Source of the DNA: Prochlorothrix hollandica PCC 9006 = CALU 1027
Lineage (GTDB): Bacteria > Cyanobacteriota > Cyanobacteriia > Prochlorotrichales > Prochlorotrichaceae
Assembly: GCF_000332315.1 (NCBI RefSeq)
Contig: NZ_KB235941.1
Location: 3,360-58,541, forward strand
Direction: 5' to 3'
DNA length: 55,182 nt
Below, piece after piece: positions 1 through 55,182 of the stretch. The position numbers were made by a program, and so were the translations under genes. The notes under the pieces were generated by a model. That model ran no database searches, was not told the DNA's origin, and saw only the letters and a list, made by a program, of their open reading frames with translations. Numbering within the stretch: the first letter of the stretch is position 1; each line of letters starts with the position of its first letter.

Positions 1-76
1 TGACTCATGCTTATGACTCTACACCCTACGGACTCCCCTTAAACCCCCTTTCTTCCGTCAACCCCTGAATAGTTAC
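1..76. repeat. End of a GTAAYTATTCAGG-type MITE, partner end outside the window
   Basis: The segment ends with CCCCTGAATAGTTAC at about 62-76, the same terminal sequence that closes the repeats at 2526-2659, 36495-36809, 40963-41245 and 41888-42235. It abuts the broken 3' end of the MscS-type gene and supplies that gene's stop codon. The interior (1-60) does not match the interiors of the other copies, so it may be a different or longer element with the same ends. Confidence 0.6.
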
Positions 77-846
77 ACGTAAAGGTTGGTGACCCGGAGA
101 CCAACTTTTTTAATGACGGCGCGGGTGCCGTCTTCCAGCACCACCACATCCCCAAAGCGGAAGGGGGTATCAATGAGCAGCACCACTCCACTGAAGAAGT
201 TGGCCAGGATGTCTTTGAGGGCAAAACCAAGGACAAAGGTAATGCCGCCGATGGCGACCCAGAGACCACTGAGATCAATGCCGAGGGATTGCAACGATAC
301 TAAGCCACCGATGCCATAGACAAAAATCGGCAAGACGGTCTTGAGAATGGGAATCAGGACATCATCCCACTGGGCTTCGCTTTTCTCGGCATAGCCTTCT
401 AGGTAGTACAACAACACCTCAGTGAGGAGTTGGGAGATGCCATAGGTGACCGCAATGGCAATCAGTGCTGTGTCTACGTGCTGCAATAGACCGATGGTGC
501 TACTTTCCCCCATCTGGGCTAGGGTTGCCTTAATCACCAACCCGATGATTAAGATGATGGCAGGGATGCGGGTGACCCGAACGGCCACCAGACCAGCATC
601 AGAGTGAATTTTGCGCAGCCATGCCCGTAAAAGCACGAAAATGACAATATAGGCAATTAACCCAGTCAGGCTGGTGAATCCAAGGACTTTAAGGACTGGG
701 GGGGCGAATAGACCCAGGGTTGCTCCCGATTCTGCTACAACATCCGGGCTAACCGCATCAGGGCTGACGGTTTCAGGACTAACAGCATCGGGGCTAACGT
801 CGCCAGCTTGTGCTAACAGACTGTGGAACGCAGAGGGGAGTACCAT
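73..846 (-). pseudogene. MscS-type mechanosensitive channel, 3' end truncated
   Basis: The product is 257 residues. The first ~45 are rich in Ala, Pro, Ser and Asp with repeated SPDAV/SPETV units. Hydrophobic segments follow at about 55-75, 92-112 and 122-148, then the MscS pore-helix-like region (YGIGGLVSLQSLGIDLSGLW, then LGFALKDILANFFSGVVLL) and the start of the beta domain (FRFGDVVVLEDGTRAVIKKV). The reading frame stops at RVTNLYV, exactly where the MITE end begins, so the rest of the beta domain and the C-terminal cage domain are missing. Full-length family members protect cells from osmotic downshock as heptameric inner-membrane channels. This remnant is probably non-functional unless the sequence resumes beyond the element. 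The start at 846 is the first ATG. Confidence 0.75.
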
Positions 847-1222
847 ACCTTGCAGAAACCTGAAGTGCTGAGGCTTTCAATGGATAGGGGAGTGTGTAGA
901 GGGGAACTTTCCCAGAATTAGGCTGAAAGCGCATCCCAGGAGCAACACTGCCGCGCTGTTCCCTTTTATACAGACGAGATAGACGAGTGCTCAGACGGGT
1001 CTATAGAAGTCGCAACTCTACCCAACTTCCCCAGCTAGCAAGCACCCTAGAGTATAAGGGGAGACTTGGGGCTAGGGAGATTTTTGCATCGGAACCGTTA
1101 ACATTTGCAACAGACTTTTCGCCAATGCTAGCTGATTCTGTGGTGTGGGCTGTCGTGTTGTCGCTGCTATCGCTGGTGCTGTGCCACGGGGGGCTGGAGT
1201 TACAGCGAGGCAGGGGTCAACC
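847..1222. other. Intergenic, no gene seen
   Basis: This is the space between the MscS-type gene (leftward, its upstream side) and the HPt gene (leftward, its downstream side). Short open frames here show no recognisable protein and no family resemblance. No tRNA or terminator was recognised. Confidence 0.4.
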
Positions 1223-1591
1223 TTACCACTGAAAGGTTTCTAGGGCGACTTTGGCCGCTGCATAGGCTGCTTCTACCTGGTTCACCAGCTCTACGGTTTG
1301 GCTCAAATCTTCGGCCCTGGCTTTGGCTTCCAGGATTTTACAAAGCTCTGACAGGGAGGCGGCTCCCAGGGTGGCACTACTGGATTTGAGGGTATGGGCA
1401 TTGATGCGCAGGGTGGCTGCATCCTGTTGTTCTGCTCCCTGACGCATTTGGGCCAGGATTCCGGGGGTGTCTTCAGTAAAGGTTTGTGTTAGGAAGGTGA
1501 GACATTCGGCGGCATCTTCCCCCAAGGCACCAAGGTTCAGGCGGATAAGTTCAGCATCGATCGCCGGGGTGTCGGTAGATGGGAGTTCCAT
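1223..1591 (-). CDS. HPt-domain histidine phosphotransfer protein
   Basis: The 122-residue form starting at 1591 is essentially a stand-alone HPt four-helix domain. The motif INAHTLKSSSATLGA puts the phospho-accepting histidine at residue 66. Such proteins relay phosphate between hybrid kinases and response regulators in the cytoplasm. An upstream in-frame start at 1729 would add 46 residues (MANPIGAIAAVQTAR...), but that stretch does not resemble the domain, so the shorter start is preferred. No clear Shine-Dalgarno decides between them. No kinase or regulator is adjacent, so the partner is unknown. Confidence 0.75.
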   Translation of the reverse strand: MELPSTDTPAIDAELIRLNLGALGEDAAECLTFLTQTFTEDTPGILAQMRQGAEQQDAATLRINAHTLKSSSATLGAASLSELCKILEAKARAEDLSQTVELVNQVEAAYAAAKVALETFQW

Positions 1592-1951
1592 GGTTGTGGT
1601 AGGGGGGTAAGGGCAGAAAATTAGGGCTGACGGGAACAGATGAGGGGATGCGGCCTGGGGGATCTGGAGGGCGGTGCCGGTGATCCTAGCCGTCTGCACG
1701 GCGGCGATCGCGCCGATCGGGTTCGCCATCCAGGCAGCAGCAGTTATGATTTTCCCCTGCTATTACAGCCCAGATTACCCGATGGGATAGCACTTTCAAA
1801 CTCTGGTTTAAGGTCTGTGCTGTGCTTCGTAGGGGTGAAACTGGCCCTGGACTACCGTTTTGGGTGGTGATTTTAGTTGGTAATTTTGGTTAGTGCCTTT
1901 AGGCTCGTGACGGGAGCATCCCCGTTTGGCAACTTGTTCTTCATCCCTCGT
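1592..1951. other. Intergenic, no gene seen
   Basis: No convincing gene lies here apart from a possible N-terminal extension of the HPt gene up to 1729. The right part leads into the first alpha-amylase remnant, whose recognisable similarity begins near 1952. Confidence 0.35.
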
Positions 1952-2475
1952 GCCATTGAGGCGGCGGATTATCTGGACAACGGCGATCGGGTGCAACGCT
2001 GCCAGTTGCTGGGGCTGCAAGACCTCAAAACTGAGTCCCCGGTGGTGCAGGCCAACATTGCCGCCTATCTCAATGGGCGGATATTGACTGGATCGGTTCG
2101 CTGGGGGACGATCGGGGCCGAACGCTGCCGGTGACCTGTGGGGCGGGCTGGTTGTGTGAACACCGCTGGCCTGGGGTGGCGCGGCTGGTGGGCTGGCGGC
2201 GGGCGATGGGGACGGAGCCGGTGACGCGGTGGTGGGAGGGTTCGGGGCGACGGGTGGCCTTTGGCCGGGGCGATCGCGGCTTTGTGGTGATTAATGGGGA
2301 TCGGGATCCCTGGGGGGCGGTGCTGCGGACGGATCTACCGCCGGGGCGCTATGACAATTGGTTGGCGACGGATCCGGGGGCGATCGTGGTGGATGAGGGG
2401 GGGTATTGCGGTTGACGGTGCCGCCGGGGCAGGCGGTGGTGCTGGCGATTCCGACCATCCGGCCCAGGGGCGTGG
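1952..2475 (+). pseudogene. Alpha-amylase (GH13) remnant, copy 1
   Basis: Two separate parts of a GH13 alpha-amylase are fused here. About 1952-2070 encodes IEAADYLDNGDRVQRCQLLG and then DLKTESPVVQANIAAYLN, the region before the catalytic Asp of secreted alpha-amylases. After an out-of-frame deletion joint near 2070-2090, the frame continues with DWIGSLGDDRGRTLPVT, CGAGWLCEHRWPGVARLVGW and FGRGDRGFVVING, which belong to the C-terminal part. A 7-G tract at 2396-2402 (8 G in copy 2) shifts the frame again before VPPGQAVVLAIPTIRP. The catalytic core between the two parts is lost. It is nearly identical to copy 2 (3885-4356) over about 260 bp. Confidence 0.8.
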
Positions 2476-2525
2476 GGAAATCGTAAAATCGTTCAGTAGA
2501 AATCACTCGATCCTTAGCATGACTC

Positions 2526-2659
2526 GTAACCATTCAGGGGGGGTACGAAGTTAGTGCATTTCAGCCCTCCGATCGAGGGTTAACATAACTCGAAGTACAG
2601 CGATCCTAGATTTCCAGAGCCTGAAACCCTCATTCCCCCGTGGACCCCTGAATAGTTAC
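2526..2659. repeat. Short GTAAYTATTCAGG-type MITE (134 bp)
   Basis: It runs from GTAACCATTCAGGGGGGG to CCCCTGAATAGTTAC, terminal inverted repeats shared with the copies at 40963 and 41888. The interior keeps GAGCCTGAAACCCTCATTC, also present in the longer copies, but much of the middle is missing. No target duplication is visible. It lies just downstream of alpha-amylase copy 1. Confidence 0.7.
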
Positions 2660-2674
2660 GATTATTGGTCAGTT

Positions 2675-2746
2675 ATGCCAAAATCTTTGGATGAAGCTAG
2701 GAAAGATTACAGTATTACTCCAGTTTCTGATATTTGGGATACATAA
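2675..2746 (+). pseudogene. Short gene fragment (23 codons)
   Basis: An ATG frame encodes MPKSLDEARKDYS then ITPVSDIWDT and a stop. The amino-acid composition looks protein-like and the base composition is AT-rich like the following gene pair, but it is too short to assign. It may be the 5' remnant of a small gene cut by the MITE at 2765. Low certainty. Confidence 0.25.
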
Positions 2747-2764
2747 GGCATCATCTTTTTACCT

Positions 2765-2865
2765 TACAGCAGTCCTAAATGGGTCGTGTGGTGCCCCCGG
2801 AGGGGGCACACCACACAAAGGGTTTCAGCCATCGAGATCCTTACAACTGATTTAGGGTTGCTGTA
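2765..2865. repeat. TA-flanked palindromic MITE, copy 1 (~101 bp)
   Basis: It starts TACAGCAGTCCTAAAT and ends ATTTAGGGTTGCTGTA, imperfect terminal inverted repeats. An inner GC-rich hairpin has GTGCCCCC and GGGGGCAC arms. Eight further copies lie in this window. The TA at each border fits the target duplication of IS630/Tc1-mariner-type transposases; no transposase gene is present. Confidence 0.85.
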
Positions 2866-2958
2866 GTTGGTAAAATAGTAAAAACTGGTGATATTTTTCA
2901 TCTGGCAAGCTGGTATTTCCAACCTTTTCACCTAAACCTTGGACAAAGGGAGTTTACA

Positions 2959-3177
2959 ATGCCATTGACTAACCTCATGTCACAAATCCAAAAACTTCCA
3001 AAAATTGACAAGCTTCGGCTAATGCAGTTTCTGGCAACAGAACTGGTCAAGGAAGAAGATGCAAACTTCTTTGTTGCGAATCAAGAGTATCCTGTCTGGT
3101 CGCCTTACAACTGCTCTGAGGCTGCTAATGTCCTGATGAACCTTCTGACAACAAAACAACAGGAACGCAATGGCTGA
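2959..3177 (+). CDS. Small protein paired with an aspartyl protease-like gene
   Basis: The product is 72 residues: MPLTNLMSQIQKLPKIDKLR followed by an acidic/polar C-terminal half with a NQEYPVWSPYNCSEAANVL stretch. A good Shine-Dalgarno (GGGAG, 2949-2953) precedes the ATG. The C-terminus overlaps the next gene by 8 bp, so the two are co-transcribed and translationally coupled. Size, helical N-terminus and overlap resemble an antitoxin or accessory subunit, but I do not recognise a named family. The pair is AT-richer than the core genes and is followed by an attC-like site. Confidence 0.7.
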   Translation: MPLTNLMSQIQKLPKIDKLRLMQFLATELVKEEDANFFVANQEYPVWSPYNCSEAANVLMNLLTTKQQERNG

Positions 3178-3589
3178 CGCTCAGAAATTTCCCTACAAAA
3201 TTATTGATAGCAGTCTCGGCATGGTTGATCGAATGCCATATTTGCCTTTGACACTTATTTCTAGTGGTCAATCCGTGAACACCGAAGGGTTGTTAGATAC
3301 AGGCGCAAGCGTTAATGTTTTGCCATACGAGTTGGGTACACAACTGGGCTTGACCTGGGAGAATGAGACACTCTCGGTTGTGTTGGCGGGCAACTTGGCT
3401 CGATTTGAAGCTCGCGCAATCGTTGTTGAAGCTCAAGTCAGCCCATTTCCCACTGTTGATCTCGCATTTGCTTGGACACAAGCACCCAATGTACCTTTAA
3501 TCTTAGGGCAAGCTAATTTCTTCTTTGAGTTTGAGGTCTGTTTTTTCCGTGCACGTTCTGAATTTGAAATCCGCCCCAAGCAAGGTTGA
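3170..3589 (+). CDS. Retropepsin-like aspartyl protease family protein
   Basis: The product is 139 residues. The motif GLLDTGASVNVLPYELGTQL at about residues 42-61 is the DTGxS/T catalytic signature of clan AA (retroviral-type) aspartic proteases, with the hydrophobic flap-like VVLAGN stretch and a C-terminal LILGQANFF resembling the conserved ILG(R/Q) element. As in retropepsins, one active-site Asp per chain implies a homodimer. The substrate is unknown. It overlaps the preceding 72-residue gene, suggesting a two-component unit. A structure with the properties of an integron attC site follows 47 bp downstream. Confidence 0.75.
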   Translation: MADAQKFPYKIIDSSLGMVDRMPYLPLTLISSGQSVNTEGLLDTGASVNVLPYELGTQLGLTWENETLSVVLAGNLARFEARAIVVEAQVSPFPTVDLAFAWTQAPNVPLILGQANFFFEFEVCFFRARSEFEIRPKQG

Positions 3590-3635
3590 TAGCAATAAAG
3601 ATGAAATCCCAGTGGGAAGCTACTAGCGAGGCACG

Positions 3636-3722
3636 GTCTAACAACCCGGTTGGAGCGGACTAACAAGAGATCTTGGTGGGGATGCAAAGGCTGTTTGCAG
3701 CCGCTCAACCGGAACGTTATAC
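3636..3722 (+). other. attC-like integron recombination site (87 bp)
   Basis: The left core box is GTCTAAC (3636-3642, fits RYYYAAC) and the right box is GTTATAC (3716-3722, one mismatch to GTTRRRY). Inside them GGTTGGAGCGG pairs with CCGCTCAACC, leaving one unpaired base, as in the L''/L' arms of attC sites with an extrahelical base. A variable loop separates the arms. The position directly behind a promoter-poor small gene pair fits a gene cassette. No integrase is in the window, so this would be a solo or CALIN-type cassette. Confidence 0.6.
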
Positions 3723-3884
3723 CGAACCAAAAAGTCCGTTGAGGTTGTCTGATTTCATCCGAGATTGGGCAAGCAAAAATGGTTCTCTTTGTTGTTTAGT
3801 GCGATCGCCGATCTTGTAGCAGGGTAAGCGCAAGAAAATCATACCCAAAGTATGCATTGGCTTTCGGGCAACACAGGTGGGGGC
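3723..3884. other. Intergenic between attC-like site and amylase copy 2
   Basis: No gene or repeat is recognised. It is AT-rich on the left and becomes GC-rich where amylase similarity begins near 3885. Confidence 0.3.
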
Positions 3885-4356
3885 AGAACCCCCATTTTTT
3901 GAACCGGCGGATGGGGGACAGAGCTATGGGCTGGCGACGGTGTTTATGCTGGCGTGGCCCTATGGCACACCTCGCGTTACGTCGGGCTATGACTGGGATC
4001 GCCGCTGGCAGGTGGATCCGGGGACGGGGCAACGGCGGGATGACCATGACTGGATCGGTCCGCCGGGGGACGATCGGGGCCGGACGCTGCCGGTGACGCG
4101 GTGGTGGGAGGGTTCGGGGCGACGGGTGGCCTTTGGCCGGGGCGATCGCGGCTTTGTGGTGATTAATGGGGAGCGGGACCCCTGGGGGGCGGTGCTGCGG
4201 ACGGATCTACCGCCGGGGCGCTATGACAATTGGTTGGCGACGGATCCGGGATCGATCGTGGTGGATGAGGGGGGGGTATTGCGGGTAACGGTGCCACCGG
4301 GGCAGGCGGTGGTGTTGGCGATTCCGACCATCCGGCCCAGGGGCGTGGAAAATTAG
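3885..4356 (+). pseudogene. Alpha-amylase (GH13) remnant, copy 2
   Basis: An open frame of about 155 residues encodes only the C-terminal portion: FFEPADGGQSYGLATVFMLA, WPYGTPRVTSGYDW, then RWWEGSGRRVAFGRGDRGFV and a C-terminal all-beta domain ending VPPGQAVVLAIPTIRPRG. The upstream catalytic barrel and signal peptide are absent. Compared with copy 1 it lacks about 84 bp between two CCGGTGAC direct repeats (the CEHRWPGVARL segment), and it keeps an 8-G tract that preserves the frame at 4269-4276. It is a fragment even though open; expression is doubtful. Confidence 0.8.
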
Positions 4357-4608
4357 GGGGGCGATCGCCGTGGAAAGTGCATCCAAGATTCTGGCAGGCC
4401 GGAAGCCCGCTCCAACAGGTTTCTGCATCCTAGTTGTGCCATGGGTTAGGCAACCCAACCTCTACAGGCCATCACCAATTCTCTCTATTCCGAAATGATG
4501 CTTTTAGTTGATCGGTTCAGTTAAACCGCAAGTTATTTTACGTTGATTAGCTGTTGTGATGTTATAATCAAACCTGTTCTCGCCAATGTTTATTTTTCGG
4601 CAATCTTT
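4357..4608. promoter_or_regulatory. Upstream region of the TcmP gene with a TATAAT box
   Basis: The segment has no gene. A perfect TATAAT lies at 4563-4568. With the first ATG of the TcmP-like frame at 4609, transcription from about 4575 would leave a ~35-nt leader. This favours 4609 over the in-frame TTG at 4543 as start. No convincing -35 box at standard spacing was seen. Confidence 0.4.
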
Positions 4609-5853
4609 ATGGTCAAAGCGTCTTGGAGTTCTGACGGTAGTACTATTCCAGATGTTGAAGCGCACACCAAAGCTAAGCACAAGATCCTAGAGACTTATGT
4701 AGAAGAATTAATAGTTACACTCTACGGGAAGGGTAGGTATGGTTCTACAAAATTTACATTTGTCGATGGTTTTTGCGGTGGTGGCATCTATCGAGATCCA
4801 GAGGATGGGCAGATTTGGGCCGGCTCTCCAGTCAGAATATTTCAAGCAGTAAATCGAGGAGTAGTTAAATCCCAAAGAAAATACGATATAGATGTGCAAT
4901 ATATTTTTATTGATAGCAAACAGGAGCATATTGACTGTCTTAAAAAATATACACTCCCCTATTTCGGCCTAGAAAAAGAAGCCGAAGGCCATAATGTAAA
5001 ATTTATGTGTGATGACTTTGAAAGTGTCGTAAATCAATGCTGCCTCAGTGTTGATATTCATAAAGGACATTCCTTCTTTTTCCTTGATCCCTTTGGCTGG
5101 ACAGATGTTTCCATGGCCAGTATCAGAAAAATAAGGAGACTCAAAAAGTCTGAAATTCTGTTCACCTATATGATCGATTATATAGAACGGTTCATAGAGC
5201 AGCGTTTTAATCAACTAAAATCTAATTTCACCAATATCTTAGAGGCAGATGGATTTTATACTGAAGCTAAACCTTCTCGCATTAATGAAATAGGAGAACA
5301 GTGTTATCTTCGGAATGAGTCCATGAGACTTTTTCGTGAGAAGGGAGAATATCCTTATGTGTTTACTTTTTCACTTATCCCAAGAAATAATTCAAGAGTT
5401 CTATACTATTTAATTCACATGTCACAGGAATTAACGGCTCTGGAAGTGATGAAAGCTAGCTTTTGGGGAGAGAATACTCTGGATTATCAGTACTATTTTG
5501 AAATATATGGATATGGATTCAAAACATCTGACTACTACCAGGCTAATCAAGGTGAGTTGAAGTTTGATATTAATCCTGGTGCTGATCAGTTTTGCATAAA
5601 TAGGTTAGATGCTTCTGTCATGAAGATAATACATAATTGCAAATCGAATGAATTAACCTTTCGTGAACTTTGCGAAATAACAATCCAAGAAAATCCTGCT
5701 ACTCGTCAACACTATGAAGAATTAATTACCTTGAAGCGTTCAGAACAAGATATTACTGTTTTGAGAGATGGCAGGAAAACTACTGCAAAAAACCTTCAAT
5801 GGGATGATGTTATTAAAGTTTCTGATTCTAAGCAGCTATTTCTCTTTCCTTAG
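4609..5853 (+). CDS. tcmP: Three-Cys-motif partner protein TcmP
   Basis: The product is 414 residues. The N-terminus DVEAHTKAKHKILETYVEEL followed by FTFVDGFCGGGIY (D53-G59) is characteristic of TcmP, named for its association with three-Cys-motif (DUF5131, Gp37/Gp68-type) proteins. The DGFCGGG loop and a later FFFLDPFGWTDV look like motifs I and IV of SAM-dependent methyltransferases; that similarity is my inference, not an established activity. The gene is clearly AT-richer than its neighbours and uses many AT-ending codons, so recent acquisition is likely. It runs tail to tail with the DUF5131 gene, and the two coding regions overlap by 26 bp, so each stop lies within the other gene. Confidence 0.85.
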   Translation: MVKASWSSDGSTIPDVEAHTKAKHKILETYVEELIVTLYGKGRYGSTKFTFVDGFCGGGIYRDPEDGQIWAGSPVRIFQAVNRGVVKSQRKYDIDVQYIFIDSKQEHIDCLKKYTLPYFGLEKEAEGHNVKFMCDDFESVVNQCCLSVDIHKGHSFFFLDPFGWTDVSMASIRKIRRLKKSEILFTYMIDYIERFIEQRFNQLKSNFTNILEADGFYTEAKPSRINEIGEQCYLRNESMRLFREKGEYPYVFTFSLIPRNNSRVLYYLIHMSQELTALEVMKASFWGENTLDYQYYFEIYGYGFKTSDYYQANQGELKFDINPGADQFCINRLDASVMKIIHNCKSNELTFRELCEITIQENPATRQHYEELITLKRSEQDITVLRDGRKTTAKNLQWDDVIKVSDSKQLFLFP

Positions 5854-6571
5854 GCACGTCATTGTCAAAATTAGTCTGTTTTGGCATCTCTTTGTAAAAT
5901 TTACCATGGAGGCTAGCACCTTGGGCCTTGGAGTGCCTGCCGCCCCATTGTTTGAAAAAGAATGCTACATTGGCTGACTCTGCTTGCTGTTGTAAAGACT
6001 CCACCCAAGCCGACTCCATGGGCCGGAATCCATGGCCTGATTCCCCACCCACGATTAACCAGTGGATCTGATCAAGATTTAACTTGAGGGGACCCAGCAA
6101 TGGTTCACAGGACAGAAAACGTACCTGAGCCGGAACCTGTCGCAAGGCATCAATGCGGTGAACATAAGCCTGATTTTCCACCGAAACCCCCATCCAAATA
6201 TTAGGATGCCACGGTAGAAACGGGGCTAATTCCAGTAATATATCGTCCCGCTTAGTCAGAATTTGATAAATATGCTGGGGTGTTTCCCCCATGACGGCAA
6301 AGACTTGCTGTAGAAACTCCAGGGGCACATCTTTGTGAAACAGATCGCTCATGGAGTTGACAAAAATGCGGCTGGGCTTGCGCCAGCGACGGGGTTGATC
6401 TAGCCGGTCTTCGTGGAGCTGAAGCGTAAACCCATGGGGAAAGTGGTTGGGAAACCGTCGTGTAATCGCTTCCGCATAGCAATGGGTACAGCCTGGACTC
6501 ACTTTGTCACAGCCTGTAGTGGGGTTCCAGGTTTTGTCTGTCCACTCAATTCCCGTCTTACTGCTTGACAT
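5828..6571 (-). CDS. Three-Cys-motif DUF5131 (phage Gp37/Gp68-type) protein
   Basis: The product is 247 residues. The signature GCDKVSPGCTHCYAE places three cysteines at 21, 28 and 31 (CX6CX2C), reminiscent of an iron-sulphur or radical-SAM-like cysteine cluster, within a TIM-barrel-like protein (ILTKRDDILLEL, MGVSVENQAYVHRIDAL, LSCEPLLGPL, IVGGESGHGFRPM). These fit the DUF5131 / phage Gp37Gp68 family. A strong Shine-Dalgarno (GGAAGAGG) precedes the ATG at 6571. The family has no settled biochemical role. Its frequent partner TcmP is convergent here rather than co-directional. GC content is closer to the host average than that of tcmP. Confidence 0.85.
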   Translation of the reverse strand: MSSSKTGIEWTDKTWNPTTGCDKVSPGCTHCYAEAITRRFPNHFPHGFTLQLHEDRLDQPRRWRKPSRIFVNSMSDLFHKDVPLEFLQQVFAVMGETPQHIYQILTKRDDILLELAPFLPWHPNIWMGVSVENQAYVHRIDALRQVPAQVRFLSCEPLLGPLKLNLDQIHWLIVGGESGHGFRPMESAWVESLQQQAESANVAFFFKQWGGRHSKAQGASLHGKFYKEMPKQTNFDNDVPKEREIAA

Positions 6572-6756
6572 GGCCTCTTCCCTTAGGGCTTGTGCAACCT
6601 AAGCCTATCATAATAGTACATTTGAATGATTCTGGGATCTATGCCGCCCATGGCATTCCTGCCCTGTGTATCTCTCACGGGACGCTGGAGCGTCTAGCAG
6701 ACCGTACCCACGCCGGAGCATGGGTACTATAGAAGCCCCCGATCGCCCGAACACAG

Positions 6757-6779
6757 AAAAGGGCGTGCAAAACACGCCC
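6757..6779 (-). terminator. Rho-independent terminator for the 65-residue gene
   Basis: On the minus strand a GGGCGTG / CACGCCC stem with a 5-nt loop is followed by TTTT. It lies about 25 bp after the stop of the gene at 6805-7002. Confidence 0.6.
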
Positions 6780-6804
6780 CAGGGAATTAGCCACGATCGC
6801 AGAC

Positions 6805-7002
6805 TTAATCGATCGAGACCGTCGTCGAGGGCTTGGGAAATGTTTGGTTGAGTTCATCCATCAAATCATCAAACTCCTCCAGCGCCTGGTTGACATCAAT
6901 GCGCAACGTGCCTAAATTCGGCTCATCCAAGAGCTTAACCAACACATCCCGCATTTGGGTGATCTGAGAAACCTGTTCGGTCATACCGGTGGGAATTGCC
7001 AT
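6805..7002 (-). CDS. Small acidic helical protein, unknown function
   Basis: The product is 65 residues: MAIPTGMTEQVSQITQMRDV, then helical, acidic sequence with LRIDVNQALEEFDDLMDELN. The start at 7002 has AAAGG six bases upstream, better placed than the in-frame ATG at 7038. It has no Cys, signal peptide or membrane segment. I do not recognise a family, though proteins of this kind are common in cyanobacteria. It is followed by its own terminator and lies 130 bp after the glycosyltransferase gene on the same strand. Confidence 0.65.
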   Translation of the reverse strand: MAIPTGMTEQVSQITQMRDVLVKLLDEPNLGTLRIDVNQALEEFDDLMDELNQTFPKPSTTVSID

Positions 7003-7134
7003 AATACCTTTCTGAAACGGGTGAAACTGAGCCAACAAACAGCAGGGCCAGGGCGATCGCCCCAGACCCCACCCCTCTCCATTCTAAGCCCCCAGCCTCA
7101 ACAAATCTTGATCGGTTCACGATCGCCGTCCCCC

Positions 7135-8364
7135 TCATTGCCCCGCAGGCCGCAACCACTGGCCCAACCCCGTCCCCAACGCCTGGGCCATGGACTCGAT
7201 ACTGTACAACCGCCGACAGCGATCGCGGGCCAACAGTCCCCGTGCCACTGCCTCCGGCCACTGATCAAACAGCGCCGTAATTTGGTCAGCCAACTGCTGA
7301 GGCGCTTCTGGATCGACCAAATAGCCTGTATCCCCCAGAATTTTGGGAATATCCCCCACCCACGTCGCTAAAATTGGCTTGGCCATGGCCATGCCATCCG
7401 TCAGCTTCAGGGGGAACTGGGCCAGGGCAGCGGGGGTATTGCGCTGGGGCACCACAATCACATGGGCCGCACTGATCACCTGGGGCATCTGGTCATAGGG
7501 GGTTTTGGGCAGGGCAATCAGCCAGCGACCCCAGCGGTTTTGGAGCTGGCGATCGTAATCGTCATAGGGACTGCCCCCCACAATCACCAGGCGCAAATCC
7601 GGCTGATCCAACAGATCCAGCGCCGCCAACACATCCTCAATGCCCTTGTAGGGCCGGGGGGCACCGGGGAACATCAGCACCCGATAGCCTGCCAACCCAT
7701 AGCGGCGGCGACTGGCTTCGGCATCATAGGGCTGGGGATCAAAATGGTTGATATCCTTGCCATTGGGCACCCACAGCCCCCCAAAGCGCTGTTGCAAAAA
7801 CTGACTGTGGAGGGTGATGGCATCGGTGCGGGGAATCTGCCGTTCCAGGGCTTGGAGATAGACGGGGTGATCAGCGGTGCGGAACGCCCCCTGGGGCTTG
7901 AGCAGATCCCGCAGCCGCTGTTTGGGTCCAGCCTCATAGCGCCACTGTTCCCCCCCAAACCAACTCATTTCCCAATCATCAATGTCCAAAATCAACGGAC
8001 GACGGCCTTGGCCTGGGATCCGGGGCGGTAGCCAGCGCCTTGCCCACAGTCCCAGGCCAAAACTGGTGGGTTTGGGCTTATAGGCATAGATCACATCCCC
8101 CGAAAGCTGTTGGAGGAGGTGGCGGGCCGATCGCAGCAGTTGGGGATAGGGAGCTAGGGGAAACTGATGCAGGGGTTGATCTGGGGTGGACACCAGGCTG
8201 GGGTTGGGCTGGGGACTGAAGCCCAGGATTTCCACCCGATGGCCCAGGTGCTGGAGGGCTTGGCGCAGGAGGAAGGGCCGCACGGCTCCCCCCCACCGAC
8301 CCGCCCCTTGCTCTGAGAGGTCGCTCACCAGGATCGAAATGGTTGGGGCGTTGGGTTCTGGCAC
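7135..8364 (-). CDS. Glycosyltransferase, GT-B fold (GT4-like)
   Basis: The product is 409 residues with a two-domain GT-B layout. The N-terminal acceptor domain opens ISILVSDLSEQGAGRWGG. The C-terminal nucleotide-sugar domain contains VLMFPGAPRPYKGIEDVLAA, LRLVIVGGSPYDDY and the donor-site region VIVVPQRNTPAALAQFPLKL followed by DGMAMAKPILATWVGDIPKI. It transfers a sugar from an activated donor to an unknown acceptor, probably in cell-surface polysaccharide or glycolipid synthesis. It lies 71 bp downstream of the histidine kinase gene and could be read from the same transcript. Confidence 0.8.
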   Translation of the reverse strand: MPEPNAPTISILVSDLSEQGAGRWGGAVRPFLLRQALQHLGHRVEILGFSPQPNPSLVSTPDQPLHQFPLAPYPQLLRSARHLLQQLSGDVIYAYKPKPTSFGLGLWARRWLPPRIPGQGRRPLILDIDDWEMSWFGGEQWRYEAGPKQRLRDLLKPQGAFRTADHPVYLQALERQIPRTDAITLHSQFLQQRFGGLWVPNGKDINHFDPQPYDAEASRRRYGLAGYRVLMFPGAPRPYKGIEDVLAALDLLDQPDLRLVIVGGSPYDDYDRQLQNRWGRWLIALPKTPYDQMPQVISAAHVIVVPQRNTPAALAQFPLKLTDGMAMAKPILATWVGDIPKILGDTGYLVDPEAPQQLADQITALFDQWPEAVARGLLARDRCRRLYSIESMAQALGTGLGQWLRPAGQ

Positions 8365-8435
8365 AGGCGGCGGGGTTAAGGGGGTTAGGTTCCCCCATCT
8401 TGGCAGAAAATCTTGTCCCGTTCCAGGGTTCGGGT

Positions 8436-10682
8436 TCAGGGCACCGGTTCCAGAGTCAAATGTTGGCTTTGGGGAATGGCAATGGTGAAGGTGGTGCCGA
8501 GACCGGGGGTCGATCGCACCGTCAGATGGCCCTGGTGCAGTTCCGTGATGATTTGGTAGCTAATGGCCAAGCCCATGCCGGTGCCTTTGCCCACGGGCTT
8601 GGTGGTGAAAAAGGGATCGAAGAGCCGGGACACTAGGCTATCGGGAATCCCCACCCCATTATCGGTAATTTGGATCAGGATCTGGGGTCCGGGAATCGGG
8701 TGGGTGGCGATGGTAATGTGGGGTTGAAAATTAGGTTCCTGGCTGTTGCGATCGTCCACCGCATCCAAGGCATTGGCCAGCAGGTTCATAATCACCTGGT
8801 TCAGTTGCCCCGCATAGCATTCCACCGGTGGCAATGGCCCATATTGTTTTTCCAGAATGACGGATTCCCGGTTTGGCAATGCCTTAAGTCTGGGTTGCAA
8901 AATCATTAAGGTGCTATCAATGCCCTCGTGAATATCGACCACTTTGACATTGGATTCATTCATGCGGGAAAAATTGTGTAAGGATTGCACAATATCGTGG
9001 ATGCGTTCGGCCCCTACCTTGATCGATCGCAAAATTTTGGGAAGATCTTCTAAAATAAAGTCCAGATCAATCAATTCGATTTGGTCTTGAATTTCCGTGG
9101 GGGGGTGAGGAAAATGGCGTTGATAGAGGTCAATTAAATTTAAAAGATCAAGGATATAGCTTTCTGCTGGTTTGGTATTGCCATAGATGAAATTAACCGG
9201 GTTATTGATTTCATGGGCTACTCCCGCCACCAATTGCCCTAGGCTGGACATTTTTTCGCTGTGGATCAGATGGCTTTGGGTTTTCTGCAATTCCCCTAGG
9301 GCGGCTTGCAGTTCTTCGGTTTTTTGCAGTAGGGAATTTTCCGCCTGTTTGCGGCGCGTAATATCGCGGGTAATGCCAACCAGTCCGATTACCTGACCCC
9401 ACTGATCATGGTAGGGGGTTTTGGTGGTCAGGAAGGTGTAGGTTTGTCCCCGCAGAGTAACGGATTCCTCCAGGGTTTTAGAGAGACCTTGGCTAAGAAT
9501 ATCTTCATCGATCGCCAACAAATTTTGGGCTTCTTCTGGGGGAAAAATCAAGGTTTCGTCGCGGCCCAACACCGCCTTGCGGGGCAGTTGCCAAAAGTCT
9601 AGGGCTGCATCATTGACCAACACATAGCGACCCTGGCAGTCCTTGACAAAAATCAAATCGCTGGTGCCATTAATGACACTGTGGAGTAGGGTGTAGTTGG
9701 CCTGAAGTTGGGCTTCTGCCTCCTCATAGTCCACCGCTTTGGCTTCCAGTTCTTCGATGGCTTGCCACAGTTCCGCCGTGCGACGGTCCACCTGTTGCAC
9801 CAAGCGTTGGGATTCTTGATAGCGCCCCACGGATCCCCCCAGGGCTTGGGCCACCTGTCCCCACAGGGCCACCTCTGCCTCGGTCCACAGCGCCTGGGCT
9901 GTTCTGGGTCTTGCTGTGTCTGTTGCCGCTGTGTCTGTTGCCGCTGTGTCTGTTGCCGCTGTGTCTGTTGCCGCTGTGTCTGTTGTTGTGCCGATCGTTG
10001 CTGTACCGACTGTTGCTGTGCCGACTGTTGCTGTGCCGACTGTTGTTGTGTCTGCTGTTGTGCCGATCGTTGCTGTGCCTACCGCTGCTGGACCCGCTAC
10101 CGCTGCTGAACCCGCTATCGCTGTGCCTGTTGCTGTGCCGATCGCGGCTGCACCTGCTACCGCTGTGGTTCCTACCGCTGCTGTCCCGCCCCTAGGGTTT
10201 GCCGCCACTGCCACGCTCAACACCCCGCGCCACTGGGAGGGCTGGACCCAGTCAATGGGCCAGAGCAGCAGTTGTTCCAGTCCCCGCTGCTGCAACCAGG
10301 GATTTTCCCCTAGGGCTAGGGCTTGGAGACAGGGGGATCCGGTGGCCAGGGTTCTGCGCCAGGGTTCAGGGATCTGGGGCAGTAGGGCCGGGTTCAGGGG
10401 CGATCGCCCCCCGGCAGTCTCAGAATGCCGTTGCCATAGCCACAGGGACTCCGGGTCTAGATCCCCCTCCCCGTCAAACCACTCTGGATACCAGGGTTCC
10501 AAGCCCAGGCGATCGATCTGCCAGGTTTCCCCCAAGATCGCCAGGGCCGAGGGCAGGGCTTGGGCCACATCGGGGTGACTCAGCAGCAGGGTCAGGGCTT
10601 GGGTAATCCCCTGCAAGCGGCGATCGCAGTCGGGAAAAGCCGGGACAGGGGCGAGGGGAGGGGGGGACATCGGAGAGATCAC
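8436..10682 (-). CDS. GAF/PAS sensor histidine kinase with a repeat linker
   Basis: The product is 748 residues. A GAF-like N-terminal region (about 20-165) is interrupted by a low-complexity stretch of Ala, Thr, Val and Gly (about 170-260; VGTATVGTATIGTT- and ATDTA-type repeats). A PAS domain follows (about 330-445, FVKDCQGRYVLVNDAALDFW), then a coiled coil, a HisKA domain with the phospho-acceptor His490 in GVAHEINNPVNFIYGN, and a HATPase domain with N, G1 and G2 boxes (NLLANALDAV, ITDNGVGIPD, GTGMGLAIS). The HEINNP box is typical of the HPK4 group. No regulator is adjacent. The repeat linker is likely to vary in length. Confidence 0.88.
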   Translation of the reverse strand: MISPMSPPPLAPVPAFPDCDRRLQGITQALTLLLSHPDVAQALPSALAILGETWQIDRLGLEPWYPEWFDGEGDLDPESLWLWQRHSETAGGRSPLNPALLPQIPEPWRRTLATGSPCLQALALGENPWLQQRGLEQLLLWPIDWVQPSQWRGVLSVAVAANPRGGTAAVGTTAVAGAAAIGTATGTAIAGSAAVAGPAAVGTATIGTTADTTTVGTATVGTATVGTATIGTTTDTAATDTAATDTAATDTAATDTARPRTAQALWTEAEVALWGQVAQALGGSVGRYQESQRLVQQVDRRTAELWQAIEELEAKAVDYEEAEAQLQANYTLLHSVINGTSDLIFVKDCQGRYVLVNDAALDFWQLPRKAVLGRDETLIFPPEEAQNLLAIDEDILSQGLSKTLEESVTLRGQTYTFLTTKTPYHDQWGQVIGLVGITRDITRRKQAENSLLQKTEELQAALGELQKTQSHLIHSEKMSSLGQLVAGVAHEINNPVNFIYGNTKPAESYILDLLNLIDLYQRHFPHPPTEIQDQIELIDLDFILEDLPKILRSIKVGAERIHDIVQSLHNFSRMNESNVKVVDIHEGIDSTLMILQPRLKALPNRESVILEKQYGPLPPVECYAGQLNQVIMNLLANALDAVDDRNSQEPNFQPHITIATHPIPGPQILIQITDNGVGIPDSLVSRLFDPFFTTKPVGKGTGMGLAISYQIITELHQGHLTVRSTPGLGTTFTIAIPQSQHLTLEPVP
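9911..10195. repeat. Intragenic short tandem repeats in the kinase gene
   Basis: Units of about 15 bp (GTGTCTGTTGCCGCT and variants such as GTGCCGACTGTTGCT) repeat in frame through the kinase linker. Unit length is a multiple of three, so copy-number change alters linker length without a frameshift. Confidence 0.85.
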
Positions 10683-10712
10683 GGCAGGTACGGCAGATGA
10701 AGATGGAGCCGG

Positions 10713-10824
10713 TCTTGGGTAACGGCCAGTCTTGGGTCACAATAATCTTGGGTAACGGCCAGTCTTGGGTAACGGCCAGTCTTGGGTCACCATAATCTTG
10801 GGTCACCATAATCTTGGGTCACCA
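10713..10824. repeat. Minisatellite upstream of the histidine kinase gene
   Basis: Units of about 17 bp alternate between CTTGGGTAACGGCCAGT and CTTGGGTCACCATAAT, six or more copies. The array begins about 30 bp upstream of the kinase start (10682) and so occupies its promoter or leader. Confidence 0.85.
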
Positions 10825-11040
10825 GAAAGACGCAACAGTGAGATGATCCCCCTGGGGCTTGTCTCTCTTTTCAGCGGCCCAAGGGCAGAGACCGGACGGA
10901 CCCGGCAGGACTTCCTTAACCCTGGGTAGGGGGGGCTGAGGGAAGGCTACATTGACAAAAAAACGCCCCTACCGGTTTTTCCGCGCCCAATGCAGCCTCT
11001 TTTGCCAGTCAACAATAGTTATTGATGCCTATCTAAATCT

Positions 11041-11517
11041 ATGAACCCGGCTCAGAAAACCGTAGACATTTATACCGATGGTTCCTGTCTCCATAATCCC
11101 GGCCCTGGGGGCTATGGGGTGGTGATGCTGTTTGGCGATCACCGCAAGGAACTGTCGGGGGGAGTGCGCCGCACCACCAACAACCGCATGGAAATGATGG
11201 CGGCGATCGTCGGTCTCCAAGCCCTCCAGGAACCCTGCCAAGTGACCCTCTACACCGACTCCCAATATGTGGTCAATGCCATGACCAAGGGCTGGGCCAA
11301 ACGCTGGCGTGCCCAGGGCTGGATGCGCAATAAAAAAGACAAGGCGGTGAACCCGGATCTCTGGACCCAGTTGCTGGATCTCTGCGATCGCCATCGGGTG
11401 GACTTCCGTTGGGTGCGGGGCCATGCCGGTAATGTGGAAAATGAACGCTGCGATCGCCTTGCGGTGCAAGCGGCGAAGCAGTCCGATTTGCCCCCCGATG
11501 AGGGTTATCAACCATGA
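11041..11517 (+). CDS. rnhA: Ribonuclease HI
   Basis: The product is 158 residues, the usual RNase HI length. The DEDD active site is complete: Asp13 (YTDGSC), Glu51 (NNRMEMMA), Asp73 (LYTDSQYV) and Asp138 (NERCDRLA), with His128 in the WVRGHAGN loop. It degrades the RNA strand of RNA-DNA hybrids, removing primers and R-loops. The basic handle region ([19 protein letters not shown]) is present. The stop overlaps the ATG of the bilin lyase gene by 4 bp (ATGA), giving translational coupling of two unrelated functions. Confidence 0.95.
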
Positions 11518-12098
11518 ATGCCCTAGACTTTTTTCACCGCAGTGCTGGCCAATGGCGATCGCGGCGCACCACCCATCACCTGGCCCTGCGGCGGGCGGAA
11601 ACCGGCAGTTCCCTGATTACGGTGGAGTCCTTGGGGTCCGAGGACGATCGCATCCGTGGCATTTGCCAGTTCCATGGCATTGATCCGAACCTGGCCCTGG
11701 GGGGAGCCTTTATTAGCTGGAAGGGATCCATGGAATGGGATCAAAGCTCCGAGTCCCACCAAGGTACCAGCGTCTTTGCCCTGGTGCCCGATGCCCCCGC
11801 TGCCGATACGGGACGACTGTTGCGGGATCAGGGCTATGGGGAAATGATGCCGGTGGTGGGGCGCTATCACATGGCCACGGGCGATCGGCTGCTGCTGTCT
11901 ACGGACTATGAAACCCTCAGCGCCACGGAGGAATTTTGGTTTGCCAATCCCCAACTGCGGCTGCGGGTCAGCACGGTGAAGCGCCTGGGGGGCTTTGTCA
12001 ATTCCTCCTTTTGCACGGAAACCCGCCTCGATTCCCAGCACCCCGCCTGTTCCCTAGAAGCCCCCAGCGACTTTCCCCCCTCAGCCATAGGATGGTAG
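11514..12098 (+). CDS. cpcS: Phycobiliprotein chromophore lyase, CpcS/CpeS family
   Basis: The product is 194 residues. The family start ([20 protein letters not shown]), the ITVESL strand, a central FALVPD segment and the [17 protein letters not shown] followed by SSFCTETR match CpcS/CpeS lipocalin-like lyases, which attach phycocyanobilin or phycoerythrobilin to the Cys-84-type site of phycobiliproteins. The sequence does not tell which subfamily (CpcS, CpcU, CpeS, CpeU), so the symbol is approximate. It is coupled to rnhA by a 4-bp overlap. No phycobiliprotein gene lies in the window. Confidence 0.8.
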
Positions 12099-12398
12099 AG
12101 CCGCACCCCCTGAAGCCCCGGCTAACTGCCCCAAAAGGGTCGCTGTAGCCGCTGTAGTCGCTGTAGGTTGGGTAGAGGTACGAAACCCAACGAGGAACCT
12201 GGCAATGGGCAGAGGTTGGGGCGATCGCCCAATTGCTCCTTCAATTGCTCCTTCAATTGCTCCTTGGGTTTCGCCTGTGAGGTTGGGGCGATGTGCCTAA
12301 AGCGTTGAGAAGCTCAACCCAACCTATGGTTGCGCCCTAGCCGATGGGGTGGGGGGATTATCCCCCAGTCCGGCGACACCGGATTTCCAAACCCAGCT
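12099..12398. repeat. Palindromic intergenic repeats between cpcS and pyrFE
   Basis: The space has TGTAGGTTGGGT (near 12163) and its inverse AACCCAACCTA (near 12315) around a middle with a three-copy 12-bp unit (CAATTGCTCCTT, about 12231-12268) and CGCTGTAG repeats. The same TAGGTTGGGT palindrome recurs at 39385-39462. No gene seen. Confidence 0.55.
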
Positions 12399-13904
12399 TC
12401 AAGCAGACTGCCGACCCACCTCCTGATCAGACTCCTGGGAGCATAGCGCCTCAAATTGCATCTCCGTAATGCGCCCCGTTTCATAGAGAGTGTGGTTAAT
12501 TTCCGTAATGGTCAACACGCCCCAAGCCGTGTAACCCTGGGCCGCTAGCCGTTCCCGCGCGCCACCCCCATGGTCAATAAACACCACAATATCCCGCACC
12601 AGTAGGCCGCAACTCTGCAATTTTTGCGCCCCTTCCACCGCACTTTTGCCGGTAATCAAAATATCATCCACCACCACCGCCGTTTCCCCTGGCTCATAGT
12701 TCCCCTCCACCAAACGGCGGGCACCATAGGCTTTGACCTCCTTCCGGGGGAAAATCAGGGGGCGATTGAGCTTGAGAGCCAACCCGGAAGCCGTGGGCAG
12801 GGCACCATAGGGAATGCCCGCAATGCGATCGAACACCAACTGCCGCACCACGTCCCCATAGGCATCAATCACCGCATCGAAGGTTTGGGGATTGGAAATA
12901 ATGCGGCGCAAATCAATGTAATAGGGGAACACTTGCCCTGATGCTTGGACATAGTCCCCAAAGGCGATGCACCCCAGATCGAAAAGCTGCAAAATCAGAT
13001 CCCCATGGGGTTGGGGCGTGAGGGTGCAAACATTGGGCATCCAGGGGGTGCAGTGGGGAGAAGCCTGTTGACGACGGTCTAAAAGATCTTGGGTTTGATC
13101 CCGCAGGTCACCAATCAACGCCTGGGGATCCGCCGTTGCCAACACATCTTGGTTGACAGGTAACAGCAAATTGCCCCCCTGGGCATCCAGGCCCGCCTGC
13201 AAGAGATCCCCCAACCGCACCACCGGCAGATCCGTCGTCCCGGCCCAAATGCTGCGGGCTAAAATCAACCGCTCTGGGGCCAAGGTGCGCACCTGAGCCA
13301 AGGCCGCAGGCTGGGCGCTGCCCACCTCCAGGGCCAACTGTTCCCAACTGCCCCAGGTTTGGCACTGTTGCACCAGTTCCAGATAGAGGGGATTGCCGGG
13401 GTGGGGGTAGTTTTGGAGGGGTAGGGCGGTGGTGTTGGCGCTGTAGCAACTGATGAACACCCCGCGATCGAGGTACATCAAAAATCGGGCCGCTAAATCT
13501 TGCCCCAGATAGGGACTCAGGGTGATGGCATCCACCTGCCACTGCCCAAAGGCGGTTTGGGCCAGCACCGTACTGCTGCTGAGATCCTGGTGTTTGGCAT
13601 CCAGAATCACAGGAATATCGGCGGGAATGGCGGCGAGGGTCTTGGCTAATAAATCCAGGCCAGGGGCACCGAGGGCGGTATAAAATCCCAGGGTGGGCTT
13701 ATAGGCACAGACGCGATCGGCGGTGCTGTCAATAATGTATTGCATCCAATCCCAGAGGATTTCCACCGCATGGAGGTGGTGGCGATCGCGATCGTAGGGA
13801 CGGCGATAGGCTTCGGGCATCACCTCTGGGTTAGGATCCAGCCCTAAACACCACAGGCTTTGGTTACGGGCCATCGCTCCATTGAGTTTTGCCAAAAAGG
13901 TCAT
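12399..13904 (-). CDS. pyrFE: Bifunctional OMP decarboxylase / orotate phosphoribosyltransferase
   Basis: The product is 501 residues, a fusion of the last two UMP synthesis enzymes with OMP decarboxylase first. Residues ~1-275 are a class-2 PyrF barrel (LWCLGLDPNPEVMP, IPVILDAKHQDLSSSTVLAQ with the Lys and Asp of the catalytic site, ISCYSANTTALPLQNY). Residues ~290-490 are PyrE, with the PRPP loop VVVDDILITGKSAVEGAQKL. This order is the reverse of the animal UMPS fusion and occurs in cyanobacteria. Together they convert orotate plus PRPP to OMP and then UMP. The usual DxKxxD decarboxylase motif reads DAKHQD, so both acidic residues and the Lys are kept. Confidence 0.93.
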   Translation of the reverse strand: MTFLAKLNGAMARNQSLWCLGLDPNPEVMPEAYRRPYDRDRHHLHAVEILWDWMQYIIDSTADRVCAYKPTLGFYTALGAPGLDLLAKTLAAIPADIPVILDAKHQDLSSSTVLAQTAFGQWQVDAITLSPYLGQDLAARFLMYLDRGVFISCYSANTTALPLQNYPHPGNPLYLELVQQCQTWGSWEQLALEVGSAQPAALAQVRTLAPERLILARSIWAGTTDLPVVRLGDLLQAGLDAQGGNLLLPVNQDVLATADPQALIGDLRDQTQDLLDRRQQASPHCTPWMPNVCTLTPQPHGDLILQLFDLGCIAFGDYVQASGQVFPYYIDLRRIISNPQTFDAVIDAYGDVVRQLVFDRIAGIPYGALPTASGLALKLNRPLIFPRKEVKAYGARRLVEGNYEPGETAVVVDDILITGKSAVEGAQKLQSCGLLVRDIVVFIDHGGGARERLAAQGYTAWGVLTITEINHTLYETGRITEMQFEALCSQESDQEVGRQSA

Positions 13905-13987
13905 AACCGCAGTCCCCCAGGGATCGGAGTGTATACAAGGGCACTATAACAATCCCTGACTCCCTCGATCGCAGCTCCTGACCCTCG

Positions 13988-14929
13988 CTAGACCGTTGTA
14001 CACATCAGGGCCAAAATCACCTGCTGAATCGCCAAGTACAACAGACTCAGATCCCCTTCATCCAAAGGAAAAACCTGCCGCCACTGGAGGGACAACACCG
14101 CCAGCACCCGCTGCCGATAAACCAGGGGAAAAACCAGATGGGCGCTAATTTGTTGCTCTTGATAATGGCTGAGACCAGACAACTGGTCATCCTGGCTCAC
14201 ATCCAAGCAACCTTGGGGTAATTGGGTCGTCAACGCCCCTTCAACTAACGTATCCTGGGCTAACCATCCCAATGCATCCGGCTCCACCCCATAGCAGCCC
14301 GGTTCCCCCGTCAGTTCCTTGTTCGCAGTTAATTGAAAAATACAAGTATCCGCCTCTGCATATTCTCCCAGAATTTGGGCCATGGGTTCGAGGCAGTCGG
14401 TAATGGTACTGGCGGTTTTGGCAATGGAAAAAATCGTCTGAATCAAATCTGTTTGGGTCTCAGCTCGCTCCACACCATCAATGCGTTGACACTGGGTGCG
14501 GTAAGCATTCAAGGCCCGTTCCACCAACACCTTCATTGCCTCTGGATCCCAGGGCTTAGTAATGTAGCGATAAACCTGCCCTGAGTTAATAGCATCCACC
14601 AAATCTTCCACATCGGTAAAGCCGGTGAGGATAATCCGCACAGTATTGGGGAACTGGGGCACCGTTTTGCTGAGGAATTCCGTCCCCTTCATCTCCGGCA
14701 TCCGCTGATCGGAAATAATGACCGCCACCTCCCCCTTATTGGCCAAAATGTCTAGGGCTTCGGCACCACTCTCGGCGCGATAGACATCAAACTGGCGACG
14801 GAAGGTGCGATAGAGCAGATCCAGGTTATCCGGCTCATCATCCACCACCAGCATTTTAAATTTCGGAGGCCGCCGCAGGCTTTGCAGTTGTTCCAGCAGT
14901 CCAGCAAGTTCAGGGGTTGGTTGCATCAC
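13988..14929 (-). CDS. Response regulator with C-terminal GAF domain
   Basis: The product is 313 residues. The receiver domain (about 24-140) has the acidic pair Asp30/Asp31 (VVDDEPDN), phospho-acceptor Asp74 (IISDQRMPEMKGTEFL), Thr102 and Lys125 (YITKPWDP), the type seen in regulators linked to HD-GYP or phosphatase outputs. The remaining ~165 residues resemble a GAF sensor domain (CYGVEPDALGWLAQDTLVEG, HLVFPLVYRQRVLAVLSLQW). There is no DNA-binding output, so it probably signals by protein contact or senses a ligand. No partner kinase is adjacent. It lies 83 bp upstream of pyrFE on the same strand. Confidence 0.85.
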   Translation of the reverse strand: MMQPTPELAGLLEQLQSLRRPPKFKMLVVDDEPDNLDLLYRTFRRQFDVYRAESGAEALDILANKGEVAVIISDQRMPEMKGTEFLSKTVPQFPNTVRIILTGFTDVEDLVDAINSGQVYRYITKPWDPEAMKVLVERALNAYRTQCQRIDGVERAETQTDLIQTIFSIAKTASTITDCLEPMAQILGEYAEADTCIFQLTANKELTGEPGCYGVEPDALGWLAQDTLVEGALTTQLPQGCLDVSQDDQLSGLSHYQEQQISAHLVFPLVYRQRVLAVLSLQWRQVFPLDEGDLSLLYLAIQQVILALMCTTV

Positions 14930-15163
14930 GTCTATGTCACAGCACGTCTAGATCGCAGACTGTCCTAAAGGAGCTTTACACATTATGCCTGGAGCCATCC
15001 GAACTTTTTCTAAAAACTCAAGATGTCCCCAAAACTTCTGGCCGGTTCCCCCCTAGCCCTAGCCCAATTCTGCTAGACTCGCTAAGTTAGTTGGTGGTAG
15101 TGATCCCCATGGAGGGAGACCTACCCCAGTTCCTCCGTTTGGGTTTACAACCGCGATCGTCCC

Positions 15164-15775
15164 GTGAGCCAATCTTCCCCCACCACGTCCCCCTCCCCGA
15201 ACTCTGATCCCCCCTCCCAGCCCCGTCCCCAACCGGATCACGGGTTGAACTTGATTCTCATTTTGACCATTGCCTTAGTTGGGCTGTTGTACCTGGAAGA
15301 AGCCCGCCCTGATCTGATTGCCCAGTGGTTTTCCGGGCCAATGGGTACCGATGTCCAAGCCCTGAGTCGGGCCATTATCAGCCAGGAAAGCAACAATAAC
15401 TACCAGGTGGTTAATCCCCATTCTGGTGCCTTGGGCTACGCCCAAATCATGCCGGAGAACCTGCCGGAGTGGAGTCAGGCGGCCCTAGGTCGAGAAGTGT
15501 CCCCAGAGGAATTCTTGGGGGATCCCGCCCTTCAAAAGCGCATTATTGACCATCGCCTCAATCTCTATTGGCAACAGGCACTGATGGACAGCCACGGGGA
15601 TAAAGAGGAAGCGGTGTTGATGGTGGCAAGCCGTTGGTATAGTGGCGACCCAGATCTCTATAGTTCCACCAATCCCCAGTTTTATGATGGCTATGAGTAC
15701 CCTTCGATCGCCGACTACAGCGCCAAGGTGCTGCGGCGGTGGAATCTGCAACGCCAACCCTGGGAACTGCTGTAG
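15164..15775 (+). CDS. Membrane-anchored lytic transglycosylase (SLT domain)
   Basis: The product is 203 residues with a GTG start. A Pro/Ser-rich cytoplasmic tail is followed by one membrane helix (about 28-44, LNLILILTIALVGLLYL) and a periplasmic lysozyme-like domain. The catalytic Glu is residue 75 in ISQESNNNYQVVN, and GALGYAQIMPENLPEW is the GLMQ-type motif. It cleaves peptidoglycan glycan strands with 1,6-anhydro ring formation. The gene stands alone, 26 bp before the PhzF-like gene. Confidence 0.85.
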   Translation: MSQSSPTTSPSPNSDPPSQPRPQPDHGLNLILILTIALVGLLYLEEARPDLIAQWFSGPMGTDVQALSRAIISQESNNNYQVVNPHSGALGYAQIMPENLPEWSQAALGREVSPEEFLGDPALQKRIIDHRLNLYWQQALMDSHGDKEEAVLMVASRWYSGDPDLYSSTNPQFYDGYEYPSIADYSAKVLRRWNLQRQPWELL

Positions 15776-15801
15776 CCTAGTCAGTTTAGGGACAGAAAAC
15801 C

Positions 15802-16710
15802 ATGGCTTACCGCTTTTATACCTTGGATGTCTTTAGCGATCGCCCCTTTGGGGGCAACCCCTTGGCGGTGCTACCCCAGGCGACAGGTCTGACAACGGCC
15901 CAAATGCAGCAGATCACCCGGGAATTTAACCTCTCGGAGACGGTGTTTGTTTTGCCCCCAGAGACCCCCCAGGGGGCTTGTCGCTTACGCATTTTTACCC
16001 CTGGCCAGGAGGTGGCCTTTGCGGGCCATCCCACGGTAGGCACGGCGTTTTTGTTAACCAGCATTGGCCAAGTACCCCTGACGGGATCGGAAACCACCTT
16101 GATCCTCGAAGAAGGCGTGGGACCGGTGCCCGTTGTCGTGCGGGCCGAGGGCGATCGCCCCGTCTTTAGCCAACTGTCAGCGGCCCAACCGCCAGACTTT
16201 ATGGCCGTGGATCGGGATTTAGGGGATCTGGCAGCGATGGTGGGTTTGGAACCAGAGGATTTCTTAGGGGGAGAGTGGGAACCGGAAGGGGTCTCCTGTG
16301 GCATGGCCTTTTGTTATTTGCCCCTAGCCAACCGATCGGCCCTGGTCCGTGCCCAATTGTACCGCGATCGCTGGCAGGATCTCTTAGGCTCCAGCCCCTT
16401 CCCCCATGTCTATTGTTTTTGCTTTGAACCCGAAGACCCCAGTTGCTCAGTGCGATCGCGGATGTTTGCCCCCGCCCTAGGCATCACAGAAGATCCCGCC
16501 ACGGGAGCCGCAGCCACGGCTTTAGCAGGCTACCTGGCACGACGACAGCCCCACACCAGCGGTACCCTCCGTTGGGGGGTGGAACAGGGGGTGGAAATGG
16601 GGCGACCCAGCTTCTTGGCGGTGGAAGCGGATCAGGTGGCGGGACAAACGACGGCGATTCGGGTCGGGGGGCGATCGGTTCTCATCAGCGAAGGCACCCT
16701 CTACCTCTAA
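15802..16710 (+). CDS. PhzF-family isomerase-like protein
   Basis: The product is 302 residues, typical of the PhzF / diaminopimelate-epimerase fold. The N-terminal motif VFSDRPFGGNPLAVL, the catalytic Glu46 in EFNLSETVFV, FAGHPTVGTAFLL and the second-domain DPATGAAATALAGYLA are all conserved. Members catalyse proton-shift isomerisations; in phenazine producers PhzF acts on DHHA. No phenazine genes are near, so the substrate here is unknown. It probably shares a transcript with the upstream transglycosylase gene (26-bp gap). Confidence 0.88.
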   Translation: MAYRFYTLDVFSDRPFGGNPLAVLPQATGLTTAQMQQITREFNLSETVFVLPPETPQGACRLRIFTPGQEVAFAGHPTVGTAFLLTSIGQVPLTGSETTLILEEGVGPVPVVVRAEGDRPVFSQLSAAQPPDFMAVDRDLGDLAAMVGLEPEDFLGGEWEPEGVSCGMAFCYLPLANRSALVRAQLYRDRWQDLLGSSPFPHVYCFCFEPEDPSCSVRSRMFAPALGITEDPATGAAATALAGYLARRQPHTSGTLRWGVEQGVEMGRPSFLAVEADQVAGQTTAIRVGGRSVLISEGTLYL

Positions 16711-16862
16711 GCCAGTCCCCCAGCAGCAGGGTCAGTGAGGGCTGGGGATCCCTTACGCCCTAATAGACTGCGGCTTAACGATCACAACCCTCTAGAAACC
16801 CCTGAAGCCCAGATGGTGTCCTAGTTGGTACTTTGTTCTAGTTCGTAATGTGTCCTAGTTCG

Positions 16863-16965
16863 TACAGCAACCCTAAATCAGTTGTAGGCATCTCGATGGC
16901 TGAAACCCTTGGTGTGGTCTGCCCCCTCCGGGGGCACACCACACGACCCATTTAGGACTGCTGTA
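16863..16965. repeat. TA-flanked palindromic MITE, copy 2 (103 bp)
   Basis: It reads in the opposite orientation to copy 1: TACAGCAACCCTAAAT at the left, ATTTAGGACTGCTGTA at the right, with the GTGTGGT hairpin in the centre. It sits between the PhzF-like gene and the 3' end of ndhN. Confidence 0.85.
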
Positions 16966-17005
16966 GTAAGGACTGAAGTCCTTAACGCCTGGGTGATAGC
17001 CCTCA

Positions 17006-17482
17006 TTAGGCGGCACTCAAGACCTGGCTGAGGGGTTCCCAGCGGAAAAAGTGATGACCCCCCATTTCCAGCACCACTTTGATGCGGGGATCCCGTTTAG
17101 GAAGATCCACAAAATAGGCCAGCTCTTCGGGGGAGAGGACTTGGCCTTCGATCAACCACAGCACCACGCCCTTAGATTTGGGAGGCAGGCTAGACAGGCG
17201 GTAGCTGAGGATGGGGGGGATGAATTGAACGGATCCTACAGCGGCCCCATTGCCGATAGTCTTTTTACCCAGGTGGGCAGGCCGAACCCCATGCACACCG
17301 GTGAGATACATGGCGGGATCCCCTAGGCCACGGGCGCTGAGGCTGATGGATTGATAGCCAAAGGAGCGTAGACGGCGTTGAAAGCGTCCTTCAAAGCCGC
17401 CTTCTAGGGGAGCATAGACGGCTAGGGTTCCGGCGGTTTCAAGATCACGGAGGAATTTGCGGCCAGGGGCAAACAGTGCCAT
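17006..17482 (-). CDS. ndhN: NAD(P)H-quinone oxidoreductase subunit N
   Basis: The product is 158 residues, the usual NdhN length. Family blocks are clear: LRDLETAGTLAVYAPLEGGF, GRFQRRLRSFGYQSISLSAR, YLTGVHGVRPAHLGKK, PPKSKGVVLWLIEGQVLSPE and VVLEMGGHHFFRW. NdhN is a cyanobacteria/plastid-specific peripheral subunit of the NDH-1 complex in the thylakoid membrane, used in respiration and cyclic electron flow. It is a single-gene unit here, and MITEs lie on both sides (16863 and 17670). Confidence 0.95.
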   Translation of the reverse strand: MALFAPGRKFLRDLETAGTLAVYAPLEGGFEGRFQRRLRSFGYQSISLSARGLGDPAMYLTGVHGVRPAHLGKKTIGNGAAVGSVQFIPPILSYRLSSLPPKSKGVVLWLIEGQVLSPEELAYFVDLPKRDPRIKVVLEMGGHHFFRWEPLSQVLSAA

Positions 17483-17669
17483 GGTGGGTTCCCTTGGGTG
17501 GATGGTATGGGGGGTGTCCGTGGTTTATTGTATCGTTCCCTGCTGCGATCGCAACCCTTCTCCACACCCTTCTCCACCGTCTGCACCAGCGGACAACCGC
17601 AACGGCCTGACCCTGGGCTATGGCCCTCACCCCAGCCGAGGCACAGTCAAATCCCGATATTGAAAGGGC

Positions 17670-17772
17670 TACAGCAGTCCGAAATGGGTCGTGTGGTGTG
17701 CACCCGGAGAGCGCACACTATACCAAGGGTTTCAGCCATCGAGATCCTTACAACTGATTTAGGATTGCTGTA
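17670..17772. repeat. TA-flanked palindromic MITE, copy 3 (103 bp)
   Basis: TACAGCAGTCCGAAAT to ATTTAGGATTGCTGTA, with a slightly diverged central hairpin. It lies 50 bp upstream of the coiled-coil nuclease-like gene and may carry or displace that gene's promoter. Confidence 0.85.
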
Positions 17773-17823
17773 GGTTATTGGTCATAATAGGAGAGAAGTC
17801 CTTTAGCCCCCCTTTCTCCCCCC

Positions 17824-18642
17824 ATGGCTGAACCCGTCACTATCCAAGATATCTATAGTCTTTTCCAACGCTCCCAAGCAGAGGCCGATCGCCGTGCTGC
17901 GGAAGCCGATCGCCGTGCTGCGGAATCCAAAGCGGAGGCCGATCGCCGGTTTGCGGAATCCAAAGCGGAGGCCGATCGCCGTGTTGCGGAAGCCGATCGT
18001 CTATTTGCAGAATCCAAGGCGGAGGCCGATCGCCGGTTTGCGGAATCCAAAGCAGAAGCCGATCGTCTATTTGCAGAATCCAAGGCGGAGGCCGATCGCC
18101 GCAGTGATGCCCTGGATCGCCGCCTTGCGGAACTAGCGGAAGCTGCCGATCGCCGCACGGCCCAAGCTGAAGTGCGGCTGGCCCGTGCCGAAACCATCGC
18201 TGCCCAAGCAAACCAGGCGGTCAGTAGCCTCAGCAGTCGTTGGGGTACCTTTGTGGAAAATCTCGTGGCTCCGGCGGTGATTCGTCTGTTCCAGGAACAA
18301 GGGATTGCGGTGCAGGAAGTTCACCAACGGGTTCGCGCTCAACGGGGAGGGCTGAATCTGGAAGTGGATATTTTAGCGGTGGATGACACTGTGGCGGTGG
18401 CGGTGGAAGTCAAGTCCCGCTTAACCCAGAAAAACACCCAGAAATTTATCCAAAACCTGGCCCGGTTCAAAGAAGCCTTTCCGGCCTATCGCGCTTATCA
18501 AATCTATGGAGCCGTTGCAGCCATTGAATTGGATCGGGGGGCCGATCGCTACGCTTATAACCAAGGTCTATTTGTCATTAGACAGGCGGGGGATAGCGTG
18601 ACCCTGGACTATAACCCCGATTTTCGGCCCCAGGTCTGGTGA
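17824..18642 (+). CDS. Coiled-coil protein with a PD-(D/E)XK nuclease-like domain
   Basis: The product is 272 residues. Residues ~18-125 are an alanine/glutamate/arginine coiled coil made of near-perfect 7-11-residue repeats (AEADRRFAESK). Residues ~138-265 resemble restriction-endonuclease-like proteins (DUF3782 type): Glu145 (TFVENL), Asp182 (NLEVDILAV) and the Glu195-x-Lys197 pair (VAVEVKSRL). These residues would bind metal and cut DNA. Target and role are unknown; related proteins are abundant in repeat-rich cyanobacteria. It is flanked by a MITE upstream. Confidence 0.75.
   Translation: MAEPVTIQDIYSLFQRSQAEADRRAAEADRRAAESKAEADRRFAESKAEADRRVAEADRLFAESKAEADRRFAESKAEADRLFAESKAEADRRSDALDRRLAELAEAADRRTAQAEVRLARAETIAAQANQAVSSLSSRWGTFVENLVAPAVIRLFQEQGIAVQEVHQRVRAQRGGLNLEVDILAVDDTVAVAVEVKSRLTQKNTQKFIQNLARFKEAFPAYRAYQIYGAVAAIELDRGADRYAYNQGLFVIRQAGDSVTLDYNPDFRPQVW
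17880..18110. repeat. Intragenic repeats coding the AEADRR coiled coil
   Basis: Units built from GAGGCCGATCGCCG and GCGGAATCCAAAG repeat in frame, mostly as 33-bp or 21-bp modules. Many units carry a CGATCG palindrome. Confidence 0.85.
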
Positions 18643-18659
18643 ATGGGGTGAAACCGACC

Positions 18660-20606
18660 CTACAGACCTTCTAGGGCCACAGGCACCGTAAAGTGGAAGC
18701 AGGTGCCCTGATCCCGACCTGCCGACTCAGCCCAGATCTGTCCCCCCAAACGCTGGATAATCTGGCGGGCGATCGCTAGCCCCAACCCCGTCCCCCCCAC
18801 CGTGCGCCGCAGGGCACCCTCCTCTTGGTGGAAGCGATCGAACACCGCCTCCAAGCGATCCGGCTCAATGCCCCGCCCCGTATCCGCCACCGTCACATGG
18901 AGCAACCCCTCCGCCCCGGACCCGGCCTGAATGCTGACTCGACCGTCAGCCGGTGTAAATTTGCAGGCATTGTCCAAAATCTTAGACAACACCTCCACCA
19001 GCCATTCCCCATCCACCCGCACCAACGGCAACGCCAACGGCAACTCCACCACCACCTCTGGCAACTGTTCACGGGTTTGTCGGGCACGAATATGACTCAA
19101 GGCCATATCAAGGCATTCCTGGAAGGACAACACCTCAGGATTCCATTCCACCCGCCCACTTTCCAGCCGCGACAACATCAGAAAGTCCTGCACCAGCCGC
19201 CGCAGTCGCTCCGCATCCGTCATGGCCGTCTCGATCATCACCTGCCGCAATTCCTCCGGCATATCCGGTTCCGTGGCCATGCTTTCCAAGCACACCTGCA
19301 CCGTGGACAGGGGAGTGCGTAGCTCATGGCCGACGATGGCCGTCAGGTTATCACGGGTACGATCGAGGGCCGCCAGTTGTTGGTTCAAGTCCTCTAAATG
19401 GGCAAAGGCCCGGGCTTGAATTAAGGCCACCCCCACTTGGGCGGCGATCGCCTCCGCCAAGACCCGCTCCTGCACCGTCCACGCTTCCCGGCTCTCACCA
19501 CAGTGGTGCAACTCCAGCACCCCAATTAACTGATCCTGGTGTAACACCGGCACCAACAGCCAGCGGCTAATGTGCCATTGTTGGGTTAACTGTTGCAAGA
19601 GGGGGGATTGGGCCACCTGTTCATTGTCCTCCACCACCACTTCCACAGAGGTTTGGTGCTGGGCGAGGGTCTGGAAGAGGGGGTTTTTTTGCAGGGTCCA
19701 GGGTTGACCCTGGAGGGAGGTGACCGATCGCCCCAAACACTCATGACGAATGAACACTTGCTCATCCGTCTCCCGACAGGCATAGAGCAAACAACGGCAG
19801 GTGCCCAAGGCTTGCCCCAGTTCCCGGGTCGCCACCTGAAACACCTCATCGGGATCCAAGGATTGGCGCAGGGCGGTGGTGATCAGGTTGACCAGCCGTT
19901 CCCGCTGTTCCTTCGATTCCAGGGAACGATAGGCTTTCATTAACTTATACTGCCCCGCCTGGAGATAGGTCAGCAGGCGCTCCGCAAAGGGTTCCGGACC
20001 CACTCCTGCCAATGGTTCTAAGCTGGTGGGTACAAATTCCTGACGGGCAGCGGCCACCTTCGCTGCCAGGTCTGGCCGATAGCCCAGGATTTGATCCAAC
20101 AACAAGCTGGCGGCACGGGAGGCAATGCGGCGATCGAAGGTCCAAATCCCCTCAAATTGCCGGGATTGATCCATGGCTTGTTTTGACCACAATTGGGGCT
20201 GTGCCCGTTCATGGCAAATCAAGCAACTGGCATAGGTCTGGCCCACAATGATCAGATTCCACTCTTGGCTGAGGCAGTCCTGTTGATCAAAAGCCACCGT
20301 CTCATAGCCTCCGGCGGTGTCAGGGTCGGAACCATTGGTAAAGTCCGTTTCCATGGCTGCCAAGATATAGACCTGGGAGGTTTGGCGAGCAATGCGGCGG
20401 TAGCGATGGGCTTCCTGGCGGTAAAAGCGTTCCCGCTGGAAACTGGCAATGACTAAAGGCCGATCGCTCCCCGCCAGCACCTGATCTTCCATGGCATGGG
20501 ACAACGCAGTGAGGGAGGTTTTAAAGAAAATTTGAGGATAAATGGGATCCCGACCCGAGTCTGTTGTCAGTTCTTGGATCAACGCTTCCAATGTCGAGAT
20601 AGGCAT
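18660..20606 (-). CDS. DICT-GAF sensor histidine kinase
   Basis: The product is 648 residues. The N-terminal ~230 residues resemble the DICT sensory domain (ALSHAMEDQVLAGSDRPLVI, ASFQRERFYRQEAHRYRRIA), known from diguanylate cyclases and two-component proteins, especially in cyanobacteria. A GAF domain follows at about 245-395, then a HisKA domain with His427 in IVGHELRTPLSTVQ, and a HATPase domain with ILDNACKFTP, VADTGRGIEPD and GTGLGLAIARQ. No membrane segment is seen, so sensing is cytoplasmic. The gene converges with the nuclease-like gene, 17 bp apart. No regulator is adjacent. Confidence 0.88.
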   Translation of the reverse strand: MPISTLEALIQELTTDSGRDPIYPQIFFKTSLTALSHAMEDQVLAGSDRPLVIASFQRERFYRQEAHRYRRIARQTSQVYILAAMETDFTNGSDPDTAGGYETVAFDQQDCLSQEWNLIIVGQTYASCLICHERAQPQLWSKQAMDQSRQFEGIWTFDRRIASRAASLLLDQILGYRPDLAAKVAAARQEFVPTSLEPLAGVGPEPFAERLLTYLQAGQYKLMKAYRSLESKEQRERLVNLITTALRQSLDPDEVFQVATRELGQALGTCRCLLYACRETDEQVFIRHECLGRSVTSLQGQPWTLQKNPLFQTLAQHQTSVEVVVEDNEQVAQSPLLQQLTQQWHISRWLLVPVLHQDQLIGVLELHHCGESREAWTVQERVLAEAIAAQVGVALIQARAFAHLEDLNQQLAALDRTRDNLTAIVGHELRTPLSTVQVCLESMATEPDMPEELRQVMIETAMTDAERLRRLVQDFLMLSRLESGRVEWNPEVLSFQECLDMALSHIRARQTREQLPEVVVELPLALPLVRVDGEWLVEVLSKILDNACKFTPADGRVSIQAGSGAEGLLHVTVADTGRGIEPDRLEAVFDRFHQEEGALRRTVGGTGLGLAIARQIIQRLGGQIWAESAGRDQGTCFHFTVPVALEGL

Positions 20607-20836
20607 ACTTAGATCAGCAGACTCCTGGGATCAAATGATCGAGAACCCGCGTCGGGGAACGGCTTAGGGGCGGGTTGAAGCCCTGGGGGCGATCGCGCTG
20701 TTGGGGATAGGGTGCCCCCAAGGGCAGAAAAATGGCTATCAACTCCCAGGCACCACCTCCACTGCTTCCCTCAAACCCTATGGGGGTGGTCTTCGCCCTC
20801 TCTATCAAGTCTACAAGACCACTTGTCCCCTTGGCG
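20607..20836. other. Intergenic, no gene seen
   Basis: This is the gap between the TM2/HhH gene end and the DICT kinase start. No repeat family or RNA was recognised. Confidence 0.3.
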
Positions 20837-21556
20837 TTAATCGCGAAAGGTGAGGTAATGCATCAGATGCTCCACCTGGTTGGGGGGAAGATTCAGCCGT
20901 TGTTGCAACAGGGCTAAATTACCGTAATGACCTTGAAGAATGCGCTGATGGATAATCGTTTGGGCCAAAGCTGGAGACATGTGGGGGATTTTCAGCAACT
21001 GCTGGAGAGTGGCACGGTTGGGGTTAATTTTAGAGCAGTTTTCTAAGATATCGGGTTCATAGTAAGCAAAGCAAAGGAGGGGTTCCAGAGCGTGGAGAGT
21101 TTGGGGATCGCAATCAAGGGCAGCGGCCAGATCGTCTAGACAGTGGAACTGAACCCCCGATCGCACCAATGCTGCCAGGATCTGGGCGTGGTGAGGGGCA
21201 AAACCGGGAATGCGTAGCCAGTCGTCTACCTGGGCCTTGTTGACATCGATCGTCCAGCCCGATCGCCCCAAAGCCTCCAGATCGGCCCCGCCAGGATTAG
21301 CCCCCAGCCCCATCGCCCCCTCCGATTGCAGCCCTGGATCCTCTCCACTCCCCATCTGAGCAAAGTGGTCTGGAGGCTGGAGGGCATACCAGATGGCCTC
21401 CAATGCACTGGCCACATGGGGCAGAGGAGTCCAAAACAGAGCCAAGTAAACCAGTCCCCAGCGGGGTTGCCCCACATAAAACTTATGGAGACCAGTCACA
21501 GGGGTCACGGCACCGGCCAGGGCCAGCAGCACCGCTAGGCTACGATTCTTTGCCAT
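20837..21556 (-). CDS. TM2-domain / helix-hairpin-helix (ComEA-like) protein
   Basis: The 239-residue form starts at 21556, with AAGGA upstream. The first ~60 residues look like a TM2 module (LAGAVTPVTGLHKFYVGQPR, WGLVYLALFW). Then come two helix-hairpin-helix-like segments: DVNKAQVDDWLRIPGFAPHH and INPNRATLQQLLKIPHMSPA. HhH pairs bind DNA non-specifically in ComEA-type proteins, so a membrane-linked DNA-binding role is possible. It begins 8 bp after the rhomboid gene ends, so the two form an operon. Confidence 0.75.
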   Translation of the reverse strand: MAKNRSLAVLLALAGAVTPVTGLHKFYVGQPRWGLVYLALFWTPLPHVASALEAIWYALQPPDHFAQMGSGEDPGLQSEGAMGLGANPGGADLEALGRSGWTIDVNKAQVDDWLRIPGFAPHHAQILAALVRSGVQFHCLDDLAAALDCDPQTLHALEPLLCFAYYEPDILENCSKINPNRATLQQLLKIPHMSPALAQTIIHQRILQGHYGNLALLQQRLNLPPNQVEHLMHYLTFRD

Positions 21557-21564
21557 GGTGATCC

Positions 21565-22131
21565 TTAATCTTTCGCCAGTAACCAAGCCGCCACACCTCC
21601 CCCCACTAACCCGAAGAAGTGCCCCTCCCAAGAAATCCCTTGTTGCCAAGGCACCACCCCCCACAGCAGCCCCCCATAAAAGGCAAAGACCCCAATGGCT
21701 AAGGCAATGGAGTCTAGCTTGCGTTCAAAGTAGCCCCGCAGCAATAGAAAGCCGAAATAGCCGAAAATGAGACCACTAGCCCCGATGTGGACAGAGTTGC
21801 TAGCCCCCAGCAACCACACCCCCAAACCACTAATCATTAGGGTGACGATCGTCACCTCCCAGAAATCCTGAATCCGCCGCAGCATCACCAGCCAACCCAG
21901 GGTCACAAAGGGGACGGTATTGGCCATTAAATGGGCAAAATCACCATGGAGGAAGGGGGAAAAGAGAATACCCCCCAATCCCCCTAAACGGCGGGGACGA
22001 ATGCCAAAATTATCCAAGGTACCGTGGAAAATCACAGCATCGAGAATTTCTACAGCCCACATCAGAGCGACTAAACTCCCCAAAATGGTGATTTGATCAG
22101 AAAACCGATCGAGCAGGTTGGGCTTTGGCAT
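21565..22131 (-). CDS. Rhomboid-family intramembrane serine protease
   Basis: The product is 188 residues with about six membrane helices. The active site is complete: Ser119 in HIGASGLIFG and His171 in SWEGHFFGLVGG, with the supporting HxxxN at His67-Asn71 (HLMAN). Rhomboids cut membrane proteins within or next to their transmembrane segment. The substrate is unknown. It is the first gene of a two-gene unit with the TM2/HhH gene. Confidence 0.9.
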   Translation of the reverse strand: MPKPNLLDRFSDQITILGSLVALMWAVEILDAVIFHGTLDNFGIRPRRLGGLGGILFSPFLHGDFAHLMANTVPFVTLGWLVMLRRIQDFWEVTIVTLMISGLGVWLLGASNSVHIGASGLIFGYFGFLLLRGYFERKLDSIALAIGVFAFYGGLLWGVVPWQQGISWEGHFFGLVGGGVAAWLLAKD

Positions 22132-22210
22132 GGGTTAGTGGTGCTGTGGCATGGGTGATCAGGATCGGTTCCCGTGGCAACCGCTGTCTATTAAAGGGTG
22201 GGTAGGGCTA

Positions 22211-22370
22211 GTTGACTGACACTAGTTGACTGACACTGCTTGACTGCCAAAAAAGTCTGCATTGGGCGGGGTTTCCCCGCCCCTACTAGGTTTTGGTCGA
22301 GGTAGAGGTCATCCTGACTCTGCTGGTGGTGTGGGATTCTGGCAGGTTTTGTCAGTCACTCAGGGGTAGG
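22211..22370. repeat. Compound repeat (GACTGACA array plus GC-rich core), copy 1
   Basis: Three degenerate TTGACTGACACT units (22211-22245) are followed by CTGCATTGGGCGGGGTTTCC and CCGCCCCTACTAGGTTTTGG, then a tail ending TTTTGTCAGTCACTCAGGGG. The same composite occurs at 41793-41887 plus 42236-42340, and inverted at 52137-52326. Confidence 0.65.
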
Positions 22371-22400
22371 GTATAGGGATAGAATAGCCAAAAAATCAAT

Positions 22401-22430
22401 AAAAAAGGGGAAACCGCATGTAGTTTCCCC
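22401..22430 (-). terminator. Rho-independent terminator downstream of acsF
   Basis: On the minus strand an 8-bp GGGGAAAC / GTTTCCCC stem is followed by TTTTTT (22406-22401). It is about 300 bp past the acsF stop, with a MITE in between, so the MITE probably landed inside the original 3' UTR. Confidence 0.7.
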
Positions 22431-22483
22431 CCACCATCAGAATGTTGATATCCCCCTAACCACTGCACGTTGACCAGGACTAT

Positions 22484-22585
22484 GGCAGCAATCCTAAATC
22501 CGTTTTAAGGATCTCGATCGCTGAAACCCTCTAGGTGGTGTGCGCTCTCCGGGCGCACACCACACGATCCATTTCGGACTGCTGT
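22484..22585. repeat. TA-flanked palindromic MITE, copy 4 (~102 bp)
   Basis: The left end is altered (TGGCAGCAATCCTAAAT) and the right end is intact (ATTTCGGACTGCTGTA). The central hairpin has the GCGCTCTCC variant. It lies between the acsF stop and its likely terminator. Confidence 0.8.
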
Positions 22586-22726
22586 AGCACGCTCAATCCC
22601 TTGGATGGTTCCCTGAGAACCCATAAGAATTCGGGTCTATGGGTTTCCAGGAATAACAACGGGCCGAGATCTAGATCTAGCTAGCTCAGCTCGTTGCCCT
22701 AGAGGGTGGCTAATCCAGTGGCTACC

Positions 22727-23887
22727 CTACAGAATAGCCCCTTGAATTTCGTTCACAGCCAAGGGCTTGAGTTGGAACAACTTGAGTAACTGCCAAGCAT
22801 TGGAGGCCAAGACAGGAACCTTTTGGATGACCTTGACAAAGCCGGAGGCAGTGGAGGCATCGATCGCCCGCAATTTCTCATTATTACAAACGCAAATTTC
22901 TAAGCGGCTGTAAAACTCAGGATGGTTCACATCCAGAATAATGGGGAACACCCGACCAGCAGTTTCGTTGGTCTTCTCGATCACATGCTTATCGTAGTCC
23001 CGCGCATCCAAACCAATGGCGGCGTAGAAGTCAGCGCGCTGGGTATCGTTGAGATACATGGTGGCAAACACCGACAGCAGGAAGAAGCGGCACCAGGTCT
23101 TGGGGGTAACCCAAGAGACCATCAGGTAGCGCTGCCATGCTTTGCCAGAGAAGGATAGGGGAATGTCCGTCAGCTTCTGCCAAAGACTGCTGGGCTTGTC
23201 CAACATTTGGGGCTGGGTACGCATCACCGCATCAAAGAAGTCACCGTGGCGGTTCTCGTCCTGGCACCAGTTCTCAAAGAAATTGAAAATGGGATAGAGG
23301 CGATTTTCGGGATGGCTCTCCAGGTGGCGATAGATGGTGATATAGCGCCAGTAGCCAATTTTCTCCGAGAGATAGGTGGCGTAGAAGATGAATTCCGGCT
23401 CAAAGAAAGTGTAGTCTTTGCTCTTGGTCAAAAAGCCCAAGTCTAACTGCAAGTTAAAGTCAGACATAGCCTTGTTCAGGAAACCAGCGTGGCGGGCTTC
23501 GTCCCGAGACATGAGCTGGAAGCCTTCCGCCAACAGCGGGTTGCTGTCTTTAATGCGACGGCTCAGTTCTTTGTAGAGTAGGAACCCAGAAAATTCAGCG
23601 GTACAGGAGCGCTCCAGAAATTCCACAAAGAGACGGCGGGTATCCCCATCGATGTGATCCCAGGACTGGTCAAACAGTTCGTTCCGCACAAAGTGGTGAC
23701 GGTTATAGTCGATGCGAAACTCTTCGATGATGGCTTTCAGTTCATCCTCATTGACCACTAAATCCATGGTGGCCATGCGATCGAAGTCGGTGGTATAGAA
23801 CCGGGGCGTGAGGATGTTGTCCTTGGCGGGAGCCTTTACGCCGGGGCGGATCTCTTCAAAATTGGGTTTTTCGAGAGTGTTTACCAT
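22727..23887 (-). CDS. acsF: Mg-protoporphyrin IX monomethyl ester (oxidative) cyclase
   Basis: The product is 386 residues. It is the oxygen-dependent diiron cyclase that forms the isocyclic ring of chlorophyll, converting Mg-protoporphyrin monomethyl ester to protochlorophyllide. Metal-binding carboxylate/histidine pairs are seen at Glu98, Glu130/His133 (SRDEARHAG) and Glu211/His214 (CQDENRHGD). The N-terminal [15 protein letters not shown] block and C-terminal [13 protein letters not shown] match AcsF/ChlE. It is a single-gene unit with its own terminator. Its enzyme is membrane-associated. Confidence 0.97.
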
Positions 23888-24365
23888 ATAAAAATAGGTG
23901 CTCTTAAGCGCAGTGCAGTAGTTCAGCAGGAATTGCCAGCAAAAGATTGAGTCAGCAGAAGCTTAGAAGAGCAACCGGGAAGGGTGTTATGGCAGAACGT
24001 CCAACAACCCAGCTAGCACAGCCCAACGGGCTACCCACTCCAATGCTTACCCCTGCGGAAAGGTCTAAAGTGACTTTAATGTAGTTTAAACCTACCAAGG
24101 AGCGTTACCCATTAAGTGTGTATTTATGTTACGAAGCATTCCACCATGCCCCCTGGTTCCGGTTCCCTTCATCCGGGAGAGGGCCAGACTAGGGCCAGAC
24201 TAGTACACCAGGCTGTAAGTTCGCCTACCCTGCAAAATTCCAGCGCATCGGCATAGGGGCTTCAGGGATTCCTGGATCGCTGAATCCTGCCGAAGGATAA
24301 TAGCAGCCCATCTTTCGGTATGATGGGGGGGCTGTTGAGCGCCTAACTTGTCGGAGATATTAACA
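23888..24365. other. Divergent intergenic region between acsF and psbI
   Basis: The 478-bp gap contains the promoters of both divergent photosynthesis genes. A 13-bp direct repeat, GGGCCAGACTAGG-like (near 24181-24205), is visible. I could not pin a -35/-10 pair with confidence. Confidence 0.35.
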
Positions 24366-24491
24366 ATGGAAGCCTTAAAAATCGCTGTTTATGTGACTGT
24401 TTCCTTCTTCGTGGCTCTGTTTGTCTTTGGGTTCCTGTCTGGCGACCCCGCCCGTACCCCCAGCCGTAAGGATGCCGATCTAGAGCAGTAG
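24366..24491 (+). CDS. psbI: Photosystem II reaction centre protein I
   Basis: The 41-residue protein has the classic PsbI layout: [20 protein letters not shown] is the single thylakoid membrane helix, followed by [20 protein letters not shown]. GDPARxPxRKD is the family signature. PsbI sits beside D1 and CP43 in the PSII core. GGAG lies 11 bases upstream of the ATG. It is monocistronic, with a strong terminator about 110 bp downstream. Confidence 0.96.
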
Positions 24492-24584
24492 AACCAGCGC
24501 TGTAGTGTTCTGCCCTGAAGAACAGTGGCGGCTGAAGGGCCAACGCCCTCGCCATATCCCGAAGGGCATACTAACTTACCTAAA

Positions 24585-24860
24585 ATCTGGGTCTAAAGCC
24601 CCGTCCTTCTAGGACGGCTTTTTTTCCTGCAACTGATCTATCCAGCCTTCTCCATCTATGCTATTTTAATTAGCATAAAAGCACGATAAAAGTCTGGGTT
24701 GGAGCTAATCCAAGACTCTAAATGGACAAAGAACGGGCGTAAGACCAGTATTTCTGGCAATCCGACTGCTTTGTCTAGCCAGCCGTACAGCGAACAGCTT
24801 GGACTATTCGCCTAGTCGGAGAATCCCCGCACCTTTAGGTCGGGGAGCATGTCAAGAACC
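24585..24860. mobile_element. IS605/tnpB-type element with the coding part deleted
   Basis: The left ~70 bp (AAAATCTGGGTCTAAAGCCC, hairpin, TGATCTATCCAG) match the segment just upstream of tnpB at 54366-54430. A skip of the RHH gene then joins CCATCTATGCTA and TTAGCATAAAAGCACGATA, the tnpB start region. The right end, GAATCCCCGCACCTTTAGGT then CGGGGAGCATGTCAA, has the hairpin and tail typical of IS200/IS605 right ends, where the guide (omega) RNA of TnpB lies. It is a non-autonomous derivative about 276 bp long. Confidence 0.7.
24601..24626 (+). terminator. psbI: Terminator-like hairpin after psbI
   Basis: CCGTCCT / AGGACGG stem followed by CTTTTTTT. It is also the left hairpin of the IS605-type remnant, so the element may have supplied psbI with its terminator. 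Confidence 0.7.
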
Positions 24861-24870
24861 AGAATGGTAG

Positions 24871-24894
24871 AGGTACGCTAAGCGTACCTTTTTT
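24871..24894 (+). terminator. Perfect hairpin with T-tract
   Basis: AGGTACGC / GCGTACCT with a short TAA-type loop, followed by TTTTTT. It lies 10 bp after the IS605-type remnant and has no gene directly upstream. Confidence 0.5.
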
Positions 24895-25133
24895 GTTAGG
24901 GCCACTTTTGTTAGGGCCACTTTTGTTAGGGCCACTTTTGTTAGGGCTATCTTCGCTAGGGCTATCCTCGCTAGGGCCACTCTTGTTAGGGCTACTTTTG
25001 TTAAAGCTACAATCCCCCTTGCTGGGGTTATCTTCGCTAGGGCTATCTTCGCTAGGGCTACAATTCCCTTTGCTGGGGCTATATTCGTTAAGAGCTACTC
25101 TTGTTAGGACTATCTTCGCCAGGGCTACTCTTG
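24893..25133. repeat. Minisatellite of 15-bp GTTAGGGCCACTTTT units
   Basis: About 14-16 units in a row, first near-perfect (GTTAGGGCCACTTTT) and then degenerate (GCTAGGGCTATCTTC). The array runs directly into the GTAACTATTCAGG end of the next repeat. Open frames through it code only Leu/Gly repeats and are not genes. Confidence 0.85.
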
Positions 25134-25400
25134 GTAACTATTCAGGGGGAAAGTGAGTAGGGTTTCAGCCCGACGATCGCCGGTCAGAGCCGGATCAACG
25201 GGATGCATTTCACCTGGGAACCATCGACCTCGGGTAGGGTTCTCGCCCCCGGGCCGACCCTCTTGGGGACCCACAGCCGGGGCAACCACGGGGGGATTGC
25301 CCCTACCAAAATCGGGGAATCTGCCAAGGTGAAATAGACCCTCTCCAATCGCCTAAGGTCTGTTGTCTAGAGCCTGAAACCCTCCCGATCGATAATCCCC
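25134..25400. repeat. GTAAYTATTCAGG-type MITE, right end lost
   Basis: It begins GTAACTATTCAGGGGG and contains the family interior (AGGGTTTCAGCCCGACGATC, GATTGCCCCTACCAAAATCG, CTGCCAAGGTGAAAT, GAGCCTGAAACCCTC), but the closing inverted repeat is absent. Compare the complete copies at 40963-41245 and 41888-42235. Confidence 0.75.
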
Positions 25401-25517
25401 ATCTCACCAGGGTCGTCCTTGGCGATCGCTTAAAATACCCCTGGGGAGGAGGCTATCTGTTTCCCCGATCGCCTTTAACCCGATCGCCTTTAACCCGATC
25501 ACCTCTCAATTGCTGTT

Positions 25518-28484
25518 GTGTGGAGCATCATGATCGATTTTCCCTTTGTGGCAGACCTCGCAGACACAACGCCGGTGATCCAAGTTTTAGCTCCGGCCTC
25601 CAATCCAGCCCATAATTCTCCCGTCTGGCCAACAGCTTTGCCCGGTGACCCTACGCCTCCTCCAGATTGGGTTGCTTTAGAGGTCACTCCAGATGTAACC
25701 CCAGGTTTTACCCCAGATTCGCCCCCAGATTCGCCCCCAGAGCTAACCCAGACCGATCGCCCCCAACCCCTCAGCTACAGGGCGGCTGATCTTCTGGATC
25801 CAGGGGATTCGGATTCCTCCGTGGTCACGATCTCCAACCCGGTGTCTGAGGCAGTCGTTCCAGCATTCCACGCTACCCCTGTCTTAAACCCTGCGGAGTT
25901 TAGCCCTCAAACCCTTGTCCCTGGGGTGCCTGTAACGGCGGCTAATAACCCTGCTCCCCGAACCGCCCCCACTGTCACCGCCAATGCTGTTGTCACCGCC
26001 AATGCTGTTGTCACCGCCAATACTAAGAATCTGACCCTGGACGACCCTGGGCAAAACGCTAAACTTTTGGCCCAAGGGAGCGATCGCCGTCCTAGTCCAC
26101 CCCTCGATCGCCTCCTGCCCCAATCTTTTCCCGCCAACCCCGATGATCCTGAACGTCCCAGCAATTTTGGGGATGGGGTTCGCGACGCTCTGGATGCCGC
26201 CCCGTCGTTAGATTCGCCTGTAGACTTACCTGTTAACTCGCCTGTAGACTTACCTGTTAACTCGCCTGTAGACTTACCTGTCAACTTACCGCAGACTCCC
26301 ACGCCCCCGTTGCAGTTGGAAACCCTGGAGGGTTGTGCAGCGGTGGTGGAAACCCTGGGTCAAGGGGTTAGTCAAGGCTTAGGGACGATCGCCGCCCCTG
26401 GGCGCAACCCTGGATCGTTGGGTCCATCCGTGGACAGGAATTTGGATGCCAGTTTGGATGCCAGTATTGTCCAAACCAGTGACCCTTGCCCTCAACCATC
26501 CCCCCCAGACTGTCCCATCGACGGTATCGCCTTAGGAGAGGTTCAGCCCGACGGATGTCCCACGGAGACCGCCACAACCCCAACGGCGAGCGACCTCACC
26601 AGTGACGAAATGGGTGTGGTTAACCTCAGTGCCGATCGCCAAAATCTCGATCAGGAACGCCAAATTGTGACCGCCGATGGCAATGCTTTCCTCCGCTTCA
26701 ATGGGGGAGCCGTGCAGGCCGATCGCATTCAATACAACATCAGCACCAAATTTATCCGGGCCGAGGGGGATGTGCGGTTTGCGCGGGGACAGCAGCGCAT
26801 TGAGGGGGAGTACCTGGAATATAACTTGATGCAGCAACGGGGGATTATCGAACCGGCTACGGGGCAACTGTTCAACCGAGAAAGCCCGCTTGATCTGAAT
26901 CTGAATCAAGCCCCCTCAACCCCGTTACCTTCAGATGATCCGGCGATCGTCTTCCCCGACAGTCCCCCCTTAGTGCGGACTCAGAAAGTGGGGGAAACCG
27001 TGATCTCCACAGGTTTTGGCACCAGTTTCGGCACCACAGAGTCCACCAATGGGAACCCAGAGAATGAGGTGTCTTTGCCCCTTCAGGTCAATGCGTTTAG
27101 TCAAACGGGAACGGTTAACCATTGGCGTTACACCACGGAGCATTTGGAGCTGATTCCTGATGGCTGGAATGCAGACCAGGTGCGGTTAAGTAATGATCCC
27201 TTTAGCCCCAGCCAGTTCCAGTTACGGGCTAATCGGGCACAATATCGGGAACTTGGCCCGTTGGTCAGTGAGATTCGGGCCGATCGACCTCGGTATATTT
27301 TCGATAATGGCCTGAGCCTGCCCACCTTTCGCAATCGGGTGCTGATCGATCGCCGGCCCCAGGATTCTGGTTTGTTTAGTATCGGTTATGACGGGAACGA
27401 TCGGGGGGGACTGTTTATTGAACGGTCCTTTGAGCCGATTTCCCGGGACAATATCCGCCTCAACCTGACCCCCCAGTTACTGGTGCAAAAAGCCCTGCTC
27501 AATAGTGACACCGATGTTGATCCGGACAATAGCATTGGGGGTCTCAGTGCCTTGGCGCTGCGGGGGAGTCTCTCGGCCCAGTTGCGCCCCGGCACCAGCC
27601 TCAACGGTAGCTTTGTGGCCACGGACTTGGGAGCCATCGGTGATGACAAGTTTGATCAAACCATCCGTGCTAATCTGCGGCTCCAGCAAGCCTTGCCCTG
27701 GCAACACACCCTAGCCTTTGAAAGTAGTTTTCGCGATCGCCTGTTCAATGGCTCCCTGGGTTACCAAACCGTTCACCGCAACAATGGCCTTATCGTCTAT
27801 AGTCCTACCTTTAATCTGGGGCAGTCGGGGGTCACCTTGTGGTATCAGGGCAGTCTTCAGTTTATTAATGCCGACAGCGATCGACCCGATCTGCTGAACC
27901 CCATTCGCGACAATAACCGGGTTGATCTCACCCGCTATCAGGGCAGAGCAACCTTGGGGCGAGGTGTAACCCTGTGGCGAGGAGAACCCCTGCCCGCTAC
28001 TCCCACCCTGGGACTGCGGTACACCCCTAGCCCCATTACCCCCCAAGTTAACCTATACCTCAGTGCCACGGGCATTTACAGCGGCTACAGCAACGGTGAA
28101 ACCCAGCAATCCCTGACCACCTCCGTGGGTATATCGGGCACCTTTGGCCACCACTCCCGCCGCTGGTTTGACTATACCCAGGTCAACGCCACCTATAGCC
28201 GCGCCCTCCGGTCTGGGGAATCTCCCTTTTTGTTCGATCGCATTGGGGATAGCCAAGCCTTGGGTCTCGGCCTGGTGCAACAGATTTATGGTCCCATTGT
28301 CATTGGTCTCCAGACGGGTCTAAACCTGGATACGGGGGAAGAATTCAGTCGGGACTACAGCGTTGAATATCACCGCCGCGCCTTTAATGTGGCCCTGCGC
28401 TATAACCCAGAGCGGGAAATCGGCACCCTGACCTTCCGCATCCATGATTTTGCATGGCAGGGCCAACCGAGGGGCAAACTCTAG
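25518..28484 (+). CDS. Cyanobacterial LptD-like outer-membrane protein (DUF3769)
   Basis: The product is 988 residues. The first ~360 are a disordered Pro/Asp/Thr/Val-rich region with in-frame repeats (VTANAVVTANAV, DLPVNSPV). Residues ~370-455 form an OstA/LptA-like beta module (LSADRQNLDQERQIVTADGN, YNISTKFIRAEGDVRFARGQ). The last ~500 residues are beta-strand-rich like an outer-membrane barrel and end with alternating aromatic/polar strands. This architecture fits the cyanobacterial LptD equivalent, which inserts lipopolysaccharide in the outer membrane. The annotated start is GTG at 25518; ATG at 25530 is equally possible. No clear signal peptide is seen. Confidence 0.75.
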   Translation: MWSIMIDFPFVADLADTTPVIQVLAPASNPAHNSPVWPTALPGDPTPPPDWVALEVTPDVTPGFTPDSPPDSPPELTQTDRPQPLSYRAADLLDPGDSDSSVVTISNPVSEAVVPAFHATPVLNPAEFSPQTLVPGVPVTAANNPAPRTAPTVTANAVVTANAVVTANTKNLTLDDPGQNAKLLAQGSDRRPSPPLDRLLPQSFPANPDDPERPSNFGDGVRDALDAAPSLDSPVDLPVNSPVDLPVNSPVDLPVNLPQTPTPPLQLETLEGCAAVVETLGQGVSQGLGTIAAPGRNPGSLGPSVDRNLDASLDASIVQTSDPCPQPSPPDCPIDGIALGEVQPDGCPTETATTPTASDLTSDEMGVVNLSADRQNLDQERQIVTADGNAFLRFNGGAVQADRIQYNISTKFIRAEGDVRFARGQQRIEGEYLEYNLMQQRGIIEPATGQLFNRESPLDLNLNQAPSTPLPSDDPAIVFPDSPPLVRTQKVGETVISTGFGTSFGTTESTNGNPENEVSLPLQVNAFSQTGTVNHWRYTTEHLELIPDGWNADQVRLSNDPFSPSQFQLRANRAQYRELGPLVSEIRADRPRYIFDNGLSLPTFRNRVLIDRRPQDSGLFSIGYDGNDRGGLFIERSFEPISRDNIRLNLTPQLLVQKALLNSDTDVDPDNSIGGLSALALRGSLSAQLRPGTSLNGSFVATDLGAIGDDKFDQTIRANLRLQQALPWQHTLAFESSFRDRLFNGSLGYQTVHRNNGLIVYSPTFNLGQSGVTLWYQGSLQFINADSDRPDLLNPIRDNNRVDLTRYQGRATLGRGVTLWRGEPLPATPTLGLRYTPSPITPQVNLYLSATGIYSGYSNGETQQSLTTSVGISGTFGHHSRRWFDYTQVNATYSRALRSGESPFLFDRIGDSQALGLGLVQQIYGPIVIGLQTGLNLDTGEEFSRDYSVEYHRRAFNVALRYNPEREIGTLTFRIHDFAWQGQPRGKL
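25975..26292. repeat. In-frame repeats in the LptD-like gene
   Basis: Three copies of an 18-bp unit (GTCACCGCCAATGCTGTT) near 25975-26020 and three of a 24-bp unit (GTAGACTTACCTGTTAACTC plus GCCT) near 26219-26290. Both keep the reading frame. Confidence 0.8.
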
Positions 28485-28600
28485 ATCTCTCAGGTTTGCT
28501 ACACTACGCCTAGGGTTTAGTTTTTGGTAACGTTGGTTTTGGGGAGCGATCGCTGCCTGGAAATGTCCCCCTGTGTCCCCCTGTTCCGGTCCTTCTGCCC

Positions 28601-30106
28601 ATGACCATCCCAGGTTCCCCGGTCTCAATGGCCCCTTTGCCCACCACCCTGGCCACGGCCATGGCCCTACTGACCTATTATTTTGATCTCAATGAATCAG
28701 CCGCCTGGATCCAGGTTGCGGCCTTAGCAGAGCAGTATCCCGCCGATTGGATTCGTCTAGCGGTGGTGGAAGCCCTCTACCAGGGACGATATAAGCCGGT
28801 ATCGGTGACCCAGATTTTGGCTCTTTGGCAGCGGCGAGGTCGGGTGATTTCCCACTTTAACCGGGAATTTGAGTCTATTACCACGGTCTCCCTGAAAAAC
28901 GGACTTCTGGGGGGAGGTCAGCCACGGGTTGAGGGTGGGGGTCAAGGTTCACCTGCCATCGCACCACGGCCCACCCAGCCCCTCACCGCTAAGCTCAAGT
29001 TACTGTGGGCCAGCCCTGTGGATCCGGTTGGATCTGACAACCCTGGGGAGATCGCGGCCCTGAATCTACATCAACCGAACCCGACGGTATTTCCAGATCA
29101 GGGCGATCGCCCTGAAGCCTCCGGAACTGAAGCCTCGACCCTAATCTCCCCCGTGACAGGTGCCAGACCGGTAGCCACGGGCACTAATCATGTTGCATCA
29201 ATAACGTCTGAGTCGGTGATAGCTCAACCAGTAGCGCCTGGATTAGTAGCGCCTGGATTAGTAGCGCCTGGATTAGTAACATCTGCACCGGTAGCGCCTG
29301 AATCGGTAGCGCCTGAATCGGTAACGTTTGAATCGGTAATGGCTAAACCGCTAGCGCCTGCATCGGTAACGTTTGAACCAGTAGCGTCTAAATCGGTAAC
29401 GTTTGAATCGGTAACGTCTGAATCGGTAACGTTTGAACCAGTAGCGTCTGAACCAGGGATAGAATCGACCAGAGGTGAATCCCGCCGAGCCGAATCTAGT
29501 TGCCCTGAATCCAGTTCCCTTGCATCTGGATTTCCCCAGGCGACACCCTCTAGTGCGATCGGTGCCAACGCGATCGGTGCCAACGACATTAATACCAGTG
29601 AAATGGGTACCGACGAAATCGGAACCCATACCCTAAAATCTAGGTCTAAACCCCAGGATTCTAAAATCCCAGAGGCTACAACCCAAAATTCTACGGTTCA
29701 AGAGACTGCGACCCAAAACCATAGCAGGCCACCGTCTGACCCCATAGCTCCTGGCTCAGAACCGGGAGCCGATCGCCACGCCGCACCAGAGACACCCCCG
29801 ATCCCCGATCCGGAGTCACTGATCTGGAGGACTGATCGATCGCACCTAACTCGATCGCACCTAACTCGATCGCACCCAACCCCCATGGCACCCCTCTCCC
29901 CGATCCGGCCCTGGACCCATCACCCTGCTCCCACCGCGATCGTCGCCACCGCCGTCGGTCAGCCTCGGCAACCCAACCCCAACCCCCCAGACCAGACCCC
30001 CCCCTCCGCCGCGATCCGTCAGTTCTCCCCCCTGCACGATCCCTCAGGGTTTGACGAAAAACTCAAAGCCGTTGCCCACTGTAGCCAATCCCCCATCCCC
30101 GATTAA
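28601..30106 (+). CDS. Cyanobacterial hypothetical protein with repeat region
   Basis: The product is 501 residues. Residues ~20-110 form a conserved-looking helical domain (LTYYFDLNESAAWIQVAALA, YPADWIRLAVVEALYQGRYK, ILALWQRRGRVISHFNREFE), which I recall from unannotated cyanobacterial proteins. The remainder is low complexity: in-frame repeats of VAPESV and SVTFESV, then Pro/Ser-rich sequence, and a final conserved-looking IRQFSPLHDPSGFDEKLKAV. No enzymatic motif is visible. It ends 11 bp before the next gene, and its position after the LptD-like gene is suggestive only. Confidence 0.6.
   Translation: MTIPGSPVSMAPLPTTLATAMALLTYYFDLNESAAWIQVAALAEQYPADWIRLAVVEALYQGRYKPVSVTQILALWQRRGRVISHFNREFESITTVSLKNGLLGGGQPRVEGGGQGSPAIAPRPTQPLTAKLKLLWASPVDPVGSDNPGEIAALNLHQPNPTVFPDQGDRPEASGTEASTLISPVTGARPVATGTNHVASITSESVIAQPVAPGLVAPGLVAPGLVTSAPVAPESVAPESVTFESVMAKPLAPASVTFEPVASKSVTFESVTSESVTFEPVASEPGIESTRGESRRAESSCPESSSLASGFPQATPSSAIGANAIGANDINTSEMGTDEIGTHTLKSRSKPQDSKIPEATTQNSTVQETATQNHSRPPSDPIAPGSEPGADRHAAPETPPIPDPESLIWRTDRSHLTRSHLTRSHPTPMAPLSPIRPWTHHPAPTAIVATAVGQPRQPNPNPPDQTPPSAAIRQFSPLHDPSGFDEKLKAVAHCSQSPIPD
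29221..29465. repeat. In-frame repeats coding VxPxSVTFESV
   Basis: Units of about 18 and 36 bp (GTAGCGCCTGGATTA and GTAACGTTTGAATCG families) repeat more than ten times without breaking the frame. Confidence 0.8.
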
Positions 30107-30117
30107 ACCCTGAATCC

Positions 30118-30708
30118 ATGTCTACAGTCGTCCCCTTTCCCCAGGGTCCTACCCTCCAAGCACTGCCCCCAGTGCCCACCAGCCCCGCTCAGCTCCACAA
30201 CATTAAAGCCCAACTGGATCTGATTCTCTTAGCCTTGGAAGCCTTAACGGGCATTGGATCCGAGGCCATGGTGCAGGCTGCGGACACCTTGCAATTGTCG
30301 GGCATGGGCGATCGCGTCAGTCTCTGGCGCTTGCGCCAAGCCAACCCCCTGCGCAAGGGTCAAGGGGGCCGCAAAAAATTAGATGTGGAAGAGGCCAAAG
30401 CCTTGGTGCTGTTGATTTGTTACCTGGCCCAACAACACCAGACCCGCATTCGATCGGCGGTGGGATTATTGGAACAACTCACCAGCCAAGGCCGCCCCCC
30501 CCACGAAGCCGCCGTGCTGGGGGATTACCTAGACGGCTTTTGCAACCTCTTTCAAGATCGCATGGATGACCAGAGCCAAGAGTCCCTCTCCATGGAACAC
30601 CTGAGCAATCTGGCCCTGAAGCTCTTAATCGACCTCCTGTTCTATGGCGGATCGGGGGGTGCCCGCCGTCTGTGGGTGGCCTTGATTGATCGATCGGCCC
30701 CGTCTTAA
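30118..30708 (+). CDS. Cyanobacterial DUF3038-type protein
   Basis: The product is 196 residues. The block LHNIKAQLDLILLALEALTG, then IGSEAMVQAADTLQL and the signature NPLRKGQGGRKKLDVEEAKA match my recollection of DUF3038, a family largely limited to cyanobacteria with no known function. It is mostly helical, with no membrane segment. It follows the 501-residue gene by 11 bp and is probably co-transcribed with it. Confidence 0.65.
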   Translation: MSTVVPFPQGPTLQALPPVPTSPAQLHNIKAQLDLILLALEALTGIGSEAMVQAADTLQLSGMGDRVSLWRLRQANPLRKGQGGRKKLDVEEAKALVLLICYLAQQHQTRIRSAVGLLEQLTSQGRPPHEAAVLGDYLDGFCNLFQDRMDDQSQESLSMEHLSNLALKLLIDLLFYGGSGGARRLWVALIDRSAPS

Positions 30709-30784
30709 ACCATCGGCCTCCCATCACCTTCAGCCACCTTAAACCTTACGTCACCCCAGACCTTACCTCATCCCAGACCTTACC

Positions 30785-31765
30785 TCAGACAGGCCCACCC
30801 TGGGGGTGAAACGCCTCTAACCACTCCATCACCTGTTGCCCCAAACAGACACCATCCAGGCGATCGATCTCCCGAATCCCCGTCGGACTGGTCACATTAA
30901 CCTCCGTCAGGTAGCCGCCAATCACATCCAAGCCCACAAAATAAAGGCCATCCCGGCGCAACGCCGGAGCAAGTTGGGCGCAAATGTCCCGATCGCGATC
31001 GGTCAACGGCACCGCCTCCACCCGGCCCCCCACCGCCATATTGCCCCGAAACTCCTGACCCGTCGGCACCCGGTTCACCGCCCCAATGGGTTCCCCGTGG
31101 AGGACAATAATGCGCTTGTCCCCCTCCTTGGCTGCTGGCAGATAAGCTTGCACCATCACAGGCACCTGGCCTTGGTGGGTACTAATTTCAATGAGGGAAT
31201 TGAGATTGCGATCGTCGGGATCCAAAAACAAAATCCCCTCCCCCGCCTTCCCCCCCAAGGGCTTCAGCACCGCCTGACCCTGGGCCTGGGCAAATTCGAT
31301 GATGCTGGCCTTACGGGCACTGACTATGGTTTCGGGAATCGCCCCCGTAAATTGGAGGGCATACATCTTTTCATTAGCCGATCGCAAACCCTGAGGTGAA
31401 TTCAACACCAAGGTACGCTGAGGATCCAAAGCATCTAAAACATAAGTCGCGTAGAGATAGGGGATGGTCACGGGGGGGTCTTTACGCATAAACACCGCAT
31501 CCATCTCCCCTAAACACAATTCCTGGGGATGGCCCAAGTGATACCACGGAGACGGCACCTGCCAACGACCCTCCTGGAGACTAACAGGGTTCAAGGTCAC
31601 GGCCTGGAGAGTTGCCCAAGCCTGACCCTGGGCAACCCGCAACTCCGACATCTGGGTGATCCACACCTGATGTCCCCGACTTTGGGCCGCTTCCATCAAG
31701 GCAACACTACTATCATGGCCGGGATCCAAGCCTTGAATCGGGTCAATAATAAAAGCAAACTTCAC
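30785..31765 (-). CDS. gshB: Glutathione synthase
   Basis: The product is 326 residues, of normal length for prokaryotic GshB. It joins glycine to gamma-glutamylcysteine using ATP. The start MKFAFIIDPIQGLDPGHDSS, the ATP-grasp strand GQAVLKPLGGKAGEGILFLD, VMVQAYLPAAKEGDKRIIVL, RGNMAVGGRVEAVPLT and YFVGLDVIGGYLTEVNVTSP are all classic. It is the second gene of an operon with grxC (15-bp gap), a pairing that makes functional sense because glutaredoxin uses glutathione. Confidence 0.95.
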   Translation of the reverse strand: MKFAFIIDPIQGLDPGHDSSVALMEAAQSRGHQVWITQMSELRVAQGQAWATLQAVTLNPVSLQEGRWQVPSPWYHLGHPQELCLGEMDAVFMRKDPPVTIPYLYATYVLDALDPQRTLVLNSPQGLRSANEKMYALQFTGAIPETIVSARKASIIEFAQAQGQAVLKPLGGKAGEGILFLDPDDRNLNSLIEISTHQGQVPVMVQAYLPAAKEGDKRIIVLHGEPIGAVNRVPTGQEFRGNMAVGGRVEAVPLTDRDRDICAQLAPALRRDGLYFVGLDVIGGYLTEVNVTSPTGIREIDRLDGVCLGQQVMEWLEAFHPQGGPV

Positions 31766-31780
31766 AGGCTTCTGAATCCT

Positions 31781-32080
31781 CTATGCAAGTAAGGCATCCA
31801 ACTGGCCAGCATACTCCAAACCATGGAGATCGTCACAACCTCCGATGGGCTGGTCATTGATGAAAATTTGGGGGACACTACGGCGACCCTGGGCACGCTG
31901 AGCCATGACCGATCGCGCCGCCTCATCGCCATCAATCACATATTCCTGGTAAACCACACCTTTTTTATCCAACAGCGCTTTGGCTCGGTGGCAAAAGGGA
32001 CAGGTCGTCCATAGGTAAATTTCCACCTTGGCAGTGCTGGCTTGGGCTGAATCAGGGGTAGCAATCATAGGGAATTCCAT
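31781..32080 (-). CDS. grxC: Glutaredoxin 3
   Basis: The product is 99 residues. The dithiol active site CPFC is at Cys27/Cys30 (LWTTCPFCHRAKALL), followed by the glutathione-binding RRSVPQIFIND (cis-Pro) and GGCDDLHGLE. It reduces protein disulphides and glutathione adducts in the cytoplasm. An internal ATG at 32068 would give a 95-residue form that is also compatible. It leads the grxC-gshB operon, and a MITE starts 26 bp upstream of its ATG. Confidence 0.93.
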   Translation of the reverse strand: MEFPMIATPDSAQASTAKVEIYLWTTCPFCHRAKALLDKKGVVYQEYVIDGDEAARSVMAQRAQGRRSVPQIFINDQPIGGCDDLHGLEYAGQLDALLA

Positions 32081-32105
32081 GGGGGCTGAAGAAATAGAAT
32101 GGGTC

Positions 32106-32208
32106 TACAGCAGTCCTAAATGGGTCGTGTGGTGTGTCCCCGGAGGGGGCAGACCACACCAAGGGTTTCAGCCATCGAGATGCCTACAACTGATTTAGGG
32201 TTGCTGTA
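32106..32208. repeat. TA-flanked palindromic MITE, copy 5 (103 bp)
   Basis: TACAGCAGTCCTAAAT to ATTTAGGGTTGCTGTA. It sits in the promoter region of grxC-gshB, 26 bp from the start codon, so it may carry the current promoter or be transcribed into the leader. Confidence 0.85.
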
Positions 32209-32514
32209 AAGACCGCTTTTCATTATAACGTTGAGTCATGGACAGCAATACAGTTGCAGGGTTGGCGGATTTACGACCTACCCAACAGGGTTAGTATAGA
32301 ATCCTAAGAATAGTGATTCCCCATCCCCCAAGCCCACCGTTGATCGGCAACCCCCTAGGGGTTGAACCATGGGATCAATCCCTGCAAACCCAAGACTCCC
32401 TGCAAAGCCAAGACATGGAGGGGTTACGGTAACATTGATCGAGGGAACCCTAGCTTAGAGCCTATCTTGAACCAGGGAACTGAGCTTCCCCTATCCAATC
32501 AAGGACACCCCGTC

Positions 32515-32787
32515 ATGACAGAACCCCTTGCCCAAGCCTCCAGCACAACCCAGCAGGGTACCGGCTCCTCGATCGCTGACGCGAGCCAGCGCGACAAAGT
32601 TGAAATGCGCATCAGCATCGACCCCGATTTACTAGAAGAGATTAACCATTTGACCCAAGACCCCAGCCGCATTATTGAAGCAGCTCTCCGCCGCTGGCTG
32701 CGGGGTGAACCGCAAAGGGACGAAGATCTAGCTCGCACCTTCTCCCGCAATGTCCCCGTTCCCCCCCGTGGCGAGTGGAATGACTAA
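32515..32787 (+). CDS. Ribbon-helix-helix-like small protein
   Basis: The product is 90 residues from the ATG at 32515. The core VEMRISIDPDLLEEINHLTQ then DPSRIIEAALRRWLRG is an RHH (MetJ/Arc/CopG) fold: a DNA-contacting beta strand and two helices. The C-terminus, ARTFSRNVPVPPRGEWND, is probably flexible. CcdA-like antitoxins have this layout, but no toxin frame follows. The longer in-frame start at 32362 adds unconserved-looking sequence and is rejected. It may be an orphan antitoxin or a small transcription regulator. Confidence 0.65.
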   Translation: MTEPLAQASSTTQQGTGSSIADASQRDKVEMRISIDPDLLEEINHLTQDPSRIIEAALRRWLRGEPQRDEDLARTFSRNVPVPPRGEWND

Positions 32788-33076
32788 AGAGCCTGGGGGG
32801 CTAACCGAGGGTTCGTCCCCCATCGTTAGGGCTTTGGTTTTAATGGGGTATAGGAGCGCCCTCAGGGCATCAGCCCGTATCCTGGTTCCCCAGGGACAGG
32901 CTGAGCAGTTTCCAGGGCTACGGGAGGTATGCCCCCATGGCCCATCGGTTTGACGAGTACCATAGCTGCTAGCCTCCCATCACAACCCATCTTGCGTTAG
33001 ACGTGAGACAGCCGCCCCTCGGTCTGTTGCAGCGTTGCGTCACCAAACATCTAATCTGAAACTCTGATCTGAAACG
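32788..33076. other. Intergenic, no gene seen
   Basis: I looked here for a toxin partner of the RHH protein. The only open frames are Gly/Pro/Arg-rich without family resemblance. Confidence 0.35.
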
Positions 33077-34873
33077 ATGGAATCCCCAAGCCCGGAAGGA
33101 ACTGTAGCTCGTCATGCTGCGGACTTAGTCTTTACCCAAGATGCCCTGGGGCACTATCTGTCGTTTTATTGGCAGAGCAATCAACTCCCAGATCTGCATC
33201 CTGATCATCTGGTGTTCACCCAGATGGGTCCCACCTCAGGACCGGTCAACATTGAACATTACTTTGGTAAGGTGCGCTGGGTGTTAGACCACCTCAAGCC
33301 CATCCAGTTTGAGGAAGTTTTTTGTTATGGGAACCAACAGATTGCCTTTGAGATAACCCTCAGCCCGATTCTGCTGCCCCAGCAAACTGCCCGAACCCTC
33401 TTAGTTCTGGGAAAGTCCATCTCACCCCAGCCCTGGGCTACGTCTCCCATTGATGCGATCGTCACCCGCAAAGCGCCCATTACAGAGGTGGGGCTGGCCC
33501 GCTACCAGAAATTTTTCACCCTCATTGCCTGGAACATTCGCCGCACCCTAGATTTAGAAACCATTTGGCAACAAACCGTCAATGGTTTAGGTAGCATTCT
33601 TAAGGTCGATCGCTGTCTGATTTGTGCCTACACCACCGACAGCCGATATTTGCCGATCGTGGCGGAATATCAACGGGTTCCCGCCCAAGCTCTACGGGGA
33701 GAACTCTTTGATCTCCAAGCCCATCCCCAACTGCAAGAAACCTTTACATCCTTAACCCCTACCACCACCATTGTTCCCCTACCCCAAGAAGGCACAGAAT
33801 GCGCCTTAATGGCCATTGCCACATCCTACCAAGATCAACCCAACGGCCTGATTGTGATGGGTTATGGTTCCTTGAGTGTGGATCCGTTTAAATCCTCGGC
33901 CATGGGTCAAGCTGAGGGCCACGAAACCACGGCACTAGCCTGGTCTAAGGCAGAGTTGGAGTCTGTCAGTGAATTGGCGGATCAGGTGGGGACCGCCCTC
34001 GCCCATGCCCACCTTTTTGGGGAAGTCCAAGAGCTAGCCCAAGAGTTGCAGGATGCCAACAGCAACTTAGTCCAGAAACATTGGGAATTGGAAGAAGCCC
34101 GCCAACAGGCTGAGGAAATTTCCCGCATCAAAAGTGAGTTCCTAGCCAACACCTCCCATGAATTGCGCACCCCCCTCAACGGCATGATTGGCTTTTTAAA
34201 GCTAGTGATGGATGACATGGCCGACTCTCCGGAGGAGGAGCATGAGTTTGTAACAGAGGCCTATCGATCGGCCCTGCTGCTGTTGGCTATCATCAACGAT
34301 ATTTTGGACATTGCCAAAATTGAAGCCGGTCGCATGGAACTGGACCTAGAACCGGTGAACCTGGATGAGTTGTTTGCGGATGTGGAACGGAAAACCCGCA
34401 CCCATACCGAGCGCAAAGACCTGATTTATGAACTGCATCGGCCCAATACCCGGGATGAAGTGCTGATTTATGGAGATTACCAGCGTTTACTGCAAATTAT
34501 GCTCAACTTAGTCGGCAATGCCATTAAGTTCACCCACGAAGGCGGGATCACCGTCAGCGCCCAAATTAAGCGGTCTAAGGTGATCGTGCAAGACCAGGAA
34601 ATGCCCGGTTATGTCCAGGTCAGCGTCGCGGATACCGGCATTGGGGTCTCCCTGGAAAAACAATCTCGCCTGTTCAAAGCCTTTAGTCAGGTGGACAGTT
34701 CCCGCACTCGCCAGTATGGGGGCACCGGCCTAGGCTTGGTGATTTCCCAGCGCTTGGTCGAGGCCATGGGGGGACAGGTCAATTTCTACAGTATGGGGGA
34801 TGGACTAGGGTCTACGGTTACCTTCACGGCTCCGTTGTATCAAGAGCCGGTGATTCTGGCCTTTGACGATTAG
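33077..34873 (+). CDS. GAF-domain sensor histidine kinase
   Basis: The product is 598 residues. The N-terminal ~125 residues look like a PAS-type domain ([20 protein letters not shown]). A GAF domain of the cyanobacteriochrome/phytochrome-like group follows at about 150-315 ([29 protein letters not shown]), although I see no certain chromophore cysteine motif. A coiled coil leads to HisKA with His361 ([17 protein letters not shown]), then HATPase ([44 protein letters not shown]). No receiver domain is fused. The gene is monocistronic. Confidence 0.88.
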
Positions 34874-34986
34874 CCCCTGACCCTTCCATCTCACCATGGG
34901 GATCCGGCATATTAGTAAAGATTATATTTTTCTGTAATCTCTATGTAAAGTTCTATGAAATACTATCTGTGTTCTTTGTTACAATC

Positions 34987-35120
34987 CTCACTGCGAGGGA
35001 ATTATAGAACTGAAAGGTTTAGGTTGCCGATTCGGGAACGTGCAGCCGGACTTTCCCTCAGTGAGAAACAACAGTATTTTTTTAGGTTATTGAAGCCAGT
35101 TTTTTAAACTGGCTTTTTTC
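34987..35120 (+). ncRNA. Candidate small RNA with its own promoter and terminator
   Basis: A TACAAT box at 34980-34985 is followed by a long hairpin: CTCACTGCGAGGGAA (34987-) pairs with TTTCCCTCAGTGAG (ends 35065), enclosing a ~50-nt loop with further pairing potential (GGTTGCCG / CGTGCAGCCGG region). A 27-nt linker leads to a strong Rho-independent terminator at 35092-35120 (AAGCCAGT / ACTGGCTT, then TTTTTT). There is no ORF. Size and closing stem recall 6S-like RNAs, but I cannot assign a family. Confidence 0.5.
35092..35120 (+). terminator. Terminator of the candidate small RNA
   Basis: An AAGCCAGTTT / AAACTGGCTT stem followed by TTTTT. It is 150 bp before htpX, so it does not end the htpX transcript. 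Confidence 0.75.
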
Positions 35121-35223
35121 ATTAGATTTTCTGCGGCGATCGTCGGTACCTGAAACCCGTACTTGGGAGATGCAATTACACCCCCTCCCCCCGGAACAGA
35201 GATTTTTACAATAGAGACATAAG

Positions 35224-35242
35224 GGCACCTCGAAAAATCCAA
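35224..35242. repeat. Solo end of the GGCACCTCGA MITE
   Basis: GGGCACCTCGAAAAATCCA is identical to the left end of the element at 50735-50831. No opposite end is nearby. Confidence 0.5.
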
Positions 35243-35275
35243 CGCATCAAGAACGTTAGAGCAGAGAAAATAACC

Positions 35276-36127
35276 ATGAATCAACTGAAAACAGTCGCCC
35301 TCCTGGGGCTATTAAGCGGTGTTCTCGTCACCCTGAGCTATGGCATCGGTGGCATGGGCGGTGCCTTCATAGGAGTCCTGTTGGCCGCCGTCATGAACCT
35401 GGGATCCTGGTTCTATTCCGACAAGCTAGCCTTAGCAGCCTATGGTGCCCAACCGGTTTCCGCTGAGGACTATCCCCAACTCCATGGCATAGTCCTCAAG
35501 TTAACCCAGAAAGCAGAAATGCCCATGCCGCAAGTTTGCCTGATCCCCAGCAGCGCGGCCAATGCCTTTGCCACGGGGCGGGATCCAGACCATGCAGCCG
35601 TAGCCGTTACCCAGGGCATTGTCGATCTGTTGCCCCTAGATGAACTGGAGGCGGTCATTGCCCATGAGCTGAGCCACATTGATAACCGCGACACCCTCAC
35701 CCAGGCGGTAGCCGCTACGGTAGCCGGTGCTATTTCCTATCTCAGTCAAATAGCGATGTGGTTTATGGGCGGCAGTCGTGACGAGAATAGTCCTAATCCC
35801 TTGGTCTTCCTGTTGGGGATTCTGGTGGCACCGATCGCTGCCATGGTGATTCAGTTGGGGCTGTCCCGCACCCGTGAGTTTGCAGCGGATGAAGGCGCAG
35901 CACGCCTAACGGGTAATCCCCGTGCCTTGGCCAAAGCACTGCAGCGCCTAGAGTCAGGGGCTGAGGAGTTCCCCCTGGAGGCGAACCCCGCCTTTGCCCC
36001 GCTGTTGATTATCAATGGACCCTCTAAGCGATTTCTGGCCAATCTCTTTGCCACCCACCCCGCTACGACCGATCGGGTGGAACGTCTGCTAAACCTGGAA
36101 CGTGAACTGAAGGCCGCTAACCGTTAG
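35276..36127 (+). CDS. htpX: HtpX-type M48 membrane zinc metalloprotease
   Basis: The product is 283 residues. Two N-terminal membrane helices (about 5-22 and 26-44) and two central ones (about 142-162 and 172-192) surround the zinc site HELSHIDNRD (His130, Glu131, His134). The third ligand is a Glu in SRTREFAADEGAARL near residue 205. HtpX degrades damaged membrane proteins in the cytoplasmic membrane, with the active site facing the cytoplasm. It is monocistronic; the upstream leader contains a solo MITE end. Confidence 0.93.
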   Translation: MNQLKTVALLGLLSGVLVTLSYGIGGMGGAFIGVLLAAVMNLGSWFYSDKLALAAYGAQPVSAEDYPQLHGIVLKLTQKAEMPMPQVCLIPSSAANAFATGRDPDHAAVAVTQGIVDLLPLDELEAVIAHELSHIDNRDTLTQAVAATVAGAISYLSQIAMWFMGGSRDENSPNPLVFLLGILVAPIAAMVIQLGLSRTREFAADEGAARLTGNPRALAKALQRLESGAEEFPLEANPAFAPLLIINGPSKRFLANLFATHPATTDRVERLLNLERELKAANR

Positions 36128-36494
36128 ACCCAAGGCTTAGACCCCAGATCTAGACTCCAAGCCTTCAAAGCTGCCTCGATCGAGCCGCTGCCAACCCTGA
36201 AGACAGCAGTAACTCGTTACCCTTATCCAGGATCCGAAGCTGAATTCACCACCGATCCCTTTCCTGCCACCGTAGGGAAGGGATTGTGCTATGGGGACTG
36301 GGGTGGCTAGGGTCGGTAGGTCTCAGCGTGGGATAATGGCCTTCATCTGCTGCAATGTCTGGTTCATATCCGGTCTAGGGTGGGGGCTAGGGGTGGGGAA
36401 TTTTGAGGGCGATCGCAGACCTTATGAAGCTTTGTTAAGATAAAGTCAGAAAAAGACCCCAATCTTGCGTGTAAGAATTCTAGAACGGATAACA
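36128..36494. other. Intergenic, no gene seen
   Basis: GC-rich, featureless space after htpX. No RNA or coding signal was recognised. Confidence 0.3.
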
Positions 36495-36809
36495 CTGACG
36501 AAGTTAGTAGGGTTTCAGCCCGACGATCGCCGGTCAGGACCGTCTCAAAGGGGTTCAGTGTGCTGGGGGACCCTCGACCTCGGGTAGGGTTTGCCCCCCC
36601 GTGCCGACCCTCTGACCGCCAATCACGGGGGCAATCACGGGGGCAACCACGGGGGCAACCACGGGGGCAACCACGGGGGCAACCACGGGGGGATTGCCCC
36701 TACCAAAATCGGGGAATCTGCCAAGGTGAAATCGACCCTCTCCAATCGCCTCAGGTCTGTTTTCTGAAGCCTGAAACCCTCATTCTCCTGTGATCCCCTG
36801 AATAATTAC
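36495..36809. repeat. GTAAYTATTCAGG-type MITE with internal 12-bp array
   Basis: The right end, CCCCTGAATAATTAC, is intact; the left end is degenerate near 36495. The interior carries the family blocks plus an expanded 12-bp array of CACGGGGGCAAC, about six units at 36627-36690, where the other copies have only one or two. Confidence 0.75.
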
Positions 36810-36824
36810 CACCAAGGACAACAC

Positions 36825-36927
36825 TACAGCAGTCCTAAATGGGTCGTGTGGTGTGCCCCCGGAGGGGGCACACCATACCAAGGGTTTCAGCCATCAAGAT
36901 GCCTACAACTGATTTAGGGTTGCTGTA
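36825..36927. repeat. TA-flanked palindromic MITE, copy 6 (103 bp)
   Basis: TACAGCAGTCCTAAAT to ATTTAGGGTTGCTGTA with the GTGCCCCCGG hairpin. It lies 15 bp from the end of the preceding MITE of another family. Confidence 0.85.
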
Positions 36928-36961
36928 TTTCGCCGTTGATTAGCAATCGCTGACAAGTCTG

Positions 36962-37058
36962 CTGGTTAAAAGAGTCTACTGGTTAAAAGAGTCTACTGGT
37001 TAAAAGAGTCTACTGGTTAAAAGAGTTTACTGGTTAAAAGAGTCTACTGGTTAAAAGA
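36962..37058. repeat. Minisatellite of 17-bp CTGGTTAAAAGAGTCTA units
   Basis: Nearly six perfect units, one with a single T variant. The array ends 12 bp from the stop of the MBL-fold gene. Confidence 0.9.
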
Positions 37059-37069
37059 GGAGAGTTGCC

Positions 37070-38080
37070 CTAGGGCTGTCCGGGGTTGAGGATTAAGTGC
37101 ATTCCTTCCCGTGCAAGGCAACTGGTGGGGAAATTCTGCTGCATTTGGCTTTCCAGGGCTAGCAGTTGTCCATCATCATAGTCGGGGCTATGGTGGAAGA
37201 GCACCAGTTGTCCCACCCCCGCCGCCTCAGCCACCGCCAAACCCTGGTGCCACAGGATCTCTAAACCAGGGGCGCTGTAGGGATCCCCCGGCGATCGCGA
37301 CCCCGATTCCCCAGCGATGGATCCCCCTGGCACAAAGGGCATGGGTTCGGAATAGGCTGCGTCATAAATCAGGACATCAGCACCTCGCGCCAAATGTAGT
37401 AAAGCCGGATCGGAGTAGGGTCCATGGCTAACATCGGTGGCATAGACCAAGGTTGAGCCGTTCCAACTGACGCGGTAACCGATGGCACGATCGAAACGGT
37501 TGAGGGAACAGGTTTCGACAATAATGGGAGAACCGGATTCTGGGGCAGAGACCAGGGTTGGCGTTACTCCAAGACCGGAGGATCCCGTGGCCGCAATTTC
37601 CCAGCTTTCCCCGGGTGCTAGATCATGGAACAGGAGCTTAGCCCGCATTTTGGGCAAGGGAATGGGAAAGTTGGGGCGCACCATTTGGGCCATCAGGCAC
37701 TGCTTGATGGATGCCCCCGTGACGGCGGTACCGCCATAGATATGAAGGCAATAATGGGGTTGAAAGGCGGGCTGAAAGAAGGGAAACCCTTGAATGCGGT
37801 CCCAATAACTATGGGTGAAAAACAGGTGCGCTGTCGTCTCGGCACGGGTCACTAACTGTTGACCCAACAGGCGGAGTCCTGTACCCCCATCAAAAATCAA
37901 ACATTCACCCCCAACCCGTACTTCTATACAGGCAGTGTTCCCCCCAAACTCAACCCATTGGGGTCCAGGGGTGGGAATATTACCCCGCACTCCCCAAAAT
38001 CTGACGCTGAAGGGATGGCAGTGGGGGGGTGGGGGAGACAGGGAAGGGGTCGTCGGCACGGCAGGCTGCAAATTCTCCAA
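37070..38080 (-). CDS. MBL-fold protein with altered metal-binding motif
   Basis: The product is 336 residues with the metallo-beta-lactamase fold of the GVRGxIPTPG subgroup (VRFWGVRGNIPTPGPQW, GGNTACIEVR, FDGGTGLRLLG). The usual HxHxDH zinc motif (THTHWDHIQGF in relatives) reads THSYWDRIQGF here (His90, Tyr92, Asp94, Arg95), so two ligands are replaced. The later GHSTW-type His is also not evident, although ATDVSHG and LVLFHHSPDYDDGQL are kept. It may bind metal differently or be a non-catalytic member. Pro-rich N-terminal 20 residues. Confidence 0.75.
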   Translation of the reverse strand: MENLQPAVPTTPSLSPPPPHCHPFSVRFWGVRGNIPTPGPQWVEFGGNTACIEVRVGGECLIFDGGTGLRLLGQQLVTRAETTAHLFFTHSYWDRIQGFPFFQPAFQPHYCLHIYGGTAVTGASIKQCLMAQMVRPNFPIPLPKMRAKLLFHDLAPGESWEIAATGSSGLGVTPTLVSAPESGSPIIVETCSLNRFDRAIGYRVSWNGSTLVYATDVSHGPYSDPALLHLARGADVLIYDAAYSEPMPFVPGGSIAGESGSRSPGDPYSAPGLEILWHQGLAVAEAAGVGQLVLFHHSPDYDDGQLLALESQMQQNFPTSCLAREGMHLILNPGQP

Positions 38081-38457
38081 GGGTGGAATTGAGAGGATGG
38101 GATTGATACTGAGCCAAGGTCTGGATCAAAACAAGATCTGAATCAAAACAAGGTCTGAATCAAAACAAGTAAACGATGCCCCCATGGACAGATAATAGCC
38201 CGATCAGAACGACTCAGACTCCGCTAAACATTAGGTTTGCCCTCAGCCCCCAGACCCTAATCCCTAGGGGTATCTCGCCCCTGTCCCAAGGTTTGTCGGG
38301 TCGATCTAGCAGGATTACGAATCTGGGAGCCAAGAGACAGACATCTATGCCCCCTTGCACCGGGTTAAACCCCCGTTGTGAGGGTGTTCTCTCTGCCCTA
38401 GCTCCCAGTCTTCTAGGTCTACCAGTCGTTATCCTCCCGATCGTGGGTATCAACTGA
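38081..38457. other. Intergenic with a three-copy 17-bp repeat
   Basis: At 38119-38168 GGTCTGGATCAAAACAA-like units repeat three times (last two GATCTGAATCAAAACAAG-like). The array is about 40 bp upstream of the MBL gene start. The rest shows no gene. Confidence 0.6.
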
Positions 38458-38517
38458 AGCCGGGACAGTGGGGCGCAGATCGCTCCACTGTCCTGTTAAT
38501 CTTGTCCCGCTTTCAGG
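38458..38517. repeat. Dispersed repeat CGGGACAG...CTTGTCCCGC, copy 1
   Basis: A ~60-bp sequence beginning CCGGGACAGTGGGGCGC and ending CTTGTCCCGCTTTCAG. An inverted relative lies at 53584-53646. It resembles a small palindromic intergenic repeat. Confidence 0.5.
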
Positions 38518-38637
38518 GGAAACCCCGATCGTTACAGCACTTTACAGTCTGCTTGAGGATCGGTAGGTAGCGCCCCCGCATCCGGCGAAGGCACTGCTTT
38601 ATGGTCCGTCACTGCTGTGTACCGGTTAGGGAGGGAG

Positions 38638-39150
38638 TTAGCCCTGGTAAGCGGCAATACACTCTTTGACGAGGGCGGCGACGGCATCGGCATCTTTCCA
38701 GCCCAAGATTTCAGTGACTTTCTTTTCCAGATTTTTGTAGGTGCGGAAAAATTCAGCCACTTCGTCCAAGCGGTGGGGAGCCACGTCTTTGAGGGACTTG
38801 ACTTCAGCATAGCGGGGATCTTTGGCGGGGACACAGAGGATTTTTTCATCGCGATCGCCCCCGTCGATCATTTCCATCATGCCAATGGGACGGGCGGCAA
38901 TGACGCAACCGGGGAAGGTGGGCTGATCCATGATCACAATGCCATCCAGGGGATCCCCATCATCTGCCAAGGTATTGGGGATAAAGCCATAGTCAAAGGG
39001 ATAGTGTACCGATGCATAGAGGACGCGATCGAGGGCAAAGGCGTTGAGATCCTTATCAAACTCATACTTATTCTTGCTACCGGCGGGAATCTCGATTAAT
39101 ACATTAACCAAGCCCGGTTTGGGTTCCGCAGGGATACGGGATAAATCCAT
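38638..39150 (-). CDS. ppa: Inorganic pyrophosphatase
   Basis: The product is 170 residues, the standard bacterial family I length. The active-site blocks are present: [40 protein letters not shown] with the Asp cluster DGDPLDGIV, and [17 protein letters not shown]. It hydrolyses pyrophosphate to phosphate with Mg2+. The gene is monocistronic, and a 14-bp minisatellite begins about 30 bp upstream of its ATG. Confidence 0.96.
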
Positions 39151-39178
39151 GGTGAGGCTCCAAATCTACGTCTTACGG

Positions 39179-39291
39179 GGGCAGACAATGTACGGCAGAC
39201 AATGTACGGCAGACAATGTACGGCAGACAATGTACGGCAGACAATGTACGGCAGACAATGTACGGCAGACAATGTACGGCAGACAATGTAC
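39179..39291. repeat. Minisatellite of 14-bp GGCAGACAATGTAC units
   Basis: Eight near-perfect copies directly upstream of ppa (start 39150). Each unit contains GTAC. It lies where the ppa promoter or leader should be. Confidence 0.9.
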
Positions 39292-39379
39292 CCCTGGGTA
39301 TTTTACGCTGTGGCGGGCAGGGGTGGGTTTAACCTTGCGATCGCAGCAGAAGTTTAAAAGCTGGTTGACTGACACAAGA

Positions 39380-39470
39380 GGGTCGCTGTAGGTTGGGTTG
39401 AGGTACGAAACCCAACAGCCACAAGGGTTGTGTTGGGTTTCGCAAGGCTCTACCCAACCTACGAAAATTC
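39380..39470. repeat. Palindromic TGTAGGTTGGGT repeat
   Basis: TGTAGGTTGGGTTGAGG at the left and CTCTACCCAACCTACGA at the right, enclosing ACGAAACCCAACA and TGTTGGGTTTCG, which also pair. It is a long imperfect hairpin, related to 12163-12325. Confidence 0.65.
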
Positions 39471-39532
39471 TAGTTTGTAGTAGCGACTTCAGTCGCTCTG
39501 GTTTGTAGGATGGGCCGTCATCTGGGCCGTCA

Positions 39533-40525
39533 TCAGGAAGGACCAGAGACCGATCGCCACAACTCCCGCACGTCCTGAGCCAACACCTTGACCCAGTGCT
39601 GCAACTGACGCTTAGCCTGGAGAGAAGACGCAGCCGGGGGATCCAGATCCGGGGAGTCCATGGATCGATCCATGGATCGATCCATAAATCGATCGTCGGC
39701 GGTATCCAGTTCGGGGAAACGATAGGTGATGACCCCAGCACGCCAGTCCCGATCGAGGCTGACATAACCACTAGCAGCCATGGACTCTAAAACGGTCTGA
39801 ACCACTTCAAAACTTTGGCCCGTCGCCAACACCCCTTGGGTCACCGAAAGCAAGCCCCCCTGCTGTTGGGCTGCCGCCAGGAGTTGTCGCCGCACTTGCT
39901 CCGCCGAGGGTGTAGGGGGTGTCACCGGCCTATCTGAGGTGGGGGCGGGACGGCCCAGCAGTTCAGGAAAGCGATAGATCAACACCCCCGTTTCCCAATG
40001 GTTATCCAACTGGACATAGTTACTCTGGAGCATTTCATCCAAGACCTGTTTGACCTCTTCAAAGCTATGGCCCGTTGCCATCACCCCTTGGGTCACCGAT
40101 ACCTCTCCCCCCTGCTGTTGGGCCAGATCCAATAATTGGGTCCGCAGGCGATCGAGGCGACCCTTGCCCAAGGGTAACTGTCGCTGCTCTAGGGTCGTGG
40201 CCAGAATGGCCTGGAGTTCTCGCACTGGCTGGGATCGGTTGCTACCGAAGGGTTCAATGGTGCCGTATTCCGTGGTCAGGGACAGCCAATACCCAGGCTT
40301 TTGCCGCACAAGCCAGATTAGACCCACAATCAACGCCGGAAAGGCTGGAGGAAACAGACCAATCACCATACACAATAAAGGACCTCGCCGGTTAGGTTGC
40401 TCTTCCCGCACGGCCACTCCTTGAATGGCACTGAGGGGATAAACCCCGCCTCCCCGGATTTCCAACTGTTGGTTGGTCAGCCGGATGCCCCGTTTGCGGT
40501 ACAACAGTTGTTCGCCCATGGCCAT
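39533..40525 (-). CDS. Membrane-associated protein with two duplicated helical domains
   Basis: The product is 330 residues. Residues ~1-110 resemble a PH-like DUF6232 module with a membrane hairpin (LTNQQLEIRGGGVYPLSAIQ, CMVIGLFPPAFPALIVGLIW). Two copies of a ~60-residue winged-helix-like domain follow (QQQGGEVSVTQGVMATGHSF and QQQGGLLSVTQGVLATGQSF, each ending in a YRFPEL motif after about 40 residues). Its role is unknown; the duplicated domain might bind DNA or protein. A long minisatellite abuts its start codon. Confidence 0.65.
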   Translation of the reverse strand: MAMGEQLLYRKRGIRLTNQQLEIRGGGVYPLSAIQGVAVREEQPNRRGPLLCMVIGLFPPAFPALIVGLIWLVRQKPGYWLSLTTEYGTIEPFGSNRSQPVRELQAILATTLEQRQLPLGKGRLDRLRTQLLDLAQQQGGEVSVTQGVMATGHSFEEVKQVLDEMLQSNYVQLDNHWETGVLIYRFPELLGRPAPTSDRPVTPPTPSAEQVRRQLLAAAQQQGGLLSVTQGVLATGQSFEVVQTVLESMAASGYVSLDRDWRAGVITYRFPELDTADDRFMDRSMDRSMDSPDLDPPAASSLQAKRQLQHWVKVLAQDVRELWRSVSGPS

Positions 40526-40537
40526 TGCAGTGGATTA

Positions 40538-40692
40538 CAAAAGGGTGCTGGAAAAAAGTTACTGGAAAAAGTTACTGGAAAAAAGGGTGCTGAAAAAAGT
40601 TACTGGAAAAAGTTACTGGAAAAAGTTACTGGAAAAAGGGTGCTGGAAAAAGGGTGCTGAAAAAAGTTACTGGAAAAAGGGTGCTGGACCCT
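40538..40692. repeat. Minisatellite of 12-15 bp GGAAAAAGTTACT units
   Basis: Alternating GGAAAAAGTTACT and GGAAAAAGGGTGCT units, about 12 copies, starting about 13 bp upstream of the ATG at 40525. Read on the minus strand it forms a T/C-rich leader. Confidence 0.85.
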
Positions 40693-40903
40693 GGAAAAAC
40701 TGGGGTATCAACTGCAGCCGGGACAGGGGGCATGGCAGAGTCCCATGCCATGGAGGTTGATCAACCCTGAAGATTTGGCCAACGGCTACAAGTCCTGCCG
40801 ATCGACGGCGGCACCTACCTATCCTAACCGTTACCCCATGGCCCTGAACCCCAGGGCAACAACCCCGACCTTGGGAACTGATCTCCAGGAGGGCATTAAA
40901 CCC

Positions 40904-41546
40904 TTAAAAATCGAGTCGTTTTAATTCTTGGGTCAACAGCCGAATAAAGGCTTCAGTACTCCGTAATTATTCAGGGGGTCACGGGAGAATGAGGGTTTCA
41001 GGCTTCAGAAAACAGACCTGAGGCGATGGGAGAGGGTCTATTTCACCTTGGCAGATTCCCCGATTTTGGTAGGGGCAATCCCCCCGTGGTTGCCCCGGCT
41101 GTGGGTCACCAAGAGGGTCGGCACGGGGGCAAGAACCCTACCCGAGGTCGAGGGTTCCCCAGTAAACTGGACCCCTTTGAGACGGTCCTGACAAGCGATC
41201 GTCGGGCTGAAACCCTACTAACTTCGTCCCCCCCTGAATAGTTACCAGTACTCCGGTTATCCAACTGGCTGAGGGCTTCCCATTCCTCTGGAGTAAACCG
41301 GCTATCACTGGCCATGGCCTCAAAAGTCCAGTAGGCTAGACTGTGGGGATCATTAATAAATTTCTGGACTAAATTCCGAGCCAGTTCCACTGAGTCTTGA
41401 TCCACCTGTGTTGCCAAGCAGAAACGAAATAGCTTGGCTAGGTTACTGTCGGGAGGCGTTGCTACTAAGAGACTCATGCATTGGGCTAAAGAAGGACTAT
41501 TCAGGTTCATTGGTTCAAGGTTGCTGTTAGTAATGCCCTTTATCAT
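40904..41546 (-). pseudogene. Cyanobacterial small protein gene split by a MITE
   Basis: The 5' part (41546 to 41246) codes MIKGITNSNLEPMNLNSPSL ... FTPEEWEALSQLDNRST and then runs into the MITE. The 3' part (40962-40904) codes EAFIRLLTQELKRLDF and a stop. Removing the MITE and one copy of the CAGTACTCC duplication restores a single frame of about 115 residues with the joint ...DNRST-EAFIR.... The sequence is helical with no named family. As it stands the gene makes a fusion to MITE-coded residues ending at 41106, so it is most likely inactivated. An alternative start at the internal Met of NLEPMNLNS is possible. Confidence 0.8.
40963..41245. repeat. Complete GTAAYTATTCAGG-type MITE (283 bp), 9-bp target duplication
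   Basis: Ends GTAATTATTCAGGGGG and CCCCCTGAATAGTTAC form a 16-bp inverted repeat with one mismatch. CAGTACTCC occurs on both sides (40954-40962 and 41246-41254). The interior matches the copies at 25134, 36495 and 41888. It has no gene. GTAA ends and 8-9 bp duplications resemble IS66-type elements, which is a tentative assignment. Confidence 0.9.
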
Positions 41547-41674
41547 GCCATACCCTACGCTCTTTTTTCGCCTTTTTGGACTAAAATAACCGGCAAAAGG
41601 GATGGAATAAGCGAGAGCATAAATGCCATACTGATACCCCTTGAATTAAGTAGGTCAGGATAATTAATCCGAGG
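41547..41674. other. Upstream region of the split gene
   Basis: AT-richer sequence that should hold the promoter of the split gene; no clear boxes chosen. Confidence 0.3.
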
Positions 41675-41777
41675 TACAGCAGTCCTAAATGGGTCGTGTG
41701 GTGTGCCCCCTCCGGGGGCACACCACACCAAGAGTTTCAGCCGTCGAGATCCTTACAACTGATTTAGGGTTACTGTA
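41675..41777. repeat. TA-flanked palindromic MITE, copy 7 (103 bp)
   Basis: TACAGCAGTCCTAAAT to ATTTAGGGTTACTGTA with an intact GTGCCCCCTCC-type hairpin. Confidence 0.85.
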
Positions 41778-41792
41778 GACATAAAAACAGAG

Positions 41793-41874
41793 TGACAACT
41801 GCTTGACTGACAACTGCTTGACTGACAACTGCTTGACTGACAACTGCTTGACTGACAACTGCTTGACTGACAAA
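41793..41874. repeat. Minisatellite of 15-bp CTGACAACTGCTTGA units
   Basis: Five near-perfect units. This is the tandem arm of the compound repeat (copy 2), separated from its GC-rich core at 42236 by an inserted MITE. Confidence 0.9.
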
Positions 41875-41887
41875 CGATTCTGCCTTG

Positions 41888-42235
41888 GTAATTATTCAGG
41901 AGTCCCCAGGAGAATGAGGGTTTCAGGCTCTAGACAACAGACCTTAGGCGATTTGAGCGGATCCATTTCGCATTGGCAGATTCCCCAATTTTGGCCCGAT
42001 TTGGGTAGGGGCAATCCCCCCGTGGTTGCCCCGGTTGTGGGCCACCAAGAGGGTCGGCACGGGGGCGAGAACCCTACCCGAAATTTTGGCCCGATTTGGG
42101 TAGGGGCAATCCCCCCGTGGTTGCCCCGGTTGTGGGCCACCAAGATGGTTCCAAGGTAAAATGTATCCCGTTGATCCGGCTCTGACCGGCGATCGTGGGG
42201 CTGAAACCCTACTCACTTTCCCCCTGAATAGTTAC
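41888..42235. repeat. Complete GTAAYTATTCAGG-type MITE (348 bp), 8-bp target duplication
   Basis: Ends GTAATTATTCAGG and CCTGAATAGTTAC. CTGCCTTG flanks it perfectly (41880-41887 and 42236-42243). A ~70-bp internal segment (TTTTGGCCCGATTTGGGTAG... to ...GGCCACCAAGA) is tandemly duplicated, which explains the extra length. The insertion split the compound repeat: CTGCCTTG plus GGCGAG is that repeat's core start. Confidence 0.9.
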
Positions 42236-42340
42236 CTGCCTTGGGCGAGAAAACCCCGCCCCTACAAGGTTGTAGTCAGGGTAGGTGTGAGGTTTCCTGA
42301 CCCTCCTGCTGGGTTGGAGTTCTGGTCGAGAGTGATGTTT
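42236..42340. repeat. Compound repeat core, copy 2
   Basis: CTGCCTTGGGCGAGAAAACC, CCGCCCCTACAAGG and GGTTTCCTGACCC with GGGTTGGAGTTCTGG match 22254-22370 and, inverted, 52137-52255. Confidence 0.65.
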
Positions 42341-42414
42341 TTAGCCACTTCTAACCCTGTTTATTTTACCCAGCCTACTTATCAAGTTTCGCAACTATTT
42401 AGTTGTCTTAATCC

Positions 42415-42517
42415 TACAGCAACCCTAAATCAGTTGTAAGGATCTCGATGGCTGAAATCCCTTGTGTGGTGTGCATCCTCCGAGGGTAAACCACACGACC
42501 CATTTAGGACTGCTGTA
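42415..42517. repeat. TA-flanked palindromic MITE, copy 8 (103 bp)
   Basis: TACAGCAACCCTAAAT to ATTTAGGACTGCTGTA. It ends 6 bp before the ATG of the dioxygenase gene, so it must contain or have replaced that gene's ribosome-binding and leader sequence. Confidence 0.85.
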
Positions 42518-42522
42518 GACCT

Positions 42523-43194
42523 ATGATTTTAGAGATTTCCGATATTTTGACTCCGAACGTTTTTAAGCAGTTACAAGAAAGCTTAGGACAGGCAGAAAAA
42601 CAGGGACAGTTTATCGATGGCAAGGCCACCGCAGGCTGGAACGCAAAGACGGTTAAACAGAATTTGCAACTGAGTAAAACAGCCCCCTGTCATGGCCCAG
42701 CCCATGCCCACGTCACCCAAGCCCTCCATGACCATCATCTGGTGCAGTCGGCGGTGCGCCCTCGCCACATTCATTCTCTTTTATTTAGTCGGTATGATAT
42801 CGGCATGGCCTATGGGAGCCACACTGATAATGCCTTAATGGGACAATGGCGATCGGATGTTTCTTTTACCCTATTTCTCAACGCACCCCAGGATTATCAC
42901 GGGGGAGAATTAGTCATTGAAACCTCAACGAAAACTGAGAGTTATAAGCTGGAAGCCAATACGGTTTTATTGTATCCTTCCTCCAGTTTACATTGGGTCA
43001 ATCCCATAACCGAAGGGGTGCGCTGGGCGGCGGTGGGGTGGATTCAAAGTTGGGTTCGGGATCCGGCCCGTCGGGAACTGCTGTTTGATCTCGATGTGGT
43101 GCGGCGATCGCTGTTTGCCCAGCAGGGAAAAACCGTTGAGTTTGATTTATTGTCCAAAAGCGTCAGTAATTTACTGCGGCAATGGGTGGACTAG
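42523..43194 (+). CDS. PKHD-type Fe(II)/2-oxoglutarate dioxygenase (PiuC/YbiX-like)
   Basis: The product is 223 residues. The double-stranded beta-helix core has the Fe ligands His100 and Asp102 (AYGSHTDNALMG) and His157 (YPSSSLHWVNPI), with Arg167 (EGVRWAAVGW) to bind 2-oxoglutarate. These match PKHD hydroxylases linked to iron uptake (PiuC, YbiX). Length is right for the family. The natural substrate is unknown. The upstream MITE leaves only 5 bp before the ATG, so no ordinary Shine-Dalgarno outside the MITE is possible. Confidence 0.88.
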   Translation: MILEISDILTPNVFKQLQESLGQAEKQGQFIDGKATAGWNAKTVKQNLQLSKTAPCHGPAHAHVTQALHDHHLVQSAVRPRHIHSLLFSRYDIGMAYGSHTDNALMGQWRSDVSFTLFLNAPQDYHGGELVIETSTKTESYKLEANTVLLYPSSSLHWVNPITEGVRWAAVGWIQSWVRDPARRELLFDLDVVRRSLFAQQGKTVEFDLLSKSVSNLLRQWVD

Positions 43195-43328
43195 AGGGCT
43201 GACGATCGCCCCGCCCCTAACCCCCGGGCCAGGAGTCCCCGCCTCTACGAACCCTAGTCCCAAGGACTCTGGTACCTTAAGTAAACGGGCGATCGCCCCC
43301 TCCCCTACCGTCACTGCCAAGAAACCCC
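43195..43328. other. Short gap before metH
   Basis: I looked for a cobalamin riboswitch here and saw no B12-box-like sequence; 134 bp is also short for one. Confidence 0.35.
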
Positions 43329-46300
43329 ATGGACAGCCTCTTCCTCAACCGTCTCTACAGTCCCGATCGCCCCGTCATCGTCCTGGATGGGGCCATGGGC
43401 ACCAATCTACAAACCCAAAACCTCACCGCTGAAGACTTTGGGGGCGCTGACTATGAAGGCTGTAACGAGTATTTGGTGATTACGAAACCGGAAGCGGTCA
43501 AAATCGTACACCGGGACTTTCTGGCAGCGGGGGCCGATGTCATTGAAACCGACACATTTGGGGGCAGCACCTTTGTGCTGGCGGAATATGGCCTGGAGGA
43601 TCGGGCCTATGAGTTGAACCATGCCGCCGCTGTGCTGGCGCGGGAGTGTGCCGCTGAATTCAGCACCCCGGAAAAACCCCGCTTTGTGGCCGGTTCCATC
43701 GGTCCAGGCACCAAACTGCCCACCCTGGGCCACATCGACTATGACACCCTCCACGCCGCCCTGATTCCCCAAATCGAAGGGTTGATGGATGGGGGGGTGG
43801 ACTTGATGTTGGTGGAAACCTGCCAAGATGTGTTGCAAATTAAAGCGGCTTTGAACGCGATCGAAACCGTCTTTGCCGCCAAAGGGCGACGCTTGCCCCT
43901 GATGGTATCCGTCACCATGGAACAAACCGGCACCATGTTGGTGGGGTCTGACATCAGCGCCGTGGTCTCGATCCTGGAACCCTATCCCATCAATATCCTG
44001 GGGCTAAACTGCGCCACCGGACCCGACTTGATGATGGATCACATTCAGTATTTGACGGAAAACGCCCCCTTTGTCATTTCCTGCGTGCCCAATGCCGGAC
44101 TGCCGGAAAACGTGGGTGGCCAAGCCCACTACAAGCTCACCCCCCTAGAGCTACGCATGGCCCTGTTGCGGTTTGTGGAAGGGATGGGGGTGCAGATCAT
44201 TGGAGGCTGCTGTGGCACCCGCCCCAGCCACATCAAAGCCCTGGCGGACATGGCCCAGGATCTCCAACCCAAAGCCCGCCCGGTGCGCATTCCCTTCACC
44301 CCCTCCCCCGCCACCGGCAGCCCCGCCTCCCCCCGAACCCTGTTGAACTATGTCCCCGCCGCCGCCTCCATCTACTCTGCCCAACCCTATGAGCAGGACA
44401 ATTCCTTTTTAATCATCGGGGAGCGCTTAAATGCCAGTGGTTCCAAAAAATGCCGGGACTTACTGGTGGCGGAAGACTGGGATGGGCTGGTGTCCCTCGC
44501 CAAGGAACAGGTGAAGGAAGGTGCCCATATTCTCGACGTGAACGTTGATTATGTGGGGCGGGATGGGGAAAAGGATATGCATGAACTGGTGTCCCGGGTG
44601 GTCACCAATGTCACCTTGCCCCTGATGCTGGACTCCACAGAATGGACGAAAATGGAGGCCGGTTTAAAGGTGGCCGGGGGCAAGTGTTTGCTCAACTCCA
44701 CCAACTACGAAGATGGGGATGAACGCTTTTTTAAGGTCTTAGAACTGGCCAAAATCTACGGCGCGGGGGTGGTGGTGGGCACCATTGATGAGGACGGCAT
44801 GGCCCGCACAGCCCAAAAGAAATTTGAAATTGCCCAGCGGGCCTATGGGGATGCGTTGGCCTATGGCATTCCCGCCCACGAATTGTTTTATGATCCCCTG
44901 GCTCTGCCCATTTCCACGGGCATTGAAGAAGACCGGGTTAATGGTCGGGAAACCATGGAATCGATCCGCTTAATTCGGGAGAATTTGCCGGGGGTTCATA
45001 TTATTTTAGGGGTCTCTAATATTTCCTTTGGCTTAAATCCTGCTGCCCGTATTGCTTTAAATTCCGTCTTTTTACATGATGCCATGGCGGTGGGGTTGGA
45101 TGGGGCCATTGTCAGTGCCGCCAAGATTCTGCCCCTGTCCAAGATTGAACCCGATCACCAGACGATCTGCCGGGATTTAATCTACGATCGCCGAGGCTTC
45201 GAGGGAGATATTTGCACCTATGATCCCCTCACCAAACTGACCCAATTATTCGAGGGAGTCAGCACCAAAGACACCCGATCGACGGCTTCCTTAGCCAGCC
45301 TGCCCATCGATGAACGCCTCAAACAACACATTATTGATGGGGAACGCATTGGTCTCACTGATGCCCTGAACCTGGCCCTAGAAAGCCATCCTCCCCTGAC
45401 CATTATTAATACCTTTTTGCTGGATGGCATGAAGGTGGTGGGGGAACTGTTTGGGTCGGGCCAAATGCAATTGCCCTTTGTGCTGCAATCGGCGGAAACC
45501 ATGAAAGCAGCGGTGGCCCACCTGGAACCCTACATGGAAAAAGAGGAGGGCGACGATAACGCCAAGGGCACCTTCTTAATTGCCACGGTCAAGGGAGATG
45601 TCCATGACATTGGCAAAAATTTGGTGGATATTATCCTTACCAATAATGGCTATCGGGTCATTAATTTGGGCATTAAACAGTCCGTGGATAACATCATCGC
45701 AGCCTATCGGGAACACCCCGTAGATTGCATTGCTATGAGTGGCCTGTTGGTGAAATCCACCGCTTTTATGAAGGATAACCTGGAGCGCTTTAATACCGAA
45801 GGCATTACGGTACCAGTAATTTTGGGGGGGGCGGCCTTAACCCCCAAATTTGTTAACCAGGATTGCCAAGGGGTCTATAACGGCCAGGTCATTTACGGGA
45901 AAGATGCCTTTGCCGATCTCCATTTCATGGATAAGCTGATGCCTGCTAAAAAGGCGGGAGAGTGGGACGATCGCCAGGGCTTCCAGGGGGATCCGGTGCT
46001 AGCTGCCCCGATCGCCGCCCCCCCTGACCAGCCTGGGCAACCCAGCGATCCAGAGATCACCGAGGAATTTGGGGAAGAGGATACCCGGCGATCGGAGTTC
46101 GTCACCCTGGATCTGGAGCGGCCCACGCCCCCCTTTTGGGGTAGCCAAATCCTCCAAGGTGCAGCGATTCCCCTGGAGGAAGTCTTTGGCTATTTGGATC
46201 TCCAAGCACTGTTTGTGGGGCAATGGCAATTCCGCAAACCCAAGGATCAATCGCGGGAGGATTATGATGCCTTTATCGCGGAAAAAGTGCAGCCCATTTT

Positions 46301-46925
46301 GACAGAATGGAAAACCCGAATCCTGGCGGAAAACCTGCTGCAACCCCAGGTGGTTTACGGTTACTTTCCCTGCCAATCCCTGGGCAACAGTTTGCTGATT
46401 TATGCCAGCCCTGAGGACACCACCACCCCGATCGCCACCTTTCAGTTTCCCCGCCAAAAACAAAACCGTCGCCTCTGTATTGCCGACTTCTTTGCACCCC
46501 AGGACTCGGGCCAGGTGGATGTCTTCCCCATGCAGGCGGTGACCGTGGGCCAAGGGGCCACCGACTTCGCCAACACCCTCTTTGGGGGCGATCGCTACAG
46601 TGACTACCTCTATTTCCATGGCATGGCAGTACAGGTCGCAGAGGCCATGGCGGAGTGGGTTCATGCCCGCATTCGCCGGGAATTAGGCTATGGACACCTG
46701 GAACCCGCCACCATCCGCGATGTGCTGCAACAACGGTACCAAGGCTCCCGCTATAGCTTCGGTTATCCCGCTTGCCCCAATATCCTCGATCAGTACACCC
46801 AGCTTGACCTGCTGGAGACCGATCGCATTGGTCTCCACATGGACGACAGCGAGCAACTGGAACCGGAGCAGTCCACCACGGCCATCATCACCTACCACCC
46901 CGCCGCCAAATACTTCAGCGCCTAA
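43329..46925 (+). CDS. metH: Cobalamin-dependent methionine synthase
   Basis: The product is 1198 residues with all four modules. Residues ~1-320 bind homocysteine, with zinc ligands Cys228 (LNCATGPD), Cys294 and Cys295 ([10 protein letters not shown]). Residues ~355-640 are the methyltetrahydrofolate-binding barrel ([27 protein letters not shown]). Residues ~650-890 bind cobalamin, His759 in [12 protein letters not shown] being the lower axial ligand. The final ~270 residues are the reactivation domain that binds S-adenosylmethionine ([22 protein letters not shown]). It makes methionine from homocysteine. Monocistronic. Confidence 0.97.
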
Positions 46926-46955
46926 CCGGTTCCCGTTTACCAACAACCCAACCGA

Positions 46956-47892
46956 TCACCACCCCATGGGCAATTCGGGGTCCGGTAAGGGTTCTGCCTG
47001 GGGCGATCGCACCTGGGTTTCTTGATCCAGCACCGCGATCGCCCGCTGGTAGTGGCCCTCCGCTTCCTCCAAGGAATCGCCAATACTGGTGAGACCTACC
47101 TTGCCAAACTCCGATAAACAGCCCATTAAGTGGAAAATTGTCCCGGTTTTGGTGCTGCTGTCAAAATGCAACTGGTGCAGGGTCACCATTTCGATCAAAT
47201 CCTCCGGCAGTAAGCCCCGGTACTGGATCTGCTGGAGGTTATCAGTGGCCACATAAAACTTGCCTTGGCCCGTTTGGGTATAAAACCCCCCATCAGCCCG
47301 GTTATAGTGGCCATTGGTCAAATACTTCAGGGCCATAAAGGGGTGGGTGGTGCCCCCCTTGCGCAGGTTGATCTCGATGGCTTGGGCGCTCCACGAAGCA
47401 GGTCATCAGCGATCGATCGGGGCGCAGGGCATTGGCGATGCGTTGCACCAGGCGGGTCCTTTGGAGAATTTTTTGGGTGAGGGGCTGAATGGAATTGTCA
47501 TAAATCGACAGCAACAGCAACCGGTTGCGGGCATGGGAAAAGGGAATGCCCGGTAACAGTTGCAGGTAATAGTCCACCACCATGGGGGGCAGGGGCTGGG
47601 ACGTGACATAAATCAAGCGGGTGTGGGGATTCCGCAACTGGATCAGCTCACACAGCATCCGCTCTTCATAGTGCAAAACCCCCTGCACCTTGGTCAGTTC
47701 CCGCACCGCCAAACTAATGGAGGGAATCACCAAGATGTCCCGCGATGCCTCCGTCTGGAAGTCCAATAGGGGATTATTGCGCAATTGCTGTTGCAGGGCG
47801 TGGAAGGGATCGCCCCCTGTTCCTCCCCCCAATCCGGGTAACGGAGGGAACCGATCCTCCGATACTGGCCCATCCCACTGCCCCAAACCCAT
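46956..47892 (-). pseudogene. PGM1-like ATP-grasp peptide ligase, centre deleted
   Basis: Two frames carry the ends of one family. The 5' part (47892 to about 47395) codes DILVIPSISLAVRELTKVQG, YEERMLCELIQLRNPHTRLI, VDYYLQLLPGIPFSHARNRL and RPDRSLMTCF. The 3' part (about 47390 to 46956) codes AIEINLRKGGTTHPFMALKY, LTNGHYNRADGGFY and VTLHQLHFDSSTKTGTIFHL. In relatives of peptide ligase PGM1 these flank a ~200-residue ATP-grasp centre, which is missing here, and the joint is out of frame. The remaining ends are well conserved, so the loss looks recent. Confidence 0.85.
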
Positions 47893-48020
47893 GGTTCGCT
47901 CCCCTTGGCGATATCTCCCCTAGCTTCCCCAGCCTAAATCCCCACGGGCCTTGAATCAACTAACCCAAGCCCCCCCAGGAACTCGCAGTAGTTTATGGTC
48001 ACACAACCCTTTTGCCAGTG

Positions 48021-48044
48021 GTGCGTTACGCTATGCTAACGCAC
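48021..48044. repeat. GTGCGTTA hairpin repeat
   Basis: GTGCGTTA and TAACGCAC form an 8-bp perfect stem with CCCTAC after it. This is a small hairpin of a kind often dispersed in bacterial genomes; only one copy is in this window. Confidence 0.5.
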
Positions 48045-48087
48045 CCTACAAGATCGGAGATCGCTTATCACAACCCTACCCTGAATG

Positions 48088-48250
48088 ATTGTCACCAACC
48101 CCGCGCTAAAGCGACGGGGCTTGTCGAAAGCTAAAGCCAATAGCGGGAAGCAAGCGTAAGTGGGACTAGACAACGGCTGAAAAGCCAATTTGAATTAGCT
48201 GAAGGTGGCACTTCAAAAGACGTTACGGGCACCTCCCTAACCTGTATCCT
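48088..48250. mobile_element. Possible IS200/IS605-type end remnant
   Basis: A hairpin CCCCG-CGCTAAAGCG-CGGGG followed by CTTGTCGAAAGC resembles the right ends of IS605-type elements (compare GGGGAGCATGTCAAG at 24846-24860). Another hairpin, CCGTCCTAAAAGGACGG, at 48452-48468 resembles the left ends. A MITE lies between. The assignment is weak. Confidence 0.35.
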
Positions 48251-48256
48251 CTCTGC

Positions 48257-48359
48257 TACAGCAACCCTAAATCAGTTGTAAGGATCTCGACGGCTGAAAC
48301 TCTTGGTGTGGTGTGCCCCCGGAGGGGGCACACCACACGACCCATTTAGGACTGCTGTA
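48257..48359. repeat. TA-flanked palindromic MITE, copy 9 (103 bp)
   Basis: TACAGCAACCCTAAAT to ATTTAGGACTGCTGTA with an intact GTGCCCCCGGAGGGGGCAC hairpin. It lies 160 bp upstream of the AlbA-like gene. Confidence 0.85.
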
Positions 48360-48518
48360 GTCAAAGTCGAAGGGATTTATACATAGGTTTTTCTGGTTTC
48401 CTAGGCTTATCGCCATTCAAAAAACCAGTCCCTTAACGGGAATTGTAAAGCCGTCCTAAAAGGACGGAGTTTCTACCCACATTTTCTGATGAGTCAGGAG
48501 AACTTTCAAGATTGATGC

Positions 48519-49709
48519 ATGGATGATCAAGAGCTGACGGCACTTCTCGGTGATCTTGAATCTGATAGAGTTGAACGTAAAGCGTCAACTTCAGATGGTA
48601 AAAAAATAAGACAGGCAATTTGTGCCTTCGCTAACGATCTACCCAACCACAAAAAGTCTGGAGTTCTTTTTGTAGGCGTTAAGGATAATGGCACCTGCGC
48701 CAACTTGTCGATTACAGATGAGCTGCTCCTGAGCCTTTCCAGCATACGCTCTGAAGGAAAAATCTTGCCATTTCCGGTATTGCAAGTTAACAAACGTATT
48801 CTAGATGGCTGTGAATTGGCAGTCGTTATTGTCGAGCCATCAGATGCTCCTCCCGTTAGATTCGACGGACGGACTTATATTCGAGTTGGCCCTAGACGCG
48901 CAACCGCCACACCTGAAGAAGAACGTCGCCTTAATGAAAAAAGACGCGCAAGAGACCTACCTTTTGATTTACAATCACTGCCCTCGACTAGCCTTGCTGA
49001 TCTTAACTTAGAGTTCTTTCAACAATCTTATTTGCCTGTTACCCTGGCTCCAGATGTATTAGAGGAAAACCAGCGCTCCCTTGACCAGCAACTGGCCTCA
49101 GCCCGTTTTACTACTCCTCCACCAGAGTCTTGCCCCACAGTTTTAGGAATTCTGACCATTGGTAAAGAACCTAGGTTCTTTGTTCCTGGCCACTATGTTC
49201 AGTTTTTAAGAGTAGATGGTACTGAGTTGGGCGATCCCATTAAAGATCAAAAGGAAATCAGTGGCTCATTGTTGGATATTCTGCGAATCCTAGATGAAAC
49301 ATTACAAATCAATATTGCGACTGCCTCTGATATTACTCGTCAGAGTCTGGAAATACAGCAACCAGACTATCCGATCCAAGCCCTACAACAGCTTGCTAGA
49401 AATGCTGTGATGCACCGATCCTATGAACAAACGAATGCTCCCGTTAAGGTGTATTGGTTTAACGATCGCATTGAAATCCAAAATCCAGGGGGATTATTTG
49501 GTCAAGTTAATCAAGCCAATTTTGGTCAAGGTGGCACAGATTACCGTAATCCTCACCTCGCTGGGGTGATGAAAGATTTAGGCTACGTGCAGCGTTTTGG
49601 TTATGGCATACCCACTGCTAAACGTGCATTGGAAAGAAATGGTAACCCTCCCCCGGAATTCTCTTTAGATGACACGTTTACATCAGTCATTATTAGGAGC
49701 AAGCCATGA
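48519..49709 (+). CDS. AlbA_2 (Schlafen-like) DNA-binding / ATP-binding protein
   Basis: The product is 396 residues. Residues ~10-125 are an AlbA_2 domain (DLESDRVERKASTSDGKKIR, FANDLPNHKKSGVLFVGVKD, RTYIRVGPRRATATPEEERR), found in Schlafen-type proteins and bacterial regulators. The C-terminal ~140 residues resemble the HATPase_c_4 domain of RecG-like regulators (ALQQLARNAVMHRSYEQTNA, FNDRIEIQNPGGLFGQVNQA, RNPHLAGVMKDLGYVQRFGY, GIPTAKRAL). The family is often called a putative transcriptional regulator, and many members sit in defence islands. It is AT-richer than the core and its stop overlaps the ATG of the ParA-like gene by 4 bp. Confidence 0.85.
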   Translation: MDDQELTALLGDLESDRVERKASTSDGKKIRQAICAFANDLPNHKKSGVLFVGVKDNGTCANLSITDELLLSLSSIRSEGKILPFPVLQVNKRILDGCELAVVIVEPSDAPPVRFDGRTYIRVGPRRATATPEEERRLNEKRRARDLPFDLQSLPSTSLADLNLEFFQQSYLPVTLAPDVLEENQRSLDQQLASARFTTPPPESCPTVLGILTIGKEPRFFVPGHYVQFLRVDGTELGDPIKDQKEISGSLLDILRILDETLQINIATASDITRQSLEIQQPDYPIQALQQLARNAVMHRSYEQTNAPVKVYWFNDRIEIQNPGGLFGQVNQANFGQGGTDYRNPHLAGVMKDLGYVQRFGYGIPTAKRALERNGNPPPEFSLDDTFTSVIIRSKP

Positions 49710-50728
49710 CCCCACCCATTCTTGCCTTCTTCAACAATAAAGGAGGAGTTGGAAAAACATCCCTCGTCTATCATTTAGCTTGGATGTATTTTGATCTAGG
49801 CTTAAAAGTGATAGCAGCCGATTTAGATCCTCAAGCTAACTTAACAGCGGCTTTTCTAGATGAAGATCGATTGGAAGAAATCTGGGAAGGTGGTAATACT
49901 GACAGCTATAATACTATCTTTCGATGCGTCAAGCCCTTATTAAGTGGTATCGGCGATATTGCAACTCCAAATCTAGAGAAAATAGAAGATGGATTAAGCC
50001 TTTTAATTGGCGACTTACAGCTTTCTGGGTTTGAAGATGAATTGTCCTCCCAGTGGTCTGATTGCCTCGATCGCAAAGAACGAGCTTTCAGGGTTATCTC
50101 TGCTTTTTGGCGAGTTTTAAGTCAATCAGCTTCTGTGGATAGTGCCGATGATAGTGCTGACGTTATTTTGGTTGATTTAGGACCTAACTTAGGAGCACTT
50201 AACCGAGCGGCCCTGATTGCCTCGGACTACGTTATCGTTCCTCTCTCACCCGATCTTTTCTCCTTACAGGGACTCAAGAACCTGGGTCCAACCGTAAGAC
50301 GTTGGCGAGGAGAATGGCAGGAGCGTCTTCCTAAAAACCCAGTCCTAGACCTTGCACTACCACCAGGGAAAATGCAACCCATTGGTTACGTTATTCTCCA
50401 GCATGGTGTTCGATTTGATCGCCCTGTAAAAGCATTTCAACGATGGATCGAGCGAATTCCACATACTTACAATACTGAAGTTATTCAAAGACAAGGTGAA
50501 ATTATCTCGACTCCAGCAAGAGATCCAAATCGATTAGCGTTACTGAAACACTATCAAAGCTTAATGCCAATGGCCCAAGAGTCCCATAAACCCATTTTTC
50601 ATCTTAAACCGGCTGATGGGGCGATCGGTTCTCACATCTCTGCGGTTAGAGATGTCTATCAGGACTTTAAAGCGCTGGCTCAGGAGATTGCCGATCGCAC
50701 TGAACTCCTATTGCCTGACTCTCCATAA
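49706..50728 (+). CDS. ParA/MinD-type P-loop ATPase
   Basis: The product is 340 residues. The deviant Walker A motif KGGVGKTS is at residues 12-19, the switch DLDPQ at 39-43 and Walker B-like VILVDLGPNLGALNRAALIA near 152-171. The C-terminus (FDRPVKAFQRWIERIPHTYN, EIADRTELLLPD) is longer than in minimal ParA. ParA ATPases move DNA or protein cargo along the nucleoid. There is no parB-like gene or centromere-like array here, so plasmid partition is unlikely. The ATGA overlap with the AlbA-like gene implies one functional unit. Confidence 0.88.
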   Translation: MTPPILAFFNNKGGVGKTSLVYHLAWMYFDLGLKVIAADLDPQANLTAAFLDEDRLEEIWEGGNTDSYNTIFRCVKPLLSGIGDIATPNLEKIEDGLSLLIGDLQLSGFEDELSSQWSDCLDRKERAFRVISAFWRVLSQSASVDSADDSADVILVDLGPNLGALNRAALIASDYVIVPLSPDLFSLQGLKNLGPTVRRWRGEWQERLPKNPVLDLALPPGKMQPIGYVILQHGVRFDRPVKAFQRWIERIPHTYNTEVIQRQGEIISTPARDPNRLALLKHYQSLMPMAQESHKPIFHLKPADGAIGSHISAVRDVYQDFKALAQEIADRTELLLPDSP

Positions 50729-50734
50729 CTCTTG

Positions 50735-50831
50735 GGCACCTCGAAAAATCCACATTTTCGCCCAGTGACCCACGTAAGAATCAGGCTTGTGGCGGGCGGC
50801 GAAGCCGCCCGCCACAATTAATCGAGGTGCC
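50735..50831. repeat. MITE with GGCACCTCGA ends and 6-bp duplication
   Basis: A perfect 10-bp inverted repeat (GGCACCTCGA / TCGAGGTGCC) bounds 97 bp. CTCTTG flanks both sides (50729-50734 and 50832-50837). The centre has a GC-rich palindrome (GTGGCGGGCGGC / GCCGCCCGCCAC). Inserted just after the ParA-like gene. A solo end is at 35224. Confidence 0.8.
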
Positions 50832-50837
50832 CTCTTG

Positions 50838-51130
50838 AACCCGAATTAAAGTCCCTTAACGAATGGGAGGAGGCTACTAATGGGGGCAGGCTGCGCCGCC
50901 GCCCCCTACAAGCCTGATTCCCACTTTGGCACCGGGACAAGACCGGGAACTAGGCAAGGTGCCCTTGAGGGTTTGGGCGATCGGGCGATCGAGGATCCAT
51001 GAGGGGTCTGTGCGAACCAGAGAGTTCAGCAGCGTGGGAGGGTACCGCCCTTGTCAAGGGGGAACCCAGCCAACAGAATGGGGACAGGACTGCTTGATCA
51101 TCACCACTACCCCTAACCACGGGACAACGG
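50838..51130. other. Intergenic, no gene seen
   Basis: GC-rich stretch with a GGGGGCAGGCTGCGC / GCCGCCCCC pairing near 50882-50907. No open frame looks real. It forms the boundary between the AT-rich AlbA-ParA island and the core genome. Confidence 0.35.
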
Positions 51131-51958
51131 GTGCCCCCCACCATGGAAGACATCACCTTACCCTTTGTGCAGCAGGCCCAAGGCGGTAGCATTTTTAGTC
51201 TTTTGCCAGAAGAAGCCCAAACCTGGGTGGATACCCTCTCCTGGCGAGAGCGGCGCTATGTTTTATCCCTCTGCCATCTGCTGTGCGCCGCCCCCATGGA
51301 GTCCCAGGCTGAGTTTCTGGATGACTTCACCGCCGATGGTTTATTGGCCCGGATGCTCAGCGATCGCGACACCAAGCAGCAGGTGGAATACTACCTGCGC
51401 CAATTCCGTGTGGAAACGGCCCTTGATCAAACCACCCTCCGGCACTACATTTACCAGCTCTATCTCCACTCCGCCCAAGACTCCCGCCGCCAACCCACCC
51501 ATTACCTGGAATCCGCCCTGCGTTTGGTCATCAACCGCCAGCGCCATCACCATGTTTTAAGTTATGTGCTGGGCTTTGAAATCCTCAAAATCATGTTTCG
51601 CATGAGTTGGAGTCAACATGAGCGGCTGTATCAACTGCAACGCAACCAGGAGGATTTTCTCCGCACCTACATTCGCCCCATCCAAAAGGCCCACCACCTC
51701 AACCGGGTCATTACCCCCAACACCGGCGGATTCTTCTCCCGTCGCTCTTATTTCATCCAACAACCCGACCTCTCCGGTCGCCGCTTAGTGGAATTGACCA
51801 TGGCCACTTTCACCGCTGATAGTGTCATTGATCTAGGGTTTTCCATTATTCGCCACGAACAATCCTTTCATTTTGACTATGAGCACATCTACCGCTTAGA
51901 ACAGGACGGGGCGATCCAGGCAGATGAACTACTATCGGATCAGTTGGGGGAATTGTAG
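51131..51958 (+). CDS. Helical hypothetical protein, probably cyanobacterial
   Basis: The product is 275 residues. An ATG at 51143 (MEDITLPFVQQAQGG) is an alternative start. The sequence is largely helical and rich in Arg, His, Gln and Tyr: ERRYVLSLCHLLCAAPMESQ, DTKQQVEYYLRQFRVETALD, YLESALRLVINRQRHHHVLS, and a C-terminal GRRLVELTMATFTADSVIDL. There is no signal peptide, membrane helix or catalytic motif. I do not recognise a named family. Base composition matches the core genome. Confidence 0.6.
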   Translation: MPPTMEDITLPFVQQAQGGSIFSLLPEEAQTWVDTLSWRERRYVLSLCHLLCAAPMESQAEFLDDFTADGLLARMLSDRDTKQQVEYYLRQFRVETALDQTTLRHYIYQLYLHSAQDSRRQPTHYLESALRLVINRQRHHHVLSYVLGFEILKIMFRMSWSQHERLYQLQRNQEDFLRTYIRPIQKAHHLNRVITPNTGGFFSRRSYFIQQPDLSGRRLVELTMATFTADSVIDLGFSIIRHEQSFHFDYEHIYRLEQDGAIQADELLSDQLGEL

Positions 51959-52136
51959 GAACTGGGAAAGTAGGTCTTAACCAGTCGTTCCTAAGCAGTC
52001 GTTCCCCATCGGATACCACCCCCGCTCACGGTTTAGGATTGGCTCAAACCATCCATAACAATCCATGGCAAAACCCTTTCTCCGTTGCCATCCCTTCGTA
52101 CAATGAACCAGAACACCCGATCGGTCAGGGACTCGG

Positions 52137-52326
52137 CTGAGTGACCAACAAAACTGGCCAGAACTCAACCCCAGCAGCCGGGTCAGGAACCCTAATCCCT
52201 AAGCTGACCAAAACCCGGTAGGGGCGTGGTTTCCGCGCCCAAGGCAGCATTGGATGCTGCATCTTTATGTCAGTCAGCATGTCAGTCAGCCTGTCAGCCA
52301 GCATGTCAGCCAGCATGTCAGCCAGC
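52137..52326. repeat. Compound repeat, inverted copy 3
   Basis: Read on the minus strand: TGACTGACA-like units (52262-52326, 12-bp array of CAGCATGTCAGC type) are followed by CTGCCTTGGGCGCGGAAACC, ACGCCCCTACCGGG and a tail with GGGGTTGAGTTCTGG. It parallels the copies at 22211 and 41793/42236. Confidence 0.65.
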
Positions 52327-52369
52327 CAGGGAACCCGGTCAGGGACGAGACTCGAACCTGGGGTAGCTC

Positions 52370-52418
52370 CCCTGCCAGTAAATCCCCTGCCAGTCGCTCC
52401 CCTGCCAGTCTAGACCAG
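52370..52418. repeat. Short array of 15-16 bp CCCCTGCCAGT units
   Basis: Three units of CCCCTGCCAGTnnnT about 57 bp upstream of the thiG start, the remaining spacer being GC-rich. Confidence 0.7.
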
Positions 52419-52474
52419 TCCCCTACCCTGGCGTAGCAACACCCTTCACCACCCTCGGCACGAGAACCCACACC

Positions 52475-53341
52475 ATGCCCACATTAGAACGAGAGAACAC
52501 CTCCCCCCCAGCGTCAGCCGATCGCCCCACCCTAGCCTTGAACGATCGGCCCTTGACCATTGCCGGACGGATCTTCCGATCGCGCCTCATGACCGGCACC
52601 GGCAAATACCGCACCTTTGAGGAAATGGGCCAAAGCATTGAGACCAGTGGCTGCGAGATCGTCACCGTGGCCGTGCGGCGGGTCCAAACCCAGGCACCGG
52701 GCCATGGGGGACTGGCGGAAGCCATCGACTGGAGCAAAATTTGGATGCTGCCCAACACAGCCGGCTGTCAAACCGCAGAGGACGCAGTGCGAGTGGCTCG
52801 ATTAGGGCGAGAAATGGCGAAGCTCTTGGGCCAAGAGGACAATAACTTTGTCAAACTTGAGGTTATTCCCGATAGCAAGTATTTACTCCCCGATCCCATC
52901 GGCACCCTCCAGGCGGCGGAACAACTGGTCAAAGAAGGATTTGCAGTGCTGCCCTACATCAACGCTGACCCCCTCCTGGCCAAACGGTTGGAAGAGATGG
53001 GTTGCGCCACCGTGATGCCCCTGGGATCCCCCATTGGTTCAGGCCAGGGCATCCGTAACGCCGCCAATATCGGCATTATTATCGAAAATGCCACAATTCC
53101 CGTGGTAGTGGATGCGGGCATTGGCACCCCCAGCGAAGCAGCCCAAGCCATGGAGATGGGAGCCGATGCCTTGTTGATTAATACAGCGATCGCCCAAGCA
53201 GCCCACCCCGCCGCCATGGCCCAAGCCATGGGACTCGCGGCCCAAGCTGGGCGACTGGCCTACCTCGCTGGACGCATTCCCATCAAAGCCTACGCCAGCG
53301 CCAGTTCCCCCCTATCCGGCCTTGTGGGGCAGGAGGGTTAG
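52475..53341 (+). CDS. thiG: Thiazole synthase
   Basis: The product is 288 residues; the first ~20 are a variable extension before the TIM barrel. The Schiff-base lysine is Lys127 in [17 protein letters not shown]. Other family blocks: [44 protein letters not shown] and [20 protein letters not shown]. ThiG builds the thiazole phosphate of thiamin from deoxyxylulose phosphate, dehydroglycine and ThiS thiocarboxylate. No other thi gene is in the window, so it stands alone here. Confidence 0.96.
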
Positions 53342-53583
53342 GCTCGCCCCCTAGGGAGCTACCGCGTACCCATCACTCGAAGTATGGCTAATCCTCTGCT
53401 GCGATCGCCCGGTTAAACCCACCCCCAACCCCGACCCGGTGGGGAACAAGATGGCATTTCCCCCCAGAATTGGGGGCACCGAGGGTTCACGATCGGGGCT
53501 TCGAGATTTAGATCAATAGGTGGGTACACGGTACCCAGTCACCCCAGAAAGCCTGCACCATACCGTAAAGGTAGGGGCTGATC
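53342..53583. other. Intergenic, no gene seen
   Basis: GC-rich space after thiG with short palindromes (GGGTACACGGTACCC near 53522). No recognised repeat family. Confidence 0.3.
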
Positions 53584-53646
53584 GCTGAAAGCGGGACAAG
53601 ATGAACGGGATCGTTGGGCGCTCCGTGCCCCCCTGTCCTGGCTTAA
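53584..53646. repeat. Dispersed repeat CTGAAAGCGGGACAAG, inverted copy 2
   Basis: CTGAAAGCGGGACAAG at the left and CCTGTCCTGGCTTA at the right mirror the ends of the repeat at 38458-38517. Confidence 0.5.
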
Positions 53647-53848
53647 GTTGCTAGCCAATGGAGGGTCTGAGCATTTACAGTTTCTTGATATGAGTTGCTT
53701 CCCAAGCCCTAGGGCCGAGCGTTATGATAGGCGCAGATTAGGTTCGGTGGCCAAGGGTCTACGAGAGTTATGCTTTGGTTGGTATTAGTTTCGAGACTTA
53801 CCTCCGACTCCTATCGTTGCACACTATTCCAAGGTTAAGAGGTAAGCT
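53647..53848 (+). promoter_or_regulatory. Long leader region of the RNA-binding protein gene
   Basis: About 200 bp without other features precede the RRM gene. GAGGTAAGCT just before the ATG supplies a Shine-Dalgarno. A TATGAT box (53722-53727) could place the start of transcription about 110-120 nt upstream. Long structured leaders are usual for cold-responsive RNA-binding protein genes in cyanobacteria. Confidence 0.4.
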
Positions 53849-54139
53849 ATGACCGTTTACGTCGGTAATCTCTCTTATGAGGTTACAGAAACCGACCTGA
53901 ACAACGTGTTCACGGATTACGGTACTGTTAAGAAGGTTAAAGTACCCATGGACCGGGAAACAGGTCGGATGCGAGGCTTCGCATTTATCGAAATGTCTTC
54001 TGAAGAAGAAGAAGATAAGGCTATCGGAGAACTCGACGGAGCAGAGTGGCTAGGACGTACTCTCAAGGTCAATAAAGCTCGTCCTCGCACGGAAAATAAA
54101 CCGTCCGGGGGCAATTGGGGTGGAGATCGGGGCTTTTAG
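53849..54139 (+). CDS. RRM-domain RNA-binding protein (Rbp family)
   Basis: The product is 96 residues. One RRM spans residues 1-80: RNP2 is VYVGNLSY and RNP1 is RGFAFIEM. A short glycine-rich tail (SGGNWGGDRGF) follows, as in the cold-induced Rbp proteins of cyanobacteria, which bind mRNA and can help to place photosynthesis transcripts. It is monocistronic. Confidence 0.95.
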   Translation: MTVYVGNLSYEVTETDLNNVFTDYGTVKKVKVPMDRETGRMRGFAFIEMSSEEEEDKAIGELDGAEWLGRTLKVNKARPRTENKPSGGNWGGDRGF

Positions 54140-54362
54140 AAGATTCGTTAGGATCATTTGAAAGGATCCGTTAGGATCCATTAGAATCTAGGATCTAGGA
54201 TCTAGGATTCATTAGGATCGATGAAGCAATCCATGGCGTAACCCTGAGGGTTTCGGAACAGTCCCTAACGCTGCCCGGTATAACCCCTGATCAGAGGTTG
54301 CCCTGTCCCATCAGGTTGGAGTACTCTGTTCGGGCTGCTGCGGTAGTTTCCTAGGGTTTACC
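54140..54362. other. Intergenic with GGATC-type short repeats
   Basis: Between 54150 and 54225 short units such as GGATCCGTTA and TCTAGGATCTAGGAT repeat imperfectly. No gene seen. Confidence 0.4.
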
Positions 54363-54383
54363 GAAAATCTGGGTCTAAAGCCC

Positions 54384-54406
54384 CGTCCTTCTAGGACGGC
54401 TTTTCT
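54384..54406. terminator. Hairpin at the left end of the tnpB unit
   Basis: CCGTCCT / AGGACGG stem with CTTTTCTT after it on the plus strand. It contains the stop codon of the RHH gene and equals the hairpin at 24601. Confidence 0.6.
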
Positions 54407-54531
54407 TCCTGCAACCGATCTATCCAGTCTTCCACAAGCTGGGTCATCGTCTTCTCTCTCTGTTCCGCAATCCGCCTAAGCTTTGCCAACCTAGCGCCGG
54501 ACACCCTTAAACTGAGCCTTTCTTTCGCCAT
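54391..54531 (-). CDS. Small RHH DNA-binding protein divergent from tnpB
   Basis: The product is 46 residues: MAKERLSLRVSGARLAKLRR, IAEQREKTMTQLVEDWIDRL, QEEKPS. The strand ERLSLRVSG followed by two helices is a complete ribbon-helix-helix fold. It is transcribed away from tnpB, with only 34 bp between the two start codons, so it may repress both promoters. Its stop lies inside the hairpin at 54384-54406. It is deleted in the related remnant at 24585-24860. Confidence 0.65.
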   Translation of the reverse strand: MAKERLSLRVSGARLAKLRRIAEQREKTMTQLVEDWIDRLQEEKPS

Positions 54532-54565
54532 TGCGCCTACCCATCGTCTATCCATCTATGCTATC

Positions 54566-55182
54566 ATGGTTAGCATGAAAGTACGATACCAGTACCGAAT
54601 TTATCCGACACCGCAACAGGTCAAAGGGCTGAATCAGCTTTTTGGGTGTTGCCGAGTTGTGTACAACGACGCGCTGGCGATTGTGCGGTCAGTGCCGCAG
54701 GGCGAGAAATGGCCCAGCAATGCTGAACTGCAAAAGCTGGTGATCACTCAGGCCAAAAAGACGGCTGAACGGGAATGGTTGGCCGATGTGTCAGCCGTGC
54801 CCTTGCAGCAGTCGGTTCAGGATTTAGGTGCTGCCTTCAAGAACTTTTTTGAGAGCCGTAGCGGTAAACGAAAAGGGTCAAAGGTGGGCTTCCCTCGGCT
54901 GAAGCTAAAAACGGCCAATATCCGAAAAGACTTTCTGCACAAGACCACGACCCAGCTCATCCACGAAAATCAAGTGGTGGTGTTGGAGGATCTGGCGGTG
55001 AAGAATATGCTTGGTAATCGGAAGTTGGCACGGGCCATCAGTGAGCAAGGTTGGGGCACCGCACGAACCATGTGTGAGGCCAAGGCCAACAGGGTTAATG
55101 ATCGAGAGGTCAGGATCATCAGTCGGTGGGAGCCAACCAGTCAGATCTGTTCTGATTGTGGCTTTCGGTGGGGCAAGGTTGC
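54566..55182 (+). pseudogene. tnpB: TnpB (IS605-type) with internal deletion, runs off the window
   Basis: The visible part is 205 residues, starting at 54566 or more likely 54575 (MKVRYQYRIYPTPQQVKGLN). N-terminal family features are present (FGCCRVVYNDAL, then KVGFPRLK). The sequence then jumps directly to NIRKDFLHKTTTQL, skipping the ~130 residues that normally hold the OB-like segment and the first RuvC Asp (DxG). The RuvC Glu (VVVLEDLAVKNM) and the start of the zinc finger (SQICSDCGF) remain. Without the first Asp it cannot be an active RNA-guided nuclease. The frame is intact, so a truncated protein may still be made. Confidence 0.85.

Follow-up and report, generated by a model that had tools for sequence, protein, structure and literature searches.

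Integrons have been studied best in Proteobacteria. Previous work reported intI genes and attC sites in Cyanobacteria (PMC8352920, PMC8618304, PMC2426708), and a cyanobacterial attC model has been published (PMC8352920). The sedentary chromosomal integrons of Vibrio store anti-phage systems (Darracq et al. 2025 and Getz et al. 2025, as cited in PMC12444791 and PMC12409362), and in E. coli cassettes are reported to insert at attG sites over many loci (PMC12444791). attC clusters lacking an integron-integrase (CALIN) are defined by at least two attC sites. PADLOC holds models for a pair of proteins under the label PDC-M52, PDC meaning 'candidate'; our literature search returned no publication on PDC-M52, and integron cargo status was undescribed in the papers found. 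Cyanobacterial integrons and the candidate PDC-M52 were, then, already known, and what is new, as far as the literature searched goes, is their repeated combination.

The locus described here lies in a 55-kb window, the whole stretch of Prochlorothrix hollandica DNA that was analysed (55,182 nucleotides). As in other cyanobacterial chromosomal integrons, the attC sites of this genome have R and L boxes and an extrahelical base, intI points away from the array with attI lying upstream of it, and both ORF-less and defence-type cassettes occur. Unlike those integrons, the window copy has a single attC with no intI nearby, and several partial integrons and 14 attI-like sites are present in the genome. 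The likeness to the Vibrio integrons is in the defence-gene cassettes, here including DarTG and DRT4-like ones; the differences are the phylum, the short scattered arrays in place of one large array, and a defence role that is predicted here. The window resembles a CALIN in that its attC has no intI beside it and might be mobilised in trans, but with one attC in 55 kb it falls below the two-site threshold and was not classed as one. As for PDC-M52, the adjacent genes S and P match the A and B models, respectively, over nearly their full length.

The attC site and the integron machinery

The features of the region, in window coordinates, are as follows.

2085-2475 (+), degenerate alpha-amylase C-terminal fragment of the left flank, 94-97% identical to 4047-4348
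2526-2659, Repeat 1, MITE-like, terminal inverted repeats GTAACCATTCAGGGG / CCCCTGAATAGTTAC
2673-2679 (+), GTTATGC, proposed previous junction, not supported
2765-2865, Repeat 2, MITE-like, ends TACAGCA..CCTAAAT, with TA at both ends
2866-2958 (+), upstream region of the module, with an extended -10-like TTGGTAAAATA at 2867-2877 that is conserved in relatives
2959-3177 (+), gene S, 72 aa, small partner, PDC-M52A (PADLOC PDLC04691, E 4.7e-12)
3170-3589 (+), gene P, 139 aa, clan AA (retropepsin-like) aspartic protease, PDC-M52B (PADLOC PDLC04692, E 1.5e-52)
3636-3722 (+), attC site, 87 nt, R'' at 3636-3642 (GTCTAAC) and R' at 3716-3722 (GTTATAC)
3716-3801 (+), head (first ~85 bp) of a second, ORF-less cassette, truncated, 92-96% identical to genome copies
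4047-4348 (+), second degenerate alpha-amylase fragment, right flank (PF02806, E 5e-9; ORF 3877-4356)

The attC site begins 46 bp 3' of gene P and has the order R'', L'' with one extrahelical base, variable loop, L', R'. The outer boxes pair at six of seven positions, with one mismatch, and contain the AAC / GTT core; the inner arms GTTG[G]AGCGG / CCGCTCAAC pair with one extra base left over. It is the bottom (-) strand that attC recombination uses. Folded as single-stranded DNA, the site gave z scores of about -4.2 for the bottom strand and -4.4 for the top strand, and none of 200 shuffled sequences folded as well.

A hairpin of this kind might resemble attC by chance, and a simple box-pairing scan that found the site also gave 16 matches in 160 kb of shuffled sequence. 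Covariance models were therefore used. Model R1 was built from 13 attC sites of the Prochlorothrix genome alone, collected by a DNA search with the window region and then a structural scan near the matches; model R2 was built from 55 sites of Prochlorothrix and other cyanobacteria, the window site being excluded. R1, which has the window attC among its sites, scored it at 79.8 bits, and R2 gave it 80.4 bits (E ~4e-20); neither model matched anywhere else in the window. Rfam had no match anywhere in the window. In the alignments of 13 and 55 sites the extrahelical base is fixed in position and varies in letter, and pairing of the inner arm (94%) is kept up by numerous compensatory changes. The alignment was fitted to the structure, which biases the compensatory counts towards pairing, but a one-base shift of partners abolishes the signal. 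A DNA search of the same genome found ten other places resembling the window attC region. Given the boxes, the extrahelical base and the score obtained with the site left out, 3636-3722 is a genuine attC. The chance-hairpin explanation is refuted by that score together with the ten similar places, the switching of partners exactly at the core (below) and the presence of two intI genes in the genome.

These two intI genes are full length, lie on contigs C5 and C7, and scored 449 and 446 bits against a family cut-off of 265; intI fragments were found on contigs C6 and C10. Read against established motifs, both full IntI proteins have the integron-specific stretch and the usual catalytic arginine, HxLRH and tyrosine. 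The regions upstream of intI on C6, C7 and C10 have in common TGCTTCCTNNTTNATA followed directly by GTTA, which was read as attI. With up to two mismatches allowed there are 14 such sequences in the genome, and none for a reversed control pattern. attC sites number 35-38 (38 with R1). At the level of the genome, then, an integron is present, with intI over the cut-off, attI and an attC array. The 55-kb window contains no second attC and no intI or attI-like sequence, the intI and attI copies being on other contigs or far away, and the locus lacks the intI and attI beside the cassette that would make it an integron in itself. An IntI from another contig (C5 or C7) can most probably act in trans on the folded bottom strand of the window attC, as with integrase-less attC clusters.

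The attI-like sequences are at C7:338829-355275, C6:2213, C12:98489, C1:307945 and 1296729, and C9:1159329. Six of the 14 sit in one array region of C7, and most have no adjoining intI; repetition of attI within one array is unusual.

The preliminary description of this DNA had proposed an integron-type cassette in a cyanobacterium, ending in an 87-bp attC-like hairpin with both core boxes and one unpaired base. The hairpin was borne out by the left-out score, and attC, intI and partner switching agree with the cassette. That description had also called for covariance scoring, done here with our own cyanobacterial models, and for a genome search for similar sites and intI, and held that a low score with no similar sites elsewhere would make the hairpin a chance one; the outcome was the opposite.

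Cassette junctions and the probable origin of the window copy

The ORF-less cassette is 224 bp long and is the first behind attI at C6:71179-71402, C7:355036-355259 and C10:6563-6787. Two attCs, that of the window and the one at C7:340350, are followed by the same head, and at C6:61179 a shorter piece of it stands after the attC. The head thus occurs in three intI-linked attI contexts and three attC contexts, and the switch is exactly at GTTATAC. To the left of the core, the window shares 82-84% DNA identity with the S-P cassettes of Pantanalinema, Scytolyngbya and Elainella, and the identity ends at 3719-3720, within the core. The change of partner thus falls at one point for both flanks, which is what recombination by IntI would be expected to produce. 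No other evidence in the set is as strong, and from the partner switching at the core we infer past recombination at the window attC. The ORF-less cassette itself might be a promoter cassette or belong to the fixed parts of the platform.

Since the attC is followed on the right by the head of a cassette known from elsewhere in the genome, the window copy reads as a two-cassette remnant of an array, detached from its integron. Such a remnant, made up of the S-P pair with its own probable promoter, a true attC and the truncated ORF-less head, is very probably what the window holds. Insertion of a single cassette at an attG site, a non-classical target outside the integron, would fit a solitary site far from intI, and has the precedent of the E. 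coli insertions, but it would leave chromosomal DNA on both sides; a piece of array came along here, and we regard such an insertion as improbable.

The left side of the cassette region is cut by Repeat 1, of which the same genome has more than 20 copies at 88-99% identity. Repeat 2, with about 20 copies in the genome, mostly at 92-97% identity, is inserted just 5' of the module promoter. Homology to relatives starts at 2867 because of this insertion, and 2867 was accordingly rejected as a cassette edge. The preliminary description had taken GTTATGC at 2673-2679 for the previous junction, giving a cassette of about 1.04 kb. The proposal does not hold: the GTT is preceded by A where all 13 aligned attC sites have C, no attC arms or attI TGCTTCCTNNTTNATA stand before it, and it lies between the two repeats, which interrupt the supposed cassette. 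GTTATGC may be a chance occurrence, and a complete cassette at 2673-3722 is not supported, the sequence before the proposed left core fitting neither attC nor attI. Elsewhere in the genome, copies of Repeat 1 are often in or beside cassette arrays (C6:70997; C7:336016-345367; C4, beside attC in L007), apparently more commonly than the genome-wide density would give.

Similar alpha-amylase fragments flank the whole remnant, so that a rearrangement probably brought the remnant to its present locus. A DNA search found no intact copy of this alpha-amylase C-terminal region elsewhere in the genome. The two fragments are degraded differently.

Conservation of the S-P module and its association with attC

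S and P overlap by 8 nt, and the overlapping genes of 72 and 139 residues described earlier upstream of the hairpin were confirmed at their positions. P scored 29.2 bits against Pfam PF13650 (cut-off 24.3) and has the motif LLDTGA, whose D43 and G45 are invariant in 24 diverse homologues; with a D[ST]G motif and a family profile match, P is classed as a clan AA aspartic protease. The PDC-M52A model was matched by all 24 members of a diverse S alignment. P homologues were found in 63 of 386 cyanobacterial genomes, with several paralogues per genome, and in nearly all loci read a homologue of S precedes P, mostly with the same 8-nt overlap. As judged from these sequences, S and P are translationally coupled, and the module they form is conserved among cyanobacteria. 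An alignment of 23 upstream regions showed conservation of the -10-like TTGGTAAAATA, which makes it probable that the module carries a promoter of its own, at 2866-2958.

Structure prediction and searches for relatives added little. The AlphaFold model of P was unusable (pLDDT 38); that of S has four helices (pLDDT 71) with no fold match. A sequence search of the PDB gave no relative of P and chance-level hits for S, and none of the viral contigs encodes protease P. In most of the close subfamily P is 81-87% identical, as against 70-75% for MetH and 78-87% for ThiG, a comparison that is suggestive of horizontal transfer and not decisive.

A same-strand attC was found no more than 40 bp past the protease stop in 15 of 93 other module loci, among them those of Pantanalinema, Elainella and Scytolyngbya; with 3-101 attC sites per genome, less than one such locus is expected by chance. 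Eleven of the 15 also fed model R2, and R1, built from the Prochlorothrix genome only, had already found those eleven. An attC directly after the module in so many loci marks S-P as recurrent cassette cargo. The earlier suggestion of a protease pair as cassette cargo is thus borne out, S-P sitting before a true attC, while the expectation that such cargo would be unusual is not, the same module preceding attC in many cyanobacteria. About 78 of the 93 loci have no detected attC, and the module therefore does not depend on integrons. A second S-P module of the genome (C9:1159329-1161655, L087) is in the opposite orientation to its adjacent attC, with an attI-like site ~1.5 kb away.

Possible function of the pair, and defence genes in other cassettes

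The reading we favour, tentatively and at somewhat less than even odds, is that the cargo is a candidate anti-phage module. The retropepsin-like P, which would be active as a dimer, would be the effector, and the small coupled S would restrain, activate or guide it, so that infection would unleash proteolysis. The same reserve applies to the wider proposal that cyanobacterial integrons have, time and again, taken up S-P as a protease-based anti-phage system and carried it from family to family; if so, these integrons would be defence stores like those of Vibrio.

Toxin-antitoxin modules are common integron cassette cargo, and the pair might instead be such a module, in which P would be the toxin and S the antitoxin, and which would stabilise cassette arrays. 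The preliminary description had raised a toxin-antitoxin-like module, and the small gene in first place, the 8-nt overlap in most homologues and the promoter-like region of the pair's own would all suit it; further, four of the 24 S homologues have a weak match to Unstab_antitox (best E 0.013). Matches to known type II toxin-antitoxin families are all sub-threshold, however, VapB15 giving 13.9 bits against a cut-off of 80, and the best match of the pair is to PDC-M52. Several P homologues are broken by stops or truncation, which also speaks against a toxin, though loss of the toxin alone would be tolerable. The suggestion therefore stands as a possibility without a family assignment at a curated cut-off, and we hold it less probable than the anti-phage reading, with which, in the form of an infection-triggered protease, it overlaps. 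Less probable still is an ordinary housekeeping or regulatory protease unit caught by integrons. That most module loci are not beside a detected attC, and that one close copy lies directly 5' of an apparent cytochrome oxidase subunit I gene, would be expected of such a unit; the patchy distribution among cyanobacterial genomes, the several paralogues per genome and the strong attC association would not.

The recurrent pairing of S-P with attC makes a small (~0.7 kb) unit whose anti-phage activity is directly testable, in a module uncharacterised so far. The Prochlorothrix genome around it has several integron copies, intact integrases and scattered arrays, with cargo rich in known or candidate defence genes. 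Its other cassettes encode DarT and DarG, a DRT4-like reverse transcriptase, PDC-S02, a PD-T4-4/PDC-M47A ATPase and an NsnA-like protein. The cassette with DarT and DarG is at C12:209010-211477 (L022:5120-6825). The stretch between two attC sites at C6:65839-70853 (L019:13494-16190) codes for a PDC-S02 nuclease and for a DRT4-like reverse transcriptase that looks truncated. In the window, at 4609-6571 and directly downstream of the remnant, two genes, one TcmP-like and the other convergent, match the PDC-M30/M41 defence candidates.

Follow-up and report, generated by a model that had tools for sequence, protein, structure and literature searches.

A gene encoding a Schlafen-type protein, slfA, and a gene encoding a ParA-like ATPase form a conserved two-gene unit that probably acts as a mobile toxin-antitoxin-like module of abortive-infection defense, in which ParA would restrain a Schlafen RNase until infection. 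This reading draws on three observations: the pair lies within Hma, DISARM-like, and BREX operons in some genomes, the subfamily of its ParA is elsewhere joined to SIR2, HEPN, and RelA effectors, and slfA decays more often than parA. The pair keeps a constant form while occurring patchily over many bacterial phyla and some archaea, at times inside anti-phage systems, and we therefore consider it a probable widespread switch in phage defense.

The pair in Prochlorothrix hollandica

The window analyzed here is the whole stretch of 55,182 nucleotides from Prochlorothrix hollandica. An earlier note on this DNA had described two open reading frames with an ATGA overlap, and both their positions (48519-49709 and 49706-50728) and their domain content were borne out. 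The features of the locus are as follows.

48519..49709, + strand: slfA, Schlafen/AlbA_2 plus HATPase_c_4 protein, 396 aa, predicted RNase effector (toxin); from the ORF, Pfam, homologues 5' of ParA, and an AF2 model
49706..50728, + strand: parA-like gene, deviant Walker A ATPase, 340 aa, predicted antitoxin or sensor; from the ORF, Pfam, the PDB 3pg5 relative, and an AF2 model
49706..49709, + strand: ATGA overlap of slfA and parA, probable translational coupling; identical 4-nt overlap in 80 of 92 distinct pairs
48558..48899, + strand: SLFN_AlbA_2 domain, SlfA residues 14-127 (Pfam E 7e-15), with candidate catalytic acids E14, E19, and D56
49437..49694, + strand: HATPase_c_4 domain, SlfA residues 307-392, GHKL-type nucleotide-binding fold (Pfam E 6e-19)
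49739..49759, + strand: deviant Walker A motif KGGVGKT, ParA residues 12-18, from the sequence; changed in a few cyanobacterial copies
50558..50605, + strand: C-terminal signature SLMPMAQESHKPIFHL of ParA, common to SlfA-, SIR2-, and HEPN-partnered ParA-like proteins
48257..48360, no strand: palindromic MITE, 104 bp, upstream; context, outside the system; at least 40 genome copies
50734..50833, no strand: MITE, 100 bp, 5 bp past the ParA stop; context, outside the system; about 39 full genome copies

The pair is indeed richer in AT than its surroundings (GC 44.5%, versus 54.3% for the window); measured against windows of 2.2 kb, whose GC averages 54.4% with an SD of 3.5, it is low and not the lowest stretch. 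The two MITE-like repeats said to flank it are also real, the second beginning 5 bp after the ParA stop. Both families are found across the whole 5.65-Mb genome, with copies of the upstream family sharing 83-99% identity, so that the pair's place between two MITEs is unremarkable and carries little information. For the same reason, we rejected the idea of a MITE-borne element. As reported earlier, neither a parB nor a phage gene was seen adjoining the pair in the window, and reading of the ORFs revealed no BREX, DISARM, or Hma core genes among its neighbors; the flanks comprise metH, a broken ligase-like gene, a hypothetical protein, and thiG.

Several smaller observations concern the same genome. 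On the minus strand beside metH, positions 46956-47892 read as a likely cyanobacterial peptide-ligase-like gene split into two ORFs. Positions 48091-48495 hold a repeated element, possibly an IS200/IS605-type remnant, which is broken by the 104-bp palindromic MITE and has contiguous copies at G000:C5:95936-96239 and C1:549895-550200. Two distant AlbA_2-HATPase genes (L002 and L003, G000:C5:281273-293928), 25-27% identical to SlfA, are located about 8 kb apart without this ParA.

SlfA is probably an RNA-cutting Schlafen-type protein, judging from its sequence and modeled fold. Pfam (SLFN_AlbA_2), VIA-align, and Foldseek all place it in the AlbA_2 fold. All 32 of the 32 homologues have E14 and E19; N295 and H299 are likewise invariant among the homologues, and position 56 is D in 28 of the 32 and N in the other four. 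Matched by spacing, E14/E19/D56 correspond to the three-carboxylate triad E205/E210/D248 of SLFN13 (5/37 versus 5/38). The AF2 model (pLDDT 87, pTM 0.62) resembles, in its N-terminal domain, the RecG-related AlbA_2 domain 2kyy and the SAMD9 domains 7ksp and 9o0d (VIA-align Z 9.1-9.9) and, in its C-terminal domain, SpoIIAB and histidine-kinase domains at similar Z. Foldseek matched the model to SLFN11 at E 7.5e-4, and no SLFN protein was among the 50 VIA-align matches listed. The protein ends at the HATPase domain, and Pfam detects AlbA_2 and HATPase_c_4 only, with no HEPN.

The ParA-like protein (Pfam AAA_31/CbiA; AF2 pLDDT 91) has as its nearest solved structure DIP2308 of C. diphtheriae (3pg5), with a full-length profile match at E 4e-66. 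The structure nearest to SlfA, DIP2311 (3lmm, Z 22.6), comes from the same species; its rmsd of 15 over 353 residues indicates that the domains match and that their mutual placement differs. DIP2311 (583 aa) is longer than SlfA, and both C. diphtheriae proteins are uncharacterized. Their locus tags are near neighbors, three apart, and the two genes are thus not an overlapping pair.

Conservation, spread, and unequal decay

The earlier note had made its proposal depend on the adjacency recurring in other genomes. SlfA and ParA genes proved to be neighbors in dozens of genera from many phyla, with no tie to parB. Among 386 cyanobacterial genomes, 20 encode a close ParA homologue (E below 1e-90; 26 genomes at E 1e-30), and at all 20 loci an SlfA sequence or remnant is found directly 5' of it. 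The search starting from SlfA returned 18 genomes, all within the ParA set; the missing two hold SlfA remnants only. We then scanned the cyanobacterial ParA alignment against 84,980 species genomes, obtaining at least 527 confirmed relatives. SlfA or its remnant was directly upstream in 75 of the best 80 of these, a count that excludes two viral loci and the distant L121 match, and the same held for both close viral ParA homologues. Record titles of the best 80, many of them metagenome bins, cover cyanobacteria, deltaproteobacterial lineages, Planctomycetota, Acidobacteriota, Anaerolineae, Nitrospirae, Elusimicrobia, Bacteroidetes, Acidimicrobiia, and methanogenic archaea. This conservation is far beyond chance, and the adjacency is real and ancient.

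Within each lineage, the pair is sparse. It was detected in 12 of 294 planctomycetes, in 8 of 297 relatives of a Syntrophaceae genome, and, with a looser profile and threshold, in 4 of 296 genomes of a fourth phylum sample; each of the four samples, the cyanobacterial one included, counts its own seeding genome. ParA was present in 7 of the 28 nearest relatives, the genome itself included. The ParA tree mixes archaeal copies with planctomycete, chloroflexal, and proteobacterial ones. Patchy occurrence, an intermixed tree, and constant pairing together indicate, at the level of sequence comparison, horizontal transfer of a two-gene cassette. For the pair against its relatives, dN (0.07-0.20) is well below dS (0.7-3.6).

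Five loci (L121, L135, L141, L155, and L167) carry a close ParA without adjacent SlfA. No replacement effector was evident at any of them, the first four being judged by ORF layout; at L167, the gene overlapping ParA encodes an alpha/beta hydrolase. The ORF upstream in L302 encodes a carboxyl-transferase-type protein. CobN, an AcrB transporter, and other large neighbors of the pair were checked and look unrelated.

The two genes differ in how often they decay. At 14 of 113 loci, slfA is broken or absent, with room for it upstream, while ParA is full-length, though draft-assembly errors could explain some of the slfA frameshifts among these 14. Neither the cyanobacterial nor the planctomycete search with SlfA yielded a full-length SlfA of this family lacking ParA; G523 encodes both, on separate contigs. 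The planctomycete genome G616 encodes an SlfA of 359 of 397 aa, missing the last 38 residues with the catalytic domain intact, and no ParA. Others show damage to both genes. Were decay equal, a hand estimate gives a 2-3% chance of finding no intact-SlfA orphans, a figure that ignores phylogeny and is only suggestive. The more frequent decay of SlfA fits a dangerous protein restrained by ParA slightly better than one that ParA activates. Separately, in L340 (G578), a deletion has apparently fused the first part of slfA (residues 2-117) to the last part of parA (residues 230-327).

Defense operons and partner exchange

In several genomes the pair is embedded in an anti-phage operon. The order HmaA-SlfA-ParA-HmaB was observed at L132/L323, L142, L143, and L163, and ParA-HmaB at L149; at L132/L323, HmaB is followed by a DUF4143 ATPase and then a relative of HmaC. 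PADLOC and Pfam identified the adjoining Hma genes as HmaA (SNF2 helicase, 535 bits), HmaB (DUF1156 methylase, 361), and HmaC (DUF499, 451). ParA and HmaB overlap in the 4-nt manner in several genomes, making chance adjacency implausible. One locus reads DrmD-SlfA-ParA-MmeI-type methylase and is DISARM-like (L040), and one from the viral collection reads PglX-SlfA-ParA-PglZ-BrxL, a BREX arrangement (L169). Overall, 16 of 113 distinct loci have an Hma, DISARM, or BREX gene on the same strand within 400 nt, a raw count that includes some fragments or weak matches. Most pairs stand alone, without a recognizable defense neighbor. No PADLOC system covers the SlfA-ParA pair; partial matches linked SlfA to pAgo and SIR2-Ago models and the Walker region of ParA to PDC-M28B.

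At 10 further loci of the 113, a UvrA-like gene adjoins the pair, possibly just the host uvrA. These genes, from about ten cyanobacteria (L046-L052, L110, L123, and L129), encode proteins of 920-1000 aa and lie 29-176 nt 5' of the pair. We set aside the UvrA-like protein of 980 aa as a third component, since outside the cyanobacteria it was not found beside the pair, and it may be a host uvrA at a shared insertion site.

Distant full-length relatives of ParA, about 25-40% identical, have other partners. SIR2-like genes follow ParA at seven loci (L031, L033, L034, L063, L064, L065, and the viral L170), HEPN_RiboL-PSP genes at five (L056-L059 and L071), and RelA/SpoT-like genes at two (L055 and L066). 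These effector genes are located downstream of ParA, whereas SlfA is upstream, and they nearly always overlap the ParA gene. The profile of the SlfA-type ParA and that of a SIR2-type ParA align almost from end to end, with 35% identity. The aligned part takes in the C-terminal motif SLxPxxQ...PxFxL, located past the point where a typical partition ParA stops. ParA proteins with the same type of partner group together on the tree (7 changes, compared with 23.6 in shuffles): the SIR2, HEPN, and RelA groups form one clade each, as does the SlfA group bar a few orphans. The deep branches are long, leaving the order of the clades unsure.

A broader proposal, on which we are evenly divided, is that this ParA subfamily may serve as an NTPase gate in bacterial immunity generally, its conserved C-terminal region docking in separate lineages onto four unrelated effectors: a Schlafen RNase, a SIR2 NADase, a HEPN RNase, and a RelA/SpoT-type nucleotide synthetase. 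The Schlafen form would be widespread and plugged repeatedly into BREX, DISARM, and Hma as a second line, and orphan ParA proteins of phages may disarm the gate or protect lysogens. Orphan members were observed in Salmonella phage SE1 (L316), Pf1 (L317), a Helicobacter prophage (L318), and E. coli KE47 (L067), close to repressors of the CI or S24 type or within accessory regions, and near SieB and Ral in SE1. Such genes are candidates for counter-defense or superinfection functions, which, if the gate exists, would extend to those in the lysogeny regions of P22-like SE1 and of Pf1. A protein of 236 aa with no Pfam match (L072:5989-6699) overlaps a ParA of the broad subfamily and is possibly a further effector type.

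Candidate mechanism, alternatives, and related systems

Most economically, the pair is read as a Schlafen RNase that a ParA-type NTPase restrains and that infection sets free. SlfA, fused to its GHKL-type nucleotide-binding domain, would act as an RNase, probably on tRNA or rRNA. The ParA-like ATPase, co-translated with it through the ATGA overlap, would bind SlfA by its subfamily-specific C-terminal region, and the resulting nucleotide-dependent complex would keep SlfA inactive. On phage infection, the state of ParA may change in response to a phage protein, to shifts in nucleotide pools, or to the breakdown of a companion BREX, DISARM, or Hma system; the freed SlfA would then stop translation and abort the infection. 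Several findings sit less well with such a module: only 16 of the 113 loci have an adjoining defense gene and the window copy has none, the Walker A motif is altered in some ParA copies, and the SIR2-, HEPN-, and RelA-linked relatives share only about 25-32% identity with the window protein and have the effector downstream.

The main rival assigns ParA the opposite role, sensing infection and switching on an otherwise silent SlfA, which would still constitute defense. ParA proteins cycle between nucleotide states, as suits an activator. In PARIS, AriA acts on AriB in this manner, and dyads of this ATPase-plus-nuclease type are recruited to BREX loci (PMC12839542). The SlfA copy of G616, nearly complete and without ParA, is unexpected under a strict antitoxin model and leans the same way. 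The more frequent loss of SlfA than of ParA argues slightly against an activator, which we judge rather unlikely. More doubtful is that the pair is an accessory regulator, with SlfA as a nucleic-acid-binding, ATP-responsive protein that, together with ParA, would control expression or assembly of BREX-, DISARM-, or Hma-like loci and have no toxin activity. AlbA_2-HATPase relatives are often annotated as transcription regulators, or named regulators or RecG-like, which favors this regulator and counts against an effector module, and the pair does reside within methylation-based defense operons in some genomes. Most copies, however, have no such operon beside them, the Schlafen catalytic glutamates are invariant, SlfA stops at its HATPase domain without the C-terminal region of the longer DIP2311, and related ParA clades bear the toxin-like enzymes SIR2, HEPN, and RelA.

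The earlier note had also entertained a positioning ATPase and element maintenance. In a partition or maintenance system, the ParA-like ATPase would segregate or position an element, and SlfA would be its centromere-binding adaptor. The ParA fold, the deviant Walker A motif, and matches to plasmid partition ATPases recall ParABS, and relatives of this ParA occur on plasmids and phages. The pair itself, however, is chromosomal, and two ParB queries (E<1e-8, which a diverged ParB could escape) found no ParB relative in the 113 loci. No NCBIfam partition equivalog model comes anywhere near its cut-off, and the 340-aa protein extends, in its subfamily C-terminal region, past the ~250 aa of Soj/ParA. 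Its subfamily swaps effectors (SIR2, HEPN, and RelA), not centromere-binding proteins. With no detectable ParB and exchange of effectors, the partition reading fails; we rejected a partition system and regard such a function as highly improbable. Of the defense or maintenance system proposed earlier, the conserved pair and its link to defense are supported, and the partition part was dropped.

The restrained-RNase module we favor has precedents, and calling it undescribed is apt for the pairing with ParA and not for the Schlafen component (PMC12839542) or the ParA/Soj-HEPN dyad (PMC3710099). The latter, a HEPN protein of the MAE_18760 family with a ParA/Soj ATPase, was predicted to be a toxin-antitoxin system with the ATPase as antitoxin (Anantharaman et al. 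2013, PMC3710099), and ParA relatives adjoining HEPN_RiboL-PSP genes were also found here. SlfA-ParA likewise joins two genes, one for a probable RNase effector and one for a ParA/Soj-like ATPase, but its effector is a Schlafen AlbA_2 plus GHKL protein, not HEPN, and its gene order is reversed, effector first. Schlafen RNases with a minimal histidine kinase and a wHTH were described in 2026 beside BREX and BREX-related loci in at least 1017 taxa (PMC12839542), a text in which ParA is absent. SlfA shares with them the combination of Schlafen and GHKL, a location by BREX/DUF499 loci, and a predicted abortive-infection effector role; unlike them, it lacks a wHTH, has ParA as its partner, and usually has no recognizable defense neighbor. 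PARIS, composed of the ATPase AriA and the TOPRIM nuclease AriB, which cleaves host tRNA, is recruited to BREX loci (PMC12839542). SlfA-ParA resembles it as a two-gene module of an ATPase and a predicted nuclease found at such loci, whereas both its ATPase (ParA/SIMIBI rather than OLD-ABC) and its nuclease are unrelated.

We found no report of the SlfA-ParA pair in the literature on Schlafen, ParA, and defense. The new elements here are that the pairing is constant, that it is independent of BREX and related systems, and that four effector folds have a ParA switch in common. If correct, many genes annotated as chromosome- or plasmid-partition ATPases would be immune switches, the Schlafen form alone being present in about 3-5% of sampled genomes of three phyla, and the ParA-type NTPase would join the few known regulators of swappable death effectors. 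The pair would also offer a simple toxicity and rescue test bed for bacterial control of Schlafen RNases, kin of the human antiviral SLFN and SAMD9. A possible second dyad of a Schlafen and an ATPase was observed on many enterobacterial and pseudomonad plasmids, where AlbA_2 "RNA-binding domain" proteins occur with TrlF-family AAA-like ATPases.
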